Virus record (IMG/VR): IMGVR_UViG_3300010330_000010
Coordinates: 1 to 57,890 of that record
From: a virus
Strand: one strand, 5' to 3'
Length of the DNA: 57,890 bases
Shown here: positions 1 to 57,890 of the stretch, piece after piece
How positions within the stretch are numbered: position 1 is the stretch's first letter
Layout: the number at the start of each line of letters is the position of its first letter
The notes under the pieces: generated by a model
The model's input: only the letters and a program-made list of their open reading frames with translations
Databases searched by the model: none
What the model was told of the DNA's origin: nothing
Made by a program: the position numbers and the translations under genes

Positions 1-1645
1 CCCCAAGCGCCTGTAGCGCACCTCCCGCAAGTGGCCTCCCCACCGCAAACGCCCCCGCCAGGAACATCGCCGCATACGGATGCTTCTCGACGAAGTTAGC
101 AATCCTCGTTATCACCCGCGCCAGAATCGGGGCAAGCTGCACAAGGGCCTTTGAGGTCGCGACGATGGCCTGCGCCATCGCGACGAATGCGTTCTTCAGC
201 CCCTCGACGAACTTCTGCCACTGCTCCTCACCGCCGAATAGCTCGGCCCCGAGCTTGTTGATGAACGCTTTGACGCGCGTGATTACGTCCCCGAACCCCG
301 CCATCAGCGCGTCGCCAACCTGCTTGACGAAGCGCCCCAATGCTTCCTTCGCCGACCCCTCCGTGCCGAAGCTCGCCCACAGTCCGCGCAGCGCGTTCAA
401 TACGCCTCGCACCACCGCCCCGACCCGCCGCCCGAGTTGCTCAGCCCAACCGGCCTGACTGATCTGCTGGGCTATGTTGCGCAGGATGTCCACGAACCCG
501 CGCGCGCTTGGGTTTATCCCGCGCGCGAACTCCACGGACAGCTTCTGCACATCCCCGACGAATGCCCGCCACTGCCCCTGCAGCGTGTTGAGCTGCTGCT
601 GCTGCATGTCGTACGCGCGGTTCGTGCCCGTGATCTGTTCGCGCAGCCGCGCGTACTCCTCGATGTTGCGCCGCAGGATCATGACCGCGCCCGCCGCCCG
701 GACGCCGAATATCTTCGCGAGCAACTCCGGCGGCAGCTTCTGCAGCTTCTGCATTACGTCAACCAGACCGTGCGTCTTGATGTTGAGGTCGGCAACGGAC
801 AGCCCGTATCGAGCCAGCGCCTTCTGGTTCTCTTTGGTGACGTTGAGCAGACTGTACAGCGTCATGCGCAACTGCGTCCCGGCCATGCTCGCGTCGAGCC
901 CACGGTTCACGAGCAACGCCAGCGCCGCGAGCGTGTCCTCCAACTGCAGCCCGAACTCCGCCGCCGCCGCGCCGACGTACGGCAATGACACGGCCAGTCG
1001 GGTCATGTTCATCCGGCTCTTGCCAATCGTAGCAGCGAGAGCGTTGACGATGCGGTCCGTATCCTCGGCATTCAGCCGGAACATCTTCATCGTGCTCGTG
1101 ACCAGTTCGGTGGTGAGCCCCATGTCGGCCAGCGTGCCTTCCGCCAGCGCCAGCACGCCCGGCATTGTTCGCATCACCTCGTCGATGCTCAGCCCCGCGC
1201 TCGCGAGCGCGTAGAACCCGTCCGCAATCTCCGTCGCCATCTTGTTGGACTGCTGGGCGAGTTCAAGGCCGAAGTCCGACAACTTCGCGCGCGCTTCCGT
1301 AAACGCGTCGCCCACGAGGCCCGTCACAGCCAGCGCATTCACGACCGCCTGCTCGTAATCAGCGAAGGCATTCAGCGCCCGTCGGCCTATCTCCTCGGCA
1401 ATCACTGCGCCCGCCACGACCGCCATGCGCGCCATGTTCCACAGGCGCCGGGCGACGTTAGCCACCGTCCGCCCGATGGCCGCAAGCGCCCGCGCCCCGA
1501 CGCGCCCCATCACGCGGAAGCCGGTATTCACGCGCTGGGCATACCGCTCGATGCCCCGCAGGTCACGTTGCGTCTGGCGGTACGCCTGCTGCCCCTGGCG
1601 CTTTGCCCCCAAGACTACGCCATATTCTATCGTTCGTGACGGCAT
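1..1645 (-). CDS. tail tape measure protein, N-terminal 548 residues (runs off the left edge)
   Basis: Scaffold protein that sets tail length and helps DNA ejection. The ATG at 1645-1643 follows a GAGGT ribosome site 6 nt upstream and gives MPSRTIEYGVVLGAKRQG. The frame stays open to base 1. Around residues 100-260 it has the pattern of the TP901-type tape measure core (TMPGVLALAEGTLADMG, then MKMFRLNAEDTDRIVNALA). Later residues include hydrophobic Ala/Gly-rich segments. It follows the tail chaperone genes, the usual order in lambda-like tails, and overlaps the frameshift extension by 83 nt. The frame continues without a break into 57890-57535, giving 666 residues in all; at about 1.5 angstrom per residue that predicts a tail near 100 nm. 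Confidence 0.9.
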   Translation of the reverse strand, partial: MPSRTIEYGVVLGAKRQGQQAYRQTQRDLRGIERYAQRVNTGFRVMGRVGARALAAIGRTVANVARRLWNMARMAVVAGAVIAEEIGRRALNAFADYEQAVVNALAVTGLVGDAFTEARAKLSDFGLELAQQSNKMATEIADGFYALASAGLSIDEVMRTMPGVLALAEGTLADMGLTTELVTSTMKMFRLNAEDTDRIVNALAATIGKSRMNMTRLAVSLPYVGAAAAEFGLQLEDTLAALALLVNRGLDASMAGTQLRMTLYSLLNVTKENQKALARYGLSVADLNIKTHGLVDVMQKLQKLPPELLAKIFGVRAAGAVMILRRNIEEYARLREQITGTNRAYDMQQQQLNTLQGQWRAFVGDVQKLSVEFARGINPSARGFVDILRNIAQQISQAGWAEQLGRRVGAVVRGVLNALRGLWASFGTEGSAKEALGRFVKQVGDALMAGFGDVITRVKAFINKLGAELFGGEEQWQKFVEGLKNAFVAMAQAIVATSKALVQLAPILARVITRIANFVEKHPYAAMFLAGAFAVGRPLAGGALQALG

Positions 1646-2045
1646 CGGCTACCTCGGCGAGCAGCGACAGGATGTGTTGCCATGCCTCGATGCGCCATCG
1701 TGCGTGCGCATCTATCGGCTGGCCGCTCGGCGGCTGCCCCGTGCGTTCCAGCCACAACGCTTCCTCCCACAGCACCGCAATCCAGTGCAGCAGCGCCCGT
1801 TCGGATACATCGCAAAATCGCTCCTGCAACAACTCTCTCTCGTGCTCCCGCCGTGCGGCCTCGCGTTGCGCCGCTATCCGCCGCAACCGCCGACGCTCCT
1901 CCGGCGGCGACTGCAGCGTCACGACAGGCCCGTCCGTCCGCTCGGTCTCTATCTCTACCTCCGGCTGCGTCAGTTGCCAGAGGCCGCGCTCCTGACCCGT
2001 GCGTTCGTCCTCTATCAGCCTTGCCGCAAGGCGGGCTGTTCGGAC
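1563..2045 (-). CDS. tail assembly chaperone frameshift extension (GT-like, -1 frame)
   Basis: This is the downstream half of a gpG/gpGT-type pair. The -1 frame is open from the slippery TTTTTTG (2051-2045) to the stop at 1563 and adds 160 residues (VRTARLAARLIEDERTG onwards) to the upstream 165, giving a fusion of about 325 residues. It is acidic and Arg-rich with a likely helical, coiled-coil-like stretch (PPEERRRLRRIAAQREAARR) and a Trp-rich end. The only in-frame standard start is a GTG at 1922 without a good ribosome site, so translation by frameshifting is more likely than free initiation. It lies directly before and overlaps the tape measure, as T-type chaperone genes do. Confidence 0.75.
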   Translation of the reverse strand, partial: VRTARLAARLIEDERTGQERGLWQLTQPEVEIETERTDGPVVTLQSPPEERRRLRRIAAQREAARREHERELLQERFCDVSERALLHWIAVLWEEALWLERTGQPPSGQPIDAHARWRIEAWQHILSLLAEVADAVTNDRIWRSLGGKAPGAAGVPPDAT

Positions 2046-2539
2046 AAAAAAGCCTCGAACGCCTCTCGCGCGTCGCCCGTCCGCCCCGCAACGTAGTCCA
2101 TCGCGCCCTCGATGTAATCCGCGAGCTTGGGCGACATGCTCTCATAGACGGCGAGGTTGTGCTCGTTGCGCCCCTCTTTCTCGCGCTTGTAGGTCACGCG
2201 ACCACAGGCATTGCCGTCCGCGTCAACATGCGGCAGGCAGAAGTCCACAATCTGCGCGTAGCACTTTTCGAGGAAAATCGCCCAGCCATCCACGGTGCCC
2301 GCGAACTGCGCGCGCTCAGGCTCGCCATCGCCCCCGAGTTCAACCCGGTCGGCGCGGAACGTGAGGCCCGCCGGTTCGATCCGCCGCTCACCGCGATTGT
2401 CCGGCGCCCGCACCTCGATGAAGTACTCTTGCGGCAGCGTCGGGATGCCGAACCGCACCGGCTGCCGCTCAATCACAATGCCAAACTGCGCCCAGTCGCC
2501 GCCTGCCCTCTGCTCCTCGTCTTTGCGCTCGTCGCTCAT
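2015..2539 (-). CDS. tail assembly chaperone (gpG-like), zero-frame product
   Basis: A 174-residue acidic protein lying between the tail tube and tape measure genes, the position of gpG-type chaperones that hold the tape measure protein during tail assembly. Start MSDERKDEE follows GGGAGG. Near its C-terminus the codons GCT TTT TTG contain the heptamer T TTT TTG in the correct phase for -1 slippage; 14 residues of zero-frame protein follow it before the TGA at 2015. No enzymatic motif is visible. Assignment rests on gene order, size and the slippery site, not on strong sequence similarity. Confidence 0.75.
   Translation of the reverse strand: MSDERKDEEQRAGGDWAQFGIVIERQPVRFGIPTLPQEYFIEVRAPDNRGERRIEPAGLTFRADRVELGGDGEPERAQFAGTVDGWAIFLEKCYAQIVDFCLPHVDADGNACGRVTYKREKEGRNEHNLAVYESMSPKLADYIEGAMDYVAGRTGDAREAFEAFLSEQPALRQG
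2045..2051 (-). promoter_or_regulatory. -1 ribosomal frameshift site TTTTTTG
   Basis: The heptamer fits X XXY YYZ in the zero frame (GC[T TTT TTG]). After slippage the next codon is GTC at 2045-2043, in the same frame as the downstream chaperone extension. Such sites between G- and T-type tail chaperone genes are conserved in long-tailed phages. Confidence 0.8.
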
Positions 2540-2542
2540 CGT

Positions 2543-2851
2543 CTACCTCCCGTTGTCTGTGTCCCGCAGTCTGCCAATCCACTCCCGACACTTCCGCACG
2601 CCTCTGGCGTATCGCCCGATGTGTATCCACGCCCCGCGTGTTTCCGCCGCGCACAGGGCGTCCCGAAACTCCTGCGTCTCCGTATCCCCGCGCAACTCGA
2701 AGGCTATGCTTCCCTCCCGCGCCTGCCGGTCCCCCTCTTCACGCAACGCCTCCGCATCCGCGGCATCAAGCACCCGCGCACCGACAATCGGAAACCCACA
2801 TGCGTGCAACACCGCGGCGCGCGTTATGCTCGTGGTCACGTAGCCAGCCAT
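2543..2851 (-). CDS. hypothetical protein between tail tube and tail chaperones
   Basis: A 102-residue protein starting MAGYVTTSITRAAVL. The ATG at 2851 is chosen because GGAGGG lies 9 nt upstream. An alternative ATG at 2875 overlaps the stop of the tail tube gene (ATGA) but has poor ribosome-site spacing. The protein is charged, with ADAEALREEGDRQAREG in the middle and an Arg-rich C-terminus. The position suggests a small tail-assembly or chaperone-associated protein; no family is recognised. Confidence 0.65.
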   Translation of the reverse strand: MAGYVTTSITRAAVLHACGFPIVGARVLDAADAEALREEGDRQAREGSIAFELRGDTETQEFRDALCAAETRGAWIHIGRYARGVRKCREWIGRLRDTDNGR

Positions 2852-2871
2852 GCGCTCTATCCCTCCCTGCG

Positions 2872-3783
2872 TCATGTCTCCGCGATGGTGATCGGCGCGG
2901 TCGTCCCGTCCGCGCTCGACAGCGCTGTGAAGGGCACGCCTTCCTCGATGATGGTCTGGCTTGCATCGCCACCCGCGTGCAGCGCCTGGCCGGTGTAGAC
3001 GATGCGCGGCAACTCGAGGGTCACCGTCCCGACGGCAGACCGCTCGCATACTATCTTCAGCGCCGCTTCCTGACCATTGAGGAAGTCGTTGTAGACTGCG
3101 GCGTCGATGAACCGCCGGTCAAACGTTCCCGTCACCAACTGAATGCCATTCGCCAGATACTGCGGGTAGAGTTGCTTGTTGACGGTCGCACCATCGCCGG
3201 CGCTCTCGATCTGATTGTCGATCTCGATGGTGACGTTGTGGACGGCGTTCGTGGTGGCGTACGCGCCGCCGCCGGTCTTCATCTCGATGTAGCTCTCGTG
3301 CTTCTCATACGGCGTCGTCGTCACCGCGTCCTCGCTCGTCAGGTCAACGCCCGTGTCGCCGAACTTGCCCGTCACGTCCATCCGCCACATCGGTGTACCC
3401 GAACCCGTGAACTCCAGCCGCGCCGACGCGCACTTGCAATCCCGGAACTTCCGCCGCGTAGTGACGAACTCCACCGCAATCGTCGCCCACTTGCCCTGCC
3501 CGTCGGAGTCGCGCGTGATGATCCAGTCGATCAGGTCGGAGCTACCGCCCGGTATCGGCCACAACGTCAGGCTACCCGATACCGACTGAACCTCCCGCAG
3601 GTAGTGGTTCTGGTACTGTACGCCGTCCGCCCAGTCCAGAAATGAGTAGGCGGGGTCTTCGCTGAGACTCTCGGCCTCGGGCAACCGCCAGACCGTAAAC
3701 GATCCCGCCGCCGTAATATCCTCGCCCTCGCTGTTCTGGAGCGCGAAGCCCAGCTTTGTCCGCTTGCGTTGTATCAGGCTCAT
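2872..3783 (-). CDS. major tail (tube) protein
   Basis: A 303-residue protein with features typical of phage tail tube proteins: a beta-rich sequence, a short polar N-terminus MSLIQRKRTKLGFALQ, a central segment SLTLWPIPGGSSDLIDWI, and repeated strand-like stretches such as HNVTIEIDNQIESAG and LVTGTFDRRFIDAAVYN. The start follows GGAGG. It lies after the tail terminator and connector genes and before the chaperones, the canonical place for the tube subunit. Minor tail protein is possible, but its position and single-copy beta-sandwich character favour the tube. Confidence 0.75.
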   Translation of the reverse strand: MSLIQRKRTKLGFALQNSEGEDITAAGSFTVWRLPEAESLSEDPAYSFLDWADGVQYQNHYLREVQSVSGSLTLWPIPGGSSDLIDWIITRDSDGQGKWATIAVEFVTTRRKFRDCKCASARLEFTGSGTPMWRMDVTGKFGDTGVDLTSEDAVTTTPYEKHESYIEMKTGGGAYATTNAVHNVTIEIDNQIESAGDGATVNKQLYPQYLANGIQLVTGTFDRRFIDAAVYNDFLNGQEAALKIVCERSAVGTVTLELPRIVYTGQALHAGGDASQTIIEEGVPFTALSSADGTTAPITIAET

Positions 3784-3826
3784 TGCTACCTACCACCTCC
3801 GGCACCTCTCGCGCCGAGGTTAGTCA

Positions 3827-4330
3827 TTACGTGTACTCTCCGGCTTCTCGCCCTATCTTCACCCGCACGTCTATGCCCGCGGCCCGCACGCGCCGCGAGA
3901 ACCCTTCGATGTTCAGCCCCGGCGTCGTGCTGCACCGCATCGCCAGCAGAATGTCCTCCGCCGCGCCGCCGAGCGTCATGTTGTCGTAATCGTCGAGCAC
4001 GGCTGCAATCGCGTCCGCGTACGCGGCCAGCGCCTCGTCAGCCTCCTCCGGGTCGTCGTCATGGATGACCACCAGCACGCGGAAATCGTACAGGCGCTCG
4101 ATGTACGTGTCCGCCCCGCCGATGGATGGCCCGGCGCCGCCCTCGCCCTGCGACCATCCCATGAAGCGCACCACAACCGCCGGGCACTCGTGCGTGCTTC
4201 TCGGCTCGTCCCGCTTGCTGAACCACGTCTCGATGGGCGGGAGGTTCAGCGCCGTGAGCTTCGGAGGCAAATCGGCCTTCAGCGCCGACAGCAAGCCAGC
4301 CCTGATAGCGTTCGCGTAGGTGGTCGCCAT
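3827..4330 (-). CDS. tail terminator / minor tail U-like protein
   Basis: A 167-residue protein, MATTYANAIRAGLLSALKADL, with an amphipathic N-terminal helix, then FRVLVVIHDDDPEEADEALAAYADAIAAVLDDYDNM, a pattern common in tail completion proteins that cap the tube. It sits immediately upstream of the tail tube and downstream of the gp10/gpG-like gene, the usual spot for a terminator or head-tail joining protein. The start follows GAGAGG. No catalytic motif is seen; function is inferred mostly from synteny. Confidence 0.6.
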   Translation of the reverse strand: MATTYANAIRAGLLSALKADLPPKLTALNLPPIETWFSKRDEPRSTHECPAVVVRFMGWSQGEGGAGPSIGGADTYIERLYDFRVLVVIHDDDPEEADEALAAYADAIAAVLDDYDNMTLGGAAEDILLAMRCSTTPGLNIEGFSRRVRAAGIDVRVKIGREAGEYT

Positions 4331-4334
4331 CCTC

Positions 4335-4829
4335 TCAGTCCTCGACGAACAGGTGCTTCATGATGATGTCCGCCCACGCCTCGTCCTGCTCCCGCGTGGG
4401 GCGGATGGCCTCACGCTTCGGCAGGTTGCCCGCGCCCACGGCGTGCAGCAGGCCGAGGTTGAACATGCGACCCTTCTTGCCCACGACCGCAAGGCTTCCG
4501 ATGACCAGGCTGTCGCGCTCTATCCACCGCACCGCCGTCGGCCAGTTGCTATCCGTCAGCGATTGCGCGAGGTCGCCGCGCGCCACCAGTATCGGCATGT
4601 CGCCGAAGAGGCGCTGCTTGCGCTTGCGATAGCGGTCGCTGAGCGCCCTCCAGCGCGGACGCCCTCCGTAGGCCCCGCTGGCCTCGAATACCTCCTCCTG
4701 CTCGCCCTCGAACTGCGCCACGATACCGCGCCATGCGGGCGTCAGGTCGGCCTGTGCGCGAAGCGCCCTGTCGATGACGGCCATCGTCTCCTCGAAGCCG
4801 TACGTGACTACCGACAGTTCAACGCCCAT
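4335..4829 (-). CDS. phage virion morphogenesis / head-tail joining protein (Mu gpG or HK97 gp10-like)
   Basis: A 164-residue protein containing RWRALSDRYRKRKQR followed by ILVARGDLAQSLTD. This combination of a basic, Trp-containing 'alone or with repeated basic residues' segment with 'L..tG.L..S' is typical of Mu gpG-type virion morphogenesis proteins that complete the tail or join it to the head. The ATG at 4829 overlaps the previous stop as TAATG; a GTG two codons upstream is possible. It fits the connector cluster between capsid and tail genes. Confidence 0.65.
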   Translation of the reverse strand: MGVELSVVTYGFEETMAVIDRALRAQADLTPAWRGIVAQFEGEQEEVFEASGAYGGRPRWRALSDRYRKRKQRLFGDMPILVARGDLAQSLTDSNWPTAVRWIERDSLVIGSLAVVGKKGRMFNLGLLHAVGAGNLPKREAIRPTREQDEAWADIIMKHLFVED

Positions 4830-5281
4830 TACCACTCATCGCTCCGCGCGAACCAGGCGTCGAGGTAGTCCTGCTCCGTGCTCGTGAGTGAGTCGTACCC
4901 GTCCTCCGGATCGAGCCCGGGGCCATCCGTCGCGACGCTGGCATCGCTGAGTTCGTCCTCGCCGCTGAGGATGCGCGCAAGCTCGTCCATGACCTGCTTT
5001 TCGAGCCCGTCGGCGTGCGCGTTGCGCTCCTCGGGGTCGTCGTTGGCGTGGAACCATTGCAGCGCCCGCGCCGCCGTCAGCCGCGCACACAGAGACACTA
5101 TCCGCCGGTAGGCAATCGGATTCGCCGCGCTCGTCACAGGCAGCGAGTAGACTGTGCCCAACATCCCGGTCACCAGGTCCTCGCACGCCTGCTGGACCGT
5201 CGTCCCGTAGTTTCGCAGGTCCACGTTGCCCTGGAACCCCGACGGAATGTGCTCCTCGATGTCCGCCCAATCAGCGTACAT
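4829..5281 (-). CDS. head-tail connector (DUF1320/gp36-like)
   Basis: A 150-residue protein starting MYADWADIEEHIPSGF, with a helical core (AYRRIVSLCARLTAARALQWF) and an acidic C-terminus (DLTSTEQ-type region and DAWFARSDEW end). Mu gp36/DUF1320-like connectors have this size, an N-terminal 'Y....D' motif and a helical bundle, and lie just after the capsid genes. It is followed by the morphogenesis protein with a 3-nt overlap. The call rests on size, position and overall pattern. Confidence 0.55.
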   Translation of the reverse strand: MYADWADIEEHIPSGFQGNVDLRNYGTTVQQACEDLVTGMLGTVYSLPVTSAANPIAYRRIVSLCARLTAARALQWFHANDDPEERNAHADGLEKQVMDELARILSGEDELSDASVATDGPGLDPEDGYDSLTSTEQDYLDAWFARSDEW

Positions 5282-5287
5282 TCGCCA

Positions 5288-5644
5288 TTACCCTTCGAGC
5301 GGCATCTCCTCGTGCGCGAGGTCCCGCCACGTCTTGAACGCAGGCTGCTTGGTCCGCTGCACGCTCGCAAGCTCCTTGCGCAGCATGTCGCGCCGCTCGT
5401 TTGCGCCCCACATGTCCACGTTCTCCGGGTCGCGCCCCTTTGCCTCGGCGCGCTCGATCTCCACCTCAAGCCAGCGCAGGTAGGCACTGCGGTCCAGGTA
5501 GTGCCCCGCCGCCGTCTGGAATACCGCGCCCTCCGGCAACTGCGGTTCGCTCACGCGTTCAAGGTCGTCCGCGCTCAACACCTGCGGCCCGTCATCGACC
5601 TTCTCCTCGCTCGTCCTCTCCTGCGTCTTCTCTGCGTCCTGCAT
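5288..5644 (-). CDS. hypothetical protein in the capsid-connector cluster
   Basis: A 118-residue, highly charged protein (MQDAEKTQERTSEEKVDDG) with a predicted helical centre YLRWLEVEIERAEAKGR and ANERRDMLRKELASVQR. The start follows AAAGGAGAG. It has no recognisable family motif. Its place between a decoration-like protein and the connector suggests a virion or assembly role. Confidence 0.6.
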   Translation of the reverse strand: MQDAEKTQERTSEEKVDDGPQVLSADDLERVSEPQLPEGAVFQTAAGHYLDRSAYLRWLEVEIERAEAKGRDPENVDMWGANERRDMLRKELASVQRTKQPAFKTWRDLAHEEMPLEG

Positions 5645-5665
5645 TTTGCTCTCTCCTTTGTGCCC

Positions 5666-6025
5666 TCATATGCTCCCGAACGCAATCAGCGTCACGGTCG
5701 CGGCGTTGGCCCCGCCGTTCACGGCGCGCACGCGGAACTGATAGGCGTTGATGTCGAGCCGCAAGACGCCGCTACCGTCCGCCGTCAGCGTCTTGCTCGT
5801 GACGTAGTTGCCGCCGGTCGTCGTCAGGTCGCGCACCGGCACCCCCTGCCGCCACGTGCTCCCGTCCTCGCTGATGTCCACGTACAGCGCGACGGACTCA
5901 CTGCCCGTCCCCACGTCGATGCTGTAGTAGACGTCAACGTGCCGGTAGGCCGGAAACGTCACGGCCCCGCCCGTGAGCGTCTTGCCCGCCGCGACCGCCT
6001 GTGCATCCGCGATTATCTGCTCCAT
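5666..6025 (-). CDS. probable virion decoration or spike-like beta protein
   Basis: A 119-residue beta-rich protein, MEQIIADAQAVAAGK then GGAVTFPAYRHVDVYYSIDVG and YQFRVRAVNGGANAATVTL. The pattern resembles small immunoglobulin-like or decoration proteins placed next to capsid genes in phages. Start follows GGAGG. It is separated from the capsid gene by a stable hairpin. Function is inferred from composition and position. Confidence 0.55.
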   Translation of the reverse strand: MEQIIADAQAVAAGKTLTGGAVTFPAYRHVDVYYSIDVGTGSESVALYVDISEDGSTWRQGVPVRDLTTTGGNYVTSKTLTADGSGVLRLDINAYQFRVRAVNGGANAATVTLIAFGSI

Positions 6026-6050
6026 GCAGCACCTCCGCCCGCCTCGTGTG

Positions 6051-6080
6051 AGGGGCGGCAGGGACGCTCGCCGCCCCTCC
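6051..6080 (-). terminator. stem-loop downstream of the capsid gene
   Basis: A perfect 10-bp stem, GAGGGGCGGC paired with GCCGCCCCTC, with a 10-nt loop just after the capsid stop. It lacks a U-run, so it is more likely an mRNA-stabilising hairpin or partial terminator that raises capsid expression over the downstream genes than a full terminator. Confidence 0.5.
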
Positions 6081-6103
6081 CTTTAGCGCGCTACAGCTAC
6101 CCG

Positions 6104-7075
6104 TCAGTAGTCAAACGTCGGGTCCGTCCAACTCGCCCCGCCAAGGTAGATACAGGCACCGGCGCCGCGCTGCGTCACCTTCACGCTCCCATAGCGCCGG
6201 TACATCGTGACGACCTTCGTGAAGTCGTCTTCGGTCTCGGTGATGAGGTCCTTCCCCGGCCCTTCCACGTCGCGCCAGTAACACGGCTTGACGTTGGTGT
6301 CGACGATCAGGACGTAGTTCTCGGGCACCCAATCGTTCACCACGAGCGGCACGCCCGCGAGGGTGATCGGGTTCTCGGGGAAAACCCCGGCCTCCTGCAG
6401 CCGGGCAATCGTCGGCGTCGTGACGTAGTTACTCGTCGTGTTGAGTTCGGCCTTGCCCACCAGCTTCTCGGCCTGCGCGGAGTTCATCCAGCCCATGAGG
6501 CCGCCATTCTGGGCGTACCCATGCTCCAGGATGGTCTGCGTCCCCGCCGCAATATGAGCCACCGCCAGCGAGCCAGAGACATTGTAGGCCAGGTAGTGGT
6601 CATGCGACGTCGTGAAGCTGTTCATCTTGTAGGCAGGCGGGGCGACGGACATACTCGCATCCCAGAAGCCTCCGTCCTTGAGCATCGCCGCGATGACAAG
6701 CTCCTGGATGAGCCGCTCGTCCGCCTTCATCGCGTCCTGCGCCAGGTCGCGAACCTCCTGCGAACTCAGCCCCCGCTCCCACGCCTCCTTGCTGTGCCCG
6801 ACGGCCAGGTGATACTTCACGGGCTCGCTCAGGCTGATGTCGCGGTACAGGTAGCGGTCCCAGCCGGGCTCGCCATGATCGTCGCCACCCGTCCGAAACC
6901 GCGCGGCACTCTGCGCCACGCGTACCGTCTTCTTCTCCGTCCGCACGCAGAACAGGTCGCGGAACAACTCGCGCTCTGCGGCGGTCAGCTCGATCGACCG
7001 AGTAATCTCGGTGTAGAGTATCGAGCTGGGCACGTTGTCCGTGGTGATCAGTCCCTGCGGTGCTCCCACAGCCAT
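6104..7075 (-). CDS. major capsid protein
   Basis: A 323-residue protein, MAVGAPQGLITTDNVPSS. It has the segments expected of phage major capsid proteins: a helical spine-like part (SLSSQEVRDLAQDAMKADERL, shown in part), a body with AGVPLVVNDWVPENYVLIVDT, which is the typical 'G.pvv..d..p....li.d' strand near the C-terminus, and a final beta part (YGSVKVTQRGAGACIYLGG). Start follows GGAGG. It lies directly after the decoration and protease/scaffold genes, and a stem-loop follows it. Mu-type rather than classic HK97 ancestry is suggested by the Mu-like upstream genes. Confidence 0.8.
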   Translation of the reverse strand: MAVGAPQGLITTDNVPSSILYTEITRSIELTAAERELFRDLFCVRTEKKTVRVAQSAARFRTGGDDHGEPGWDRYLYRDISLSEPVKYHLAVGHSKEAWERGLSSQEVRDLAQDAMKADERLIQELVIAAMLKDGGFWDASMSVAPPAYKMNSFTTSHDHYLAYNVSGSLAVAHIAAGTQTILEHGYAQNGGLMGWMNSAQAEKLVGKAELNTTSNYVTTPTIARLQEAGVFPENPITLAGVPLVVNDWVPENYVLIVDTNVKPCYWRDVEGPGKDLITETEDDFTKVVTMYRRYGSVKVTQRGAGACIYLGGASWTDPTFDY

Positions 7076-7090
7076 CAGTCTACACCTCCG

Positions 7091-7468
7091 TTACGCGGTC
7101 GGAATGTTGTACGAGAGTTGCGGCTGGAAGTACCAGATCTTATCTGAAATCGCTACACCAATGGCCTGCTTGCCCGAGCCGCCGGTCTGCGTTTCCGCGC
7201 CGGCGGTCGTGGAGAGATACACAAGCGCGCCCTTGGTGAGCGAGCTTCCGTCGTTACGCACACCCTGCGTGATGATAGTCACCGGGTCGCCGCTGCTGGC
7301 GTCCGTGTCTACGGCGCCGATGCACGGGCGCAGGTCCGAGTCATCCGCATCGGCCTTGTACACCTTGCCGTCCGCCGACTTGATGCACACATTGTCGCCC
7401 GACGACAGCGCCTGACCAGCCTCCAGCGAATCGGCCCAGCTACTATCAACCCTCACAAAGACAGCCAC
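7091..7468 (-). CDS. capsid decoration protein (DUF2190-like)
   Basis: A 125-residue protein, VAVFVRVDSSWADSLEAGQ, with repeated short strands 'GDNVCIKSADGKVYKADADD' and 'GVRNDGSSLTKGALVYLS'. This is the pattern of DUF2190-type head decoration proteins ('G..v......G.v..a'). GTG at 7468 is chosen because it lies 8 nt after GGAGG; another GTG three codons upstream is too close to that site. It sits 16 nt before the capsid gene, as decoration proteins often do. Confidence 0.6.
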   Translation of the reverse strand: MAVFVRVDSSWADSLEAGQALSSGDNVCIKSADGKVYKADADDSDLRPCIGAVDTDASSGDPVTIITQGVRNDGSSLTKGALVYLSTTAGAETQTGGSGKQAIGVAISDKIWYFQPQLSYNIPTA

Positions 7469-7515
7469 GCAGGTCACCTCCTATCGTGGCGGCGCGCAAC
7501 GCCCGCGCCGCGTGT

Positions 7516-9303
7516 TCAGATGTTTGCGCCGTACTGCGCCTTGATCGCCATGTCTATCGCCTTCTGCGCGTCGCGCGGGTCCGTCAGCTTCTCGCGCTCC
7601 GCGAACTCCACCGCCCGCCGCTTGGTGTCCTCGGCGACGTCGAACTTCTCGATGGCCTTCTCGATGCTCCCGGCCTCGGCCATCCCAATCGCCGACGTGC
7701 CCCACTCGCCCAGCGGCATCGTATCCAACCCGCCATCGCAGAACTCCACGAACTTCTCGCGCATCTCGTCCGGCAGCGCGAGGTAGATGTCGCGGGCAAG
7801 CTCGACGGCGTGCGGCGCGAGCCTTGCGGTGTAGCGCACGACGCCGCGCGCCTTCTCCACCTGCCCGTACTCGCCGAACTCCATCCCGGCGAACACGTCC
7901 TCGGCGGCGCGCATGGCCTTCTCGCGCTCAAGCTCCGTCAACCGCTCCTGCATGGCGATGAACTCCGCCATGCTCACGCTATCGCTCTCCTCTGTCTCCA
8001 CCGCCTCCACGGGCTCCTCGGCAGCCTCCACAGCATCGTCATCCGGCTCCTGCTGTGCCTCGTCCGTCTCAGGCTCCGCGTCGGCCTCCGCGGTCACTTC
8101 CGCCCCGGCGTCCGGCTCGGCGGCCTCGACCGCAGTCTCCTGCTCTTCCGCCGCCTGCACTGCAGGTTCCGCCCTCTCTCCGGCGGCGGGCTCCGTGTCG
8201 GCAACACTCTCGTCAGGTTCCACCGCGCTCACATCCTCCGGCATCTCGTCACCTCCTTCGTCGATTGGTGTGTACTCCGACATAGCTATCTGCAACTCCG
8301 GCTGGCCTTTGAAGACCGGCCTGTTCGTCAGCGCCACGCTGCGCACCACGCACGGCACCTCGTTGCCCTGGCTATCGACGTACGGCTTGTCGCGGGTATG
8401 CAGCACCGGGCTGATGTACTTGAAGCGGCGCTCCCGGATGGCCTCCGCGCCCGGCGGGGTCCACTCGAACAGGCCCCAGACACCATCGTCGCGCAGGTCC
8501 ACGTCTTTCAGCCAGCCGTACGCGCCATCCGTCGAAATGCGGTGGCCCTCAAGTTCATCGACCGGAATGTCCTGCCCGCGCACTCCGGCCTTCACGTTGT
8601 TCGCGAAGTCCTGCGCGTCCTCCGGCGTGATCTCGACGACGCCGTAGCGCGGATGATGCCAGCGGCCTACCGGCACGAGCGGATGCCAGGATTGCGGCAA
8701 CGCCTCGGCATCCTCGCCCCCGTCGCAGGCCAGCGCCTCCGGCTGCACCTCGGCCAGCGCCCGCACTTCCTCGTCGTCGAAGTACACGACGGGTTCGCTC
8801 GTCTCTATCCCGCGCCGCTTGAGTTCCTCCGCCAGGATGCGACGCGCCTTCGCCTGCAGCCGCTTCTTCAGGTCCGCCGACAGGTTGCTCTGCGGGATGC
8901 GCGCTATCGCGTTCCGCAGGTGGGGCAGGTCGATCTCTCCCTGCGCATTCCGGTACGGGAAGTGCCGCAGGGTGCGCGGCACGGTCCTGTCTGTCTCGTC
9001 CTTCTCCCCGCCCGGCTCGACGTACAGGAAGTCCTCGTCTTTGAGGTCGTTTATGTACGCCCTGCTCCACTCGGCCATGGCTACCTCACTACCCTCCGTT
9101 GCGCGGCGGACCCACCTGCCGCCGCGCACAACATACCGCTTCTCAAACTGTGCCCACGCCACCGCCCACGGCGAGTCTACCTTCCCCTCGGCCTCAAGCG
9201 CGTCCGCCATCTCAGCCACCCAATTCGCCTGTTCCAGCGTCAGCGGCACGTCCTTGTGCTTGCGCACCTGTGCGGGTACATCCTCCAGCCGGCTCCACGG
9301 CAT
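7516..9303 (-). CDS. head maturation protease-scaffold fusion with N-terminal ChaB-like domain
   Basis: A 595-residue multidomain protein. Residues about 1-65 (MPWSRLEDVPAQVRKHKDVP, then LEQANWVAEMADALEAEG) resemble a ChaB-like domain. Residues 85-155 are a charged helical segment (HLRNAIARIPQSNLSADLKK). Residues 180-310 resemble the Mu I-type prohead protease: RWHHPRYGVVEITPEDAQDF, then DGAYGWLKDVDLRDDG, IRERRFKYISPVL and SVALTNRPVFKGQPEL. After residue 320 comes a long Glu/Ala-rich acidic stretch typical of scaffolds, ending in a helical tail. ATG at 9303 overlaps the previous stop as TAATG. The fusion suggests self-processing of the scaffold during head assembly. Catalytic residues cannot be fixed by eye. 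Confidence 0.75.
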   Translation of the reverse strand: MPWSRLEDVPAQVRKHKDVPLTLEQANWVAEMADALEAEGKVDSPWAVAWAQFEKRYVVRGGRWVRRATEGSEVAMAEWSRAYINDLKDEDFLYVEPGGEKDETDRTVPRTLRHFPYRNAQGEIDLPHLRNAIARIPQSNLSADLKKRLQAKARRILAEELKRRGIETSEPVVYFDDEEVRALAEVQPEALACDGGEDAEALPQSWHPLVPVGRWHHPRYGVVEITPEDAQDFANNVKAGVRGQDIPVDELEGHRISTDGAYGWLKDVDLRDDGVWGLFEWTPPGAEAIRERRFKYISPVLHTRDKPYVDSQGNEVPCVVRSVALTNRPVFKGQPELQIAMSEYTPIDEGGDEMPEDVSAVEPDESVADTEPAAGERAEPAVQAAEEQETAVEAAEPDAGAEVTAEADAEPETDEAQQEPDDDAVEAAEEPVEAVETEESDSVSMAEFIAMQERLTELEREKAMRAAEDVFAGMEFGEYGQVEKARGVVRYTARLAPHAVELARDIYLALPDEMREKFVEFCDGGLDTMPLGEWGTSAIGMAEAGSIEKAIEKFDVAEDTKRRAVEFAEREKLTDPRDAQKAIDMAIKAQYGANI

Positions 9304-10706
9304 TACTCGCCGACCTCCGCGCTTCGGAAATGCAATGCCGCTATCCGTCCCCGTCGCGTCAGGCGCAACTGCCGCGCGTCGCGCTCCCGGTACACTGCCT
9401 GCCATTGTGGTACTATCCGCGCGCCGATGCGTGTCGCGCCGATGTTGTCGATAGCCTCGACGACTGCAGTCGGATGCTCGCGTAGCAATGCCGTCCGCGC
9501 CGCCGCCTCGCTGCTGGCCCCCACCACCGTTGTCCGCGGCTCGCCCAGCACCTGCACGACGCGCATCCAGCCGTGGTCCACAAGCGGGGCCAGATCGTTG
9601 GCCGCGATGAATGCCTCCACATCGGGCGCTGGCAAGGTCACCGCCCGGTCGAGCAGCGACACCAGCGTCTGGCGCGCCTCCGCCGTCGGCAACGTTTCCG
9701 GCATCTTCAGGAAGTCTATGCGCGTCACGATCTCCCCGGTGCGCGGGTCCTTCACGCGCCTCACGATGAAATCGCGGCCCTCCGGCGTCGCAGGCACGCG
9801 CAGGTCCCGGTACTTCTGCGGCTTGCTCACGAAGTGCCCGTGCCTGTCTACGATCTCTTCCGGCGGCGGCTCGAACTCGCCGACTTCCTGCGCCTGCGGT
9901 TCGTCGGCGGCGTAGTAGACATACACATGGCGGCAGTTATGCACGACGATGCCCTCGGCGACGTAGCTTTCGGCGTCCTCGACCGCGATGTTGTACACTT
10001 CCCCGCGATAAGGCATGTATCCTGTTGACACGGCCCGAACGTGACCCTGTTGCGCCGCGTCGCCGCTTATCAACGCATCGTCGCAAACAACGTTGCCTGC
10101 TGGCTTCCAGCCACTATCAGTCAGCACCGGATGATCCGCCGTTAGACGCAACGTATGCCCGCCCTCGGCCTCAAGCTCAACAATGTCCTCGTCAACCTCG
10201 CGGCTCATAGTCTCGGTCACGCGATGCCATTCGCCGTCGTGACCCAAGACCTCCGTGCCGACCGTTATCTGCTCGATTGGCCGCCAGCCGTCCCGCGTCA
10301 GCACTCGCGTGCCTGCCGGGACGCAATTGATGTGTACCGGCGGCATGAACTTGTGGTATTCATTGCTCCCCACCCGGAAGCGCGCCCCGAGCAGCATCCG
10401 GCACAGCGGGCACGTCTTCTCGTCATCCGGCCCCCAGAACTCGGCGACGGCCGCATTCTCCGGCGGCGTCATCCCGTAGCCGCCCCACATGCCCGCGCCC
10501 GCCGCCTTCCCGGCCTCGAACGCCCGCTGCGTCGCCACCGCACTGGTCGCGGCAAGCTGCTTGCCAGCCTCTTTCGCCGCAACCGGCCCCAACGCGACGC
10601 CGTAGACGCCGCCGATGACCTCCTCCGGGTGCTCCAGCGCATAGCGCGCCAGTTCCGGGTCGCGCACCCGCTGCGTTATCCGCGCCACCGTAGGCCGCAG
10701 GGCCAT
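9303..10706 (-). CDS. MuF-like minor head protein, interrupted by a mini-intein
   Basis: A 467-residue precursor. The extein contains KTCPLCRMLLGARFRVG and, after removal of the intein, HINCRHVYVYY; the CxxC plus H-x-N-C-R-H arrangement is the Cys/His signature of the SPP1 gp7/Mu gpF head morphogenesis family. Residues 128-257 are the intein, inserted exactly before the Cys of that motif. The C-terminal part carries RDFIVRRVKDPRTGEIV and a basic end. ATG at 10706 overlaps the portal stop as TGATG. In the family this protein binds the portal and is packaged inside the head; the mature extein would be about 337 residues. Confidence 0.85.
   Translation of the reverse strand: MALRPTVARITQRVRDPELARYALEHPEEVIGGVYGVALGPVAAKEAGKQLAATSAVATQRAFEAGKAAGAGMWGGYGMTPPENAAVAEFWGPDDEKTCPLCRMLLGARFRVGSNEYHKFMPPVHINCVPAGTRVLTRDGWRPIEQITVGTEVLGHDGEWHRVTETMSREVDEDIVELEAEGGHTLRLTADHPVLTDSGWKPAGNVVCDDALISGDAAQQGHVRAVSTGYMPYRGEVYNIAVEDAESYVAEGIVVHNCRHVYVYYAADEPQAQEVGEFEPPPEEIVDRHGHFVSKPQKYRDLRVPATPEGRDFIVRRVKDPRTGEIVTRIDFLKMPETLPTAEARQTLVSLLDRAVTLPAPDVEAFIAANDLAPLVDHGWMRVVQVLGEPRTTVVGASSEAAARTALLREHPTAVVEAIDNIGATRIGARIVPQWQAVYRERDARQLRLTRRGRIAALHFRSAEVGE
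9936..10325 (-). other. mini-intein in the MuF-like protein (no endonuclease domain)
   Basis: 130 residues, from Cys1 (CVPAGTRVLTRDGWRPIEQI) to the terminal HN, followed by extein Cys+1. Block A is the N-terminal Cys and 'GT.V' segment. Block B is LRLTADHPVLTD (T..H). Block F/G is GEVYNIAVEDAESYVAEGI then VVHN|C. This is a standard class 1 Hint fold of minimal length with no LAGLIDADG motif. The splice junctions fall inside the metal-binding H-x-N-C-R-H motif. Confidence 0.92.
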
Positions 10707-12625
10707 CACGCCTCACCCGCCTGCAGCTTCTCGGTAGCTATCTCGGAGGCGGCCAGCAGGTCCTCCGTCGCCTGCCCGCTCATCGTGGCGTTCGTCAGCG
10801 CCATCGCGTTGCGGAGGGCGGCCTCGATGTCCATGCCGCCCTGCAGATCGTTCATCAAGCCCTGCCGCACGACGAAGCTTACGATGCCGGTGTGATACTC
10901 GGCCAGCGACCGCGCCTGCGCACGTATCCATTGCCGCAACTCGTTGGGGATCGGGCGCGGCTTGTCTTCGGTCGCCGCAATCGCGTCGCGGCCAAGCTCC
11001 ACCACGCTCAGCAGATACTTGCGCAGCCAGTTCTCATACTTCCCGGCCAGCGGGACGCGCACCTCCGCCATGTCCGCCCAGCGCCGCTCCTCCACTACGG
11101 GTCGCAGGCGCTGCAGGTACTGCCGCACCATGTCGCCGATGATAGCCTCGCCCTCGGCGCGGAACTCGTCCTCAGCCTTCTGCAACTGCCGCGACGCCTT
11201 GCCCTCAGCGAACAGCACCGGCTCGATACGGTCATCGCCCACGTGCGAGGTCTCGACCTCTTCCGGTTCCGGCTCGGGCGCGCCCTGCTGCTCCTCGACC
11301 GGCGTCTCCTCCTCCGGCATCTCCGGCAGGTCGAACGCCGCGCGCACGTACTCGCCTATCTCGTCGCCCCGGTCCAGCAGGCTCGCATCCGACAGCGCCT
11401 TCAGCATCTGCGCCAGGGCCGTGCTGTCGCGCACGCCAATGTCCTCGCAGACGAGCCGGGGATACTGCTCGCGCTCGCCCCAGTTGTAGGCTACCCGCTG
11501 AGGGATGGCGTAGCGGTTGATGTAGTCACAGATCCATTGCGTCGTCCCGTTCAAGCTGGAGAGGAACAGCGAGGATGCATCGCGCGATAGCGCGTACGCG
11601 CCGGTGTTCTCGCCCTGACCCAGGCCGATGAACTGCGCGAGGCCGGTGCGAAGCAGCATCTGATGGCAATGCTCGATGAACTCGAGGAACGGCACCTCGC
11701 TGCCCGCAATCTCGAACTTATCCAGCGTGACGTTCTTGGGCAGGACGATGCCGCCGCTTTCGTAGGTGCGAATGCGCCCCAGGGCCGTCTGCAGCTTCTC
11801 CTCCGCGTCCTCCTGCAGCGTCGGCCCTTGCTGGTCGATGTAGCTGGCTACCGGCGTCGGGCACGCCGTGCGCTCCACGCGGATGCAGGCCAGCGTGTAC
11901 AGCTTGTCAAGCATCCAGAAGTACCTGTAGGCGTCGCGGAACAACCCGCGGCCCTCAAAGTTCCCGTACTCCTGCTGCCACGACATGAGCAGCAACTTCT
12001 CCACGGGGATGAAGCGACTGCTCACGTAGCTCCAGTTGCCGTCCTCGTCATAGTCATACCCGCGCTGCTCCACGCCCGCCAGACCGCCACCCTCGCCGAC
12101 GCGCCAGCGGTACACCGTCTTCGGCGCCCGCGGCGCGAACTTGCGCCACCGCGCCTCGCCATCCCGTATCTCCCACACCTTCTCGAACAGCGCAAAGCCA
12201 TAGAACACCCCCATTAGCGCATGGCGCACGAAGTCGTCCCACGTGTGCGACATGCCCTCGAACAGGTTGTGTTCGATGCTCTCGGCGATCTCTACCTCTT
12301 CGCGCTTGCCCTGCTCGGCGGGCTCGACGTACCAGCGCGCCCCGCGTATCGGCAGCGTGATGGCCGTCACCAGCGGCGCGGCCACCGCACGCATACGGTC
12401 GTATTCGCTGATGCGGTCGTCGAGGTCCTCCAGCGCGTCGAGGTACTCTTCGTTTATGACCCCCGCGACGATCTCAAGGCCCGTGAAGCCGATCTCTTCC
12501 GTGCTGACGCGCTGATTGCGGAACTCCACCTGCTCCTGCGCCATGCGCAGCACGCGGTCCCGCTCGCGCGCGAACGCCCCGCTGATCCGACCGGCTGTCG
12601 CACTCACGCGTTCGAGAATGCTCAT
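10706..12625 (-). CDS. portal protein (Mu gp29 / DUF935-like)
   Basis: A protein of about 639 residues that forms the DNA entry channel. It shows the DUF935 pattern: RMRAVAAPLVTAITLPIRGARWYVEP near residue 85 (shown in parts), GVFYGFALFEKVWEIRDGE, then RFIPVEKLLLMSWQQEYGNF with the portal-type GRGLFRDAYRYFWMLDKLY, and GQGENTGAYALSRD around residue 335. The C-terminus is long and helical with an acidic patch. ATG at 12625 is used; a GTG two codons upstream overlaps the terminase stop (GTGA) and is an alternative. No strong ribosome site is visible, so coupling to terL translation is likely. Confidence 0.85.
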   Translation of the reverse strand: MSILERVSATAGRISGAFARERDRVLRMAQEQVEFRNQRVSTEEIGFTGLEIVAGVINEEYLDALEDLDDRISEYDRMRAVAAPLVTAITLPIRGARWYVEPAEQGKREEVEIAESIEHNLFEGMSHTWDDFVRHALMGVFYGFALFEKVWEIRDGEARWRKFAPRAPKTVYRWRVGEGGGLAGVEQRGYDYDEDGNWSYVSSRFIPVEKLLLMSWQQEYGNFEGRGLFRDAYRYFWMLDKLYTLACIRVERTACPTPVASYIDQQGPTLQEDAEEKLQTALGRIRTYESGGIVLPKNVTLDKFEIAGSEVPFLEFIEHCHQMLLRTGLAQFIGLGQGENTGAYALSRDASSLFLSSLNGTTQWICDYINRYAIPQRVAYNWGEREQYPRLVCEDIGVRDSTALAQMLKALSDASLLDRGDEIGEYVRAAFDLPEMPEEETPVEEQQGAPEPEPEEVETSHVGDDRIEPVLFAEGKASRQLQKAEDEFRAEGEAIIGDMVRQYLQRLRPVVEERRWADMAEVRVPLAGKYENWLRKYLLSVVELGRDAIAATEDKPRPIPNELRQWIRAQARSLAEYHTGIVSFVVRQGLMNDLQGGMDIEAALRNAMALTNATMSGQATEDLLAASEIATEKLQAGEA

Positions 12626-12627
12626 AG

Positions 12628-15078
12628 TCACCAGATGCGCCGCGACGTGTCGGCCTTCGGAACGTCATATTGTGTCTGCCCGCCCGCTTCGCCGTAGCGC
12701 TCTATCTGTTCGCGTTCGGCCCGCGTCATCCGGTCGGGCCGCGTCTCGCCGAACCCCAACACCGGGGCGCGCTCGACGAGGTGCGGCACCGCGTTCATGT
12801 GCGCGGTCTCCGACAGCAACCTGAACGCCCCGCTCAGCGCGTCAACCTGGTCGTCGTGCACCCCCTCCGCCGGGAACGCGCACACCTCGTCCAGGAAGTC
12901 CGCGATCCAGGCACCTTCGACGAGCGCGACGTGCCCCAGCGCCACCTGCCCGGCCACTCCCCGCGCCCGCACCTCCTTGCTCCCCGTGGCCGGAACCGCG
13001 TGCACCTCGAACTCGGGCAGGACGTGCCGCGACAGATAGCTGATATAGCCCTTGCCTGCCGACCCCGGCTCGCGCTCGACGTAGATGCCGACCTCGCGGC
13101 CATCCTCCTCGGCGGTCCGCCGCAGCAGCGCCTCCACGCCCGCCGGGGCCTCACGACAGCCCTTCACGTCCAGCACATAGTAGAGCCCGTCGGGCGTCCG
13201 GGCCAGCTTCAGCCCTCGCGTCCAGTCCGCCGCGCCCTCAGTAGCCGCGAGGTCCCAGTACCGCACGACCTGCGCTCGCACCCTCTGCGGCAACGGGATG
13301 CCCGCGACAATCCGAAAGTCCTCGCGCCGGAACATGCCCCCTTCCGGCGTCACATCCCAGTCGCCCCATCTTAGCTGCTGCCGCGTCACCGGGTCAAGCT
13401 GCTGAAGCGTTTCTTCGTACTCTTCGGCGTCGAGCGACGGATTGTCCTCCAGCCGGGACGGCACGAAGATGCGCACCGGCCTGCCCTCCGCGTCGTAGCT
13501 CGGCGCGCCCTCGATGAACCGCCGCCGCACCCACTCATGGCCCGGCCCACCGGGGTTGCTCGCGGCCCGCATCCGCAGCGGGACCTCACTCCCTTCCAGC
13601 CTCCGCAAGCGCGAGAACAAGTACTTGTAGTCGCGCTCCTTAAAGTCCGTCAACTCGTCGAACGCGATGAACTGGAACGCGGAGGACTGATAGCGGAAGC
13701 GGTCATTGGCAGCGTCCAGATAGCCAAAGCTTAGCCGTGCGCCCGACGGGAACCACCACGTCCTGGTGTCGTCATCCCACTTCGCATCGGTCGGCCCGAG
13801 CCACTCGTGCGCGCGGTCCATCAGCCCCTCGGCCATGCTCAACTGCGCGTACGTCCGGCGCAGCAGCAGCGCGCTATAGCCCGGCACATCCACGTACTGC
13901 AGCGCGGCCATCAGCAGCGCATCGGAGTTATGCGTGGGCACCATGTTCTCGCTGCAGAGAAACTGCCCGGATGCCGCCTCCACCTGAATGCACTTGACCG
14001 GCTCGCTCTCGATCGGGCGCACGTCCACGATGTAACGGCGGTCATGCGTCCCTCGGAAGCCATCGCGCTTCTGCCGATCCGCCTTGCGAGGTAGCCGGAA
14101 CACCGGCAGCGCCGTCATGAACTTGATCCGGTACTTCGGCCCGCAGTCCTTGCCGTTCAGCTTCGCGCGTCCCGTGCCGATAGCTGCTTTGATGCCGAGG
14201 CTGACAATCAACTCATGGGCGTCGTCGGCAAGCCTCCTATTGGTCGTGTAGAACTCACACTGGCCCCGTGTGTCTACCGTGCCGTCGGTGTCCATAAGAC
14301 CCTGCAGCAGCGCCAGCCGCTGTTCTACACTGGCCCGCAGATAGGCGCCGGGAACATGCTTGTTGCCGTTGAGACCCAACGCGCGCAGTTGCGTGATCAG
14401 ACCATGGACGCAATAACCGTAGTCATCACACTTATGCTTGGTCACTTCGTAACCGAGGCCGCGCAACTGCTCGACGATCTCCTCGTCGGCGGTGGTGATC
14501 TCACTGCTCGTTGCCGTGCCGTCGCCCAGCCACACGCCCAGTGCGTAGGGGTCGATGGGTAGATCGGCCTCGGGACATTGCAGCGCCCCACCGACGGTCA
14601 CGGAATGGTTCACGCGCTCGCCGACAAGCAGCGAAGCTGCGATCTCCGCGGTCGTACGCACATCACCTGTCGGCGGAGGCAGACACTGATACTCGCGCTC
14701 GCGGTTGGCTTGGATGAGGTCGGGGCGCTTGCCGGTGCTTCGGCTTGCCCGCCGCGCGCGGCGATGCTCGCGCCACTCTGGCGTCCGATGAACCGCAGCG
14801 ATCCGCTCCTTGGCGGTCATTGTGTGCCAGCCGTGCTCACCATCGGCGGTGATGTTGCTGCCGTCGGAGAAGCAAACCTCAAAGCATGGACGATTGTGCA
14901 TGATTTCAGAGACCGCTACGACCCGCGTTGGCCTGCCAGCCTCGTCGAATATCACGTCGCCGGGCATGATCGCGCCGATGGTCGTCCAGCCGTGCAGAGT
15001 AGGCACCGGCGTACTGAGACTTAGCGCCTTCCCGCCACCTGCACTTCCGCCGAACAGGACCTCCAACACATCATCCAA
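12628..15078 (-). CDS. terL: terminase large subunit with in-frame class 3 intein (true start probably upstream)
   Basis: The DNA-packaging motor. The extein has Walker A GGSAGGGK|SDALLMAAL, split by the intein, Walker B FQFIAFDELTDF, the coupling-type segment MRAASNPGGPGHEWVRRRF, and a C-terminal RNase H-like nuclease with VRYWDLAATEGAADWT and GVHDDQVDALSGAF. TTG at 15078 is the first standard start, but it cuts the conserved N-terminal stretch: the same frame upstream reads YIPHTPHPKQQAFLLLDD, as in many TerL proteins. No ATG, GTG or TTG exists upstream before the in-frame stop near 15240, so a CTG (for example 15132) or a frameshift from terS may be used. Mature length would be about 450-465 residues. 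Confidence 0.92.
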   Translation of the reverse strand: MDDVLEVLFGGSAGGGKALSLSTPVPTLHGWTTIGAIMPGDVIFDEAGRPTRVVAVSEIMHNRPCFEVCFSDGSNITADGEHGWHTMTAKERIAAVHRTPEWREHRRARRASRSTGKRPDLIQANREREYQCLPPPTGDVRTTAEIAASLLVGERVNHSVTVGGALQCPEADLPIDPYALGVWLGDGTATSSEITTADEEIVEQLRGLGYEVTKHKCDDYGYCVHGLITQLRALGLNGNKHVPGAYLRASVEQRLALLQGLMDTDGTVDTRGQCEFYTTNRRLADDAHELIVSLGIKAAIGTGRAKLNGKDCGPKYRIKFMTALPVFRLPRKADRQKRDGFRGTHDRRYIVDVRPIESEPVKCIQVEAASGQFLCSENMVPTHNSDALLMAALQYVDVPGYSALLLRRTYAQLSMAEGLMDRAHEWLGPTDAKWDDDTRTWWFPSGARLSFGYLDAANDRFRYQSSAFQFIAFDELTDFKERDYKYLFSRLRRLEGSEVPLRMRAASNPGGPGHEWVRRRFIEGAPSYDAEGRPVRIFVPSRLEDNPSLDAEEYEETLQQLDPVTRQQLRWGDWDVTPEGGMFRREDFRIVAGIPLPQRVRAQVVRYWDLAATEGAADWTRGLKLARTPDGLYYVLDVKGCREAPAGVEALLRRTAEEDGREVGIYVEREPGSAGKGYISYLSRHVLPEFEVHAVPATGSKEVRARGVAGQVALGHVALVEGAWIADFLDEVCAFPAEGVHDDQVDALSGAFRLLSETAHMNAVPHLVERAPVLGFGETRPDRMTRAEREQIERYGEAGGQTQYDVPKADTSRRIW
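13927..15027 (-). other. class 3 intein with LAGLIDADG homing endonuclease in terL
   Basis: 367 residues inserted between Lys and Ser of the Walker A motif. It starts with Ala, not Cys or Ser (ALSLSTPVPTLHGW), and has the class 3 signature: Trp in the block B region (GEHGWHT, intein residue 67), Cys in block F (VKCIQVE, residue 346) and Thr in block G (VPTHN, residue 365), followed by Ser+1. The endonuclease has two LAGLIDADG-type motifs, ALGVWLGDG (162-170) and LLQGLMDTDG (240-249), both with their acidic residues, so it may be active. Confidence 0.92.
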
Positions 15079-15124
15079 CAGCAGGAATGCCTGCTGCTTC
15101 GGATGCGGGGTGTGCGGGATGTAA

Positions 15125-15652
15125 CTAGTCAGCCTCGGAACTATCAGCCGCCGCAGCTTCCGGTCCTTCCACCACTCCCGCCTGCCGGAGGATGTTGACG
15201 ATCTCTTGCGTGCGATCTGCGCCGTTGAGGCCGTCGTGTTTCACCTCCACGGGACCGCCGCCTGCGCCGCTGACCTCATGCCGCTGTCGCCGCATCCCGA
15301 ACGTATGGGGGCAGCGCATTCGCAGGAACTCCGCCGCTGCTCGCCAGTCTCCAGGCTGTTCGTCCTGGGCGGCGCGCTGCATGATCGCGAGGTTGCGAGC
15401 GATGGCACTCGCCTCTCTCGCGCGTACGACGCGAAAGAATTCGGCGTAGAGCCGCTTGCTTCCCTCCAGGCGCTCGATCTCATTGTCCACTTCTTGGAGG
15501 GCCGCTTCGCCCCAGTTGAACCAGTTCTCGGCGGTGCGGGGCGTGATTTCGCAGAGGGCCGCGGCGTGCTGGAGGTACAGGCCCGCGCCCATGTACTCGC
15601 CGAACTTCTCGATCAGCTCAGGCGTGCACTTCGTCGGGCGTCCGGCGGGCAT
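15125..15652 (-). CDS. terS: terminase small subunit
   Basis: A 175-residue protein beginning MPAGRPTKCTPELIEKFGEY. The N-terminal helix-turn-helix (ALCEITPRTAENWFNWGEAA) is typical of small terminase subunits that bind the packaging site. A helical oligomerisation region follows (ASAIARNLAIMQRAAQDEQPGD, in part). Start follows GGAGG. Its last codons overlap the extended terL frame. Confidence 0.85.
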   Translation of the reverse strand: MPAGRPTKCTPELIEKFGEYMGAGLYLQHAAALCEITPRTAENWFNWGEAALQEVDNEIERLEGSKRLYAEFFRVVRAREASAIARNLAIMQRAAQDEQPGDWRAAAEFLRMRCPHTFGMRRQRHEVSGAGGGPVEVKHDGLNGADRTQEIVNILRQAGVVEGPEAAAADSSEAD

Positions 15653-15669
15653 GGCTCTTCACCTCCCCG

Positions 15670-15957
15670 TCAGAACTGCCGCGCGATGGCGCGGAACAGT
15701 TCCCGCAGGCGCTCCTTCCTCTCGTCCTTATCGACGCCCTGCCAGCCCATGAGTTCCGCGATGGCCTCGTCCTCCGCGAGGCGACGCGACTTCATCTCCA
15801 GTAGAGCGTACACCGCCGCCTCGCCTTCCGTCAACCCCTTGCGGCGCGCGTCGGCATAGCCCTCTACCGCATCGAGCAGCTCCTCCGCGTCGGTTTCAAT
15901 CAGGCGCAGCGCGTCCGTCACCATCCGCCAGAACACCCCGGCGTCACTGGGCACCAT
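15670..15957 (-). CDS. hypothetical helical protein upstream of terS
   Basis: A 95-residue, strongly helical and charged protein (ALRLIETDAEELLDAVEGYA, then LAEDEAIAELMGWQGVDKD). Start follows GAGGGCGAGG. It overlaps the endolysin stop by 14 nt, so the two are translated from one message. No family recognised; a packaging accessory role is possible from position. Confidence 0.6.
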   Translation of the reverse strand: MVPSDAGVFWRMVTDALRLIETDAEELLDAVEGYADARRKGLTEGEAAVYALLEMKSRRLAEDEAIAELMGWQGVDKDERKERLRELFRAIARQF

Positions 15958-16678
15958 CGTCCTCGCCCTCCTTGCGCAGGTACAGCTTCCCGTCCTTCGC
16001 CCGGCGATCTATCAGTTCCCAGCCCATGAGCCGGGCCGCATCGCGCACGCTGATGTAGTGCGTCCCGTCGATGAAGAGCGGCTCCGCTGTGTTTTCATAG
16101 CCGGGGAGGGCCACAACGAGCCGGGCCGCCCCAAGCCTGTCGCCGGTCGGCCCTCCATCGCGCAGGATTTGCAGCGTCAGTTCCGTGGCTTCGTAGTGCA
16201 TGGGGTCGAGGTACGGGCGCGAGAAGTGCCCGCCCCACGCGAAGCCCCAACGGTTGGCGTACCTCGCGAGGCGGCGGCAACTGCCCGGCACTTCGTACGG
16301 TTCGCAATGAAAGTTCCATCGGGCGGCCCGGTACTCCTTGCCGGAGTTGTTGCAGAGGTGGTGGACGTTGAGGTCGATGGCGATGCCCCATGAGTGCGGG
16401 CTGGGTGTCCGGCTGCCACGGGTCGCGCGGCAGTTGTAGGTGCCGCCGTAGTCGTCCAGATCGACGAGGTGCTCTTCGCCCGCTTTCTGCACGTCGTGGA
16501 GCCAGCCGATCATCGCGTCGGCGATTTCCCGGTGGACCGTCGCCCGCCCCACAATCGGCAGGCCCGCGGTGACGAGACTGCCGCCGTCGCACCTCCGCCC
16601 GAACCAGTAGCGTACGTGCCCGGCGTCAATCGTGCCCGTCCGTCGCAGCGGCTTGATTACGCCATCCCTGATTGGCAT
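15944..16678 (-). CDS. endolysin: M15-type D-Ala-D-Ala / L-Ala-D-Glu peptidase
   Basis: A 244-residue peptidoglycan peptidase. The zinc-binding motifs of the VanY/M15 family are visible: SPHSWGIAIDLNVH (S-x-H-x-x-G-x-A-x-D) and LDPMHYEATE (DP-x-HYE). The C-terminal 50 residues (ALPGYENTAEPLFIDGTHYI then SVRDAARLMGW) resemble a copper-amine-oxidase N-terminal-like repeat used as a wall-binding module. ATG at 16678 follows AAGGAGG by 8 nt; upstream in-frame ATGs lack such a site. It is the first gene after the strongest late promoter and has no signal peptide, so release needs a holin. Confidence 0.85.
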   Translation of the reverse strand: MPIRDGVIKPLRRTGTIDAGHVRYWFGRRCDGGSLVTAGLPIVGRATVHREIADAMIGWLHDVQKAGEEHLVDLDDYGGTYNCRATRGSRTPSPHSWGIAIDLNVHHLCNNSGKEYRAARWNFHCEPYEVPGSCRRLARYANRWGFAWGGHFSRPYLDPMHYEATELTLQILRDGGPTGDRLGAARLVVALPGYENTAEPLFIDGTHYISVRDAARLMGWELIDRRAKDGKLYLRKEGEDDGAQ

Positions 16679-16703
16679 AGGCCACGCCTCCTTGTCTGCT
16701 GCC

Positions 16704-16731
16704 ATTATACCCGCCGCGCGCGTCACGTCAA
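16704..16731 (-). promoter_or_regulatory. consensus sigma70 promoter driving the late block
   Basis: TTGACG (16731-16726), 16-nt spacer, TATAAT (16709-16704), about 25 nt upstream of the endolysin start. It faces the lysis, packaging and structural genes. Confidence 0.85.
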
Positions 16732-16750
16732 CTCTCGGTACAAATGGACG

Positions 16751-16779
16751 CGCAGCCGCCCTCGCGGTTGGCGACTGCG
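16751..16779 (-). terminator. stem-loop between the early block and the late promoter
   Basis: CGCAGTCGCC pairs with GGCGGCTGCG (one G-U) around a 9-nt loop, just upstream of the late promoter. There is no U-run, so it may be a weak or factor-dependent terminator. Confidence 0.4.
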
Positions 16780-16816
16780 CATGGGTAAGAGCCGTCGGTC
16801 AGAGGCCATGCTGCCG

Positions 16817-16996
16817 TTAGTGCCCCCGCCTGCCGGGGTCACTCTGCAACGCCTGCTTGCGCTCCTCCTCAAGTCGCACCGGCAGGAAGCCGCGCCGGTC
16901 ATGGCCGCATCGTGGGCACCAGGCGGTCCCTTTGGTGAACTCAGCGCACCGAGTGCACCACGTGTATACGGCCTCCCGCTTCTTCCTCTCGGCCAT
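16817..16996 (-). CDS. small zinc-ribbon protein
   Basis: A 59-residue protein, MAERKKREAVYTWCTRCAEF, with two CxxC pairs (CTRC, CPRC) 9 residues apart, which likely bind one zinc ion. ATG at 16996 is chosen for the GAGGAGGG site just upstream. Last gene of the early block before the late promoter; a small transcription or nuclease-associated factor is possible. Confidence 0.65.
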   Translation of the reverse strand: MAERKKREAVYTWCTRCAEFTKGTAWCPRCGHDRRGFLPVRLEEERKQALQSDPGRRGH

Positions 16997-17019
16997 TGTA
17001 CCCTCCTCGCGTCCGGCAA

Positions 17020-17424
17020 TCAAGGCTCCGCGTCCTCGTCATCCTCCAGCGCCGCCGCGATTGCCTCGATGGCACGCTCGATGGCGATGTCCCACAGTCC
17101 ACGCAGCATCTCACGACTCTCAGGGCCTACGGCGGTCAGCGCCTGCTCGAATACGGCTTCCGCGTCGGCAAGCCGCACGTGCAGCACTTCGTGGCGGATG
17201 GTGTTGCGCACCACGCGCGCGTCGCCGTAGACGCCCACGTGCACCTCGGCGCTCTGTGTCTCGGGCACGGTGTTGGCGATGCCGCCCATGACCACGCGAC
17301 CGTTGTCCCGCCAATCGGGGTGGACGTGATCGCCTTCGTGCGTATGAAGCGTCAGCGCCCAATCCTCCAGCCGCAGGCGTCGTTGCCATCGGCACAGATA
17401 GCGGTAGGCGTCTCGCGCCCTCAT
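17020..17424 (-). CDS. HEXXH-motif putative metalloprotease-like protein
   Basis: A 134-residue protein starting MRARDAYRYLCRWQRRLRLE. It contains RNTIRHEVLHVRLADAEAVF, an HExxH zinc motif (HEVLH) with a downstream acidic residue in a helix, as in small gluzincin- or SprT-like metalloproteases. Start follows GGGGAGG. It overlaps the preceding small gene as ATGA. The target is unknown; degradation of a host protein or a late-gene regulator is possible. Confidence 0.7.
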   Translation of the reverse strand: MRARDAYRYLCRWQRRLRLEDWALTLHTHEGDHVHPDWRDNGRVVMGGIANTVPETQSAEVHVGVYGDARVVRNTIRHEVLHVRLADAEAVFEQALTAVGPESREMLRGLWDIAIERAIEAIAAALEDDEDAEP

Positions 17425-17558
17425 GGTCCTCCCCGCCGCGCGCGCAGGATGGCCGCCGTTAGAGAGCGCTGCCACGCCCAGCGGCGTTTCCATGCTTCGC
17501 GCTTTGCTTTGTCGCGTTGCGCATTCCTTCGGCCTCTCTCACGTCCATCGACTTTCAT
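17421..17558 (-). CDS. small basic protein
   Basis: 45 residues, Arg/Lys-rich (MKVDGRERGRRNAQRDKAKR), with a likely amphipathic helix ending in RSLTAAILRARRGGP. ATG at 17558 follows GAAGGGG by 8 nt and its stop overlaps the next start (ATGA). Nucleic-acid binding is plausible. Confidence 0.55.
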   Translation of the reverse strand: MKVDGRERGRRNAQRDKAKREAWKRRWAWQRSLTAAILRARRGGP

Positions 17559-17722
17559 GCCTGTCGCCCCTTCTTGCGCTGCCTGTTCACGCGCGCCCAG
17601 CACGTCGGGCAGGCCCGGAGCACCGTGCCCGCGCTGACCAGATAGGGGCGCAGCGTATCAGGATGCACTTCGCGCCTGCACATTTCGCACGTCGCCGTCT
17701 CGGCCTTCCGCTGAAGGGTCAC
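17555..17722 (-). CDS. small zinc-ribbon protein (GTG start)
   Basis: 55 residues: MTLQRKAETATCEMCRREVH, then RACPTCWARVNRQRKKGRQA, with two CxxC pairs and a basic tail. GTG at 17722 overlaps the previous stop (GTGA), with GAGG upstream; its own stop overlaps the next gene. A tight chain of overlapping starts supports it as a real gene. Confidence 0.7.
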   Translation of the reverse strand: MTLQRKAETATCEMCRREVHPDTLRPYLVSAGTVLRACPTCWARVNRQRKKGRQA

Positions 17723-17979
17723 CGGTCCTCACCCTCCCCGTCCGTCAGCGCGCGGGCCAAGCGTTCGGCGACCTCGGCGCGGTCGGGCGGCATGCGCCGC
17801 AGGATATTGAATGCGCGCTCCAGCGCCGCACGCAGTGCCTCGCACTCCCTCTCCAGCGCCGCTACGCACGCGCGCAACGCCTCGCGCTCCTTCAGCAACT
17901 CTGCCAGCCCCTGCCGCAAGGCGTCGCGCTCCCGGTACACCCCCGCCTTCTTCTTCACCACGACCTCCCGGTCAGTCAT
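17719..17979 (-). CDS. small coiled-coil protein
   Basis: 86 residues starting MTDREVVVKKKAGVYRERDA after GAGGAGG. Residues 20-60 form heptad-like helix (LRQGLAELLKEREALRACV, then LERECEALRAALERAF), so a coiled-coil dimer is likely. Translationally coupled to both neighbours. No family recognised. Confidence 0.6.
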   Translation of the reverse strand: MTDREVVVKKKAGVYRERDALRQGLAELLKEREALRACVAALERECEALRAALERAFNILRRMPPDRAEVAERLARALTDGEGEDR

Positions 17980-18923
17980 ACGTCCGCCTCCTCGCGCGGG
18001 CATTTCTCGCGGTCGCGCAGCAGGTACTCGCGCCAGCAATCGGGACGCCGCCACGATTCGTGCCCGTTGTCACGGCAGCTTCTACACGAGCCAGCGGATC
18101 GAACGCCCGGTGGCGGACACTGGCCGGTGGCTGCGAGCAGGTCGCTGGCCTCCTCGATCCCCGGCATAGTAGCCTGGAGTTCGCGGAGCAACTGGCCGAG
18201 CCGCCAGTCAGGCCAGCGGGGCAGGAGGCCGTTGCCCAGCACATCCGCCGCCTTGACGCCCAGCGTCTTCGCCAGCCCACGCAGATTGCTCTCGATGGCC
18301 TCGATGCGCGCCACCACGTCGTCGCCCCTCTCGATTGCCCGCCCCAGCCTCACCAGCCGCCCAATCCGCTTTCCGAGGTGCCGCGTCAGCTTCCCGAAGT
18401 CACCCATCTCGACCGCGTTGCGCAGGGAACGCACACGATGCACTCGGTCCTCCGGTGCGGACTTCCAGCCGCGGCCCGTGTTCCCCTGTGACAGCAGGAT
18501 GCCCACCATAGTGTGCACATCCCATTGCTCCAACCGTCGATGGCGGCCCGCAACCACCCCATGCCAGCCGCCCTCCGAGCGTGTCATCAACCCACAGCCT
18601 TCGGGGACGTCGTTCTTGGCGACCAGGCCAGAGGGACAGGCGAAGACGAGCCGGTTGCAGAACGGCAGGTACTGCCTCCACTTGCCTCTCCTCATCTCCG
18701 AGGTCCAGTCTGAGCGGCTCACTTTGACCTCGTAGATGCACAGCTCGAAGTTCGTGTGGCTGCCACGCACCGACAACACGTCGGCCTGTGGCACACCAGA
18801 CTTCTCCCAGGCGCTGCCGAGGCTCGCGTGTACGGTCACAAAGCGCGGAATGCTGGTGCCACCGCAGGGTATTTTTAGCCACTGCGCGAGGTCCTGCATC
18901 AGTTCAACGTGGCTCCACTGCAA
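17976..18923 (-). CDS. MmcB-like PD-(D/E)XK nuclease
   Basis: A 315-residue protein. The N-terminal 125 residues match the pattern of MmcB-type DNA repair nucleases: QADVLSVRGSHTNFELCIYE then VKVSRSDWTSEMRRGKW (the E-x-K core EVKVSRSDW) and YLPFCNRLVFACPSGL. The rest is helical and ends in a Cys/His cluster (SCRSCRDNGHESWRRPDC) that may bind metal. The start is TTG at 18923, supported by GAGGAGG; no ATG lies nearby before residue 9. It sits beside the RuvC-like gene in the replication and repair part of the early block. Confidence 0.7.
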   Translation of the reverse strand: MQWSHVELMQDLAQWLKIPCGGTSIPRFVTVHASLGSAWEKSGVPQADVLSVRGSHTNFELCIYEVKVSRSDWTSEMRRGKWRQYLPFCNRLVFACPSGLVAKNDVPEGCGLMTRSEGGWHGVVAGRHRRLEQWDVHTMVGILLSQGNTGRGWKSAPEDRVHRVRSLRNAVEMGDFGKLTRHLGKRIGRLVRLGRAIERGDDVVARIEAIESNLRGLAKTLGVKAADVLGNGLLPRWPDWRLGQLLRELQATMPGIEEASDLLAATGQCPPPGVRSAGSCRSCRDNGHESWRRPDCWREYLLRDREKCPREEADV

Positions 18924-18962
18924 CGGGTGTGCCTCCTCTTCTGTCTACATGCTGCCAATCAG

Positions 18963-19661
18963 TCATGCCCTCGCCTCCCATGCCTTCTCGCGGAACTCCC
19001 ACACAATTCCCAGCGCATCCTCGCCCGTCACGTCGATATGCTCGATGCGTCCGGCCTTCGCGTCGGAAAACAGATCCTTGCAGGCAGTCTCGACCTGGTA
19101 GGCGGTCCAGCTAGGATGCTCGTCCTCGCCCCGACCGATCTCACCCAGTAGGAATGCTCGCCTGCAACGCGCGAACTGCATCAGCGCGTAGGCTTCAGCC
19201 TCGTCCTCCTGGTCGGGCGCGTTCGGCCAGTGGCGCTCGATGAACCGGCCCATGCCCGCCTTCTCCGCATCGCCGCGCCCCGTTACGAACTTCTTAAGCT
19301 GCGCGGGCGTGGGGAGCGCAATGTGTAGCCGAGGCTCGATGTACTCCTCGCGGCCCTCCTGAGCGGTTTCGATGATGGCGTTGAACGCGCCCTCGACAAC
19401 CGCCCACTGGAGCGCCACGTTCTTCTCCGCCGCCCCGCGCATCCCCGTCAGCCGTTCCGTCGCCACCACGCATAGCCGCCGGCACGGCTTCACGAGCACA
19501 TGTGTCTGGCTGCGCACATCACCCAGCATCCTCGCACAGTACAGGTCGCCCGCCCTCGGTCTTCTGACAGACAGTATGTGTTCACTCCCGTCCGCTTCGA
19601 GCCTCGCGAACGCCGTCCGCGTCATGCTCGTGTCCACGCCCATGGCCTCAGTCGGCCCCAT
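18963..19661 (-). CDS. RuvC-like Holliday junction endonuclease
   Basis: A 232-residue RNase H-fold nuclease. MGVDTSMTRTAFARLEAD carries the first catalytic Asp; VVATERLTGMRGAAEKNVAL carries the Glu; APDQEDEAEAYALMQFARC supplies the final acidic residues. PTPAQLKKFVTGRGDAEKA is the characteristic RuvC substrate-loop segment (K..vtG.G.A.K). Start ATG at 19661 follows GGGAGG. Phages use such enzymes to resolve branched replication products before packaging. Confidence 0.8.
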   Translation of the reverse strand: MGPTEAMGVDTSMTRTAFARLEADGSEHILSVRRPRAGDLYCARMLGDVRSQTHVLVKPCRRLCVVATERLTGMRGAAEKNVALQWAVVEGAFNAIIETAQEGREEYIEPRLHIALPTPAQLKKFVTGRGDAEKAGMGRFIERHWPNAPDQEDEAEAYALMQFARCRRAFLLGEIGRGEDEHPSWTAYQVETACKDLFSDAKAGRIEHIDVTGEDALGIVWEFREKAWEARA

Positions 19662-19720
19662 TGCTCGCGCCTCCCACTCGGTTCGTCTCGATCATTGTCT
19701 CTCGCCCTTTCTCGGCGCTA

Positions 19721-19957
19721 TCAGTTCACGCTCGGGTACTGCACCAGCAGCCCCTCGTCTGCCTCCGCTCGCAAGCGCCGCCCCTCATGAGCCTCCGCCA
19801 CTAACGCCACATACGCCTCCGCCGCCAGTACGGCCACCATGTGCGGTTGCCCCGCCCTCAGCCCAAGCGCCTCGGCGATAGGCGTTGCCTCGGGCCCAAT
19901 CTGAAACATCGCGACTCGCGGATAGTCCCTTCCGCCATCGCTGTCGCCGCCCGGCAT
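19721..19957 (-). CDS. hypothetical small protein
   Basis: 78 residues, MPGGDSDGGRDYPRVAMFQI, then a helical Ala-rich part (MVAVLAAEAYVALVAEAHEG). ATG at 19957 is preceded by AAGGA at 5 nt. It follows its upstream neighbour by 2 nt. No family recognised. Confidence 0.55.
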   Translation of the reverse strand: MPGGDSDGGRDYPRVAMFQIGPEATPIAEALGLRAGQPHMVAVLAAEAYVALVAEAHEGRRLRAEADEGLLVQYPSVN

Positions 19958-19959
19958 GT

Positions 19960-20394
19960 CTATCCTTGGCAGCCCCACTTCGCCACCTCCTCTCCTCTGA
20001 TGGACTGTACCGCAGTCAACCCCTCCGCTATCACTTGCGCCGCGACCGCCATGCGCTCCTCCGCAGTCATCTTCGTCTCTGCCAGTACCAGCCTCCGGCG
20101 CAGCCGATGGATCGTCAGACGCTGCCCGAGCAGGCGAGCGCGCAGTTCGTCTATCTGCCGCCACGTGCACTCCTCGGTGCTGTACGCTTCGCCGCTCTCC
20201 GTCACCCCAACGGCGGCCCCACACCATCGGCAGTACGCACGCCCGCCACGGCGCACGAACAGGCGGATGATGGAGCCTCCGTTCTTCGTCCGCCAGTCAT
20301 CCGGCGCACCGAGGGCGTGGCTCGCCCCGTACCACGTCAGCCCACACGGGCAGCGGACCGGAATGTCGAACTTGGCGGCGGCCTCGGGAATCAT
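19960..20394 (-). CDS. zinc-finger-containing hypothetical protein
   Basis: 144 residues. Two Cys clusters (VRCPCGLTWYG and YCRWCGAAVGV) look like a split zinc ribbon in the first half; the second half is a long basic helix (RARLLGQRLTIHRLRRRLVL). Start follows GGGGAGGGG. A DNA- or RNA-binding role is possible. Confidence 0.6.
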   Translation of the reverse strand: MIPEAAAKFDIPVRCPCGLTWYGASHALGAPDDWRTKNGGSIIRLFVRRGGRAYCRWCGAAVGVTESGEAYSTEECTWRQIDELRARLLGQRLTIHRLRRRLVLAETKMTAEERMAVAAQVIAEGLTAVQSIRGEEVAKWGCQG

Positions 20395-20603
20395 CAGCGC
20401 CCCTCCCCTTCTGCTATCGCCCGGTCGACCTTCGCCATGATCTCGCGCATCTCGTTCTCGGCGAAGAGCGCGATTGTGTGTGCGTCAAACTCCCGCCCGG
20501 TCTCAGCGCGCCGCGCGCTGAGCTTGAGCCGGGCGATTCGGTGGCAGGCAATGATCAGCCCGCTCACGGCGCGCATCCGGTCCGTCTCCGTCACCACGAT
20601 CAT
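20394..20603 (-). CDS. hypothetical small helical protein
   Basis: 69 residues, MIVVTETDRMRAVSGLIIAC, then HTIALFAENEMREIMAKVDR. ATG at 20603 overlaps the previous stop (ATGA). A GTG two codons later has better spacing from AAAGG, so the start is uncertain. No function assigned. Confidence 0.5.
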   Translation of the reverse strand: MIVVTETDRMRAVSGLIIACHRIARLKLSARRAETGREFDAHTIALFAENEMREIMAKVDRAIAEGEGR

Positions 20604-21058
20604 CCCTTTCGGCGCGTCTCGTGAGTGTCGTCCATCTCGTCGCGCACGACCTCGAAGTGCAGCAGGTAGAGCCGGGCACCGTATTCCAACATGCGAGGGC
20701 AGTGCAGCTCCGCGAATCTGCGCAGGCACTCGACGGGCGTAACGCTCGGCTGCCACGGTGTGAGCCCCCACGGTGGGGGGCGGAACCCATCGGCGTAGGC
20801 GAACTCGTCCGTCATCATCCGTTCGTGGCTGATAACCTCGCTCTTCGTAAACCGCACCCACAGCGGGATGCGCTTGCCTCGGACCGTGACTTGGGCGATG
20901 GTGCCGGGCCTGCGCGGCTGCCCGCGCACGGTGTGCGTCTTCTCGCCCGCGCGAATGAGCAGGATGGGATTGTAGGCGAGTTCCGGGGCGGGCGTCATCG
21001 GAATGGTGCGCACGCCCCACCACAGGGCCTCAGTGATGTCGGGCGGCCAGTTGCTCAT
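20600..21058 (-). CDS. ASCH-domain-like protein
   Basis: 152 residues. LLIRAGEKTHTVRGQPRRPG, followed by strands VTVRGKRIPLWVRFTKSEVI and a C-terminal YLLHFEVV, resemble the ASCH/PUA-like fold ('G.K..T.R...' with a basic groove) that binds RNA or modified nucleotides. ATG at 21058 overlaps the preceding stop (TGATG). In phages such genes often accompany nucleic-acid modification genes; one is present here at 26-27 kb. Confidence 0.5.
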   Translation of the reverse strand: MSNWPPDITEALWWGVRTIPMTPAPELAYNPILLIRAGEKTHTVRGQPRRPGTIAQVTVRGKRIPLWVRFTKSEVISHERMMTDEFAYADGFRPPPWGLTPWQPSVTPVECLRRFAELHCPRMLEYGARLYLLHFEVVRDEMDDTHETRRKG

Positions 21059-21222
21059 CAGCCTTCGCCCTCTCTGCCTATCAGCGTGCCGATGCCCGCA
21101 CCGATGACGAGTCCCATGAGCCATGCCACCGCCGCGGGCGCGCCCGGCTGCGCGAATATCCACATCCCGCCCGCGATGACGAGCCCGAGCAGCGCGCCCA
21201 GCAGACAGCCAGCATCATGCAT
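21058..21222 (-). CDS. small membrane protein, tandem paralogue of the next gene
   Basis: 54 residues: MHDAGCLLGALLGLVIAGGM, then AWLMGLVIGAGIGTLIGREG, with two predicted membrane helices. It shares the start MHDAG and the second helix pattern GLVIGxGIGxLIG with the protein encoded at 21215-21418, so the pair arose by tandem duplication. ATG at 21222 overlaps the upstream stop (ATGCATGA). Confidence 0.7.
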   Translation of the reverse strand: MHDAGCLLGALLGLVIAGGMWIFAQPGAPAAVAWLMGLVIGAGIGTLIGREGEG

Positions 21223-21418
21223 CGTCGTCACCCTCCTCTGCCGCCACGAGGGCGGCTATGTTCGTGCCTATCAATACGCCAATGCCCACACCGATCACCA
21301 GCCCCATGATCCATGCCGCCTCGCCAGGCACACCCAGATATGCAATCAACCAGGCGCACTCCGCCATAATGAGCCCAAACAACACCGCTACGGCCACCAG
21401 ACGGCCCGCGTCATGCAT
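21215..21418 (-). CDS. small membrane protein
   Basis: 67 residues, MHDAGRLVAVAVLFGLIMAE, with two membrane helices and an acidic tail (EEGDDDA). GGAGG precedes the ATG. Homologous to the gene just downstream. Could be a holin-like, superinfection-exclusion or membrane-anchoring protein; nothing in the sequence decides which. Confidence 0.65.
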   Translation of the reverse strand: MHDAGRLVAVAVLFGLIMAECAWLIAYLGVPGEAAWIMGLVIGVGIGVLIGTNIAALVAAEEGDDDA

Positions 21419-21420
21419 CG

Positions 21421-22218
21421 TCAGTCGCCTCCTCCTGCCGCCCTCCCCGTCGTCTCCCGCACCATCGCCTCCGGCCAGCGCTGCATCAGCAGCCGCGTCG
21501 TCATTGCTTGCAAGTTGTCCTTCTCAAACAGCGGAACACCGTTTACAGCGGTGGATAGGCCAAGCCGCGTAACCCACCGGTCATCCGGCAGAACCGCCCC
21601 CGGCCCCGTCTGCGCGCCGACTATCACCCACCTGACCTCTCGCGGGATCGACTCGCCGATAGGCCCCAGTAGCGGCTCAAAGCTGATGATCGGCTCAAAC
21701 GGGTGCCTGTCCCCGACGCTCCCGCAGTCCCACCGCAGCAGCAGTTCATCCACGCGCCACCAGTCTGGCTGAGAAGTCACGCTGACCCCAAGCCAGAGGT
21801 TCAGATCGTCGGAGAAGCGCACAAGCTCCTCCGCGTCGATCAGGTCCGGGCGCTTGGTCAGCACCACGTAGTGATGCCACGGCGCCGCGCGCATCGCGAC
21901 CCACACCCGCTCGCGCTCCACGGCGGTAAGCTCCGGGTCGAACATCTCGCCCATCGATCCCGCGAACACGATGCGCGGGCTCTTCACCTTCGCGGGCTGG
22001 TCGAGCCGCTCGGGATGCAGATGCGGGACGAACTCGTAGCAGAGTTGGCAGCCGTAGGTGGTGCCGTCGGCGCGCACGCCCGGCTTGAACCGATGCCGCA
22101 TCCTGTACGCGTAGCACCAGCCCTCCGGCTGCTCCGGCGTCGCCCCGCACCTCTCGCTGCATCCCGCCCCCAGCGGGTTCCATGTGTAATCACACCACTC
22201 AATCCCCGTCCGGTTCAT
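21421..22218 (-). CDS. phage Gp37/Gp68-like (DUF5131) protein
   Basis: 265 residues. The N-terminus GIEWCDYTWNPLGAGCSERC, then GWCYAYRMRHRF, is the signature of the DUF5131 (phage Gp37/Gp68) family, whose cysteines suggest an iron-sulfur, radical-SAM-like site. Further motifs are SPRIVFAGSMGEMFDPELT, VVLTKRPDLIDAEEL and WVIVGAQTGPGA, all typical of the family. The reaction is not established; an RNA- or nucleotide-modifying role is often suspected. Start overlaps the previous stop (ATGA). Confidence 0.8.
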   Translation of the reverse strand: MNRTGIEWCDYTWNPLGAGCSERCGATPEQPEGWCYAYRMRHRFKPGVRADGTTYGCQLCYEFVPHLHPERLDQPAKVKSPRIVFAGSMGEMFDPELTAVERERVWVAMRAAPWHHYVVLTKRPDLIDAEELVRFSDDLNLWLGVSVTSQPDWWRVDELLLRWDCGSVGDRHPFEPIISFEPLLGPIGESIPREVRWVIVGAQTGPGAVLPDDRWVTRLGLSTAVNGVPLFEKDNLQAMTTRLLMQRWPEAMVRETTGRAAGGGD

Positions 22219-22547
22219 GATGCACCTCCTCCGCCGTCGCTGGTGATGACCAGCCCGAATTCTTCCGCCGCGTCCTCAATCGCCATGTCGAACCCCTCGT
22301 CATCAATCCAGTCGCCCGCCAACTGAAACACCCTCTCCGCGGCATGGGCGAGAAATCCATCAGGCAAGTCGCGGGCGTCGCAGCCGTTGGCGACCACGGC
22401 GCCCTCATTGAGGCGGTAGCCAGCTTCGAGTGCGCGCGCCATCACATGGGCGAAGCTGATTTCCAGGTGGCAATGGCGCACCTGCGGCCTCTTCGCGTTG
22501 ACCACGAAACCGGGCTCAACGAATCGCCGGTATTCCTCATAGAGCAT
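22215..22547 (-). CDS. hypothetical protein
   Basis: 110 residues, MLYEEYRRFVEPGFVVNAKR, then VRHCHLEISFAHVMARALEA. ATG at 22547 lies 9 nt after GGAGG and inside the end of the upstream gene. The C-terminus ends DGGGGAS. No family recognised. Confidence 0.55.
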   Translation of the reverse strand: MLYEEYRRFVEPGFVVNAKRPQVRHCHLEISFAHVMARALEAGYRLNEGAVVANGCDARDLPDGFLAHAAERVFQLAGDWIDDEGFDMAIEDAAEEFGLVITSDGGGGAS

Positions 22548-22812
22548 CTCCCTGTCCCTCCTTCGCCGCGCGCGCGGTCTGCCAAAGCTCTTTCGCGCGT
22601 TGCCTGATGACATCGCGTCGCACGTTCCGCTCGAACGCCGGCATCCCGGTGCGCAGCACATCGAGAGCCAGCTCCCACGCACCTTCGTCGAGGTGTCGCA
22701 TCAGGAGTCCGATAGCGCCCCGGACCCGCTCGGCTACCACATGTCGAAGTTCACCCTCTTCGTACTCGCGCGCCGCCTGCTCAATGGCTGTTTCGCGTTG
22801 TCTACTCTCCAT
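22537..22812 (-). CDS. hypothetical helical protein
   Basis: 91 residues, MESRQRETAIEQAAREYEEG, largely helical and charged. The start follows GGAGGAG. Coupled by an 11-nt overlap to the next gene. No family recognised. Confidence 0.55.
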   Translation of the reverse strand: MESRQRETAIEQAAREYEEGELRHVVAERVRGAIGLLMRHLDEGAWELALDVLRTGMPAFERNVRRDVIRQRAKELWQTARAAKEGQGDAL

Positions 22813-22827
22813 TCTCGCGCTCCTCCA

Positions 22828-22962
22828 TCACGCGCCATCATCTACCGCCTCTTGGCGGGCCTTCCACACATCCCAGCACTCGGCGCACGTGTACTCCAGT
22901 TTGTCAGGCCGATAGGGGCAGCGGGAGCAGTAATCCCCCGATTCTGCGTACCGTGTCTGCAA
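22828..22962 (-). CDS. small Cys-rich zinc-finger-like protein (TTG start)
   Basis: 44 residues: MQTRYAESGDYCSRCPYRPD, then KLEYTCAECWDVWKARQEAV, with CxxC pairs 14 residues apart. TTG at 22962 follows AGGAG by 4 nt; no ATG gives this frame a better start. It overlaps the end of the upstream gene in another frame. Confidence 0.45.
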   Translation of the reverse strand: MQTRYAESGDYCSRCPYRPDKLEYTCAECWDVWKARQEAVDDGA

Positions 22963-23059
22963 GTGTCTCCTGCGCACAGAACATGCACAGCCCGCTGCCA
23001 GCGTTAGAGGGCATCCGCCCACAACGCGCACAGGGTCCGCACGACATCTGTTCGTCCAT
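22904..23059 (-). CDS. small zinc-ribbon protein
   Basis: 51 residues, MDEQMSCGPCARCGRMPSNA, then GSGLCMFCAQETLADTVRRI, with CxxC pairs expected to bind zinc. ATG at 23059 follows GAGGAGG at about 9 nt. One of several mini zinc proteins in this phage. Confidence 0.55.
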   Translation of the reverse strand: MDEQMSCGPCARCGRMPSNAGSGLCMFCAQETLADTVRRIGGLLLPLPLSA

Positions 23060-23112
23060 CTTTCTGTGCCTCCTCGTCATTCGCGACGCGCTCAGACAAC
23101 CGGTCTCGGCTC

Positions 23113-23346
23113 CTATGCTCGTCCCTTCCAATGTTTGCAACCATACTCCGACGGCCAGGGCACTACGCCGTCCCAGAACGGGCAAACGATGCTATCCTCA
23201 TCGACGCACCCAAGGTCCCTCTCCATGTCGAGCGCCCAATCCTCACCCAGCGGCACCTCATCAGCCGGTGTTGCCCAGACACATGTCTCACAGGTACGCT
23301 CCTCATCGCCATGTGCGCAAGCATCCCGCGGCGTTTGCTCAGCCAT
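23113..23346 (-). CDS. small Cys/Trp-rich protein
   Basis: 77 residues, MAEQTPRDACAHGDEERTCE, with six cysteines (TCETCVWA, GCVDEDSIVC, YGCKHWKG) and several Trp. Metal binding is likely. ATG at 23346 has GAGGGG about 11 nt upstream. It starts 13 nt after the helicase stop. Confidence 0.55.
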   Translation of the reverse strand: MAEQTPRDACAHGDEERTCETCVWATPADEVPLGEDWALDMERDLGCVDEDSIVCPFWDGVVPWPSEYGCKHWKGRA

Positions 23347-23359
23347 GGTCCAGAACCCC

Positions 23360-24736
23360 TCACCAACGTTGATCCATTTCGCCAGACGCGCCCGCGCCGC
23401 CCTCCGGCGCATCGGTGATGTGCCCCGTCGCAAGGTCGAACCGCACCGCGTGCACCCCGAACGGCGGCCTCCGCCGACACGCGTGCAGCCGCAACCGCCC
23501 CGACTCCTCCGCCTGCCAATCCTCTCGCCGCCGCTGTGCCCGGCGACCCTCAGGCCCCCGCTCAACATCGAACACGAGCGTGGCGGCCTCGTCCCACGCC
23601 CGCGCCCACTTCGCGTGCCGCCCCGCCTGTCCGTCCGTCAACTGCGACGGCACAATGATAGGGCACCGCAGTTCCGCGGCCAGCGCCGCAATCCGATTCG
23701 CCTTGTCCTCCGCCGCCTGCACAAGCGTGTCGCCCTGGCCGCCCTGGATTAGCTGCGCGTAGTCTATCAGCACCAGGCCGATCTGCTCGCTGATACTGAT
23801 GCGGCGCAGGTCGGTGAGCAGGCGGTCGAGGTCGAAGATGCTTCCGCTCACGTAGAGCGGCAACCCCCGCCACTTCTGCGCCGCCTGCCGGAACCGCTCG
23901 CGCTCCTTAGCCGTCACGGGGCTCGCGGGCGAGAACACCGACGCCGAGAACTCGCCCAGCCACGCCATCGCCCGCTCCTCCCACACGTCCTGACCCTCCA
24001 GCACGTAGGCGACGGCACACCTCCCATTCTCCCCCTCCTCCGCGAACTCAAGCGCCGAGGACAGTATCGCGTTCAAGCCCACCATCGACTTGCCCGCCTT
24101 CTCGACGCCCCGCACTACCACCAGCCCGTGCCCGGCCAGCCCGCCCATCTGCCGGTCAAGGTCGGCAATCCCCAGCCGCGCCGCACTCACATGCGGCGGT
24201 GCCTCCATCGCTGTCTCCAGTCTCATCATCATCGCCTCCGCATATTCCGCTGCTCGCACCGCTCCCCGCCCTGCCGTCCGCGTGCTGCACAGGTCGGCAA
24301 TCGCCCGCGCCGCCTCCGCCAACACCTCCGCCGGGTCGTCCGGCTTGTCGTACGCCGCCGACTGTAGCTCAGCCCCCAGTCGCACCAGCGCCCTCAGCAC
24401 CGCACAGTCCGCAACGATGCTCCCGTAGCGAATCGTATGCGCGCTCGTCGGCACCTGCGCTATGAGCGCCGTGAGATACTCGCCGCCCCCACACCGCTCC
24501 AGCGCCTCGCGCCGCCGCAACTCCGCCGCCACCGTCACCGGGTCCACGGCCCCACCGCTGTCTGCGACGTGCTCGATGGCACTGAATATCTCGCGGTGGG
24601 CCTCCCGGTAGAAGTCCTCGGCCCGCACAAGCGCCCGCGCCCGCACCACCGCCTCGGGATCAATCAGCATCGCCCCGAGTGTCGCCTGCTCGGCCTCAAG
24701 GTCCTGCGGGGGAAGGCGGTCGGCGGCGTCAGTCAC
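23360..24736 (-). CDS. replicative DNA helicase, DnaB-like
   Basis: 458 residues. The N-terminal domain reads LPPQDLEAEQATLGAMLIDP, as in DnaB. The RecA-like core has Walker A (VEKAGKSMVGLNAIL; the usual GxxGxGKT is altered to EKAGKS), Walker B-like IGLVLIDYAQLIQGG and sensor IIVPSQLTDGQAG. GTG at 24736 follows GGGAGGGG and overlaps the previous stop (GTGA). The loader-like gene lies just upstream, so the phage likely supplies its own helicase and loader. The C-terminus is Arg-rich and divergent. Confidence 0.85.
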   Translation of the reverse strand: MTDAADRLPPQDLEAEQATLGAMLIDPEAVVRARALVRAEDFYREAHREIFSAIEHVADSGGAVDPVTVAAELRRREALERCGGGEYLTALIAQVPTSAHTIRYGSIVADCAVLRALVRLGAELQSAAYDKPDDPAEVLAEAARAIADLCSTRTAGRGAVRAAEYAEAMMMRLETAMEAPPHVSAARLGIADLDRQMGGLAGHGLVVVRGVEKAGKSMVGLNAILSSALEFAEEGENGRCAVAYVLEGQDVWEERAMAWLGEFSASVFSPASPVTAKERERFRQAAQKWRGLPLYVSGSIFDLDRLLTDLRRISISEQIGLVLIDYAQLIQGGQGDTLVQAAEDKANRIAALAAELRCPIIVPSQLTDGQAGRHAKWARAWDEAATLVFDVERGPEGRRAQRRREDWQAEESGRLRLHACRRRPPFGVHAVRFDLATGHITDAPEGGAGASGEMDQRW

Positions 24737-24966
24737 GATTGCCCCTCCCGGCTCTCCGCAACGCCCACCTGCTGCTCATACCAGAACGGCCTGTCGCGCT
24801 TCACTACGTCCACATGGCCATCGGGCGACACGCTCATTTCGTACTGCTCTCTCTCCGACCCCACGTACACGACGACGCCACCCCGACGGTCGCACCCCAC
24901 ACGCTCGATGCGAAATGGCCCCCAACGGAAGCCGTACTTCGTCTCAGCGAGGCCGAAGTCGCTCAT
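24733..24966 (-). CDS. hypothetical protein between loader and helicase
   Basis: 77 residues, MSDFGLAETKYGFRWGPFRI, with strand-rich GGVVVYVGSEREQYEMSVS. Start and stop both overlap neighbours by 4 nt, so it belongs to the replication operon. No family recognised. Confidence 0.6.
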   Translation of the reverse strand: MSDFGLAETKYGFRWGPFRIERVGCDRRGGVVVYVGSEREQYEMSVSPDGHVDVVKRDRPFWYEQQVGVAESREGQS

Positions 24967-26078
24967 CCCTGCACCTCCGGTCTCTCTTCTGGGTGCTCAG
25001 CGTAGTACGCCTCCAACCGCGCCTCCCGCTCTGCATCGAGCTTGCGCTGCAATTCCCACGCGCGTTCAAGGTCCGCGTCCCTGTCATCCTCCGCTTCCTC
25101 GCGCTCGCGCTCTATCCGCTCAAGCCACTTGGCGGGCAGGTGCTTCTCCGTGGCCTTCGGCGGGAATCGGGCCAGCAGCGCCACCGCCTCCTCCTCATTC
25201 GCGATGTACCAGTCCGCCTCGCCCTCTATCGCGATGATCAATTCGACGAGCCAGCGGTCGCAGATGTGTTGTGACCAGGGGAGGTCAAAGCACGCATTGC
25301 GCAGGTTGGGGTAGTTGCACTTCTTCATGCCCACGTCGTCGGGCAGGTCGTCGTAGGGCCGTGCGCCGTTGCCGTTGTCGTCGCTGTTGGAAGTACTCTC
25401 TTGAGACTCTTCGTCGTGTACGTCTGTGTCTGGTCTAGTCTGGTCTAGTCTAGTCTGGTCTAGTCTGTTGCCGTCGTGTTCGGCACCTGCCGGAACACTT
25501 GTAGGAACACCTGTCCCAGCAGGTGTCGAAACAGGTGTTGGCACAGGTGAGGGGACAGCTGTGGGCTCAGGTGTACCCGCGTCCGAGGCAGCTGTGCGGC
25601 ACATGAGCTGCACTACCCGGTCACATGCGGCGCTTAGCCCGACACGCAGCCCATACCTGTCCGGCGTGACGTTCTTCAGGTGGCCGTACTCTTCGGCGAA
25701 CCTGACCAGGTCGGCGGGCGGTTCCCAGTCCGGCGGCGGCGGGTACTCAGGCCCGCTCACTCTCAGCCAGTTCGGCCTGTCGTGCCGGTGGTAGTCGACG
25801 ATTTCGAGCAGCTCGTCGCCATCGACCTCGTAGCGCCGGATCAGCCCGCAAGCCTCCATTGCCTCCAGCGCCCGCGCCGCCTGCGTAGGCGTTATGCGCG
25901 CCAGTCCCCCGATGACGTGGGCGAATCTGGCAGGGTCGGCGGTGAACCTGCCGAAGTCGTCGGCGTGGGCCTTGAGCGGCCAGTACAGCGCGAGGGCCGT
26001 CTTCGACTTCCGCCACAGGCAGCACAGGCGCTCAGACAGCATCGCGTCACGGTGCACCTTCGCCCACTGCTTCGCCAT
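24963..26078 (-). CDS. replication initiation / helicase-loader-like protein
   Basis: 371 residues from ATG 26078 (MAKQWAKVHRDAMLSERLCC). The first 150 residues form a winged-helix-like replication module (ITPTQAARALEAMEACGLIR then RYEVDGDELLEIVDYHRHDR), as in phage DnaD/replisome-organiser proteins. A low-complexity linker follows, with Pro/Val/Thr repeats and a DQTRL repeat (residues about 225-250). The C-terminus is strongly charged and helical. It precedes the DnaB-like helicase, which supports a loading or initiation role. Confidence 0.65.
   Translation of the reverse strand: MAKQWAKVHRDAMLSERLCCLWRKSKTALALYWPLKAHADDFGRFTADPARFAHVIGGLARITPTQAARALEAMEACGLIRRYEVDGDELLEIVDYHRHDRPNWLRVSGPEYPPPPDWEPPADLVRFAEEYGHLKNVTPDRYGLRVGLSAACDRVVQLMCRTAASDAGTPEPTAVPSPVPTPVSTPAGTGVPTSVPAGAEHDGNRLDQTRLDQTRPDTDVHDEESQESTSNSDDNGNGARPYDDLPDDVGMKKCNYPNLRNACFDLPWSQHICDRWLVELIIAIEGEADWYIANEEEAVALLARFPPKATEKHLPAKWLERIEREREEAEDDRDADLERAWELQRKLDAEREARLEAYYAEHPEERPEVQG
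25426..25472 (-). repeat. short tandem repeat inside the loader-like gene
   Basis: On the plus strand, tctggtctagtc-type units repeat head to tail; on the coding strand this gives the repeated peptide LDQTR in the linker. The unit length stays in frame, so the tract can change copy number without breaking the protein. Confidence 0.7.
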
Positions 26079-26085
26079 GGTCGCG

Positions 26086-26967
26086 TCACCCCTTCTTCGG
26101 CCCCGCCGGGCAGTGCGGGGTCTCCGCTTGGAGCGTGCGGAGCGGAGTCGAACCGTCGTCGCCGGTGGTCGCGGCGACCCTGCCTCCAGGCGCACGCTCA
26201 TCGAATAGGCCAAGTTGGGCATTGGGCTTGCGCGGGTAATCAGTACCAGTCCACGGGATAGCCCGGCGGAATACGTACTGTCCGGGGGCAATCTGTTCGC
26301 GCCACACACAGTCGCTATCCTTGGGGTAGTCGCCTCGTCGCCACTCTATCGGGCTGCTACGTTGCAGTTCGCGCCACCGGCGCTTGTCGCATAGTGGTAG
26401 ACAGTACCTGAACTGCTTGCCGCGCCATCGCGTGAAGCCCGCGGCGGTCGTCGTCTCAAAGTCGCGTGGTCCGAGGCCGGGCCCGGTGGCCGTCAGGCCT
26501 TGCATGGTGCGAGGATGGACGCGCCCGCCTTGAGCGTCGAGATAGCATTCGGTCCAGATGAAGCCGCCATAGTACCAGTTGGCCGCCTGATACACGTAGC
26601 CGGGCTTGCCGAGGATGCCGTCGGCCCACGAGTACAGTAGCAGCACGTCGGGGAAAGCCGCCCGAATGAGCGCGACTGCGCGTGAGAGGAATTGGCTTTC
26701 ACTGTTGCGCGGCATAGCGTCGTCGATGCAGAACTTGCCTATTTCGAGGTAATCGCGCGAGGCGAGGTCAGGGAACATCTTCCGAATCGTATGCAGGGGC
26801 CGCGTTCCGTAACCGAGCGTGAGGACGCCCATTAGCCGCCCTCCGACCCAGCCGCCGATGCAAGCTTTCGTAATGCGCGGCATGACCTTGGAGTAGTGAC
26901 AACGCTGTATCAGCATTGCCGCAAGGCCCCGCCCGACGAATGAATAGCGGTCGAAAAACTCAGTCAT
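26086..26967 (-). CDS. mom: Mom-like DNA adenine modification protein
   Basis: 293 residues, MTEFFDRYSFVGRGLAAMLI. GGWVGGRLMGVLTLGYGTRP, IGKFCIDDAMPRNSESQFLS and LLYSWADGILGKPGYVYQAA, then NWYYGGFIWTECYLDAQGG, are the pattern of the Mom family, a GNAT-fold enzyme that converts adenine to N6-methylcarbamoyl adenine in phage DNA and protects it from restriction. The ATG at 26967 overlaps the stop of a 47-codon leader frame (ATGA), so translation may be coupled. In Mu, mom is also tightly controlled and overlaps com; here the leader is not a Com zinc finger. The last 35 residues are variable. Confidence 0.65.
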   Translation of the reverse strand: MTEFFDRYSFVGRGLAAMLIQRCHYSKVMPRITKACIGGWVGGRLMGVLTLGYGTRPLHTIRKMFPDLASRDYLEIGKFCIDDAMPRNSESQFLSRAVALIRAAFPDVLLLYSWADGILGKPGYVYQAANWYYGGFIWTECYLDAQGGRVHPRTMQGLTATGPGLGPRDFETTTAAGFTRWRGKQFRYCLPLCDKRRWRELQRSSPIEWRRGDYPKDSDCVWREQIAPGQYVFRRAIPWTGTDYPRKPNAQLGLFDERAPGGRVAATTGDDGSTPLRTLQAETPHCPAGPKKG

Positions 26968-27107
26968 CGCGGCACCGTCCGATTGAGGACAGGTATTCTG
27001 TAATGCTTGGGCGAAGAAAAAGCCCCCACAGAGACCGCGATCCTGTCCAGCCAAGACAAGGAGGCCGCGCTGGTAGTCCCTGTGGGGGCAATCCGGTTGA
27101 TGTACAT
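26964..27107 (-). CDS. leader peptide frame overlapping mom
   Basis: 47 residues, MYINRIAPTGTTSAASLSWL, then SPKHYRIPVLNRTVPR. ATG at 27107 has a strong site AAGGAGG at 9 nt. The frame runs across the attenuator-like structure and its stop TGA overlaps the mom ATG. It may be a regulatory leader rather than a functional protein. Confidence 0.55.
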   Translation of the reverse strand: MYINRIAPTGTTSAASLSWLDRIAVSVGAFSSPKHYRIPVLNRTVPR

Positions 27108-27143
27108 GAAACGAACCTCCTTGAAGCGCCCTGGCTGGACAGG
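27017..27143 (-). promoter_or_regulatory. attenuator-like leader upstream of mom
   Basis: Three mutually informative pairings: CCTGTCCAGCCA (27143-27132) with TGGCTGGACAGG (27053-27042); the ribosome site CAAGGAGG (27123-27116) with CCTCCTTG (27064-27057); and GCCCCCACAG (27089-27080) with CTGTGGGGGC (27031-27022), followed by TTTTT. The last is a terminator of about 14 bp (extended with one G-U). The first and third cross each other, so they probably compete, and the second would hide the ribosome site. Confidence 0.7.
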
Positions 27144-27146
27144 TTC

Positions 27147-27175
27147 ACCATACCACTTCTCGCGCCCTATGTCAA
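27147..27175 (-). promoter_or_regulatory. consensus promoter upstream of the mom leader
   Basis: TTGACA (27175-27170), 17-nt spacer, TATGGT (27152-27147). Transcription would begin around 27140, at the base of the first leader stem. Confidence 0.85.
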
Positions 27176-27192
27176 TCGCACCGCCGTGTCTG

Positions 27193-27317
27193 TCGCCGCA
27201 CCTCGCCCTGCCGTACCTGGCCCTGCCATACCTGTCCCAGCCTAACCCTGTCTCGCCTTACCTTGCCATGCCTCACCCTGCCTAGCCATGCCTTGCCGTA
27301 CCCTACCCCGCCCCACC
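27193..27317 (-). repeat. 25-unit pentanucleotide-phase repeat (GGNNN)
   Basis: 125 nt divide into 25 units of 5 nt; on the minus strand 24 of 25 begin with GG (GGTAC GGCAA GGCAT GGCTA and so on) while the other three positions vary. It fills the gap between the Cas7-reminiscent gene and the mom promoter. Confidence 0.85.
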
Positions 27318-27322
27318 TTAAG

Positions 27323-27862
27323 TCAGTTCTGCTGCGCTTCCCAAAGCGTCACCACGAACCGACCCATCGGCCCCTTGCAGTCTGGCCGCCAGTCCAGTAC
27401 GCCCACGCGCGACCCGGCGTCGTCAATGATCTGCCGCAACTGTTTCTGCGTCACCAGCGCCGGGTCGTATCGAATCGCCGCCTCGATGCACCAGTCATCG
27501 AAGCGCGGGCGGTGCCGCACCACGCGGCCCTTCGTGCTTGGCACCACCACCGAGCGGCTGTCGATGGTGTACTCCTGCGGGTCGAGGATGAGGTACTCGG
27601 GCTCGATGGCGATGCAGGCCGCGACGGGCTTCTGCAGGCTGGCGCGGCCCTTGCCCTTGGAGTAGACGGCGGCGCGGATGAGGGCCTGTCGCAGGGCCTC
27701 TGCCGGGATGTACAGCTCGCCGTCCGGGGTGCGATAGGCGGCGATCTCCGCTTGGTCCTCGGGCGTCCGCTTCTCCAGCGGCGGGTCGATGTCCTCCAGG
27801 GGGAATCTGTGCATGAGCAGCGGACTGATACCCGTCAGTTCGACCTTCACGGCGTCCATCAT
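27323..27862 (-). CDS. conserved phage protein with Cas7/RAMP-reminiscent N-terminal pattern
   Basis: 179 residues, MMDAVKVELTGISPLLMHRF. It belongs to a widespread but poorly characterised phage family with DGELYIPAEALRQALIRAAV, SKGKGRASLQKPVAAC, VVVPSTKGRVVRHRPRFDDW and VGVLDWRPDCKGPMGRFVVT. The 'strand, then iPa.al..al..a' layout recalls RAMP/Cas7 folds, but that is only an impression by eye. The start (27862, or 27859) lies 25 nt after a CRISPR array in the same orientation, and codons 7-17 match one spacer. Function unknown; single-stranded nucleic-acid binding is plausible. Confidence 0.7.
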   Translation of the reverse strand: MMDAVKVELTGISPLLMHRFPLEDIDPPLEKRTPEDQAEIAAYRTPDGELYIPAEALRQALIRAAVYSKGKGRASLQKPVAACIAIEPEYLILDPQEYTIDSRSVVVPSTKGRVVRHRPRFDDWCIEAAIRYDPALVTQKQLRQIIDDAGSRVGVLDWRPDCKGPMGRFVVTLWEAQQN

Positions 27863-27887
27863 GGTCACTCTTTTTCGGATGCGTCTC

Positions 27888-28099
27888 CCAGCAGTCCCCA
27901 CGCAAGTGGGGCGCACATGAGCAGCGGACTGATACCCGTCAGTTCGATCCAGCAGCCCCTGCGCGTGTGGGGCGCACGCGCGCGCCGCGAGCGAGATCGG
28001 TGGGCGGAACCAGCAGCACTGGCGCACGTGGGGCGCACTCTGGCAGGCCGATGACGAGGAGCCGTGGCAACCAGCAGCCCCTGCGCACGTGGGGCGCAC
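27888..28099 (-). CRISPR. mini CRISPR array, type I-E-like (4 repeats, 3 spacers)
   Basis: 29-nt repeats at 28071-28099, 28010-28038, 27949-27977 and 27888-27916, separated by three spacers of exactly 32 nt. Reading on the minus strand, each repeat begins GTGCGCCCCAC and ends CTGCTGG around a GCCCC/GGGGC stem. The first is taken as reference; the second has 3 changes, the third 2, and the last several, as expected for a degenerate leader-distal end. 29/32 spacing and the GTG start are hallmarks of type I-E. Spacer 3 (27917-27948) matches 27813-27844 in this genome at 31 of 32 positions. No cas genes lie next to it apart from the Cas7-reminiscent frame. Confidence 0.85.
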
Positions 28100-28163
28100 A
28101 CATCGTTGCGCAGGTTTCGCGCCCAACGCTCCACATTCATACACCCCCCGCGCGCGTGGACTG

Positions 28164-28182
28164 GCCCGGCGTTGCGCCGGGC
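28164..28182 (-). other. hairpin after tnpB (probable omega RNA / right-end stem)
   Basis: GCCCGGCG and CGCCGGGC pair around a CAA loop, 21 nt after the tnpB stop. TnpB guide RNAs cover the 3' end of the gene and finish near such a stem at the element's right end, with the guide just beyond it. The exact end is not visible. Confidence 0.5.
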
Positions 28183-28203
28183 GCTACGGGTAACGTCCCC
28201 GAT

Positions 28204-29400
28204 TCACGCTTCACAGAGCCGCGCCTCCTCAAACGTCGAGCAGGTCTTACCATGCCCTCTACGTGCGTTTTCCGTCTCCGAGGCCTTCTCGGCGACGTGC
28301 CACAAACCGCGGTCGCGGATGTTCTTCGCTGCATTCACGTCAGCATCGGCCGAGTAGCCGCACTCGGCGCATACATAGCGCTTCCCCCGTCGATTGTCGG
28401 CGCTGACGCAGCCGCAGGAGTTGCAGGTCTGTGAGGTGTAGGCAGCATTAACAATCACCAGCTTGCCCCCCCACCACTCGCACTTGTACTCAAGTTGGCG
28501 CTTGATTTCGCCCCAGGCGGCGTCCGAGATGTGGCGGGCGAGGTGACCGTTGCCCAGCATGTTCCGAACCCGCAAGTCCTCAATCACAATCACACGCGGG
28601 CGCTGCTCAGGCGGGAGACCCACCCCGACGAGTTCGCTGGTCAACTCGTGCAGGGCGTTGGCGCGCACGTTGCTGATGCGGAGATGTAGGCGCCCAATCC
28701 GCCGCTTCGTATCCTCGCGTCGGGCGCTACCCTTCTTCTGCCGAGCGAGCTTGCGCTGCAAGTGGGCGAGCTTGCGCTGGGCCGCCTCCAATGCTTTCGG
28801 CCCCGCCCAGCGCCGACCGTCAGAGGCGCAGGCGAGGTCGGTCAGTCCGAGATCAACGCCGAGGGGCTCCCCGGTCGCCATGCCGCGCTCATGTTCCTCG
28901 TCGATCTGAAAACTGACGAACCAGCGCCCGCCGCGCTCGCTGATTGTGCACGATACCGGCTTGACGCCCACCGGAATGTAGCCGCGCTCTTTTGTGCGCA
29001 CCCAGCCGATCTTCGGCAGTTTGACCCGCCGCTCGTCGGCGGCGAGAACACTACCGTAGACGCGGAATGACTTGCGCCCGTGTCGGGACTTGAAGCGAGG
29101 ATAGCGGCCCCGGCCCTCAAAGAAGTTGGTGAAGGCGCGGTTTAGATCTTGTAGCGCCGACTGGAAGCAGTAGTTCGAGACTTCGTAAGTCCACGCGTTG
29201 CACGGATGCGCCTTCCAGCTAGTCAGGAGCCGGTTCATGCGCGCATACGTCAGGCCCACCCCGACTTCTCGGTAGTACCGCTGATTGACCGCGAGCGCCT
29301 GGTTCCACGCCCAGCGAGCGGCCCCGGCGCTGCGTTCGAAGTGGCGCCGCTGTCTTTCGTTGGGGTCAAGCTCAGTGTGGTACGCCCGCCGGACGTTCAC
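28204..29400 (-). CDS. tnpB: TnpB-like RNA-guided nuclease (IS200/IS605-type)
   Basis: 398 residues. RuvC catalytic residues are visible as GVDLGLTDLACASDG (Asp), RVIVIEDLRVRNMLGNG (Glu) and YSADADVNAAKNIRDRG (Asp). The zinc finger between them is QTCNSCGCVSADNRRGKRYV then CAECG. N-terminal helical and wedge parts read RWAWNQALAVNQRYYREVG and FEGRGRYPRFKSRHGRKSFR. All catalytic positions are present, so it may be active. GTG at 29400 follows GGGGAGGG; ATG at 29421 lacks a site. No TnpA transposase is present. A CRISPR array begins about 100 nt downstream. Confidence 0.9.
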   Translation of the reverse strand: MNVRRAYHTELDPNERQRRHFERSAGAARWAWNQALAVNQRYYREVGVGLTYARMNRLLTSWKAHPCNAWTYEVSNYCFQSALQDLNRAFTNFFEGRGRYPRFKSRHGRKSFRVYGSVLAADERRVKLPKIGWVRTKERGYIPVGVKPVSCTISERGGRWFVSFQIDEEHERGMATGEPLGVDLGLTDLACASDGRRWAGPKALEAAQRKLAHLQRKLARQKKGSARREDTKRRIGRLHLRISNVRANALHELTSELVGVGLPPEQRPRVIVIEDLRVRNMLGNGHLARHISDAAWGEIKRQLEYKCEWWGGKLVIVNAAYTSQTCNSCGCVSADNRRGKRYVCAECGYSADADVNAAKNIRDRGLWHVAEKASETENARRGHGKTCSTFEEARLCEA

Positions 29401-29605
29401 GCCCGCCGCCCTCCCCGCCATGCTGTAGCTCGCACAAACAAGCCCCCGGCAACCACAGAGCCTCTGTGGTCACCGGGGGCAAGTAGAAGCCCCTGCGCGC
29501 TGGCCAAGTCCGTGAGGGGAGGGGAGACAGGACGCGAGGCGCGCAGGGGCAATTCTGAGCGTGATGAGCGTCGGTTGTTGTGGATCGACCTGGCCATAGC
29601 TGCAT
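29372..29605 (-). CDS. possible leader frame overlapping the tnpB start
   Basis: 77 codons from ATG 29605 (MQLWPGRSTTTDAHHAQNCP), with AGGAAAG upstream, running through two hairpins into tnpB in another frame. The layout, promoter then leader frame then hairpin then gene, is like that in front of mom. It may be regulatory or accidental. Confidence 0.3.
   Translation of the reverse strand: MQLWPGRSTTTDAHHAQNCPCAPRVLSPLPSRTWPARRGFYLPPVTTEALWLPGACLCELQHGGEGGGRERPAGVPH
29442..29480 (-). terminator. strong hairpin upstream of tnpB
   Basis: GCCCCCGGTGACCACAGAG pairs almost perfectly with CTCTGTGGTTGCCGGGGGC, followed by TTGTTTGT. It could be an intrinsic terminator or attenuator, or the left-end structure of the IS element. 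Confidence 0.65.
29489..29550 (-). other. second inverted repeat upstream of tnpB
   Basis: GCCCCTGCGCGC (29550-29539) pairs with GCGCGCAGGGGC (29500-29489) around a 38-nt loop. The same GCCCCTGCGC string occurs within the CRISPR repeats (complementary strand), which may be chance. Confidence 0.5.
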
Positions 29606-29633
29606 GATCTTTCCTGTCTCCCCAGACATTTTC

Positions 29634-29662
29634 ATGCTACCATATCCGCGCGGGCCTGTCAA
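29634..29662 (-). promoter_or_regulatory. consensus promoter upstream of tnpB leader
   Basis: TTGACA (29662-29657), 17-nt spacer, TAGCAT (29639-29634). The transcript would pass two hairpins before tnpB, so a short RNA of about 190 nt could also be made. Confidence 0.8.
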
Positions 29663-30207
29663 GCCCCGATGACCCATATCTGTCGCACGCCCGCGTTATC
29701 GTCGCCCCACAAGCTCCCCCGGACCGGCTCCCAGAAGTCGAGCCACAGGTCGGCGCCCTTGCGCCGCGCCACGCGGTCATTGCGCCTCGCGCCGGTATCG
29801 AGCACCTGCCGGATGCCGGTCCTGGGGTGCCAGACCCACGTGTAGGCGGGCAGCAGGTTGGCCGCGACGCACCGCTCGTCTACGCCGTGGCCGTAGCGCG
29901 TAGTTTGGCCGCGCGGGAAGCCTTCCTCGGGGAAGTAGGTGGTGACCCATGCGCGGACCTGTCGCACGTCGCCCTGCAAGGCGCGTTCGTACCCCTCTCG
30001 CTGCCAGTCCTCAAGTTCTCCGAACCAGCCCGATAATGCCTTGGTCGCGCAGCGTTGCAGCGGTTCGTCCGGCAGGTCCGCCACAGTCTCGACGGCGCTG
30101 TCCGGTTCAGCACTCTCCGCTACTCGCGGCCCCCACGCCACGGCGCACGAGACACCCAGCAGCGTCGCCATCAGCCCGCACGTCACCGCTGTGCGTGGCG
30201 TCCTCAT
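29659..30207 (-). CDS. exported 3D-domain protein
   Basis: 182 residues with a signal peptide (MRTPRTAVTCGLMATLLGVS, hydrophobic core, then AESAEP). The C-terminus has YGHGVDERCVAANLLPAYTW, TGIRQVLDTGARRNDRVARR and KGADLWLDFWEP, the three-Asp pattern of the 3D domain, a double-psi barrel found in cell-wall lytic or remodelling proteins. Start follows GAGGAGGAGG. It is unusual to find this in the early block; it may alter the host wall or exclude other phages. Confidence 0.65.
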   Translation of the reverse strand: MRTPRTAVTCGLMATLLGVSCAVAWGPRVAESAEPDSAVETVADLPDEPLQRCATKALSGWFGELEDWQREGYERALQGDVRQVRAWVTTYFPEEGFPRGQTTRYGHGVDERCVAANLLPAYTWVWHPRTGIRQVLDTGARRNDRVARRKGADLWLDFWEPVRGSLWGDDNAGVRQIWVIGA

Positions 30208-31406
30208 TGCACGTCCTCCTCCTCGCACGTGTCGATGCGGAACCGCTCCGCCCCATTCCACTTCCGCGGCTCCATCATCCCCCGCAGGGCCTCAGCGGCG
30301 GTGTCGGCCTCGCCATACCCGAATGGGTCTTCATCGCGCTCGACGAGGGCCAGCAGGCGACCGAGGGCCTTCGGGTCCGGGTCGGGGAACAGGACCTCCG
30401 TCACCTCGTCCTCGTCAAGGCCCGCATCGATCAGCGCCTCCGCCGCCCGCTGCCGGTCCACGCGCCGCTTGAGCACGTACTCGCCGTCATAGACGGCTGC
30501 CCCGTCACGCTCGACGACGTAGGCCGGCCGCCCGCGATAGGCCACCTTGCCCGCGGCGCTCACCGGGCCGTGCTCGCGCACCCATGCGCTCACCGCATTG
30601 CGGAGGCGCTTGAGGTCGGCCTCGTGGGCGACGATGCGGCGCAGGGCGTCCTCGGCGTCCCCCGCGCACGTGATCGTCACGCCGGTGCCCGCCGCGTACG
30701 GGCACACGTGCGTATAGTCGCACCATGCGCAGGCGTGAGGAGAGGGCGTCGCCTCGAACCGCTTGTCGGCGGCGATGCGTCGCGCAAGGGCCACCGCCCA
30801 ATCCGGGCGCAGTTCGTCGGGACCGACCCACCACTCGTGGGTAATGCCGTTCCCGATGTAGTGCGCGCGCAACATCACGTCGCATGCCCCGCTGAACTGC
30901 GGCATTCGCAGGAGCGCCCAGCCGTACATCATCAGTTGGGCGGGCGGCTCGTCGGGGCGGTCCTGCGCCCAGCTCGACTTGTAGTCAGTCACGAACAGCC
31001 GCCCATCCGCGGTCGCGTACTCCACGAGGTCCACGCGGCCCTTGAACTTCCCGAGGCCGTCGGGCAGGTCGGCGGCGACTTCACGCTCCACGCCCTCGCC
31101 GTCCGCCACCACCAGCTCGCGGTTGAACTCAACCTGCCGGGCGAATGCGCGGCAGAGCCTCTCAACCCCGAGCCCGTCGTCGCGGTAGCCGACGGCCTGC
31201 TCGTCCGCCCACTCCCAATCGCGCGGCAGGCCCGCCTCGATGCAGTGGCGGCCGTACATCTCAGCAAACTCGTGCACGAGCCGCCCGCGGATGCAGGCTT
31301 CGCTCTCCTGCCTCTGCTCGCGGTCCACATAGGCGAACCGCCATGCCAGCGGACAGCGGGCGTAGAGCGACAGGCTGCTGTAGCTCACGTGTGTCGGTTC
31401 GGTCAT
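30204..31406 (-). CDS. PD-(D/E)XK exonuclease, Cas4/RecB-like
   Basis: 400 residues, MTEPTHVSYSSLSLYARCPL. YSSLSLYARCPLAWRFAYVD and IRGRLVHEFAEMYGRHC are the opening motifs of RecB/Cas4 nucleases. The catalytic core is GRLFVTDYKSSWAQDRPDEP (D-x-K). PHACAWCDYTHVCPYAAG with the N-terminal Cys can form the Cas4/AddB-type iron-sulfur site. ATG at 31406 follows GGAAGGAG. In phages this gene type acts in recombination or DNA degradation. The structured RNA lies in its 5' leader. Confidence 0.8.
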   Translation of the reverse strand: MTEPTHVSYSSLSLYARCPLAWRFAYVDREQRQESEACIRGRLVHEFAEMYGRHCIEAGLPRDWEWADEQAVGYRDDGLGVERLCRAFARQVEFNRELVVADGEGVEREVAADLPDGLGKFKGRVDLVEYATADGRLFVTDYKSSWAQDRPDEPPAQLMMYGWALLRMPQFSGACDVMLRAHYIGNGITHEWWVGPDELRPDWAVALARRIAADKRFEATPSPHACAWCDYTHVCPYAAGTGVTITCAGDAEDALRRIVAHEADLKRLRNAVSAWVREHGPVSAAGKVAYRGRPAYVVERDGAAVYDGEYVLKRRVDRQRAAEALIDAGLDEDEVTEVLFPDPDPKALGRLLALVERDEDPFGYGEADTAAEALRGMMEPRKWNGAERFRIDTCEEEDVQ

Positions 31407-31434
31407 CACGGTCTCTCCTTCCGGGTCCGTCCGT

Positions 31435-31631
31435 CTTTCAGCGGGGCTTACGCCCCAGTCGCCCCTTACGGGGGTTACGTTTGCCTCGCCAATGTTATCC
31501 GGCGGTTTCTCGGCACAGGGACCGACCCTACACCCATGTGGTCTTTTACCCTGCGCCCGCAGAGCGTGGGGCTGGCAAGCACCCCACGGTGCCTATGCAT
31601 TCGCCGGTAACGTAGGTTGTCAAAGCAACCT
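31435..31631 (-). ncRNA. structured RNA resembling HEARO / IscB omega RNA
   Basis: Helices, minus strand: AGGTTG/CAACCT hairpin (31614-31631); a long-range helix GTTACCGGCG (31611-31602) with CGCCGGATAAC (31504-31494, one bulged A); GGCAC/GTGCC nested within it; CGTGGGG/CCCCACG hairpin (31565-31588); and two 3' hairpins capped by GTAA tetraloops, CCCC-GTAA-GGGG (31462-31473) and GGGGC-GTAA-GCCCC (31443-31456). The layout and strings such as GAGGCAAACGTAACC recall the HEARO/omega RNA of IscB loci, which carries its guide at the 5' end. No iscB follows; the next gene is the Cas4-like nuclease. A cis-regulatory leader is the main alternative. Confidence 0.55.
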
Positions 31632-31654
31632 CAGGCTGGCCTCATGTGAGGGAC

Positions 31655-31745
31655 ACGTGTCCCTCGCGCGCGCGGGTGAGAGGCTCCCGCTTGTGCGCCA
31701 CTCGCGAGGATGTTGAGCACGTCCCTCGCGCGCGCGGGTGAGAGG
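31655..31745 (+). CRISPR. two CRISPR-like 29-nt repeats with one 33-nt spacer
   Basis: A 25-nt block is identical at 31659-31683 and 31721-31745 (period 62); read on the plus strand it begins GTCCCTCGCG and ends GGGTGAGAGG. With four partly conserved bases in front it makes a 29-nt unit, shaped like type I-E repeats (C-rich arm, GC loop, GGG, TGA). It differs from the array at 28 kb. With only two copies this may be an ordinary repeat. It sits at the 5' side of the HEARO-like RNA. Confidence 0.5.
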
Positions 31746-31777
31746 TCGGTTCCGTTATCGCGGTCTCTCCTTCCCGG

Positions 31778-31918
31778 TTAGCGCCACAGTCTCTGCACTC
31801 CCCGCCCGATGTAGCGGTTCGCTATTCGGGCGGCTGTCCGGCCCGGCCCGCGCTGGACTGCGTTGAGCCAACCCAGCAGGCGGGCGAACGCGTAGAGCAG
31901 CCTGCGCAGTCTGTTCAT
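31778..31918 (-). CDS. small basic amphipathic protein
   Basis: 46 residues, MNRLRRLLYAFARLLGWLNA, then ANRYIGRGVQRLWR. The ATG overlaps the previous stop (ATGA). The Arg-rich amphipathic helix could bind membrane or nucleic acid. No family recognised. Confidence 0.55.
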   Translation of the reverse strand: MNRLRRLLYAFARLLGWLNAVQRGPGRTAARIANRYIGRGVQRLWR

Positions 31919-33243
31919 TCTGCGCCCTCCTCCGGTATCAGCCGCCGGGCCTTCGTCTCCGGCGCGTTCGGGAATGGGTCCTCTTCCTCGTCCCACTCCA
32001 CGGGCGGTTCGTCATCCGGCGGGGGCTCGTCCTGCGCCCCGCCGTCCGCCTCCGGCTCCTCGCTGAACTCGGCGTCGGTGGCCTCTTCCTCGCCCTCCAT
32101 CGCGGCTATCTGTCGGACCAACTCCTCCGCGCTAGCCTCCGCGACGAAGCTGTCAATCGCGGCCCCAGTCCAGCCCGCCTCAGAGGCGACTGCCCGGAAC
32201 CGCTCCTCCATGAAGTCGGCAATGCTGGGCTCGCCGCCCGCGGCCAGATCGTGTTCGCCGACGAATGCGTCCGTGTATTCGGCCTCGGTCTCCTCCACGA
32301 CGCCGTCGAGCATCTTGAGGTGCGACGCCAGTTCGCGCTGGGCCTCCACGCTCTCCCTCAGCGCCCGCGCCTTCGCCTCGCCGAGCGCCGGGAGTTCGCG
32401 CCACGGGACGCCGGGCTCAAAGTGCACTACCCCCAGGTGCTGCATCCCCATGGGCGTCCTGAGCCTCGGGAACTCCAGCACCAGCTTGAGGGGCAGCCCC
32501 GCGATGACGCCCCCGGCCATGTCGCGGATTTCCGCCCACGACCGCATCAGCCCGGCCGAGCTGTACCAGCTCGGAGTGCTGTAGAAGGCCCTTGGCGACT
32601 CGTCCTCCACGAACGGGAGCAGCAGCGGCACGACACAGTGAATGCCGCACAGCTTCCGCCCCTCCTCCACGACCTTCTCGCTGGGCCATGCACCGTAGGC
32701 GTCGCGGTACTCCACGCGCCCCGCGTGGTCCCAGCGGCCCTGAGCGAACGCGCAGGTGTGGGGGTCGCATGGCACCTGGACCTTCTCCAGCGGCACGGGG
32801 TAGTGGTGCGGCGGCGGCCCCTGTCGCCACCGCGTCCGCGTCGCGGTGCCGACGAAGTATGCTGGGCCAGCGTTCTCCCACCCGCCCGCCGGAGGGTAGG
32901 GAAGTCCCTGCTGCTCGCAGGTCTCGCGGCTCTTCTGCACCCACCTCCCGCATCGACAGACGTTGCGGTTGTTGGAGCCCCATGCCGCCAGTTCGGTGAA
33001 GACCGCCCGCTCCAGTTCCCCGTACGGGCTGATGACCGGGCACCATTGCGGCTTCTCGCTCCCCGTGATCTCGCACAACCGGGCCTGGAGGTCCGGGTGC
33101 ACGACCCAGACCTCCTTGGCCCGGTCGTAGTACCGAATCGTGATGTAATCCATGGCGCGCGGCGGGGCGGTCTTTGACTTTCGCTCGCCGATGCTGACCT
33201 TCCACGTAGACAGCACCGGCCCTCTGCGTCCGGGCAGGGCCAT
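31915..33243 (-). CDS. recombination directionality factor-like (Gp3-like) protein
   Basis: 442 residues. The central part has the pattern of the phage Gp3-like/recombination directionality family: CDPHTCAFAQGRWDHAGRVE, GIHCVVPLLLPFVEDESPRA, FYSTPSWYSSAGLMRSWAEI and GGVIAGLPLKLVLEFPRL (G-x-IAG-x-PL-x-L). An N-terminal Cys group (NVCRCGRWVQKSRETC) may bind zinc. The last 60 residues are very acidic. ATG 33243 overlaps the previous stop (TGATG). No integrase was recognised, so another DNA-binding role, such as replication or recombination, is possible. Confidence 0.6.
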   Translation of the reverse strand: MALPGRRGPVLSTWKVSIGERKSKTAPPRAMDYITIRYYDRAKEVWVVHPDLQARLCEITGSEKPQWCPVISPYGELERAVFTELAAWGSNNRNVCRCGRWVQKSRETCEQQGLPYPPAGGWENAGPAYFVGTATRTRWRQGPPPHHYPVPLEKVQVPCDPHTCAFAQGRWDHAGRVEYRDAYGAWPSEKVVEEGRKLCGIHCVVPLLLPFVEDESPRAFYSTPSWYSSAGLMRSWAEIRDMAGGVIAGLPLKLVLEFPRLRTPMGMQHLGVVHFEPGVPWRELPALGEAKARALRESVEAQRELASHLKMLDGVVEETEAEYTDAFVGEHDLAAGGEPSIADFMEERFRAVASEAGWTGAAIDSFVAEASAEELVRQIAAMEGEEEATDAEFSEEPEADGGAQDEPPPDDEPPVEWDEEEDPFPNAPETKARRLIPEEGAE

Positions 33244-33515
33244 CAGTCCTTCACTCCTCCCTCGGTTGACTTCGCGCCCTCCATCCCTGCCGCTATGCGC
33301 GCCCCCAACTGGGCCGCGTGCACGATCAACACCTGTCCCGCCACGCTCAGGTCGGCGGGGCAGAAGCCGTAGAGCGTTACGACATCACCATCTGCGCCGT
33401 GGATGGTCACCCGGCTGTAGGGCTTCTGCAGGTCATCGTGTGGAGCCACGATCTCGGCGTTCACGCGCAACCTGTCCTCGCCCTTATGTGCGTGCATCGA
33501 CACATCCATCTTCAT
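33243..33515 (-). CDS. hypothetical protein
   Basis: 90 residues, MKMDVSMHAHKGEDRLRVNA, strand-rich with GADGDVVTLYGFCPADLSVA. Coupled by short overlaps to both neighbours. No family recognised. Confidence 0.55.
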   Translation of the reverse strand: MKMDVSMHAHKGEDRLRVNAEIVAPHDDLQKPYSRVTIHGADGDVVTLYGFCPADLSVAGQVLIVHAAQLGARIAAGMEGAKSTEGGVKD

Positions 33516-33886
33516 CTCTCCTCTCGCGCCATTATCGCCTTCAGTCTCGCGACTCTCGCGTCGGCCTCCCGCCCCGCCGCCTCCAGCACGTCCTCCGCGA
33601 ACTCGTCGGCGAAGTCCATCGCCACTTCGCGGAGGGCGCTATCGAGCCACTCCCGCGCCACGCTTGCCTGATACAACGGCAGGCCGCGCGCCCCCAGCAG
33701 CTGATTAAGGCCGCTTTCGAGGTTGTCGAGCTGCTCATCCGTGGCACCGTCCCCGACCCGCTCCACCACCTCCGCCAGCAGCACTTCCGTGAGCAGCGTC
33801 CTCGCCGACGTGAGCCGGTCAAGCATCTCGCCCGCATCGCGCTCCAACCGACGCCGGTACTGCTCAACATCCGGGCGCTCATTCAT
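33512..33886 (-). CDS. hypothetical helical protein
   Basis: 124 residues from MNERPDVEQYRRRLERDAGE; ATG at 33892 is an alternative and neither has a clear ribosome site. Long helices (LDRLTSARTLLTEVLLAEVV; DFADEFAEDVLEAAGREADA). Overlaps the end of the upstream gene. Confidence 0.55.
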   Translation of the reverse strand: MNERPDVEQYRRRLERDAGEMLDRLTSARTLLTEVLLAEVVERVGDGATDEQLDNLESGLNQLLGARGLPLYQASVAREWLDSALREVAMDFADEFAEDVLEAAGREADARVARLKAIMAREER

Positions 33887-34187
33887 TGCCATACACCATC
33901 CCATCCAGCGCGTCATACACCAAGCGCTCGCGGAGGCACTGGCCCTGGGACGTATCCAGCATCACATCGCGCAGCAGGCCGTCGGCCTTCCGAGACCCGT
34001 ACCGCTTGCCCCAGAATCGCAGGAGCGCGGCCACCAACTCCTCCACTCCGACGGACCCTGCCCGCCGCAGGGCATCCTCCAAGTCTGCATCGTAGTCGCC
34101 GTCTGCGATGGCTTCGTCGATCTTCTCGATCACCGGCGAGTAATCCGCCGGTTCGTCCGTCTCCCACGCATCGTACTTGCTGGTCAT
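33879..34187 (-). CDS. hypothetical acidic protein
   Basis: 102 residues, MTSKYDAWETDEPADYSPVI, then EELVAALLRFWGKRYGSRKA. Overlaps the upstream stop by 4 nt. No family recognised. Confidence 0.55.
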   Translation of the reverse strand: MTSKYDAWETDEPADYSPVIEKIDEAIADGDYDADLEDALRRAGSVGVEELVAALLRFWGKRYGSRKADGLLRDVMLDTSQGQCLRERLVYDALDGMVYGNE

Positions 34188-34504
34188 TGTTCGACCGCCT
34201 CCTCGAGCAGTTGCGGCTGCGCCAGTTGCGGGTACGCCGCATCAAGCGCATCGATGGTCTCGCGGATGCCACGCAGCCGGGCCACGAGTTGTGCCCGCGT
34301 CTGCCGCGCCTCCGCCTCCGTGCGGATCAGGTAGTAGCCACCGCCAGGAGCAGCGCCGATGAGGTGCCCGGCGCGGCGCAACTCGCGCACGGCGTCGATG
34401 ACCTGCCGCCACGGAATATCCGTCTTGCGGGCGATGACTTTCGAGCGAACGGGGCCGCGCTCGATCCCGAGGACAGCGAGCACGGCATGTGCATGTCGGG
34501 TCAT
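34184..34504 (-). CDS. winged-helix-like DNA-binding protein
   Basis: 106 residues. TRHAHAVLAVLGIERGPVRS, then ARKTDIPWRQVIDAVRELRR and AGHLIGAAPGGGYYLIRTE, form a helix-turn-helix followed by a beta wing (GGGYYLIR). The C-terminal third is a helix that may dimerise. ATG at 34504 follows GGAGG. A candidate early regulator. Confidence 0.65.
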   Translation of the reverse strand: MTRHAHAVLAVLGIERGPVRSKVIARKTDIPWRQVIDAVRELRRAGHLIGAAPGGGYYLIRTEAEARQTRAQLVARLRGIRETIDALDAAYPQLAQPQLLEEAVEQ

Positions 34505-34758
34505 CGCGGCCACCTCCGCTCACTATCCGGGAAGCGCGCGTCGGCCCACTCGATGGCGTCGCGCACAAACGCCCGCGCCAGTTCGCCACATCCGCGCGCG
34601 ACTTCCCGCGCGCACCGCACGACGCCCCGTCCCAGCGCCGCGCAACGGGCATACAGCCGCTCGCAAGCCTCCGGCCACTGCAGCTCTACGAGCAGCCAGA
34701 AGACCGCGATCAAGAAGCCAACGGCTCCGCAGAGGCTGATCGTCTCAATCATCTTCAT
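34501..34758 (-). CDS. single-pass membrane protein
   Basis: 85 residues, MKMIETISLCGAVGFLIAVF, with one N-terminal membrane helix and an Arg/Glu/Cys-rich cytoplasmic helix. Overlaps neighbours. No function assigned. Confidence 0.55.
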   Translation of the reverse strand: MKMIETISLCGAVGFLIAVFWLLVELQWPEACERLYARCAALGRGVVRCAREVARGCGELARAFVRDAIEWADARFPDSERRWPR

Positions 34759-34918
34759 CGCCTCCTCGAACCGCCCGCCCCTCCACGCGCCGGAACAACC
34801 AGATGATCCCGATTAGCAATGCAGCGGCACCCATGCCTATCGTCTCGAACAGCCACCAGATGACGATGACCGTTATAAAGAGCCCAGCGGATACACCGAT
34901 GCATCCTATCTCAATCAT
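34745..34918 (-). CDS. two-pass small membrane protein
   Basis: 57 residues, MIEIGCIGVSAGLFITVIVI, then GMGAAALLIGIIWLFRRVEG, ending DEDD. Two membrane helices. It overlaps the next membrane gene by 14 nt, suggesting that they act together. Confidence 0.6.
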   Translation of the reverse strand: MIEIGCIGVSAGLFITVIVIWWLFETIGMGAAALLIGIIWLFRRVEGRAVRGGDEDD

Positions 34919-35117
34919 CCCCACCGCCCCCTCCACCTGCCTGCGCCCGCGCGCGGTGGAGCAGCTCGTGCTCCTCGATTATCATCCGCAGCGCCGCCGA
35001 CTGATTGGGCGGGTTGAACTGCTGGGCCACGCGGCGGATGTACTCCATGTGTCGCGGCTGGAGCGAGTAGCCCCGCCCGGCGAATCCCCCGTTGCCAGTC
35101 ACCTGCCTGCGCTCCAT
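34911..35117 (-). CDS. ribbon-helix-helix-like small protein
   Basis: 68 residues. MERRQVTGNGGFAGRGYSLQ, then HMEYIRRVAQQFNPPNQSAA and LRMIIEEHELL, show the short strand plus two helices of CopG/Arc-type DNA-binding proteins. ATG at 35117 is preceded by GGGAGG. Ends in a Gly-rich tail. Confidence 0.5.
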   Translation of the reverse strand: MERRQVTGNGGFAGRGYSLQPRHMEYIRRVAQQFNPPNQSAALRMIIEEHELLHRARAQAGGGGGGDD

Positions 35118-35178
35118 CTCCACTCCTCCCTTCGTCGCCATTTACGAATGCCGCCACATTGCCGCGAGTGCGTCCGCC

Positions 35179-35427
35179 CTATTCCGGCCAGCACTCCGGC
35201 CATGATTCCATCACGCCCAGCCCGTCCTCGGTCACCCGCACCGACCAGTACCCCGCCGCGTATGGGATGCCACTCGGCTTATGCACGGGCCGGTCGATCT
35301 CGATCAGGCCCGCCTCCTCCAACTCTCGGAGGCTCTCCCACGGCCACACCTCCAGGAAGTGCTTTCCGGCCTCGTCACGCGTCACAATCCGGGCCAGGAT
35401 GTACGCCCGCTCCTCGTCAGTCATCAT
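35179..35427 (-). CDS. hypothetical protein
   Basis: 82 residues, MMTDEERAYILARIVTRDEA, then FLEVWPWESLRELEEAGLIE. The 'LRELEEAGLIE' part with following strands (YWSVRVTEDG) looks winged-helix-like. GGGAGG precedes the start. Confidence 0.55.
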   Translation of the reverse strand: MMTDEERAYILARIVTRDEAGKHFLEVWPWESLRELEEAGLIEIDRPVHKPSGIPYAAGYWSVRVTEDGLGVMESWPECWPE

Positions 35428-35443
35428 TCTCGCCTCCCGTGCA

Positions 35444-35780
35444 TCAGCTTCGCTCCAGCACAACACTCTCCACGTAGCGCCTGCCCTGGTGCAGACCGCG
35501 CGAGTGGAACGTCACCACCGCCTCGACCCCGCAGCCGCGATATGCCCGCATCTCGCGCGGCGCGCCCTGATTGTCCCACGGGCGATACCCCCCCCACCGG
35601 CGCAAGCTCCTTAAGCGCGGCCAGCACAAGCTTGTTGCCGCGCGGCGATATGGGCCGGAAGCTACGCCGTGTCGCGTCGGCCACCCACCGCGTGCCGTCG
35701 TACTTTAGCTCAGTCTCGGCGTACCGCCACAGCTTTTCGAGCGCGCCGCCGGGCTTGGGCTTGTCGGGCATATCACTCAT
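35444..35780 (-). pseudogene. small gene split by a frameshift in an eight-G run
   Basis: The frame from ATG 35780 reads MSDMPDKPKPGGALEKLWRY to LAALKELAPVGG, then meets GGGGGGGG (plus strand 35588-35595). Beyond it, the zero frame continues as a low-quality tail to 35424, while the +1 frame reads YRPWDNQGAPREMRAYRGCG and VEAVVTFHSRGLHQGRRYVE, which looks like real protein and stops at 35444, 17 nt before the next gene start. Removing one G joins them into about 111 residues. A homopolymer sequencing error, phase variation or transcriptional slippage could explain this. Confidence 0.6.
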
Positions 35781-36129
35781 CGCTGTCGCCGCCCTCGCGC
35801 TTGACCAGCCATGCGCCAGACGCCCACAGGCAATTACTCACCGCAACGACCTCTTTCTCGACAGCCAGTTCCTCGTCAAGCCGGTCCTCGCTGAAGCCGT
35901 TGGGGGCATAGGCGCGGGTGTGGCATGGGTACGGCAGCGACCTTGATCCGCTGTCCTGCACGACCCTGATCTCGGCGCCGGGGAAGGCGCGCTGCAGATC
36001 CTCCTCCAGCATTTCGGTGTAGCGGGCGGCGCTGGCCTCCTCGTCTATCCCTTCCACCACCTGCCCGTAGAACAGGTTGCCGTCGAGGAAGCCCGTGCGA
36101 ATCTTCCAGCCGGTGTAATCGCACGTCAT
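35773..36129 (-). CDS. hypothetical protein
   Basis: 118 residues, MTCDYTGWKIRTGFLDGNLF, then RYTEMLEEDLQRAFPGAEIR. ATG 36129 overlaps the previous stop (TGATG) with GGAGG 6 nt before it; the ATG one codon upstream is too close. No family recognised. Confidence 0.55.
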   Translation of the reverse strand: MTCDYTGWKIRTGFLDGNLFYGQVVEGIDEEASAARYTEMLEEDLQRAFPGAEIRVVQDSGSRSLPYPCHTRAYAPNGFSEDRLDEELAVEKEVVAVSNCLWASGAWLVKREGGDSDE

Positions 36130-36458
36130 CATCGTCCTCCTATCTGCGACGCTATGGCCGCATTGGCTTGCTGCGCACGGCGGCGCTGCTCAGGCGTTAG
36201 GTTCAGTCGCGGTGGGGCCAGATGCATTGCGAAGTCCCAGACCGCATTCTCCGCCTCCTCGAAGGTTTCTGTCCAGATTGCTGGGTAGACTACCGCTGGG
36301 TTATTGCCCGGCAGGTTCAGCACCACGACATAGCCAATTAGGTCGCGATATGGCTCGTCGCCTGGCATTACGCCTCGGAGCCGTTCCACCCATATTACGT
36401 ACTGGTGGCCGTTGCAGATGCCACGATAGAGTGCTCCACCGTCGCGTGTCTTGTACAC
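36129..36458 (-). CDS. hypothetical protein, tandem paralogue A
   Basis: 109 residues: MYKTRDGGALYRGICNGHQY, then EEAENAVWDFAMHLAPPRLN. Shares TRxGxxALYRGxCNGHQY, VLNxPGxxP, EEAExAVWDFAMxxAPPxL with the gene encoded at 36483-36776. Function unknown. Confidence 0.65.
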   Translation of the reverse strand: MYKTRDGGALYRGICNGHQYVIWVERLRGVMPGDEPYRDLIGYVVVLNLPGNNPAVVYPAIWTETFEEAENAVWDFAMHLAPPRLNLTPEQRRRAQQANAAIASQIGGR

Positions 36459-36482
36459 TGGTATCGCCTCCTCGCTTTTGTA

Positions 36483-36776
36483 TTACCGCAGCGGCGGTGG
36501 GGCCATATCCATCGCGAAGTCCCAGACCGCCTCCTCTGCCTCTTTGAAGGTCTCGACGCACGTGGCGGGGTAATCAACGCATGGGTCATCGCCCGGCACG
36601 TTCAACACCGCGCTCCAGCCCACCACGTCGCGGTGCTCCTCGTCGCACGGCATCACGTCGCCGAGGCGCTCCCACAGTATGATGTACTGGTGGCCGTTGC
36701 ATACTCCGCGGTACAGCGCGCTTGCCCCGTTGCGGGTGCGATACTGTGGGCGCTCCTTGCTGGCCTTCTCGTACAC
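36483..36776 (-). CDS. hypothetical protein, tandem paralogue B
   Basis: 97 residues, MYEKASKERPQYRTRNGASA, then LYRGVCNGHQYIILWERLGD and EEAVWDFAMDMAPPPLR. Clearly homologous to the downstream neighbour (paralogue A), so the pair is a tandem duplication. Its C-terminus lacks the basic extension of A. Confidence 0.65.
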   Translation of the reverse strand: MYEKASKERPQYRTRNGASALYRGVCNGHQYIILWERLGDVMPCDEEHRDVVGWSAVLNVPGDDPCVDYPATCVETFKEAEEAVWDFAMDMAPPPLR

Positions 36777-36798
36777 GGCTACCGCCTCCTCTCATCTC

Positions 36799-36846
36799 TG
36801 ACCGTACGCCACCGGGCACTCGCGAGCGCCCGGTAGCCTGCGGTCA
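36799..36846 (-). other. long inverted repeat between two small genes
   Basis: TGACCG and CGGTCA form the outer arms and CCGGGC/GCCCGG with a CTCGCGAG centre forms the inner stem. It overlaps the stop of the upstream gene. No U-run; processing site, stabiliser or protein-binding site are possible. Confidence 0.5.
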
Positions 36847-37332
36847 GGCGATGTATCCGGCACAGAATCGGCGGACAGCCGCACACTCCGCAGAGTGCTC
36901 CCAGCCGCCGACTTCATAGCCGTCGAGGCAGTCGCCGCCGGTCACGCGCGCCTCGCAGCCGAAAGCATTCGGCCCATCCTGCTTGTTGGCATGTTCGACG
37001 TCCCACCCGTGCGCGACCAGCCGCCCGACGCAACGCTCGGCTTCGGGCAGCAGGCCCTCCGCTATCATCTCGCTCAGCATTGCCTCCAGCCATGCCGGGC
37101 CAGCATCTTCGGCCAGAACATCATCGGGGCCGTAGGCCCTGCCATCGATGATGGCCACGGGGATGCCGTAGCTGCTCGCGCTGTGCTCTGTCGTCAGGGT
37201 AATCTGGCGCCCCTGCGCGCTGAATGTGATATGCACTGCCATCGCCTCCCGCTCGTCGAGATAGCACAGCACGTCGGCGTCCCCCTCTGCGATTGCTGTC
37301 CGCCGGTATGCCTCGCGCTCTGTCTGGGTCAT
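36844..37332 (-). CDS. hypothetical protein
   Basis: 162 residues, MTQTEREAYRRTAIAEGDAD, with strand-rich MAVHITFSAQGRQITLTTEH and GIPVAIIDGRAYGPDDVLAE, and C-terminal cysteines. No family recognised. Confidence 0.6.
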   Translation of the reverse strand: MTQTEREAYRRTAIAEGDADVLCYLDEREAMAVHITFSAQGRQITLTTEHSASSYGIPVAIIDGRAYGPDDVLAEDAGPAWLEAMLSEMIAEGLLPEAERCVGRLVAHGWDVEHANKQDGPNAFGCEARVTGGDCLDGYEVGGWEHSAECAAVRRFCAGYIA

Positions 37333-37383
37333 CTTCCTCGCCCTCCTGTCTCTGTCGCCGTCCGTGCCCGTCTCCAGCGTAGC

Positions 37384-37704
37384 TTAGCGCGGGCGCACCT
37401 TGAGATTCGCGGGATGGAAGTACTCCGCGAGGCCCTGCTCTACCAGGGCGTCGAGCATCGCCTGGGCGGCCTCGGGCGTGGGGATGCCGTCGAACTCCTG
37501 CTCCCACCACTTGTGCTCGGGGTTCCACGTGAAGCCTGCGGCCTTGAGCGCCGCCCGGTGGGGGTAGGTGTCGCCCTCGATGCTCATGCGGTACGGCCAT
37601 TCCGAGCGTGTGCCATCGAGTTCCAGGCGCTGCCCGGCGTGGCGGCCTATTCGTGCGCGAAGCGTGGGCTGAGCCTGCTCGGTTGTCGGGGTCGTCTCGG
37701 CCAT
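37384..37704 (-). CDS. hypothetical protein, first gene after the early promoter
   Basis: 106 residues, MAETTPTTEQAQPTLRARIG, then AALKAAGFTWNPEHKWWEQE and ARPEAAQAMLDALVEQGLA-like helix. 'AGF.W....kWW' resembles a short domain seen in phage and plasmid proteins (DNA-polymerase-associated or DUF-type). ATG at 37704 is chosen because the promoter lies just upstream and GCGAGG precedes it; the longer frame to 37923 would start before the promoter. Confidence 0.6.
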   Translation of the reverse strand: MAETTPTTEQAQPTLRARIGRHAGQRLELDGTRSEWPYRMSIEGDTYPHRAALKAAGFTWNPEHKWWEQEFDGIPTPEAAQAMLDALVEQGLAEYFHPANLKVRPR

Positions 37705-37744
37705 CTTCCTCGCCTCCTGCGTCTCTGTCCCTCGCGTCGAGGGT

Positions 37745-37773
37745 ATTCTATCACGGCGCGCAACCGATGTCAA
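37745..37773 (-). promoter_or_regulatory. consensus early promoter P1
   Basis: TTGACA (37773-37768), 17-nt spacer, TAGAAT (37750-37745), 41 nt upstream of the first small gene. Confidence 0.85.
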
Positions 37774-37844
37774 GGCTTGCGAGCGATTGCCAGGGAATTT
37801 TTTTCGAGGGGGTCGGCAGAGGCGAGCGGGGGAGGGAAAGAGCG

Positions 37845-37874
37845 GAGGCGCCCGCCATAGTGGGCGGACGCCTC
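37845..37874 (-). terminator. hairpin between promoters P2 and P1
   Basis: GAGGCGTCCGCC pairs with GGCGGGCGCCTC (two G-U pairs) around CACTAT, followed by CGCTCTTTCCC. It may end the transcript from P2, giving a short RNA of about 140 nt. Confidence 0.55.
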
Positions 37875-37983
37875 GAATGCTGCTTGCCCTTAGCCATCGC
37901 AGTCGATGGGGCTCAGCCTGCATCCTCGCCTTTCGGCTCAGCGCCGCGATGGCATAGGCAGGGAGGGCACAGCGCCCGGCGGC

Positions 37984-38011
37984 ATTATAGCAGGGCAGGC
38001 GGCCCTGTCAA
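37984..38011 (-). promoter_or_regulatory. consensus early promoter P2
   Basis: TTGACA (38011-38006), 16-nt spacer, TATAAT (37989-37984). It faces the same way as P1 with no convincing gene between them; the 190 nt between hold the hairpin above and smaller stems such as CCATCG-ACTG-CGATGG. Confidence 0.88.
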
Positions 38012-38063
38012 CAGCCAGCCTGCGCCACTCCACGCGCGCGGCACGTGCAGCGGTCGCGGAACG

Positions 38064-38504
38064 TTATCCGCCAGTCATCATTGGATCGTCGCGCGCGACC
38101 ACCTCGGGCACGGGCTCCTGCACCGGATGGATACGCACGGTCTCATAGGCGACCACGGCGCGCAGGATCGCCAGCCAGGTCTCCTCGCAGAACGGGCCGT
38201 CCGGCAGGTCGTTGCCGCGCGTCCACCACTCGCCGGCGCGCGGCTTGCGCGACGATGCCACACAGCCCAAGTAGTCCGGCGTCGCGACGAGCGCGTACTT
38301 GTTCGTCTCGGTGTAGAAGTAGAGCCGCCAGCGGTCGGTGCCCAGCGACTCCGACTGGTTGTGCTGGCTCGGGCCACGCACCAGGTCGTAAGTGAACCGA
38401 TGACCCAGTTGCGCACACCACGTCCTCAACTGCTGCTCCACTGCGGCCAGGTCCGTCTCGGTGTACTTCGGCACTTCGCTGATCGTCGGGTCCTCGGGTG
38501 TCAT
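38064..38504 (-). CDS. hypothetical protein
   Basis: 146 residues, MTPEDPTISEVPKYTETDLA, then RTWCAQLGHRFTYDLVRGPS and WRLYFYTETNKYALVATPDY. Mixed alpha/beta; no family recognised. Start follows GGGAGG. Between the lysis genes and the early promoters. Confidence 0.6.
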   Translation of the reverse strand: MTPEDPTISEVPKYTETDLAAVEQQLRTWCAQLGHRFTYDLVRGPSQHNQSESLGTDRWRLYFYTETNKYALVATPDYLGCVASSRKPRAGEWWTRGNDLPDGPFCEETWLAILRAVVAYETVRIHPVQEPVPEVVARDDPMMTGG

Positions 38505-38534
38505 AACGACACCTCCCGTCGATGATGACCGCGG

Positions 38535-38562
38535 CGCATAACGCGCCAGCGGGTACAGTCAA
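38535..38562 (-). promoter_or_regulatory. possible promoter upstream of 38504
   Basis: TTGACT (38562-38557), 16-nt spacer, TATGCG (38540-38535). Weaker -10 than the other promoters. Confidence 0.5.
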
Positions 38563-38667
38563 CAGCTACGGCATCCCGCTAACCGAAGTTGACGCCCTGC
38601 GGCTGGCACACCAGGGATTCTCTCGTCAGCGCGTATTGGCACTCCCACCATGCAGCCTGTGCCCAAG

Positions 38668-38937
38668 CTATTGGCGCCGTACGGCCTCGCGCGCCACATG
38701 GTACGCGCCGAACGCACTCAGCGCCGCCGCAAGCGCCGCAGGCCAGTTGCCGGTCGTGGCATACGCCGACAGCCCGGCGCCAATCGCAATCAGCACGCGC
38801 TTGACGTTGTTGGGCACAATCGCCAACCCCGGCGCAATGCGCTGCACGAGCGCCACGATCGCGCTCGTGGCCAGGCCGATCAGCGCTGCCTGTCCCGCCG
38901 CGTCCAGCGCGAGCCACCATTCAGTAAACTGTTCCAT
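38668..38937 (-). CDS. holin-like membrane protein
   Basis: 89 residues, MEQFTEWWLALDAAGQAALI, with two to three membrane helices (GLATSAIVALVQRIAPGLAI; NWPAALAAALSAFGAYHVA). Placed right after the tail fibre and an XhlA-like gene, the usual place for holins. It would release the endolysin encoded at 16 kb. Confidence 0.65.
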   Translation of the reverse strand: MEQFTEWWLALDAAGQAALIGLATSAIVALVQRIAPGLAIVPNNVKRVLIAIGAGLSAYATTGNWPAALAAALSAFGAYHVAREAVRRQ

Positions 38938-38950
38938 CTCCGTCGCCCTC

Positions 38951-39193
38951 CTAACTGAAAATGAGCCGCATCACAACCTGCACGATACCCGCCCCCAGGA
39001 CGGCACCGAGTGCCGCCCACGCGCCTATGCGCGCGCGCACCGTCGCCACCTCCATCTCGACTTTCGGTAGAGCGATTTCCAGGCGCGCCAGTCTGCCGTC
39101 GATGTTGCCCAGGTCGTCTTTCAGGGCCGTCATGCGTTCATCGAGCCGCTGGCCCAGCAGACAGCGGCTGCCGTTGGTGTACTCGCCGCTCAT
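38951..39193 (-). CDS. XhlA-like holin-associated protein
   Basis: 80 residues: a coiled-coil N-terminal half (LDERMTALKDDLGNIDGRLA then RLEIALPKVEMEVATVRARI) and one C-terminal membrane helix (GAWAALGAVLGAGIVQVVM). This is the architecture of XhlA and related lysis proteins. GGGAGG precedes the start. Confidence 0.65.
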   Translation of the reverse strand: MSGEYTNGSRCLLGQRLDERMTALKDDLGNIDGRLARLEIALPKVEMEVATVRARIGAWAALGAVLGAGIVQVVMRLIFS

Positions 39194-39213
39194 CGTGTCC
39201 TCCCGGTCGCGAC

Positions 39214-42117
39214 TTAGAGCAGGTCGGCGATGTCTATCTGGTCACTGGCGTTGGCCTTTGTGCCGTCTATCTCGACGCGGTAGGTGGCGACCTCGCTCGT
39301 GCCGTCGGCCATCGTGCGCGTGATTTCGATGGTAATCAACTCGACTGTCTTCGGCACCTCGAACGTGATCTGGCCGCTGGCGTCGGAGGTGAATGCGTTC
39401 TCTTCGGTCAGCACGACGAGATCGTCCGCGCCCAGCGCGGCGGGGTACACGTCAAGCACCTTCAGGGACCAGGCCGCCGCACCGACAGCATCGCCCTGCT
39501 CGTCGGCGCAGTTCATGTAGAGCACATACTTGTCGGGGCTGGAGGGCGACGGGATAGTCTGCGCCGTCAGCGTGATGGTGCCAGTGCTGTTGGCGCTGAC
39601 GGTGATCTCCGTGTTGCTCGCCTTGTAGTTGACGGTGCTGGGCGTGAGGAGGTGGTAGGTGCCGCTGTCGAGGTTGAACGTGACGTTGCCGCTGCTGTCC
39701 GTAGTCTGCGTCGCGATGACGAGGCTTTCGTCGGCGTTCTTGCACGTGACCTTCAGGTCGCTCACAGCATTGCCGCTGCCGTCCTTGTAGGTGCGCGTGA
39801 CGGTGTAACTCCCGCTGCCTGCGCCGCCGGTGACCCACGCGCTGTCGCCACGGTCGCGGATGGCCTCCAAGCTATCGGCGGTTGGGTCGAACGTGCCGCC
39901 AATGTCGGTGGGTGCGGAGGCCGCCTTGCTCGCAAGCGCCTTGATGCCGCCCAGCACGTTGTTATCGCCGCTGCCCGCCCATGCGCCCAGACGCGAGAGG
40001 ATGGTGTCCTGCTTGGCCTCGGTGGCGTCGCCGCCGGAGGTCAACGTGCGTGTCGCGTAACTCCAGATGTCGGCTATCAGGGTCCCGAAGCCCGTGAGGG
40101 TGCGGCTTGCGGCGCCCCAGACAGCAGTCGCAACGTCCGCCGCGCTATGCGAACTGCGCGTGCTGATGGCGGCGTCGATGTAGCCCGAAGGATCCGGGTC
40201 GTCATGGGCATACAGCGGCAGGAGCGCAAACGTGTCGTTCGGGGCAATCTGCCCCAGGCTCTCTACGGTGAGGCGCATGGCGGTGCCGGTCCAGGCGGTA
40301 TCAATGACTACCGTGCGCTGCTTCGCGCCACTTCCCGTCAGCACGAACAGGACGCACCCGTTGTAGTAGTCGTCGGCCTTCTGCGCGAGGTCGGTCTCTA
40401 CCCAGGCGGAGTCCCCGCCGTACCCAAGGTCAGTGATAGTTCCGAGGACCACAAGATCGTCAAGATAGAGCTTTGAAGCACGACTGCTTATCGCAGCGTC
40501 GATGTTGGCCCCGTCAAATGGCGTACTGTCCGACAGGATAGCATCACGCACGTCGTTTGCGGAGTGCGAAGACCGGGAACTGATGGCCGCATCTATGTTC
40601 GCGCCGTCAAATGGGGTGCTGTCAGACAGGATAGCGTCGCGAACGTCATTGGCCGAGTGTGAGGAGCGCGAACTCACAGCGGCGTCTATGTTGGCTCCGT
40701 CGAACGGCGTCGCATCGGACAGTATATCGTCCTGCGTCAGCGCCGGGTCCACAGCGTACCCGGACCACGCGTTGTTGCTACCATTGTCTACCTTGCCGCC
40801 GTCGGAGCCACCGGATGCGCAGAAGGCGAACGTATTCTGGTCCGCACCGCTAACCGTCTCAAACCCGGCTGTGGTGTTGCCTATGCTGGTGCAGTTCAGA
40901 AGCTGGTTGAGGTCTGCGCCCGTCCCGCTCAGGTAGAAGCCCCGCACGGCGGCTCCAGCGCCGACTGCTTTGCAGTGGTCGATGCGGTTGTACTTGCTGG
41001 CTACGTCAACCCCGCTCGTTGAGTGTTCGATGCTCCTGCAGTTCCTGAGCCACGTGGCGTCGCCGTTGATGTCGAAGCCCACAGAGCACTGACAGGCGCA
41101 ACAGCCTTCGACGGTAACGTAGTCCGCCCCGGCCTGCACATCAAGGCCGACGCTCGCGCTGCTCGGATGGAATATCGCGCCGCTGATCTTACACGACGAC
41201 GCGCTGATCGTGAGGCACGCGGACGCCCCACCGCTGTCTATGATTACGCCGGGCTCGCAGAACACAACCACGCTGGCGGTAGAGAGCGTCAGGTTCGATT
41301 CGCTGTAGGTTCCGGGAGCTATGACGATATGCTCTCCGGCGCTTACGGACGAGAGCGCCTTGCCAATCGTGGCGAATGGCACATCGGGAGCGTCGCCGTC
41401 ATTGCTGTCATCGCCGGTAGTGCCGTTGACGTAGTAGGTCGTGAAGAACGGGGCGGTGTCTATCTGCCGCAGTCTGCGCCCGGCGGAGGTGGGCACGTTG
41501 TGCGTCGCGCCGGTAAGCTGCTCGTCCCATACACCGTCCGCTATCTCGCCCACGGCATCGGAGGCCAGCGCGTCGGCATCTATGGCGTCAGTGTCGATGA
41601 CTGCGGCGGTGATGGCTGCGTTGGCAAGGGAGTAGCCGGTCTTGTCATTGTTCGCGGTCAGGGCGTCGGCAGTCTTCACGCCCTCTACCTTGTTCGTGGC
41701 GGGGTCGTAGCCAGCGTCCGCGAAGTCCTTCAGGTCGGTAGCGGACTGCGTGTCACCGCCGATCTGCGTCACGTCGACCTCAAGCACGTCGCTACCAGAC
41801 ACGAGTGCATCGTACACATCGGCGGGCAGGACCATGAACTCGTGCCAGACGGGTAGCGCGCCGCTCACGGCAATGGCGACGACAAGGCTTCCCAGCGTGC
41901 CGGTGTCAGTGGCGTCGAGCGGGCAGCCGTACCAGCCATCCTCGTCGTGAGTGCAGCCGGTGGAGTCGTTCTTCTGAGCAAAGTCGCCACCGTTCTTGCT
42001 CAGGCGCACGTCGGCCTGAGCAATGGTGAGCCCGGTCTCAGGCGTAACTCCGTCCGTGCTATCGACAAACGGGCCGATCTTGCGCGTCGCAGCCGTAGAC
42101 TGCCTGAGAAACTGCAT
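39214..42117 (-). CDS. tail fibre / tailspike-like protein with beta-helix
   Basis: 967 residues. The N-terminus (MQFLRQSTAATRKIGPFVDS) is of the virion-attachment type seen in many tail proteins. Residues about 225-470 look like a right-handed beta-helix (TGDDSNDGDAPDVPFATIGK, EHIVIAPGTYSESNLTLS, then repeats with KISGAIFHPS, YVTVEGC, WLRNCRS). Residues 485-580 hold three copies of a 31-residue repeat with ILSDSTPFDGANIDAAISSR. The C-terminus has Ig- or carboxypeptidase-regulatory-like strands (GNVTFNLDSGTYHLLTPS). It probably binds or degrades a host glycan. Confidence 0.75.
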   Translation of the reverse strand: MQFLRQSTAATRKIGPFVDSTDGVTPETGLTIAQADVRLSKNGGDFAQKNDSTGCTHDEDGWYGCPLDATDTGTLGSLVVAIAVSGALPVWHEFMVLPADVYDALVSGSDVLEVDVTQIGGDTQSATDLKDFADAGYDPATNKVEGVKTADALTANNDKTGYSLANAAITAAVIDTDAIDADALASDAVGEIADGVWDEQLTGATHNVPTSAGRRLRQIDTAPFFTTYYVNGTTGDDSNDGDAPDVPFATIGKALSSVSAGEHIVIAPGTYSESNLTLSTASVVVFCEPGVIIDSGGASACLTISASSCKISGAIFHPSSASVGLDVQAGADYVTVEGCCACQCSVGFDINGDATWLRNCRSIEHSTSGVDVASKYNRIDHCKAVGAGAAVRGFYLSGTGADLNQLLNCTSIGNTTAGFETVSGADQNTFAFCASGGSDGGKVDNGSNNAWSGYAVDPALTQDDILSDATPFDGANIDAAVSSRSSHSANDVRDAILSDSTPFDGANIDAAISSRSSHSANDVRDAILSDSTPFDGANIDAAISSRASKLYLDDLVVLGTITDLGYGGDSAWVETDLAQKADDYYNGCVLFVLTGSGAKQRTVVIDTAWTGTAMRLTVESLGQIAPNDTFALLPLYAHDDPDPSGYIDAAISTRSSHSAADVATAVWGAASRTLTGFGTLIADIWSYATRTLTSGGDATEAKQDTILSRLGAWAGSGDNNVLGGIKALASKAASAPTDIGGTFDPTADSLEAIRDRGDSAWVTGGAGSGSYTVTRTYKDGSGNAVSDLKVTCKNADESLVIATQTTDSSGNVTFNLDSGTYHLLTPSTVNYKASNTEITVSANSTGTITLTAQTIPSPSSPDKYVLYMNCADEQGDAVGAAAWSLKVLDVYPAALGADDLVVLTEENAFTSDASGQITFEVPKTVELITIEITRTMADGTSEVATYRVEIDGTKANASDQIDIADLL
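40495..40725 (-). repeat. tandem 93-nt coding repeats in the tail fibre
   Basis: Three copies of a 31-codon unit, including DGANIDAAISSRSSH. The copies differ at third positions, so the duplication is not very recent. The unit keeps frame, so copy number could vary. Confidence 0.75.
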
Positions 42118-42962
42118 TATGCCGTCCTCCGCCTACGGTAGTAGTAGTCCATCACGGGTATCACGTTGGCCGCCGCCGTCGTCGCCCATGCCCCACCGAA
42201 CAGCCCCTCCGTCCATGCCTGTGGCGCGAGCGGATCGTCCTCCCACGTCGGCGCGGAGTTGACGCTGGAGATGGAGTTGCCATTGCCCGAAAGGTCCTTG
42301 CCGCCCCAGTGCGCTGTGCTAACGGTAGTGCTTGTTGGCCCTGCTAGCGGCCAATACGCGACCACATTGCTATCGAACAAGCGCCATGGCACCCGACGTA
42401 ACCTGTAAATCTCAGGTGGGATTGTCGGTCCCCATTTGCTCTTCGTCAGAAACACATCTGCGAGACTGACTGGAATATCCACGGCGTTCGGCGTCCCCCT
42501 ACTGTTGTGGCCTCCTATGACTATGGGCACTGTCGCATCTGCGGGGTTGTCTGGAGCATTATTGTTGCCGCTGTATGTTGTAGTTTTCTGCACGCCATCG
42601 ACCCAGAACTCTACGTCCGCGTCGCTCGGGAAGTTGGCGATGATGCTAAGATGGTGCCACAACGAATCATCAGTATTGAAGGTGCAACAGCATGACATCT
42701 GTTTATCCGCACCTTCATCGCGACAAAAAAAGCGAATCCTATCCGGTGTAGCAATGCCGTTCTGGTCTTCGTTCAACATCACGACCCAACTGGTGTTGTA
42801 CTCCCCTGCTGGGCCATTTACCCAACCGGCGAGCATCCCGTTCGCGGACGATGCAGTCTTGAACCAGAGGCTCAGTGAAAAGCCTTGGGCCATACTGGAG
42901 CCGAAGTCACCCAGCGTAGTGGTGACCACATAGTCGTCGCTCCCATCGAACGCAATCGCCAT
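42117..42962 (-). CDS. LamG/concanavalin-like lectin tail protein
   Basis: 281 residues, MAIAFDGSDDYVVTTTLGDF, then GFSLSLWFKTASSANGMLAG, LWHHLSIIANFPSDADVEFW and VDGVQKTTTYSG: the 'FdG.ddyv...', 'sl.lWfk', 'WHh...' and 'vDG' motifs of a LamG/laminin-G-like lectin. Likely a carbohydrate-binding receptor protein. The stop overlaps the tail fibre start (TAATG). Confidence 0.8.
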   Translation of the reverse strand: MAIAFDGSDDYVVTTTLGDFGSSMAQGFSLSLWFKTASSANGMLAGWVNGPAGEYNTSWVVMLNEDQNGIATPDRIRFFCRDEGADKQMSCCCTFNTDDSLWHHLSIIANFPSDADVEFWVDGVQKTTTYSGNNNAPDNPADATVPIVIGGHNSRGTPNAVDIPVSLADVFLTKSKWGPTIPPEIYRLRRVPWRLFDSNVVAYWPLAGPTSTTVSTAHWGGKDLSGNGNSISSVNSAPTWEDDPLAPQAWTEGLFGGAWATTAAANVIPVMDYYYRRRRTA

Positions 42963-42971
42963 CCCGCACCT

Positions 42972-43460
42972 CTACGTAGTGGTGTAAGTAATCCAGAAGT
43001 TGCGGACCTCGCACAGTCCAGTGGCGCTGTCGTCCGTTCCACCGTCATCGGCGTCCCGCTGGAAGCGGAACTGCACCCAGTCGCCAGCAGCGGCATTATC
43101 AGCATTCGTGAGCGCAACCGAAGCCACTCCGAGGTAGCCCGCTCCGCCGGGGATGGCATCGACCAGGTCGTTGATCGTGTCGAAGCTGTCGGTGTCAACA
43201 TCGGCGGCATCCCCCTCGCTGACGGCCATGACCGCGACCTCGAAGTTCACGTTGCCGCCGCCGCTCACATCGTCCATCGTGTAGGCGATGTAGGCCACGA
43301 GGTCACCGGCAAAGTTTGCCGGAAGCTGCCCCCATAGCCTGAACTCCTGCACGGTGTCCGGGTCGAACGTGAATGAGGAGACGCCGTTCACGGCCTGCAC
43401 ACCGCAGGGAGAGGCCCCGGCTGGCCCCCCGCGCAATCCTGTCAGCACCGCGGTAGCCAT
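42972..43460 (-). CDS. putative tail-tip or fibre-associated beta protein
   Basis: 162 residues, MATAVLTGLRGGPAGASPCG, beta-rich (FRLWGQLPANFAGDLVAYIA; VQFRFQRDADDGGTDDSAT). Resembles small structural proteins around receptor-binding genes. Function inferred from position. Confidence 0.55.
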   Translation of the reverse strand: MATAVLTGLRGGPAGASPCGVQAVNGVSSFTFDPDTVQEFRLWGQLPANFAGDLVAYIAYTMDDVSGGGNVNFEVAVMAVSEGDAADVDTDSFDTINDLVDAIPGGAGYLGVASVALTNADNAAAGDWVQFRFQRDADDGGTDDSATGLCEVRNFWITYTTT

Positions 43461-43461
43461 G

Positions 43462-43746
43462 TCATCTCATCCTCCGCCGTGCGTCGAGCAGGATGTTGCG
43501 CGCATCGGGGTTCGTCTCGCCTGCAGCCACGATGGCCTCAGCGTCCCTTCGCACCGCCGCAAGCTGCTGGAGCGTGTAGCCCAGCCCGAGCAGCGTGCCG
43601 TCCGGATTCTTGGGCCAGTCCACCGCCTCGGCCTGATGCTCATCGATCCACGTGATTATCTCCTGTGCGGCTGTGTGTGCGTCCACTCTGGCGACTGCGT
43701 ACTGCTGGAACGCAGCCAGTGCCCGCTTGCTGAATGCCCTTGGCAT
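43462..43746 (-). CDS. hypothetical protein
   Basis: 94 residues, MPRAFSKRALAAFQQYAVAR, helical; contains WPKNPDGTLLGLGYTLQQLA. The start follows AGGAG. Between the Arg-rich mini-protein and the fibre genes; no family recognised. Confidence 0.55.
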   Translation of the reverse strand: MPRAFSKRALAAFQQYAVARVDAHTAAQEIITWIDEHQAEAVDWPKNPDGTLLGLGYTLQQLAAVRRDAEAIVAAGETNPDARNILLDARRRMR

Positions 43747-43768
43747 CTGCCATCACTCCTCGCTATGG

Positions 43769-43882
43769 TTAGCGCCGCCGTCCCTTGCCGACCCTCCGCG
43801 TGGGCTTGCATCCGCCGCGCCCTCTGTTTGCTCGCTGCCCACGACCGGACCCGTCTCGCTTCGGCACTCCGCGCTTAGCCAT
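43769..43882 (-). CDS. Arg/Gly-rich mini-protein
   Basis: 37 residues, MAKRGVPKRDGSGRGQRANR, then GRGGCKPTRRVGKGRRR, with about a third Arg or Lys and one Cys. AAGGTGAG precedes the ATG. Protamine-like; could bind DNA or RNA or be a virion component. Confidence 0.6.
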   Translation of the reverse strand: MAKRGVPKRDGSGRGQRANRGRGGCKPTRRVGKGRRR

Positions 43883-43911
43883 CTCGTCTCACCTTCTCGA
43901 ATTGCTTCACG

Positions 43912-44964
43912 TCAGAATACACTACCGAACTCGCGCGTCATCTGCTCACCATAGTGCAGCGCGGTCATCCAGTCAATGTTGCGCGCCTCGGGCGCGTCGA
44001 GGTCGGCCCCTCTGTTAATCGCGCGCACCACACCCGCCACCATCGTCTGGACGCCACGCGTAGGTTCCCAGCCCAGCGCCTCGCGCATGGCGGCGCAGCA
44101 CATGCCGTAGGACCGCCCCTCACCGCGTGACCAGTCGCCCACGACGCGCACCGAGTAGTGCTTGTTGTGCTCCAGCAGGTGCGCGATGTAGAGTGCCAGA
44201 CACGCAATCGTGTAGCCCTCGCCTAGCGGCTGGGCGTTCCAAATGGTATGACGGCGTCTCGCGACGTTGAAAACGCCACCAGCAACGTCCTCCGCTTCGA
44301 GAAACCGAACATGCACCTCCGCGCAATCCTGCACGTCTATGAGCGGCCGGTACGCCTCGCCGCCGGCGTACACGCTGATTTCGCCCCGCGTCACGGCGGA
44401 TTTCACCATCGCGTTCACTACTAAGTCCCACCGCATTCGCGGAGACCATCCGCCGACCGTACCCTGCCGCAGGATGATTGGCGTGAACCCGTCATCTGCC
44501 AGCGAGAGGAGCGCCTGTTCCGCCGCCACTTTGCTCTCGCCATACGCGCTCTGTGGGTTAGTTGGGGCATCTTCCGTCAGGTTCGCCTCATGGCTGGCGC
44601 CGTAGACGCTGGCTGAGGACGCGAACGTCAGCCTGCGCACTCCGGCGGCCTTCGCGGCCTCGGCGATCTGACGCGTCGCCTCATAGTTCAGCGCCCAGTT
44701 GGCGTCTGGATCGAATGCCGCCGTCGGATCATTGCTCAGCCCCGCGAGATGGCATACGGCCTCGATGCCATCGAACACGCCATCAGGCAGGTCGCGAATG
44801 TCCGCCCGTATCAACTGAGCGTCAGGTGCCCATTCCTCCAGCGCCGCGACGCCCGACGGGAACAGGCACTTGTCCACGACGCGCACCGCGTGTCCTGCCT
44901 CGCGCAGCTTGCGCACGAGCCAGATGCCAATGTAGCCACAGCCGCCGGTGACGAGTACGTTCAT
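43912..44964 (-). CDS. NAD-dependent nucleotide-sugar epimerase/dehydratase
   Basis: 350 residues of the extended SDR family. MNVLVTGGCGYIGIWLVRKL is the TGxxGxxG cofactor site. SSASVYGASHEAN gives Ser/Tyr context and SAYGESKVAAEQALL is the YxxxK active site. SPRMRWDLVVNAMVKSA and EAYRPLIDVQDCAEVHVRFL are typical of GalE/RmlB-like enzymes. Last gene of the sugar cassette; start follows GGAAGG. Confidence 0.85.
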   Translation of the reverse strand: MNVLVTGGCGYIGIWLVRKLREAGHAVRVVDKCLFPSGVAALEEWAPDAQLIRADIRDLPDGVFDGIEAVCHLAGLSNDPTAAFDPDANWALNYEATRQIAEAAKAAGVRRLTFASSASVYGASHEANLTEDAPTNPQSAYGESKVAAEQALLSLADDGFTPIILRQGTVGGWSPRMRWDLVVNAMVKSAVTRGEISVYAGGEAYRPLIDVQDCAEVHVRFLEAEDVAGGVFNVARRRHTIWNAQPLGEGYTIACLALYIAHLLEHNKHYSVRVVGDWSRGEGRSYGMCCAAMREALGWEPTRGVQTMVAGVVRAINRGADLDAPEARNIDWMTALHYGEQMTREFGSVF

Positions 44965-45434
44965 CGCGCTTCAACCTTCCAGCAGGCGTCGAACGCGGAT
45001 GCAGGCAGGCGCTCTTCGTCGGGCCTCTCGAATAGCCGCCCGTCGCCACAGTAGGGTTCCGAGGCGACGCTGACCAGCAGCGTGTCCGGCTCCAGCGCCG
45101 TCCAGCCGTGCCACACACCGGGCGGCACGTGCAGGACGGCGGCCTTGCGGTCGGACAGCGTCATGCGGTAGGGACGCGCATCCTGAGCCGGTTCGCCCGG
45201 GTCCGCATCGACGAACTGGAACAGCGCCGCGCCGTGCACGATGCAGAAGTGGTCCCACATCTCCGCGTGCCTGTGCCATGCCCGCACAATGCCCGGCCAG
45301 CGACTGCGCACCATGTACACCTGCCCGAACCGCACGAACTCCCGGTCGTCGCGACGCAGCATCTCAAACAGTTCGCCACGGTCATCCACGTGCGTCGTGG
45401 GCACCGTCATTGTCACCCGTCTCTCATGTGACAT
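44961..45434 (-). CDS. RmlC-like cupin (dTDP-4-dehydrorhamnose 3,5-epimerase-like)
   Basis: 157 residues. HVDDRGELFEMLRRDDREFV, GQVYMVRSRWPGIVRAWHRH, DHFCIVHGAALFQFVDADPG and VLHVPPGVWHGWTALEPDT match RmlC ('D.RG...e', 'p.v.RgwH.h', 'q...v..G', 'iP.G.aHGf..l'). ATG at 45434 follows GGAG by 7 nt; ATG 45410 is an alternative. It overlaps the RmlD-like gene, so both probably act on the same sugar nucleotide. Confidence 0.8.
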   Translation of the reverse strand: MSHERRVTMTVPTTHVDDRGELFEMLRRDDREFVRFGQVYMVRSRWPGIVRAWHRHAEMWDHFCIVHGAALFQFVDADPGEPAQDARPYRMTLSDRKAAVLHVPPGVWHGWTALEPDTLLVSVASEPYCGDGRLFERPDEERLPASAFDACWKVEAR

Positions 45435-46269
45435 AGCCCTTCTCCTTGCAGTAGCGCCTGACCGCCTGCGTCCAGCGCGGCATCTGCGGCAGGCGCGTGC
45501 TGACGAGCGCGCTCTTTCGGGGTCGCAGCGGGTCCACGTTGCCAATGCGCGCAGCGAAGTGCGGCTGCCAGCCAACTATGTCCGCGATTGCCGTCGCGAA
45601 CTGGTAGTGCGAGCAGCAGCCGCTGTTGGCGCAGTGGTACACTCCGCACTCCCTGCCGGCCGCGACCCGTTGCGCGACGCGCAGGACCTCCAGTGCCGCG
45701 TCCCGCGCGTAGGTCGGCGAGAACCAGGTGTCATCGTCGAGCGTCAGGTGTTCCCCCTCACGCAGCGCGTCCACCACGAAGTCGACGAAGTTCCCGCCAC
45801 CCTTCCCGCGACAGCCGGTCTTGCCGAACAGGTACGACACGCGACACACGCCGACGCGTTCCAGCATGACCAGCGCGGCCAACTCGCCCGCGCGCTTCGT
45901 CCGGCCGTACGCTGAGATCGGGCGACAGGCCGCATCTTCATCGTACACCCCCCGCGTGCCGTCGAACACGTAGTCGGTGCTGATGTAGACGTACGCGGCC
46001 TCAATCCTGCGCGCGGCGAGGATCAGGGGCAGGGCAACGTTCACCTTCCACGCCTGCGCCGGATTCTCCTCGCAGGCGAGCAGATCGTGCATCGCGGCGG
46101 TGTTGATGATGCAGTCAGGCCGGTCGCGGCGGATGGCGGCGACGCCCGCGTGGGTCGCGACCTCCACGTCCACGTGCGTGTAGCCAATGACCTCATGCCC
46201 TGCGGTCTTGCAGGCCACCATCAGTTCCGAGCCGAGTTGCCCGTTTGCGCCGATGACTGCTATGCGCAT
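45424..46269 (-). CDS. RmlD-like dTDP-4-dehydrorhamnose reductase
   Basis: 281 residues, MRIAVIGANGQLGSELMVAC with the GxxGxxG motif. YVYISTDYVFDGTRGVYDED is a near-perfect RmlD signature, and ISAYGRTKRAGELAAL carries YxxxK. Also CRVSYLFGKTGCRGKGGGNF. Reduces a 4-keto sugar nucleotide to a 6-deoxy sugar. Confidence 0.85.
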   Translation of the reverse strand: MRIAVIGANGQLGSELMVACKTAGHEVIGYTHVDVEVATHAGVAAIRRDRPDCIINTAAMHDLLACEENPAQAWKVNVALPLILAARRIEAAYVYISTDYVFDGTRGVYDEDAACRPISAYGRTKRAGELAALVMLERVGVCRVSYLFGKTGCRGKGGGNFVDFVVDALREGEHLTLDDDTWFSPTYARDAALEVLRVAQRVAAGRECGVYHCANSGCCSHYQFATAIADIVGWQPHFAARIGNVDPLRPRKSALVSTRLPQMPRWTQAVRRYCKEKGYVT

Positions 46270-46288
46270 TGCCCGTCAGCCCTTTCTC

Positions 46289-46873
46289 TCACGGTATCTC
46301 CTCTTCCTCTGTGTACGTCTGCGCGTACCGCCGTGGTCGCTCGATCTCCACCAGCTCCGCAATCGCCTCCTCCGGCGTGAGCGGTTGCACTCGCGGCACC
46401 GCCCTGACCCGCATCAGCCTGACCAGGTTCCAGAACAGCGCCCGCGCCACAACCAGCGGCAGGTCGGGCATCGCGCGTCGCACCTCTCGCAGGAGCGCCC
46501 TGTCGTACTGGTACTCGCACCTCACGTCCGTGAAGTGCCTTCGCCACGTCAGGTCCTGTCGCAGCCACCAGTCGCCGACGTAGAACTGGTGCTGGGTCGG
46601 CACGTACATGGTCTGCGACTGCACCCAAGGGACGAGAAACTGCACACGCCCGCCCGGCTTCTTCAGCACGCGGTAAATCTCGGACACGACGGCGTTCACG
46701 TTGTGCAGGTGCTCCATGAAGTGACTGCTGCGCACTACATCGACTGAGTTATCCGCGAGCGGAATACCATCGCGGTCGATGTCGGCGATGATGTCGGCAG
46801 CCGCGCGCGGGTCGCGGTCGATACCGATTGCGCCCTTGAGCTTGTAGTGCCCGCAACCGAGGTCAACTACCAT
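46289..46873 (-). CDS. SAM-dependent methyltransferase
   Basis: 194 residues. VVDLGCGHYKLKGAIGIDRD is SAM motif I, DGIPLADNSVDVVRSSHFME is motif IV/II and VSEIYRVLKKPGGRVQFLVP is motif VI of class I methyltransferases. Located in the sugar cassette, so glycan or sugar methylation is likely. GGAGG precedes the ATG; overlaps the glycosyltransferase upstream. Confidence 0.8.
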   Translation of the reverse strand: MVVDLGCGHYKLKGAIGIDRDPRAAADIIADIDRDGIPLADNSVDVVRSSHFMEHLHNVNAVVSEIYRVLKKPGGRVQFLVPWVQSQTMYVPTQHQFYVGDWWLRQDLTWRRHFTDVRCEYQYDRALLREVRRAMPDLPLVVARALFWNLVRLMRVRAVPRVQPLTPEEAIAELVEIERPRRYAQTYTEEEEIP

Positions 46874-47831
46874 CGCCGAGCACCTCCAGCAGGCGGGTGG
46901 CGATGACAGCGGCGGAACGCAATCGCAATGCCTCGGCCCTGCCCCTCTCGCCCAACTCGCGCCGCACCTCCGGCATGACGATGAGCCGCGTGATGTTGCG
47001 CTCCCACTCCTCGGCGTAGTAGGCCAGCAGGCCGGTTTCGTCGTGCCGCACGAGGTCGTGATAGCATTGCACGTCCTCGACGGCGACGGGTAGCCCCAGC
47101 GCCATCAAGCTGGCCGCCTTGTTGTCGCTCTTGCACCAGCACCAGTCTGTCTGCTCCAACGGTATGACGCTCAGGTCGCAGGACGCCATGTGCCCCGCTA
47201 CCGTGCCGTACTCCCACGCGTGGAACTCGACCTCGCCCGGTAGCAAGTCGCGCGCCAGAGTCGCGTTTCTCTGCCCGAGGCAGGTTCGCGGTGGCATGGC
47301 GATGACCCAAGTCAGCCGGAAGTGCTTCGCAATCTCCGGCAACGCCCAGCGTATCGGCGACAGCGCAAACCAGCCGAGGTTGTCGGTGCCGCCCATCCAC
47401 GCGATCCGCACCGCGTTGCGCCTGTCCGTGTATTCGCACCGCCGCGACAGGTAGATGGGGTCGATTGCCTCCGGCCACAGCCGCACGTTGTCGTGCAGGC
47501 GCGACAGCTTGGCGTACAGGCGGTTCGAGCACACCAGCAGGCCGTCGTACTGTTCGAGCGTTGCGTCCGGGAAGCCCATGTACTCGCGGCCAGCGCCGAT
47601 GTAGTCATCGTTTACGTCGAGCCAGAGTTCGCTCGCCTGCTTTCGCAACCGCGCCACCACGGCCATCGGCGCCATGCGTTGCACGATGATTGCGTCGGCG
47701 GTCTCGCCATCGGCGTACGGCCCCGCGTCGATACCGCCCCGCCGCAACTCGTCGATGATGTTCCAGCCGCGGTGCCGCGTCGTCGCACAGTTCCGGTCGC
47801 CGTTATTCCACAGCCACCATCGTATTCGCAT
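46863..47831 (-). CDS. glycosyltransferase, GT4-like
   Basis: 322 residues. MRIRWWLWNNGDRNCATTRH, DGLLVCSNRLYAKLSRLHDN, VRIAWMGGTDNLGWF and CDLSVIPLEQTDWCWCKSDN then KAASLMALGLPVAVEDVQ follow GT-B glycosyltransferases of the GT4 type (K...e.ma.G.PvV). Starts inside the end of the upstream giant glycosyltransferase (29-nt overlap). Confidence 0.75.
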   Translation of the reverse strand: MRIRWWLWNNGDRNCATTRHRGWNIIDELRRGGIDAGPYADGETADAIIVQRMAPMAVVARLRKQASELWLDVNDDYIGAGREYMGFPDATLEQYDGLLVCSNRLYAKLSRLHDNVRLWPEAIDPIYLSRRCEYTDRRNAVRIAWMGGTDNLGWFALSPIRWALPEIAKHFRLTWVIAMPPRTCLGQRNATLARDLLPGEVEFHAWEYGTVAGHMASCDLSVIPLEQTDWCWCKSDNKAASLMALGLPVAVEDVQCYHDLVRHDETGLLAYYAEEWERNITRLIVMPEVRRELGERGRAEALRLRSAAVIATRLLEVLGDGS

Positions 47832-50430
47832 CTATCTTCGCCCACTCGCGCTCCAGAATGGCGTCAAACTCGCCGAGGTAGCGTTCCCACGCCCTGCGCT
47901 GGATCAGCCGCAATGCACTCAGCGCAATGCGTTCGCGCTCGCGGGGATTGTCGAGCAGGTAGGCCACGGCCTCCACGATGGCATCGCTATCGCGCGGCGG
48001 CACGAACATCACGTCCCTGCCGTGCGTCGCGTAATCCTCCACGCCCGTCGGCGTCGTCACCACCGGCGTTCCGCACGCCATCGCCTCGCGCACAGTGCGC
48101 GGCGAGCCCTCGATGATGCTGGGCAGCACGAACACGGTCGCCTGCGAGTACAGTTGCGCCACCTCGTGCTCGTCATACGTCTGGTGATGGCGCACGGGGC
48201 ACGGCAATGCCGGCGGCGGGTAGCCAAGCCAGTCCACGCTGAGCGTCGGGTAGCGGCGGGCAAGCTCCTCCAGCGCCGGAAGCAGGTACTCGTGGCCGCC
48301 ATACCATGTTGGGACGCTCTTCGTGATGACGAACAAGCGCGGCGCCTGTTCGCCGAGGCGGCCCGACGGCATGTCGGCCCTCGGCGAGAACGTAATCGTG
48401 TCGATGCCCGGCGTCAGCCTGCCGACGATGTTCATGCCGTACTTCTCGGCGAACTCCGACATGTGTTCGGCGATGATCACGTCCCGGAAGCCATCCAGCG
48501 CGAACGCCCGCCGCCACTCGTCGTAATACGGTTCGCCGCGCACCCACTCCGGCTCGTCGGATTGCACGAGGCCGAGCCTGAGCCTGCAGTCGATTTCCCG
48601 TGCCTTCGGTCGCGTCGTCACGAACGTCGCCATCACTACATCGTAATGCGGGCGCACCCGGCTCCACGGCACCACCGAAAACTCGTCCCACAGGTCGGCG
48701 TTTTCGCCGGTCATCAGCGCGATCTCCACGAACCACCCGCGCTGCTGCAGGTCATGTGCAATGCCCCGGATGGCCTTCACACCGCCACTACGCCCGCCCC
48801 TGCCGCATACGATGCAGAACGTGCGCTGGCCGCGCTCCGGCTTGCGCTCCAACTCCATCGGCACGTGACGCGACGGCATACGTATCGGTTGCCTCTCCCG
48901 CCCGCAATCCTGCAGCACGAGCCGGTACAGCTCCTCATAGCGCGCCGCCTGCGCCTGAAGTGTCCAGCGTTCCCACGGAAGTTCGCCTCCGCCTTGCCCG
49001 ATCTGCCCAATCATCGCCGCCGCGACGAGTTCGGCGTCGCGCTCCGACAGAAGTATCGCGTCGCGCGGCACTACCTGCGAGGTGCCGCCCACGTCCGTCG
49101 CCACAATCGGCGTCCGGCACCGCGCGGCTTCGCGCAATGCCAGCGGCGTCGCCTCGTTTGTGCTCGTGCTGACCACCACGTCCGCCGCGCACATCAGGCG
49201 TATCACGCGCTGCAGCGGCACGTTGTTCTCGGTGCGCACGTCGATGCCCGCGGCCTGCAACTCGGCAACGCGCTCCTGATAGTCATCCCACTCGCGATGC
49301 CACTCGGCGGGGCCGATGGCGTAGAACGCCGCGCCGGGCACCCGTTGCGCCACGCGCTCGACCGCATCAAGGTAGAGCCGCCAGCCCTTCACCTCCTCGG
49401 CCTTGGTGACGCTCAGGAACACCGGCTCGACGGCTGACAGGCCCTCCGCGACACGCGCCTCGTGCCTCGGCATCCGCGCGGCGTCGATGATGTTCCAGTC
49501 GAGGCCCGATGCAATCTCGATCTGTTCCGGCGCGTATACATCGGCCTCGTGCGGCGCGATGTGATACGGCACCACGCTCCATGCGTCGGTGCGGTAGTAG
49601 CGGATACCGTAGGTGTGCGACGTGACCACGAGCCGCCCCGACTTCTCCAGCGCCTCCAGCACGCCCCACTCGTGGCCCCAATAGTGCAGGTTCACAATGT
49701 CGGCCCGCGCCGCCGCCGCCGGAAAGACCTGCCGCAGTTGCGCTTCGCCGCCGACGATGGTGACGCGTATACCGGCGGCCTCCAGTTCATCGGCCAGAGG
49801 CCCGCCGCGTATCGCCAGCACCTCTGTCGCGAACTCGTCGCGATCCACGGTCAGACAGAGGTTGCGCACCGTGCGCTGTGCGCCCTGTCGCGTCAGGTCG
49901 CCGACGACGCGCAGGATGCGTATCGGCTGCTTGCGCGCAGCGACGGCTTCGGGTTCGTCATCGCCCCACCGCAACACACGCGTGACCGCCGCGCAGTCGG
50001 CCAGTATGTCGGCATTGCCGCGCTGGCCCCGGTTGCGGCCTGCGTACATCACCGCCTGCAGCAATGCCCGCCGCACCACAACGCCCGCAACATAGAGGCC
50101 ATAGCGCACCGCTTCGGCGAACCTCGCGGGCGCATACCCCCCGGCCTCGCGCGCAATCCAGCACATGCCCACGTCCGGTCGGTTGTCAAGGTGCGCTACA
50201 ACCGCCTCCGGGTCCACATCGCAGTCGTCATCGACGAGCGCGACGTAATCGCTTGCCGTGCCGCTCAGGATGCGGTCGCGCCAGACCAGCGCGTCGCAGT
50301 CCCGCGCGGGCGGCACTACCGCGAGGCGCGGCGGCAGACCGTGCAGCAGCGGCAACTGCGGCGGCATATCCGGCGTCGCGCCCGCACGTCCGCGCCGCCT
50401 GCGCGTCGCCACCAGCCTTGTGTCTGTCAT
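47803..50430 (-). CDS. large multidomain glycosyltransferase (GT-A fragment plus two GT4 domains)
   Basis: 875 residues. Residues 1-160 resemble a GT2-like GT-A domain (DYVALVDDDCDVDPEAVVAH holds the DxD-type motif) that lacks a normal N-terminus. Residues 168-500 are a GT4 domain (IRILRVVGDLTRQGAQRTVR; PVFLSVTKAEEVKGWRLYLD; STSTNEATPLALREAARCRT; PIVATDVGG). Residues 535-870 are a second GT4 domain (RTFCIVCGRGGRSGGVKAIR; LFVITKSVPTWYGGHEYLLP; VLPSIIEGSPRTVREAMACG; TPVVTTPTGVEDY). It may extend a glycan with two linkages. Start follows GAGAGAG. Confidence 0.85.
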   Translation of the reverse strand: MTDTRLVATRRRRGRAGATPDMPPQLPLLHGLPPRLAVVPPARDCDALVWRDRILSGTASDYVALVDDDCDVDPEAVVAHLDNRPDVGMCWIAREAGGYAPARFAEAVRYGLYVAGVVVRRALLQAVMYAGRNRGQRGNADILADCAAVTRVLRWGDDEPEAVAARKQPIRILRVVGDLTRQGAQRTVRNLCLTVDRDEFATEVLAIRGGPLADELEAAGIRVTIVGGEAQLRQVFPAAAARADIVNLHYWGHEWGVLEALEKSGRLVVTSHTYGIRYYRTDAWSVVPYHIAPHEADVYAPEQIEIASGLDWNIIDAARMPRHEARVAEGLSAVEPVFLSVTKAEEVKGWRLYLDAVERVAQRVPGAAFYAIGPAEWHREWDDYQERVAELQAAGIDVRTENNVPLQRVIRLMCAADVVVSTSTNEATPLALREAARCRTPIVATDVGGTSQVVPRDAILLSERDAELVAAAMIGQIGQGGGELPWERWTLQAQAARYEELYRLVLQDCGRERQPIRMPSRHVPMELERKPERGQRTFCIVCGRGGRSGGVKAIRGIAHDLQQRGWFVEIALMTGENADLWDEFSVVPWSRVRPHYDVVMATFVTTRPKAREIDCRLRLGLVQSDEPEWVRGEPYYDEWRRAFALDGFRDVIIAEHMSEFAEKYGMNIVGRLTPGIDTITFSPRADMPSGRLGEQAPRLFVITKSVPTWYGGHEYLLPALEELARRYPTLSVDWLGYPPPALPCPVRHHQTYDEHEVAQLYSQATVFVLPSIIEGSPRTVREAMACGTPVVTTPTGVEDYATHGRDVMFVPPRDSDAIVEAVAYLLDNPRERERIALSALRLIQRRAWERYLGEFDAILEREWAKIDANTMVAVE

Positions 50431-50445
50431 GCTCTCTCTCTCCGC

Positions 50446-51213
50446 CTACTCTATGTAACCGACGCGTTCCCACGACACCCGCACGTAATCAGGGTCGAGG
50501 TAGCCTGTCTCGCCATACGACGGGTAGCCGTAGCCGTAGCCTGCTGACCAGTTGTTCCAGATGTGCAGCCGGAACTTGCCACCATCGAGCACCTGCGCCC
50601 ACGCGTAGACATGCGGGTCGGCGTAGGTAATGCGCACGGTGCTGGGCCGCTGAGTGGAGAACGTTATCGTGGAGGAGTGGTCAACCTCATAGATGTTCTC
50701 TGTGGCGACGGTCACGGTCGTGTTGACGGTGCCGGTGATGGTGCGCGTGCGCAGAGGAGCCAGTCGGTCGCGCGGGTAGCCGCTCGGATTGTCGTCAACC
50801 GCCGTGATGTTGCCACCCGCGGACACCGTGACGCTTCCGATGCGCACCGTGCCCGACGGATTGCTCGCGCTCAGGCTCGCCGTGAACTGCACGGTGCGGC
50901 TGTCGGTGTGCGAGGTTGAATCGGTCTCGGCATAGATGTAGTTCGTGGCGCCGCTCGTGAGCCCGCTGAGGTTCGTCGTGGTGGTAGTCTTGACCATGCA
51001 GCCGTTCACGAGGCCGATGCCCGCACTCACGGTAGCAGTTGAGGTGCCGACGCCGCCGAGTGCCCATCCGCTCAACACGCCGCCGACAGCAATCTCCTTG
51101 AGGAAGTTGCCCAGCGGCGACGACAGCAGATAGGCTATCTGTTGCGCCCAAGTGCTGGTGGCGTAATTGTCGGGCCCAATTAGCGTTATGTCATAGTTGG
51201 TGGTGGAGGCCAT
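50446..51213 (-). CDS. tail-associated beta protein
   Basis: 255 residues, MASTTNYDITLIGPDNYATS, then Thr/Ser-rich strands (STATVSAGIGLVNGCMVKTT; LSGLTSGATNYIYAETDSTS) as in phage tail-tip or fibre-adaptor proteins. The C-terminus is Tyr/Trp/Gly-rich. Position between tail-tip genes and the sugar cassette supports a virion role. Confidence 0.65.
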   Translation of the reverse strand: MASTTNYDITLIGPDNYATSTWAQQIAYLLSSPLGNFLKEIAVGGVLSGWALGGVGTSTATVSAGIGLVNGCMVKTTTTTNLSGLTSGATNYIYAETDSTSHTDSRTVQFTASLSASNPSGTVRIGSVTVSAGGNITAVDDNPSGYPRDRLAPLRTRTITGTVNTTVTVATENIYEVDHSSTITFSTQRPSTVRITYADPHVYAWAQVLDGGKFRLHIWNNWSAGYGYGYPSYGETGYLDPDYVRVSWERVGYIE

Positions 51214-51222
51214 GATTCACCC

Positions 51223-51423
51223 CTATCCCGGCAGAGGATACGGATGCTTGTTCATCGTGATGTTCGGGTTATCGAGTTGCCACCAGATTTTGCCGTCACT
51301 TGCGGGGTTAGCGATTGCCACCGACGCGCCTCGCGTCCGCCATCCCGGCCCGCCATAGAGCGTCGCCGCCCCACGCCGGTCGGGACGACTGCGCTCGTCG
51401 GCCACGCGCTTCTCGTAATCCAT
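51223..51423 (-). CDS. hypothetical small protein
   Basis: 66 residues, MDYEKRVADERSRPDRRGAA, then GKIWWQLDNPNITMNKHPYP. Start overlaps the stop of the large tail protein. Probably a small virion or assembly protein. Confidence 0.5.
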   Translation of the reverse strand: MDYEKRVADERSRPDRRGAATLYGGPGWRTRGASVAIANPASDGKIWWQLDNPNITMNKHPYPLPG

Positions 51424-53871
51424 TCACGCCACCGTCCCTATCACGCGGCACTTGATGCGCACGTACGGCACCCGGTCGCGCACGATGGGCAGGCTGATCT
51501 GCGCCACGCGCGCCTTCACGTTGTGCAGGCCCACGCGCTGGCCGCCCTTCACGCTGACCACGTACCCGCGCAGCAGCGAGCCATCCGCGATGATGGTGCC
51601 CGTGAACCACCTTGGCAGCAGCGTGAGCTTGTTCTTGAGTTCCATCCCGCGCCGCGCGACCTGCCCCGCCGTCTTGAGTTCCGGGCTGGTTTCGACGTGA
51701 TCTATGACCCAACCGCCTGCGTAGTTGCTGGCCGCCGGGGTATTGATACTGTCGTAATCCCACGCCACGTAGTGCAGCGGCCTGCCGTCCTCGTCCTCGC
51801 CCATGACGTCAACCCAGTTCGCGAACACCTCGTCGTCGAGCGTCTGATAGTAGGCGCGCACCTGCGTCATCTGGCCGAGGGCGGTCGGGTCGGTGGCGTC
51901 CTCAGGGTTGCAGAAGAGTTCGAGGTCGATGCCGCTGGCATTGCGGGCGAGGTCAGCGGCCAGACACGCGCTCGACAGCCAGCCGTTGTCCTGATGTTGC
52001 AGCCAATCCGAGGAGGTGCGCGCCGTCCCACAGTACTTGCAGCCGGTCACAATCTGGCCGCGCTCCGCCCAGATTGCGCCACCGGGCGAACCCTTCTCGA
52101 CGACCTGCCGCAGATACTCGCCGAGCCTCCGCCCGCGTTCCGGTTGCCATGCCGGTTCTTCGGGCCTTCCGACGGCCAGCGACAGGCCCGTATCCTCAAG
52201 GTCCTGCCATGCGCCCCCGATGCGCGCGACGCCGAGGATGTGCCGCACGTAGTCGCGCACGTTCCAGCCATCGCCTACGGGTATCTGGCCCTTCACCCGC
52301 TGCAGGTTGAGTATCGCCATGAGGTCGAGGCCGGGCAACTCTGCGAAGTAGCCTTCCAACTCCGGCTCGAGCGCCCACACGTACTCCAGCAGGCTTGTGA
52401 CCGTTCCCGCCTCGTCCGTCCATTCCGCCGGGTACAGCGCCTTCGGATACTCCGCGTAGTAGCCCCTCCAGCGGTGGTTCACAATGCGGAAGCCGCGCAG
52501 CAGGCCGATGTCCTTCGCCCAGTAGCTGTTCTCCGGGCGGTTGTGTACACGGATGCGCGCCTCGACGGCCTCAAAGTCCTCGCCGAAGTCCACGGCGATG
52601 CTGTGCACCCTGTCCGTCACGGTCTCGCTGACCGCAGGCTCCCCGTTGTCCGTCAGCACCGCCATGCGGTCGAGCCGCACCGCCATCATCCCCGGCGACG
52701 TGTAGCTCTTGACCGTGACCTCGTGCCCGCCATGCGTGAACGTGCTGGTGTGCTCATACGGCGACAGGTGGAGTCGCCACCGGCAATGCAGGTCGGGCAG
52801 GCCGTTCGTGCCGTGGTCGGGCACCGAGACATACGCGGCACCGGCGTCATATTCGGCGGTCTCATATGCGCACCGCGTCGTGCTCCCGTAGCCGTCCGCC
52901 CCCACCGAATAGCCCCAGCCGTAGATGTTCAGCCGGTACTTGAGTTCGCCCTCGTCGTAGTAGCTTGCGTCGGCGTCGCCATAGTCTACGCCAACCCAGA
53001 AGTCCTCGCCGGTCACCCACGCGCTTGTCATGTAGAGCGGCTGAGCCAGCACCGACAGTTCGCCGGGGTAGTGCCGGATGCGTATCGGCGCCGAGTCAAC
53101 CCAGATCCAATCGTCAACATGCTCGCCCGCGCGATACCATGCATAGTTGTCGCCCGCGCCGTCGCCCATGAGGGAAACCCCAAGTGCGCCGCGCACGACG
53201 GAGATCATCAGGATGATCTCCTGTTCCTCGCCCTCCGCGCCCTCCGGGATGTGGTGGCTCCCGTGTGTCCAGTCGCGCTGGACCCATTGCCCGCCGACGA
53301 GTTCGTACCATGTGGCCGCGTCGCCATACGGTAGCTGGAGCGCCCAGCCCTTGCCGTCCGCCTCGCCGATGTGCACCTCCGTGAACGGCTCGACGCTGCA
53401 GCCTTCCGGGCGGCCCGGACGGCGAATGCCCACGAGGATGAACGGGTTCGGCGCAAGCGTGTACTTACTGACCCATTCGCTCGCTACGTAATCCGCCGCG
53501 TCCGCACGCTTCATGTTCCGCTGGCGAGTCCACGTCAGGCCCCACCGCTTGCCGGTCTCCTCGACGAGATCAACATCGCCCGCCGGGGACACATTCCAGT
53601 AGTTGCCTGCAGTCGCGGTGCTCACGTAGGGCCGGCAAATGAACGTGTTGAGGTCGCTTGCGATGAACTGCGCCGTCGGCAGGTTCTCGTTGTCGCCGTA
53701 GCCGACTACGGTCGGCCCCGCGACTGCGGTCGAGATCGTGCAGCCGTCATGCACGTCGCGCATGGCGTCGTGGCGCGCGAACGGGTAGTTGTTCGGCGCG
53801 ATGGAGTAGCGCCCCCGATGCTCCATCATCTGCACGTCCGCCGTCACGATCTGCCGCAGGTAGGTGCTCAT
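51424..53871 (-). CDS. large tail-tip / minor tail protein
   Basis: 815 residues, MSTYLRQIVTADVQMMEHRG. Beta-rich, with many Trp and Tyr, and a Cys pair TGCKYCGTARTSSDWLQHQD near residue 620. The C-terminal third (RYEL-type strands, LLPRWFTGTIIADGSLLRGY) looks like a baseplate-hub or tail-attached domain. It follows the 1209-residue protein and is part of the tail-tip group by position. No specific family identified. Confidence 0.65.
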   Translation of the reverse strand: MSTYLRQIVTADVQMMEHRGRYSIAPNNYPFARHDAMRDVHDGCTISTAVAGPTVVGYGDNENLPTAQFIASDLNTFICRPYVSTATAGNYWNVSPAGDVDLVEETGKRWGLTWTRQRNMKRADAADYVASEWVSKYTLAPNPFILVGIRRPGRPEGCSVEPFTEVHIGEADGKGWALQLPYGDAATWYELVGGQWVQRDWTHGSHHIPEGAEGEEQEIILMISVVRGALGVSLMGDGAGDNYAWYRAGEHVDDWIWVDSAPIRIRHYPGELSVLAQPLYMTSAWVTGEDFWVGVDYGDADASYYDEGELKYRLNIYGWGYSVGADGYGSTTRCAYETAEYDAGAAYVSVPDHGTNGLPDLHCRWRLHLSPYEHTSTFTHGGHEVTVKSYTSPGMMAVRLDRMAVLTDNGEPAVSETVTDRVHSIAVDFGEDFEAVEARIRVHNRPENSYWAKDIGLLRGFRIVNHRWRGYYAEYPKALYPAEWTDEAGTVTSLLEYVWALEPELEGYFAELPGLDLMAILNLQRVKGQIPVGDGWNVRDYVRHILGVARIGGAWQDLEDTGLSLAVGRPEEPAWQPERGRRLGEYLRQVVEKGSPGGAIWAERGQIVTGCKYCGTARTSSDWLQHQDNGWLSSACLAADLARNASGIDLELFCNPEDATDPTALGQMTQVRAYYQTLDDEVFANWVDVMGEDEDGRPLHYVAWDYDSINTPAASNYAGGWVIDHVETSPELKTAGQVARRGMELKNKLTLLPRWFTGTIIADGSLLRGYVVSVKGGQRVGLHNVKARVAQISLPIVRDRVPYVRIKCRVIGTVA

Positions 53872-53875
53872 GCCA

Positions 53876-56800
53876 TCACGTCACCGCCAGCGTCTCTGCC
53901 AGCACCCATTCACGCCCGTCGCGCCAGCTTTCGTATAGATTGATCTGGCCGCCTTGCGGCACGGCCATGACCACGGCTCGCGCCGACCCCATCTTCACCA
54001 CCGGCGGGCGTTGCGCGTCGCACGAGGCCACGGTCACGCGGCCCTCCGCGTAACTCTCGAAATCGTCCGCGTGCCGGATGCGCACAATCGCGTTGCCCGT
54101 GCTTGGCTCATAGCCGCTGATGTACAGCCGCAGGCCGTCATCCCAGACGGTCGGGTAGAGCCACTCCGTCTCGGTGAACGCCTGTTGCCAACTGCCTGCC
54201 TGTCCGTCCTGCCACGAGACCCAGAACGTGGTGTCGTCGCCGCTCGACGTGCTCGCGAGCAGATAGCCGTAATCGCGCGACTTGATCAGCGTAGCGGGCT
54301 TCTCGTCGGAGGGCGCGATGTTCACCGTCTCGACGATGGCCGCCTTGTAGATGGTCAGCACCTGATAGCCGCCCGAGTAGCCGATGACGTAGAGTCGGTC
54401 GCCCACAACGCGCGAGAGCGGATACTTCAGGGCGCCCAGCGAGGCGCTGCTGTCCTCCCACTCGTTGTTGTCACTTCGCGCCTGCGTCGCAAGCGCCTCC
54501 TCCTGACCGTGCAAGAGGTAGATGCGCCAGAGGCGGCGGTCGTAGCCTATCGTCGGCGCGTCAGCTTCGTACCCTGTCTTCTGTTCGCTCGCCCAACTTG
54601 CGTCGCCGAACATCTTGTAGCGCCATCGCGCCTTGCCGTCCGACCCCGCATAGGTCAGATACAGGCGCGAATGCACGCCCTCCACCAGGTGCGGCCATAG
54701 CGCGCGCAGCACCGACGCCGTGACGTAGGTATACTCGCGCGCCCGCACGTAGAGCCCGCTCGTCGAGCCCACGCGGTATTGCCAGAAGGCCTGCGACGGC
54801 GTGTAGGTGCGCGTGACTTCCAGATTGCCGCTCTTCCAGTAGCCTGCGGCGTTGCTCGTGATCTGCTCGACCGTCTCCCACGCCGTGCCCGTATAGCGGT
54901 CGATGTTCGGGCCGTCCGTAGTTCGCCGCAAGCTCGAGCCGCTCAGGAGTTGCCCGTGCAGCGCGCCGCCGATGATCTTGTCCGGCCGGAGCTTGTACTT
55001 GATGCCGCGCACGATCTGCCAGCTACCGCAACGCAGCGCGACGTTCAGATAGCCGGTGTCGGCGGACTGCAGCAGCGGCGCCGCCGCGTCGAGCGGCGCG
55101 CAGACATCAAACGCGTACCCGCTCGTCAGACGCGTGCTGTCGCCATCGAGCGTCTTGGTGTCGAGCAGCGCCGAGTTCAGGCTTGCGTCCCACGCGTCAC
55201 ACACGCTGTTGATCCGGCTTGCCTGCTGTGCCAGCGAGTAGGCGACGGTGAAGTCAAGGCCGCTCGTCGCCCCCACGCGGTAGTCAAACGTGCGCACCGT
55301 GCGGGTCTCGTGCACGTTATCGTGGCCGCCGTTGTCCTCCGTGGTATCCATGAGCGCCGTGTTGCAAAGCGCGTCAACTACCGCCGACAGGCCGCCGTCG
55401 CGGTAATCCGGCCCCTCGAACGCCTTGACCACGGTGTGCGTCGTGATGTCCTCGCTCGGGTCCAGCGCCCACTGCGGCTCCTCAAGCCGCCACGTGCCGC
55501 CCGCAAAGCCGCTTATCGCAATCTGTGTCACCTGTTCGAGATCGGGTTCGCCACCCTCCTCTGGTGCGCCCAGATAGACGTATACCTCGCCGTCCGCGGT
55601 CCTGTAATCGACGCTGTAGGTCGCGGTGTGCTGCTGCGAGGTGTGCTCGCATTCGGTCTGTCGCGTGCTGTCGGTGTGGTGATTGTCCGTGTAGGTGTGC
55701 GTCAGGTAGGTCAGCGTGACGGTCAGCGCGCTGTCATCGCCCTGCGGGAAGGGCAGCCGCAGACACGGCCAACCGCGACCGCAATACCGCGCCTCGGCTG
55801 GCTCTGACCACGTGCCGCCCGACTGGTCGGCCTCTCCATCGTACTCGCGCCATTTGTCCGCCCGATGGTAGAATGCAATGTCAGGGATGCCCGGCATACC
55901 GTCGGGGAAGTTCTCGTCGGGCACCGCGTCAAGCCTTGAGCCGTAGTTGCTGGGCAGCACCAACGTCAGCGAGCCGTCGCCCGTGACCGTGAACTCGCCC
56001 GCCGCGTTCGGGCTGCTCACGCCGCCGCTCCCGCTCCAGTCGGTGTGGTCCAGCGCAGGTTCGGGGCCGTACACGCCGCGCGCCGTCGGGTGGCTGATGT
56101 TGATACCGCCGTCCCAATCCGGGTTGGCGTCGCAGGTCGTTGCGTCGAGGCCGGGCACGCGCAACTCGATGGTCAGGTCATCGGTTTCGTGCCCGTAGGT
56201 CGCGACGTAGTGCTCCACGCTCTCCTCGGTCAGGCCGAAGCTGAGGACGTTCGATGTCAGCAGGCGATAGCTATCGTCCGCATCGCGGTAGTCGAGCCCG
56301 GTGACCGTCGGCGGATCGACGTAGGCCCCGAGGTCGCGCAATTGCCTGACGGTCGGGTACACCTTGTCGCCCGGCGAGGCGCTGCCCGTAGTCTGTCCGT
56401 CGGGCGTTGTGCTCCAACTCAGGCTCGCCGCGCAGTGATTGCTCGCCTGAAGCGGCCCGTCTATGCACAGGTTCTCCGTAAGAGCCCCGTCCCGATCCCA
56501 CACGCCGAAGTCCTCAAAGTCGAGAATGTAGGGCGGCTGCAGGGTTGCCGTGTGGCTGTCGTTGAGCGCGCCGACCGTCTCGTCCATCAGTACTTCCACG
56601 CCATCCGCAACGCCCTCCCAGCGCCACGCGCCCAGATCACGGAAGAAGCGCGAGAGGTCCGTGCACACACCGTCCCACTCAAGCTCCAGTGCCGCGTACT
56701 TTATCCCCGCGTTCCCCTTGTGCTGCTCGACGGTGAACTCCACCGCACTGATCGCCGTGACCTGCGGGTCCCATTCCTCGTACGTCGCGTCCCACGTCTG

Positions 56801-57505
56801 TGTGCCTGAATAGTGCATCGACCCGAACGTCACGTCGTAGCTTAGCGGATTAGGCAGCGCTGCCCAGGCGTCGGCGTACTTCACCTCGCTGGCGTAGCAC
56901 GGTGCGTCCTGCCGCCCTGCGCCCGGCGTGGTCGTTTCCTCCCGCGTCAACCGGCGAGCGCTCGTGCTGATGCTGTACGGCACCTCGATGTTCCACGGCC
57001 CGCCCCCCTGGAAGTAGACAAAGTAGTGGTCCTCAATGCCATCGGTTATGCCGCCATAGCCAATCTCCAGCCCGACAACGAACGTAGCCTCGGTGCCTGC
57101 CGGTGGATCAGGTTGCGGATCGGGGCCGGTGTAGCCGGTGCTCACATCCTCGATCCACAGCCGCACGGAACCGGCCTGCAGTTCCACCAGCGCGGTCGGG
57201 GCGCTGATGTAGAACTGCTCGTCCTGGTTCAGCACTGATAGCGTGCCGCTCACCTCAGCCACGCCATCGTAAACCTGCGTCTTCGCCAACCTGCCAACCT
57301 CCCATGTCTCTCCGTCGAACTCGGCAACCAGTCTGTCGCCATTGCGACGAATCACCAGCGTCTCTGTCGCGCCCGCATCCTCCTCCGGCCCGTAGATCAG
57401 CCACCGCCGCAGACGATCCGCACCGTCCGTCCGTTGCCACGCCCCGACGCCGATGACCAGCAGCACTATCAGCGCCACCGGCCACAGCCAGCGCACCTCT
57501 CTCAT
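53876..57505 (-). CDS. giant tail-tip protein with N-terminal membrane helix
   Basis: 1209 residues. Starts MREVRWLWPVALIVLLVIGV, a signal-anchor-like hydrophobic helix unusual for a tail protein. The rest is beta-rich with repeated Asp/Thr/Gly blocks and a C-terminal half like a beta-propeller or fibre (RLYVIGYSGGYQVLTIYKAA; WVSWQDGQAGSWQQAFTETE; GLRLYISGYEPSTGNAIVRI). It directly follows the tape measure gene, where distal tail or central fibre proteins are encoded. The hydrophobic start could insert into the host membrane at infection. Confidence 0.65.
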   Translation of the reverse strand: MREVRWLWPVALIVLLVIGVGAWQRTDGADRLRRWLIYGPEEDAGATETLVIRRNGDRLVAEFDGETWEVGRLAKTQVYDGVAEVSGTLSVLNQDEQFYISAPTALVELQAGSVRLWIEDVSTGYTGPDPQPDPPAGTEATFVVGLEIGYGGITDGIEDHYFVYFQGGGPWNIEVPYSISTSARRLTREETTTPGAGRQDAPCYASEVKYADAWAALPNPLSYDVTFGSMHYSGTQTWDATYEEWDPQVTAISAVEFTVEQHKGNAGIKYAALELEWDGVCTDLSRFFRDLGAWRWEGVADGVEVLMDETVGALNDSHTATLQPPYILDFEDFGVWDRDGALTENLCIDGPLQASNHCAASLSWSTTPDGQTTGSASPGDKVYPTVRQLRDLGAYVDPPTVTGLDYRDADDSYRLLTSNVLSFGLTEESVEHYVATYGHETDDLTIELRVPGLDATTCDANPDWDGGINISHPTARGVYGPEPALDHTDWSGSGGVSSPNAAGEFTVTGDGSLTLVLPSNYGSRLDAVPDENFPDGMPGIPDIAFYHRADKWREYDGEADQSGGTWSEPAEARYCGRGWPCLRLPFPQGDDSALTVTLTYLTHTYTDNHHTDSTRQTECEHTSQQHTATYSVDYRTADGEVYVYLGAPEEGGEPDLEQVTQIAISGFAGGTWRLEEPQWALDPSEDITTHTVVKAFEGPDYRDGGLSAVVDALCNTALMDTTEDNGGHDNVHETRTVRTFDYRVGATSGLDFTVAYSLAQQASRINSVCDAWDASLNSALLDTKTLDGDSTRLTSGYAFDVCAPLDAAAPLLQSADTGYLNVALRCGSWQIVRGIKYKLRPDKIIGGALHGQLLSGSSLRRTTDGPNIDRYTGTAWETVEQITSNAAGYWKSGNLEVTRTYTPSQAFWQYRVGSTSGLYVRAREYTYVTASVLRALWPHLVEGVHSRLYLTYAGSDGKARWRYKMFGDASWASEQKTGYEADAPTIGYDRRLWRIYLLHGQEEALATQARSDNNEWEDSSASLGALKYPLSRVVGDRLYVIGYSGGYQVLTIYKAAIVETVNIAPSDEKPATLIKSRDYGYLLASTSSGDDTTFWVSWQDGQAGSWQQAFTETEWLYPTVWDDGLRLYISGYEPSTGNAIVRIRHADDFESYAEGRVTVASCDAQRPPVVKMGSARAVVMAVPQGGQINLYESWRDGREWVLAETLAVT

Positions 57506-57534
57506 GTCCTTGCACCTCTCTCTGTTGCGCGTCT

Positions 57535-57890
57535 CTATCTCACCAACTGCGTCCGCTGCCGCCCCCGCGCCCGTTCGTACTCGCGCTGGGCAAGCTCGCC
57601 GATACGCCGCTCGTCATTCGTCTGGATGACAATCGTGGAGCCGTAGCCTCCCGCCGCCTGATATTGTCCCGCGCCCGTCACGTAGGGCGAGCCCCACCGA
57701 CGGTACGCGTAGCCCGCAATCGACGGATAGACGCCACTTGCGAACCGCAGACCCCAATCCACCATGTGACGATAGGCGCCGAACGCCCGCTCCCCCAGGC
57801 CCGCTTCCGGCCCGCCCTGCTGCCAGCCGCGATAGGCGGCGCTGCCCACGTCATAGGCTGTCGCCGCCACCGCCACTGCGGGAATGGCAC
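57535..57890 (-). CDS. tail tape measure protein, C-terminal end (enters from the right edge)
   Basis: This frame has no start inside the right edge: two bases are left over at 57890-57889 before GCC ATT CCC. Exactly one base is left over at position 1 of the tape measure frame, so joining the ends restores a GGT codon and one reading frame. The segment is Ala/Gly/Tyr-rich (YRHMVDWGLRFASGVYPS) and ends in a basic tail, REYERARGRQRTQLVR. A GTG at 57876 could make it look like a separate 113-residue gene, but the frame match and the position just before the tail-tip genes argue for the tape measure C-terminus. Confidence 0.8.
   Translation of the reverse strand, partial: AIPAVAVAATAYDVGSAAYRGWQQGGPEAGLGERAFGAYRHMVDWGLRFASGVYPSIAGYAYRRWGSPYVTGAGQYQAAGGYGSTIVIQTNDERRIGELAQREYERARGRQRTQLVR

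What the first reader, a model, noticed from the sequence alone, without database searches (positions are those of the whole stretch)
27813..27948. Array spacer matches the start of the adjacent phage gene, with an AAG motif
Spacer 3 (27917-27948) matches 27813-27844 at 31 of 32 positions, and identity stops exactly at the spacer borders, as expected for an acquired spacer rather than a random duplication. The target covers codons 7-17 of the gene starting at 27862, and the three bases 5' of the protospacer on the same strand are AAG, the canonical type I-E motif. The only mismatch is at spacer position 1. The phage thus carries a spacer against itself or a close relative, 25 nt upstream of the target gene. 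Possible roles are guide-directed repression of this gene, attack on competing phages, or a self-targeting relic.
Basis: partly seen in the sequence, partly recalled or inferred. Interest (0 to 1): 0.95.

Follow-up and report, generated by a model that had tools for sequence, protein, structure and literature searches.

The report
Phage CRISPR array targeting sibling's VIPR
A bacterial virus carries a tiny CRISPR array next to vipr, a gene of a different and newly described RNA-guided weapon, and one array spacer perfectly matches the vipr gene of a sibling virus while the carrier's own copy differs at a base likely to weaken targeting, which suggests one RNA-guided system being used against another in a virus-virus conflict.

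Summary
A 3-spacer CRISPR-like array (29-nt repeats, 32-nt spacers, minus strand, 28099-27888) has spacer 27948-27917 matching 27844-27813 at 31/32, with 5' AAG. Tools add three things. (1) The target is a vipr gene: phmmer E=1.9e-10 to the SUSP1 Vipr structure, plus a 25-unit GGYNN vrRNA-like tract downstream (27317-27193). VIPR is an RNA-guided system described in a 2026 preprint. (2) A collinear sibling phage (mostly 86-96% identical) matches the spacer 32/32 with AAG. The carrier's single mismatch is spacer position 1; this V7I change is the only amino-acid difference in Vipr residues 2-122. (3) TnpB plus array occupy the slot where the sibling has two vrRNA tracts. None of 15 other vipr loci examined has an array. 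Against function: repeats are divergent (74-90%), one stem is broken, no leader was recognised, no host with this repeat was found in the genome collection, spacers 1-2 have no target, and only one relative is known. Best reading: a host-dependent mini-array aimed at vipr of competing siblings, like the mini-arrays of archaeal viruses SPV1/SPV2. Main rival: a captured host-array relic.

The parts
28071..28099 (-). CRISPR-like repeat R1, GTGCGCCCCACGTGCGCAGGGGCTGCTGG; shifted stem
28039..28070 (-). spacer S1, no target found
28010..28038 (-). CRISPR-like repeat R2, stem broken
27978..28009 (-). spacer S2, no target found
27949..27977 (-). CRISPR-like repeat R3
27917..27948 (-). spacer S3: 32/32 to the sibling phage's vipr, 31/32 to the carrier's own vipr
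27888..27916 (-). CRISPR-like repeat R4: canonical 6-bp stem, tetraloop and 8-nt 3' end
27813..27844 (-). own protospacer at the start of vipr (codons 7-17), mismatch at spacer position 1
27845..27847 (-). AAG motif 5' of the protospacer (PAM)
   Evidence: same AAG in the sibling
27323..27862 (-). vipr gene (179 aa, phrog_4652)
   Evidence: phmmer to 36pp_D SUSP1 Vipr E=1.9e-10; phrog_4652 E=1e-22
27193..27317 (-). GGYNN tract of 25 units (23 with GGY): candidate vrRNA
   Evidence: none in shuffled sequence
28204..29421 (-). tnpB (IS200/IS605-type RNA-guided nuclease), upstream of the array
   Evidence: NF040570 guided_TnpB E=1.4e-89, above cut-off
27872..29613 (.). segment (tnpB plus array) that replaces 425 bp with two vrRNA tracts in the sibling
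29634..29662 (-). promoter-like site TTGACA-17-TAGCAT with TG, with a similar site in the sibling

Best explanation
This is a virus-borne CRISPR mini-array, without cas genes of its own, that would use the type I-E machinery of the infected host. Its spacer S3 is directed at the start of vipr, the RAMP gene of the VIPR RNA-guided system, in close sibling phages. On co-infection or superinfection the S3 crRNA with host Cascade would bind and destroy (or silence) the sibling genome at vipr. The carrier is largely spared because its own vipr differs at spacer position 1, next to the AAG PAM. Shown here: array geometry, the 32/32 match in the sibling with AAG, the 31/32 match in the carrier, the identity of vipr, and the replacement of the sibling's upstream vrRNA tracts by tnpB plus array. 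Inferred: transcription, crRNA processing, a compatible host Cascade, the effect of the mismatch, and the advantage to the phage.
For: Sibling vipr 32/32 with AAG, own 31/32. Match far beyond chance. 29/32 geometry at exact 61-nt spacing. R4, next to S3, has the canonical type I-E hairpin and 8-nt handle. The mismatch (rA-dC at seed position 1) is of a class, target C at positions 1, 2 or 4, that can strongly reduce type I-E interference (PMC13122317). V7I is the only amino-acid difference between the two Viprs in residues 2-122. Same pattern as SPV1/SPV2 mini-arrays: spacers against close relatives, own orthologous site mutated, targets near the array (PMC6858448). vrRNAs of some VIPR systems also aim at other VIPR systems (PMC13142463), so vipr is a plausible target.
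Against: Repeats diverge (74-90%) and R2 lacks the stem. No recognised leader. A terminator-like hairpin lies between the promoter-like site and tnpB. No genome or other virus with this repeat, so no known host Cascade. S1 and S2 have no target. Only one sibling, so the direction of the V7I change is unknown.
Confidence: 0.5

Rival explanations
1. Captured relic: a piece of a host CRISPR array, from a host that had acquired a spacer against this phage lineage, entered the phage genome (perhaps with or beside the TnpB element) and is decaying without function. The own-site mismatch is then an escape from the host's immunity.
For: Divergent repeats with broken stem; no leader; S1 and S2 without target; array beside a mobile element.
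Against: The spacer with the intact repeat R4 is the one that still matches a sibling perfectly; the array lies precisely between phage genes in a guide-RNA slot next to the target.
Confidence: 0.3
2. Self-regulation: the S3 crRNA with host Cascade binds the phage's own vipr start and represses it, the mismatch preventing destruction.
For: 31/32 match with AAG just downstream of the array; vipr start is a good place for repression.
Against: A mismatch at seed position 1 slows Cascade binding itself, and the sibling without array keeps a near-identical vipr; a better design would put mismatches far from the PAM.
Confidence: 0.08
3. RNA anti-CRISPR decoy: the altered repeats sequester host Cas proteins; spacers are incidental.
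For: Repeats altered in stem and handle region; single repeat units acting as decoys are known (PMC11656645).
Against: Decoys are single repeat units; here four repeats and exact spacers, one with a perfect target.
Confidence: 0.05
4. Assembly artefact: host array and tnpB wrongly joined into the phage contig.
For: Metagenomic contig; the segment is absent from the sibling; reads not available.
Against: Both flanks are collinear with the sibling, so two false joins at one locus would be needed, exactly in a slot that is variable guide DNA in the sibling.
Confidence: 0.04

Closest known systems
Virus-borne mini-CRISPR arrays, SPV1/SPV2 and some phages (PMC6858448)
   Same: No cas genes, few spacers, a spacer perfect for a close relative, own orthologous site mutated, target close to the array.
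   Different: Bacterial tailed phage; type I-E-like repeats that are divergent; no leader; the array sits inside a VIPR locus and targets vipr; three spacers rather than one or two.
VIPR system (PMC13142463)
   Same: vipr homologue flanked by GGYNN tract(s), in a phage.
   Different: The upstream vrRNA slot is taken by tnpB plus a CRISPR array; the preprint says VIPR loci lack CRISPR arrays; no accessory (vap) gene identified here.
Type I-E CRISPR array
   Same: 29-nt repeat, 32-nt spacer, AAG PAM 5' of the protospacer, last repeat base equal to last PAM base (G), R4 stem and 8-nt handle.
   Different: R1-R3 have shifted or broken stems; no leader and no cas genes nearby.

Membership tests
VIPR system | Vipr (RAMP) protein homologue | tested here: met
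   phmmer to 36pp_D SUSP1 Vipr, E=1.9e-10. The profile search is partly circular, because the profile contains a close relative of SUSP1 Vipr.
VIPR system | RAMP/RRM fold with G-loop and thumb | tested here: inconclusive
   two-row prediction has mean pLDDT 44.9; not used for fold search
VIPR system | GGY/NN tandem-repeat vrRNA next to vipr | tested here: met
   25-unit tract at 27317-27193, none in shuffles; 14 of 16 vipr loci examined, window included, have such tracts
VIPR system | 9-16 repeats followed by a conserved structured tail | tested here: inconclusive
   25 units in the window, 17 in the sibling's downstream tract; tail not analysed
VIPR system | vap accessory gene | not tested
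   no neighbour was compared with vap families
Type I-E CRISPR array | about 29-nt repeats and 32-nt spacers at regular spacing | tested here: met
   61-nt period, four copies
Type I-E CRISPR array | near-identical repeats with a 6-7-bp stem | tested here: not met
   74-90% identity to the reference copy; only R4 canonical
Type I-E CRISPR array | AAG-type PAM 5' of protospacers | tested here: met
   one protospacer, AAG in both own and sibling copies
Type I-E CRISPR array | leader and type I-E cas genes, own or of the host | tested here: inconclusive
   no type I cas gene among 20 window proteins; host unknown
Virus-borne mini-CRISPR array for interviral conflict | spacer matches a closely related virus | tested here: met
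   32/32 with AAG in the sibling
Virus-borne mini-CRISPR array for interviral conflict | own orthologous site mutated | tested here: met
   position-1 mismatch in own vipr
Virus-borne mini-CRISPR array for interviral conflict | repeats identical to those of the host's CRISPR system | tested here: inconclusive
   no genome with the repeat in an array
Type V (Cas12f/V-U) effector with array | effector passes curated Cas12 cut-offs | tested here: not met
   Cas12f2 73 of 450 bits, C2c8 90 of 350; guided_TnpB 301 of 100

The most novel reading that the evidence does not exclude
The array is wired into the VIPR locus: having replaced upstream vrRNAs, its CRISPR-type guides are used or processed by Vipr itself, a living mixture of the VIPR and CRISPR guide formats.
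Probability: 0.03. Interest if true: 0.97.

Novelty: new variant of a known kind. Interest (0 to 1): 0.72.

Why it matters
If true, a phage uses CRISPR against VIPR, the system proposed to predate CRISPR; this is not described in the one VIPR paper found. It would show vipr to be important enough in phage-phage competition to be a target. It gives a directly testable pair of alleles (ATC/GTC at spacer position 1) and a locus where vrRNA guides and a CRISPR array exchange places.

Tried and rejected
Host identification by the repeat: 11 genome hits, each single and not in an array; a relaxed array pattern in viral contigs gave only chance hits. Targets for S1 and S2 in window, sibling, phages and viral contigs: none. 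vrRNA targets under the 1-nt-skip rule in window and sibling: none above background (the skip-3 hits are the tracts themselves). Rfam: none. Structure prediction too poor for a fold search. TnpB as a type V effector using the array: rejected by NCBIfam cut-offs, 29/32 geometry and AAG. TnpB homologues in four reached genomes: none. Terminase and helicase relatives point to no clear host.

Full report
Observation. On the minus strand the window holds four 29-nt repeats at exact 61-nt spacing with three 32-nt spacers (28099-27888). The last spacer, 27948-27917, matches 27844-27813 at 31 of 32 positions; the mismatch is spacer position 1. AAG precedes the protospacer on the same strand. By chance about 2e-12 such matches are expected in the window. 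The other two spacers have no match beyond background in the window. The repeats are not uniform: 74-90% identical to the reference copy. Only R4, next to the vipr-matching spacer, folds as a canonical type I-E repeat (6-bp stem, tetraloop, 8-nt 3' end); R1 and R3 have a shifted stem with a 9-nt loop, and R2 a different fold.

The target gene. The 179-aa product of 27862-27323 has no Pfam hit, matches phrog_4652, a phage family of unknown function, and finds by single-sequence search one convincing solved structure, 36pp_D, 'SUSP1 Vipr protein', E=1.9e-10. VIPR is described in PMC13142463: a RAMP protein proposed to predate Cas5/6/7, guided by vrRNAs made of alternating GGY and NN, reading DNA with one skipped base, used between phages, some vrRNAs aiming at other VIPR systems; its authors state that VIPR loci lack CRISPR arrays. 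The window has, directly downstream of the gene, 25 pentanucleotide units of which 23 begin GGY (27317-27193); shuffled sequence gives none. Of 16 vipr loci examined, window included, 14 carry such tracts. I take the gene to be vipr.

The sibling. One close relative is available, IMGVR_UViG_3300033148_005636 (59,357 bp), collinear over nearly the whole window at mostly 86-96% nucleotide identity. Its vipr matches spacer S3 at 32 of 32 positions, also preceded by AAG, and identity extends one base on each side, the PAM-side base being the G shared by PAM and repeat end. Its genome has no array-like repeats. Thus the spacer fits the sibling better than its carrier. Between the two vipr genes there are 42 differences in 525 nt. 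The difference at spacer position 1 (own GTC Val7, sibling ATC Ile) is the only one that changes an amino acid in residues 2-122; the other amino-acid differences in the compared stretch lie at residue 123 or later. This is suggestive, not proof: with one relative the direction of change is unknown, and a single difference falling on one given position of 32 is a 3% event.

Why position 1 matters. In E. coli type I-E, target changes to C or G at seed positions 1, 2 and 4 can be highly deleterious, depending on the pairing; rU-dC at position 1 slowed cleavage 23-fold, and rC-dC was worse than rU-dC or rA-dC (PMC13122317). The carrier's mismatch is rA-dC at position 1. The passages I read give no value for rA-dC at position 1, so protection of the carrier is inferred.

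Architecture. Relative to the sibling, window 27872-29613 (tnpB plus array) replaces 425 bp that hold two GGYNN tracts upstream of vipr. A downstream tract is kept in both. A promoter-like site at 29662-29634, similar in the sibling, could transcribe the segment, but a strong hairpin followed by T-rich sequence lies between it and tnpB. TnpB passes the NCBIfam guided_TnpB cut-off and fails the Cas12 ones, so a type V reading of the array is rejected. No type I cas gene was seen among 20 window proteins scanned; the Cas4-like hits of 30204-31409 are below the NCBIfam cut-off, and the protein fits phage exonuclease families.

Generality and host. Fourteen further vipr loci, from phages of Pseudomonas, Gordonia, Mycobacterium, Shigella, Escherichia and others and from three plasmids, show no array-like repeat near vipr, nor does the sibling. 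The exact repeat or its relaxed form was found in no other viral contig and in no array among the species genomes scanned. The host is unknown.

Interpretation. The pattern (no cas genes, spacer perfect for a close relative, own orthologous site mutated, target close to the array) is that reported for the mini-arrays of SPV1 and SPV2, and mentioned there for phage mini-arrays (PMC6858448; review PMC11656645). I therefore read it as a mini-array for conflict with sibling phages, borrowing host Cascade, with vipr as the target. Striking vipr would hit a sibling genome and, at the same time, its RNA-guided weapon. The degenerate repeats, missing leader and unknown host keep the relic reading alive. 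Self-repression is less likely because the mismatch weakens the seed. That Vipr itself uses the array is possible but has no positive evidence; this Vipr is 95% identical to that of an array-free sibling.

Novelty. The kind of element is known; the target and the place inside a VIPR locus are new as far as the searched literature shows (one VIPR paper in the library). Hence 'new variant of a known kind'.

Noticed in passing
26086-27054 (-): A Mom-like DNA-modification gene (Pfam PF25680, E=5e-42) lies just downstream of the vrRNA tract; the sibling has only about 25 bp at this place, so both sides of vipr are variable slots.
   Followed up: partly
28204-29421 (-): TnpB without TnpA; RuvC motifs DLGL, IEDL and DADVNAA are present. 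Its guide RNA would end just before the CRISPR array; not determined.
   Followed up: partly
29478-29498 and 28066-28086: A 21-nt stretch upstream of tnpB is 86% identical to repeat R1 plus the start of spacer S1; may be chance or a trace of how the array arrived.
   Followed up: no
27193-27317; L002 6532-6616: The downstream vrRNA-like tracts of window and sibling share eight successive NN pairs (AT TA AG GA AT AA AA GA) but the window copy has extra units inside; the target is unknown.
   Followed up: partly
27323-28144 (-): The reading frame of vipr is open through the whole array up to a GTG at 28144 (273 aa), probably a by-product of high G+C.
   Followed up: no
27147-27175 (-): A good sigma-70-like promoter (TTGACA-17-TATGGT) directly after the vrRNA tract, conserved in the sibling.
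   Followed up: no
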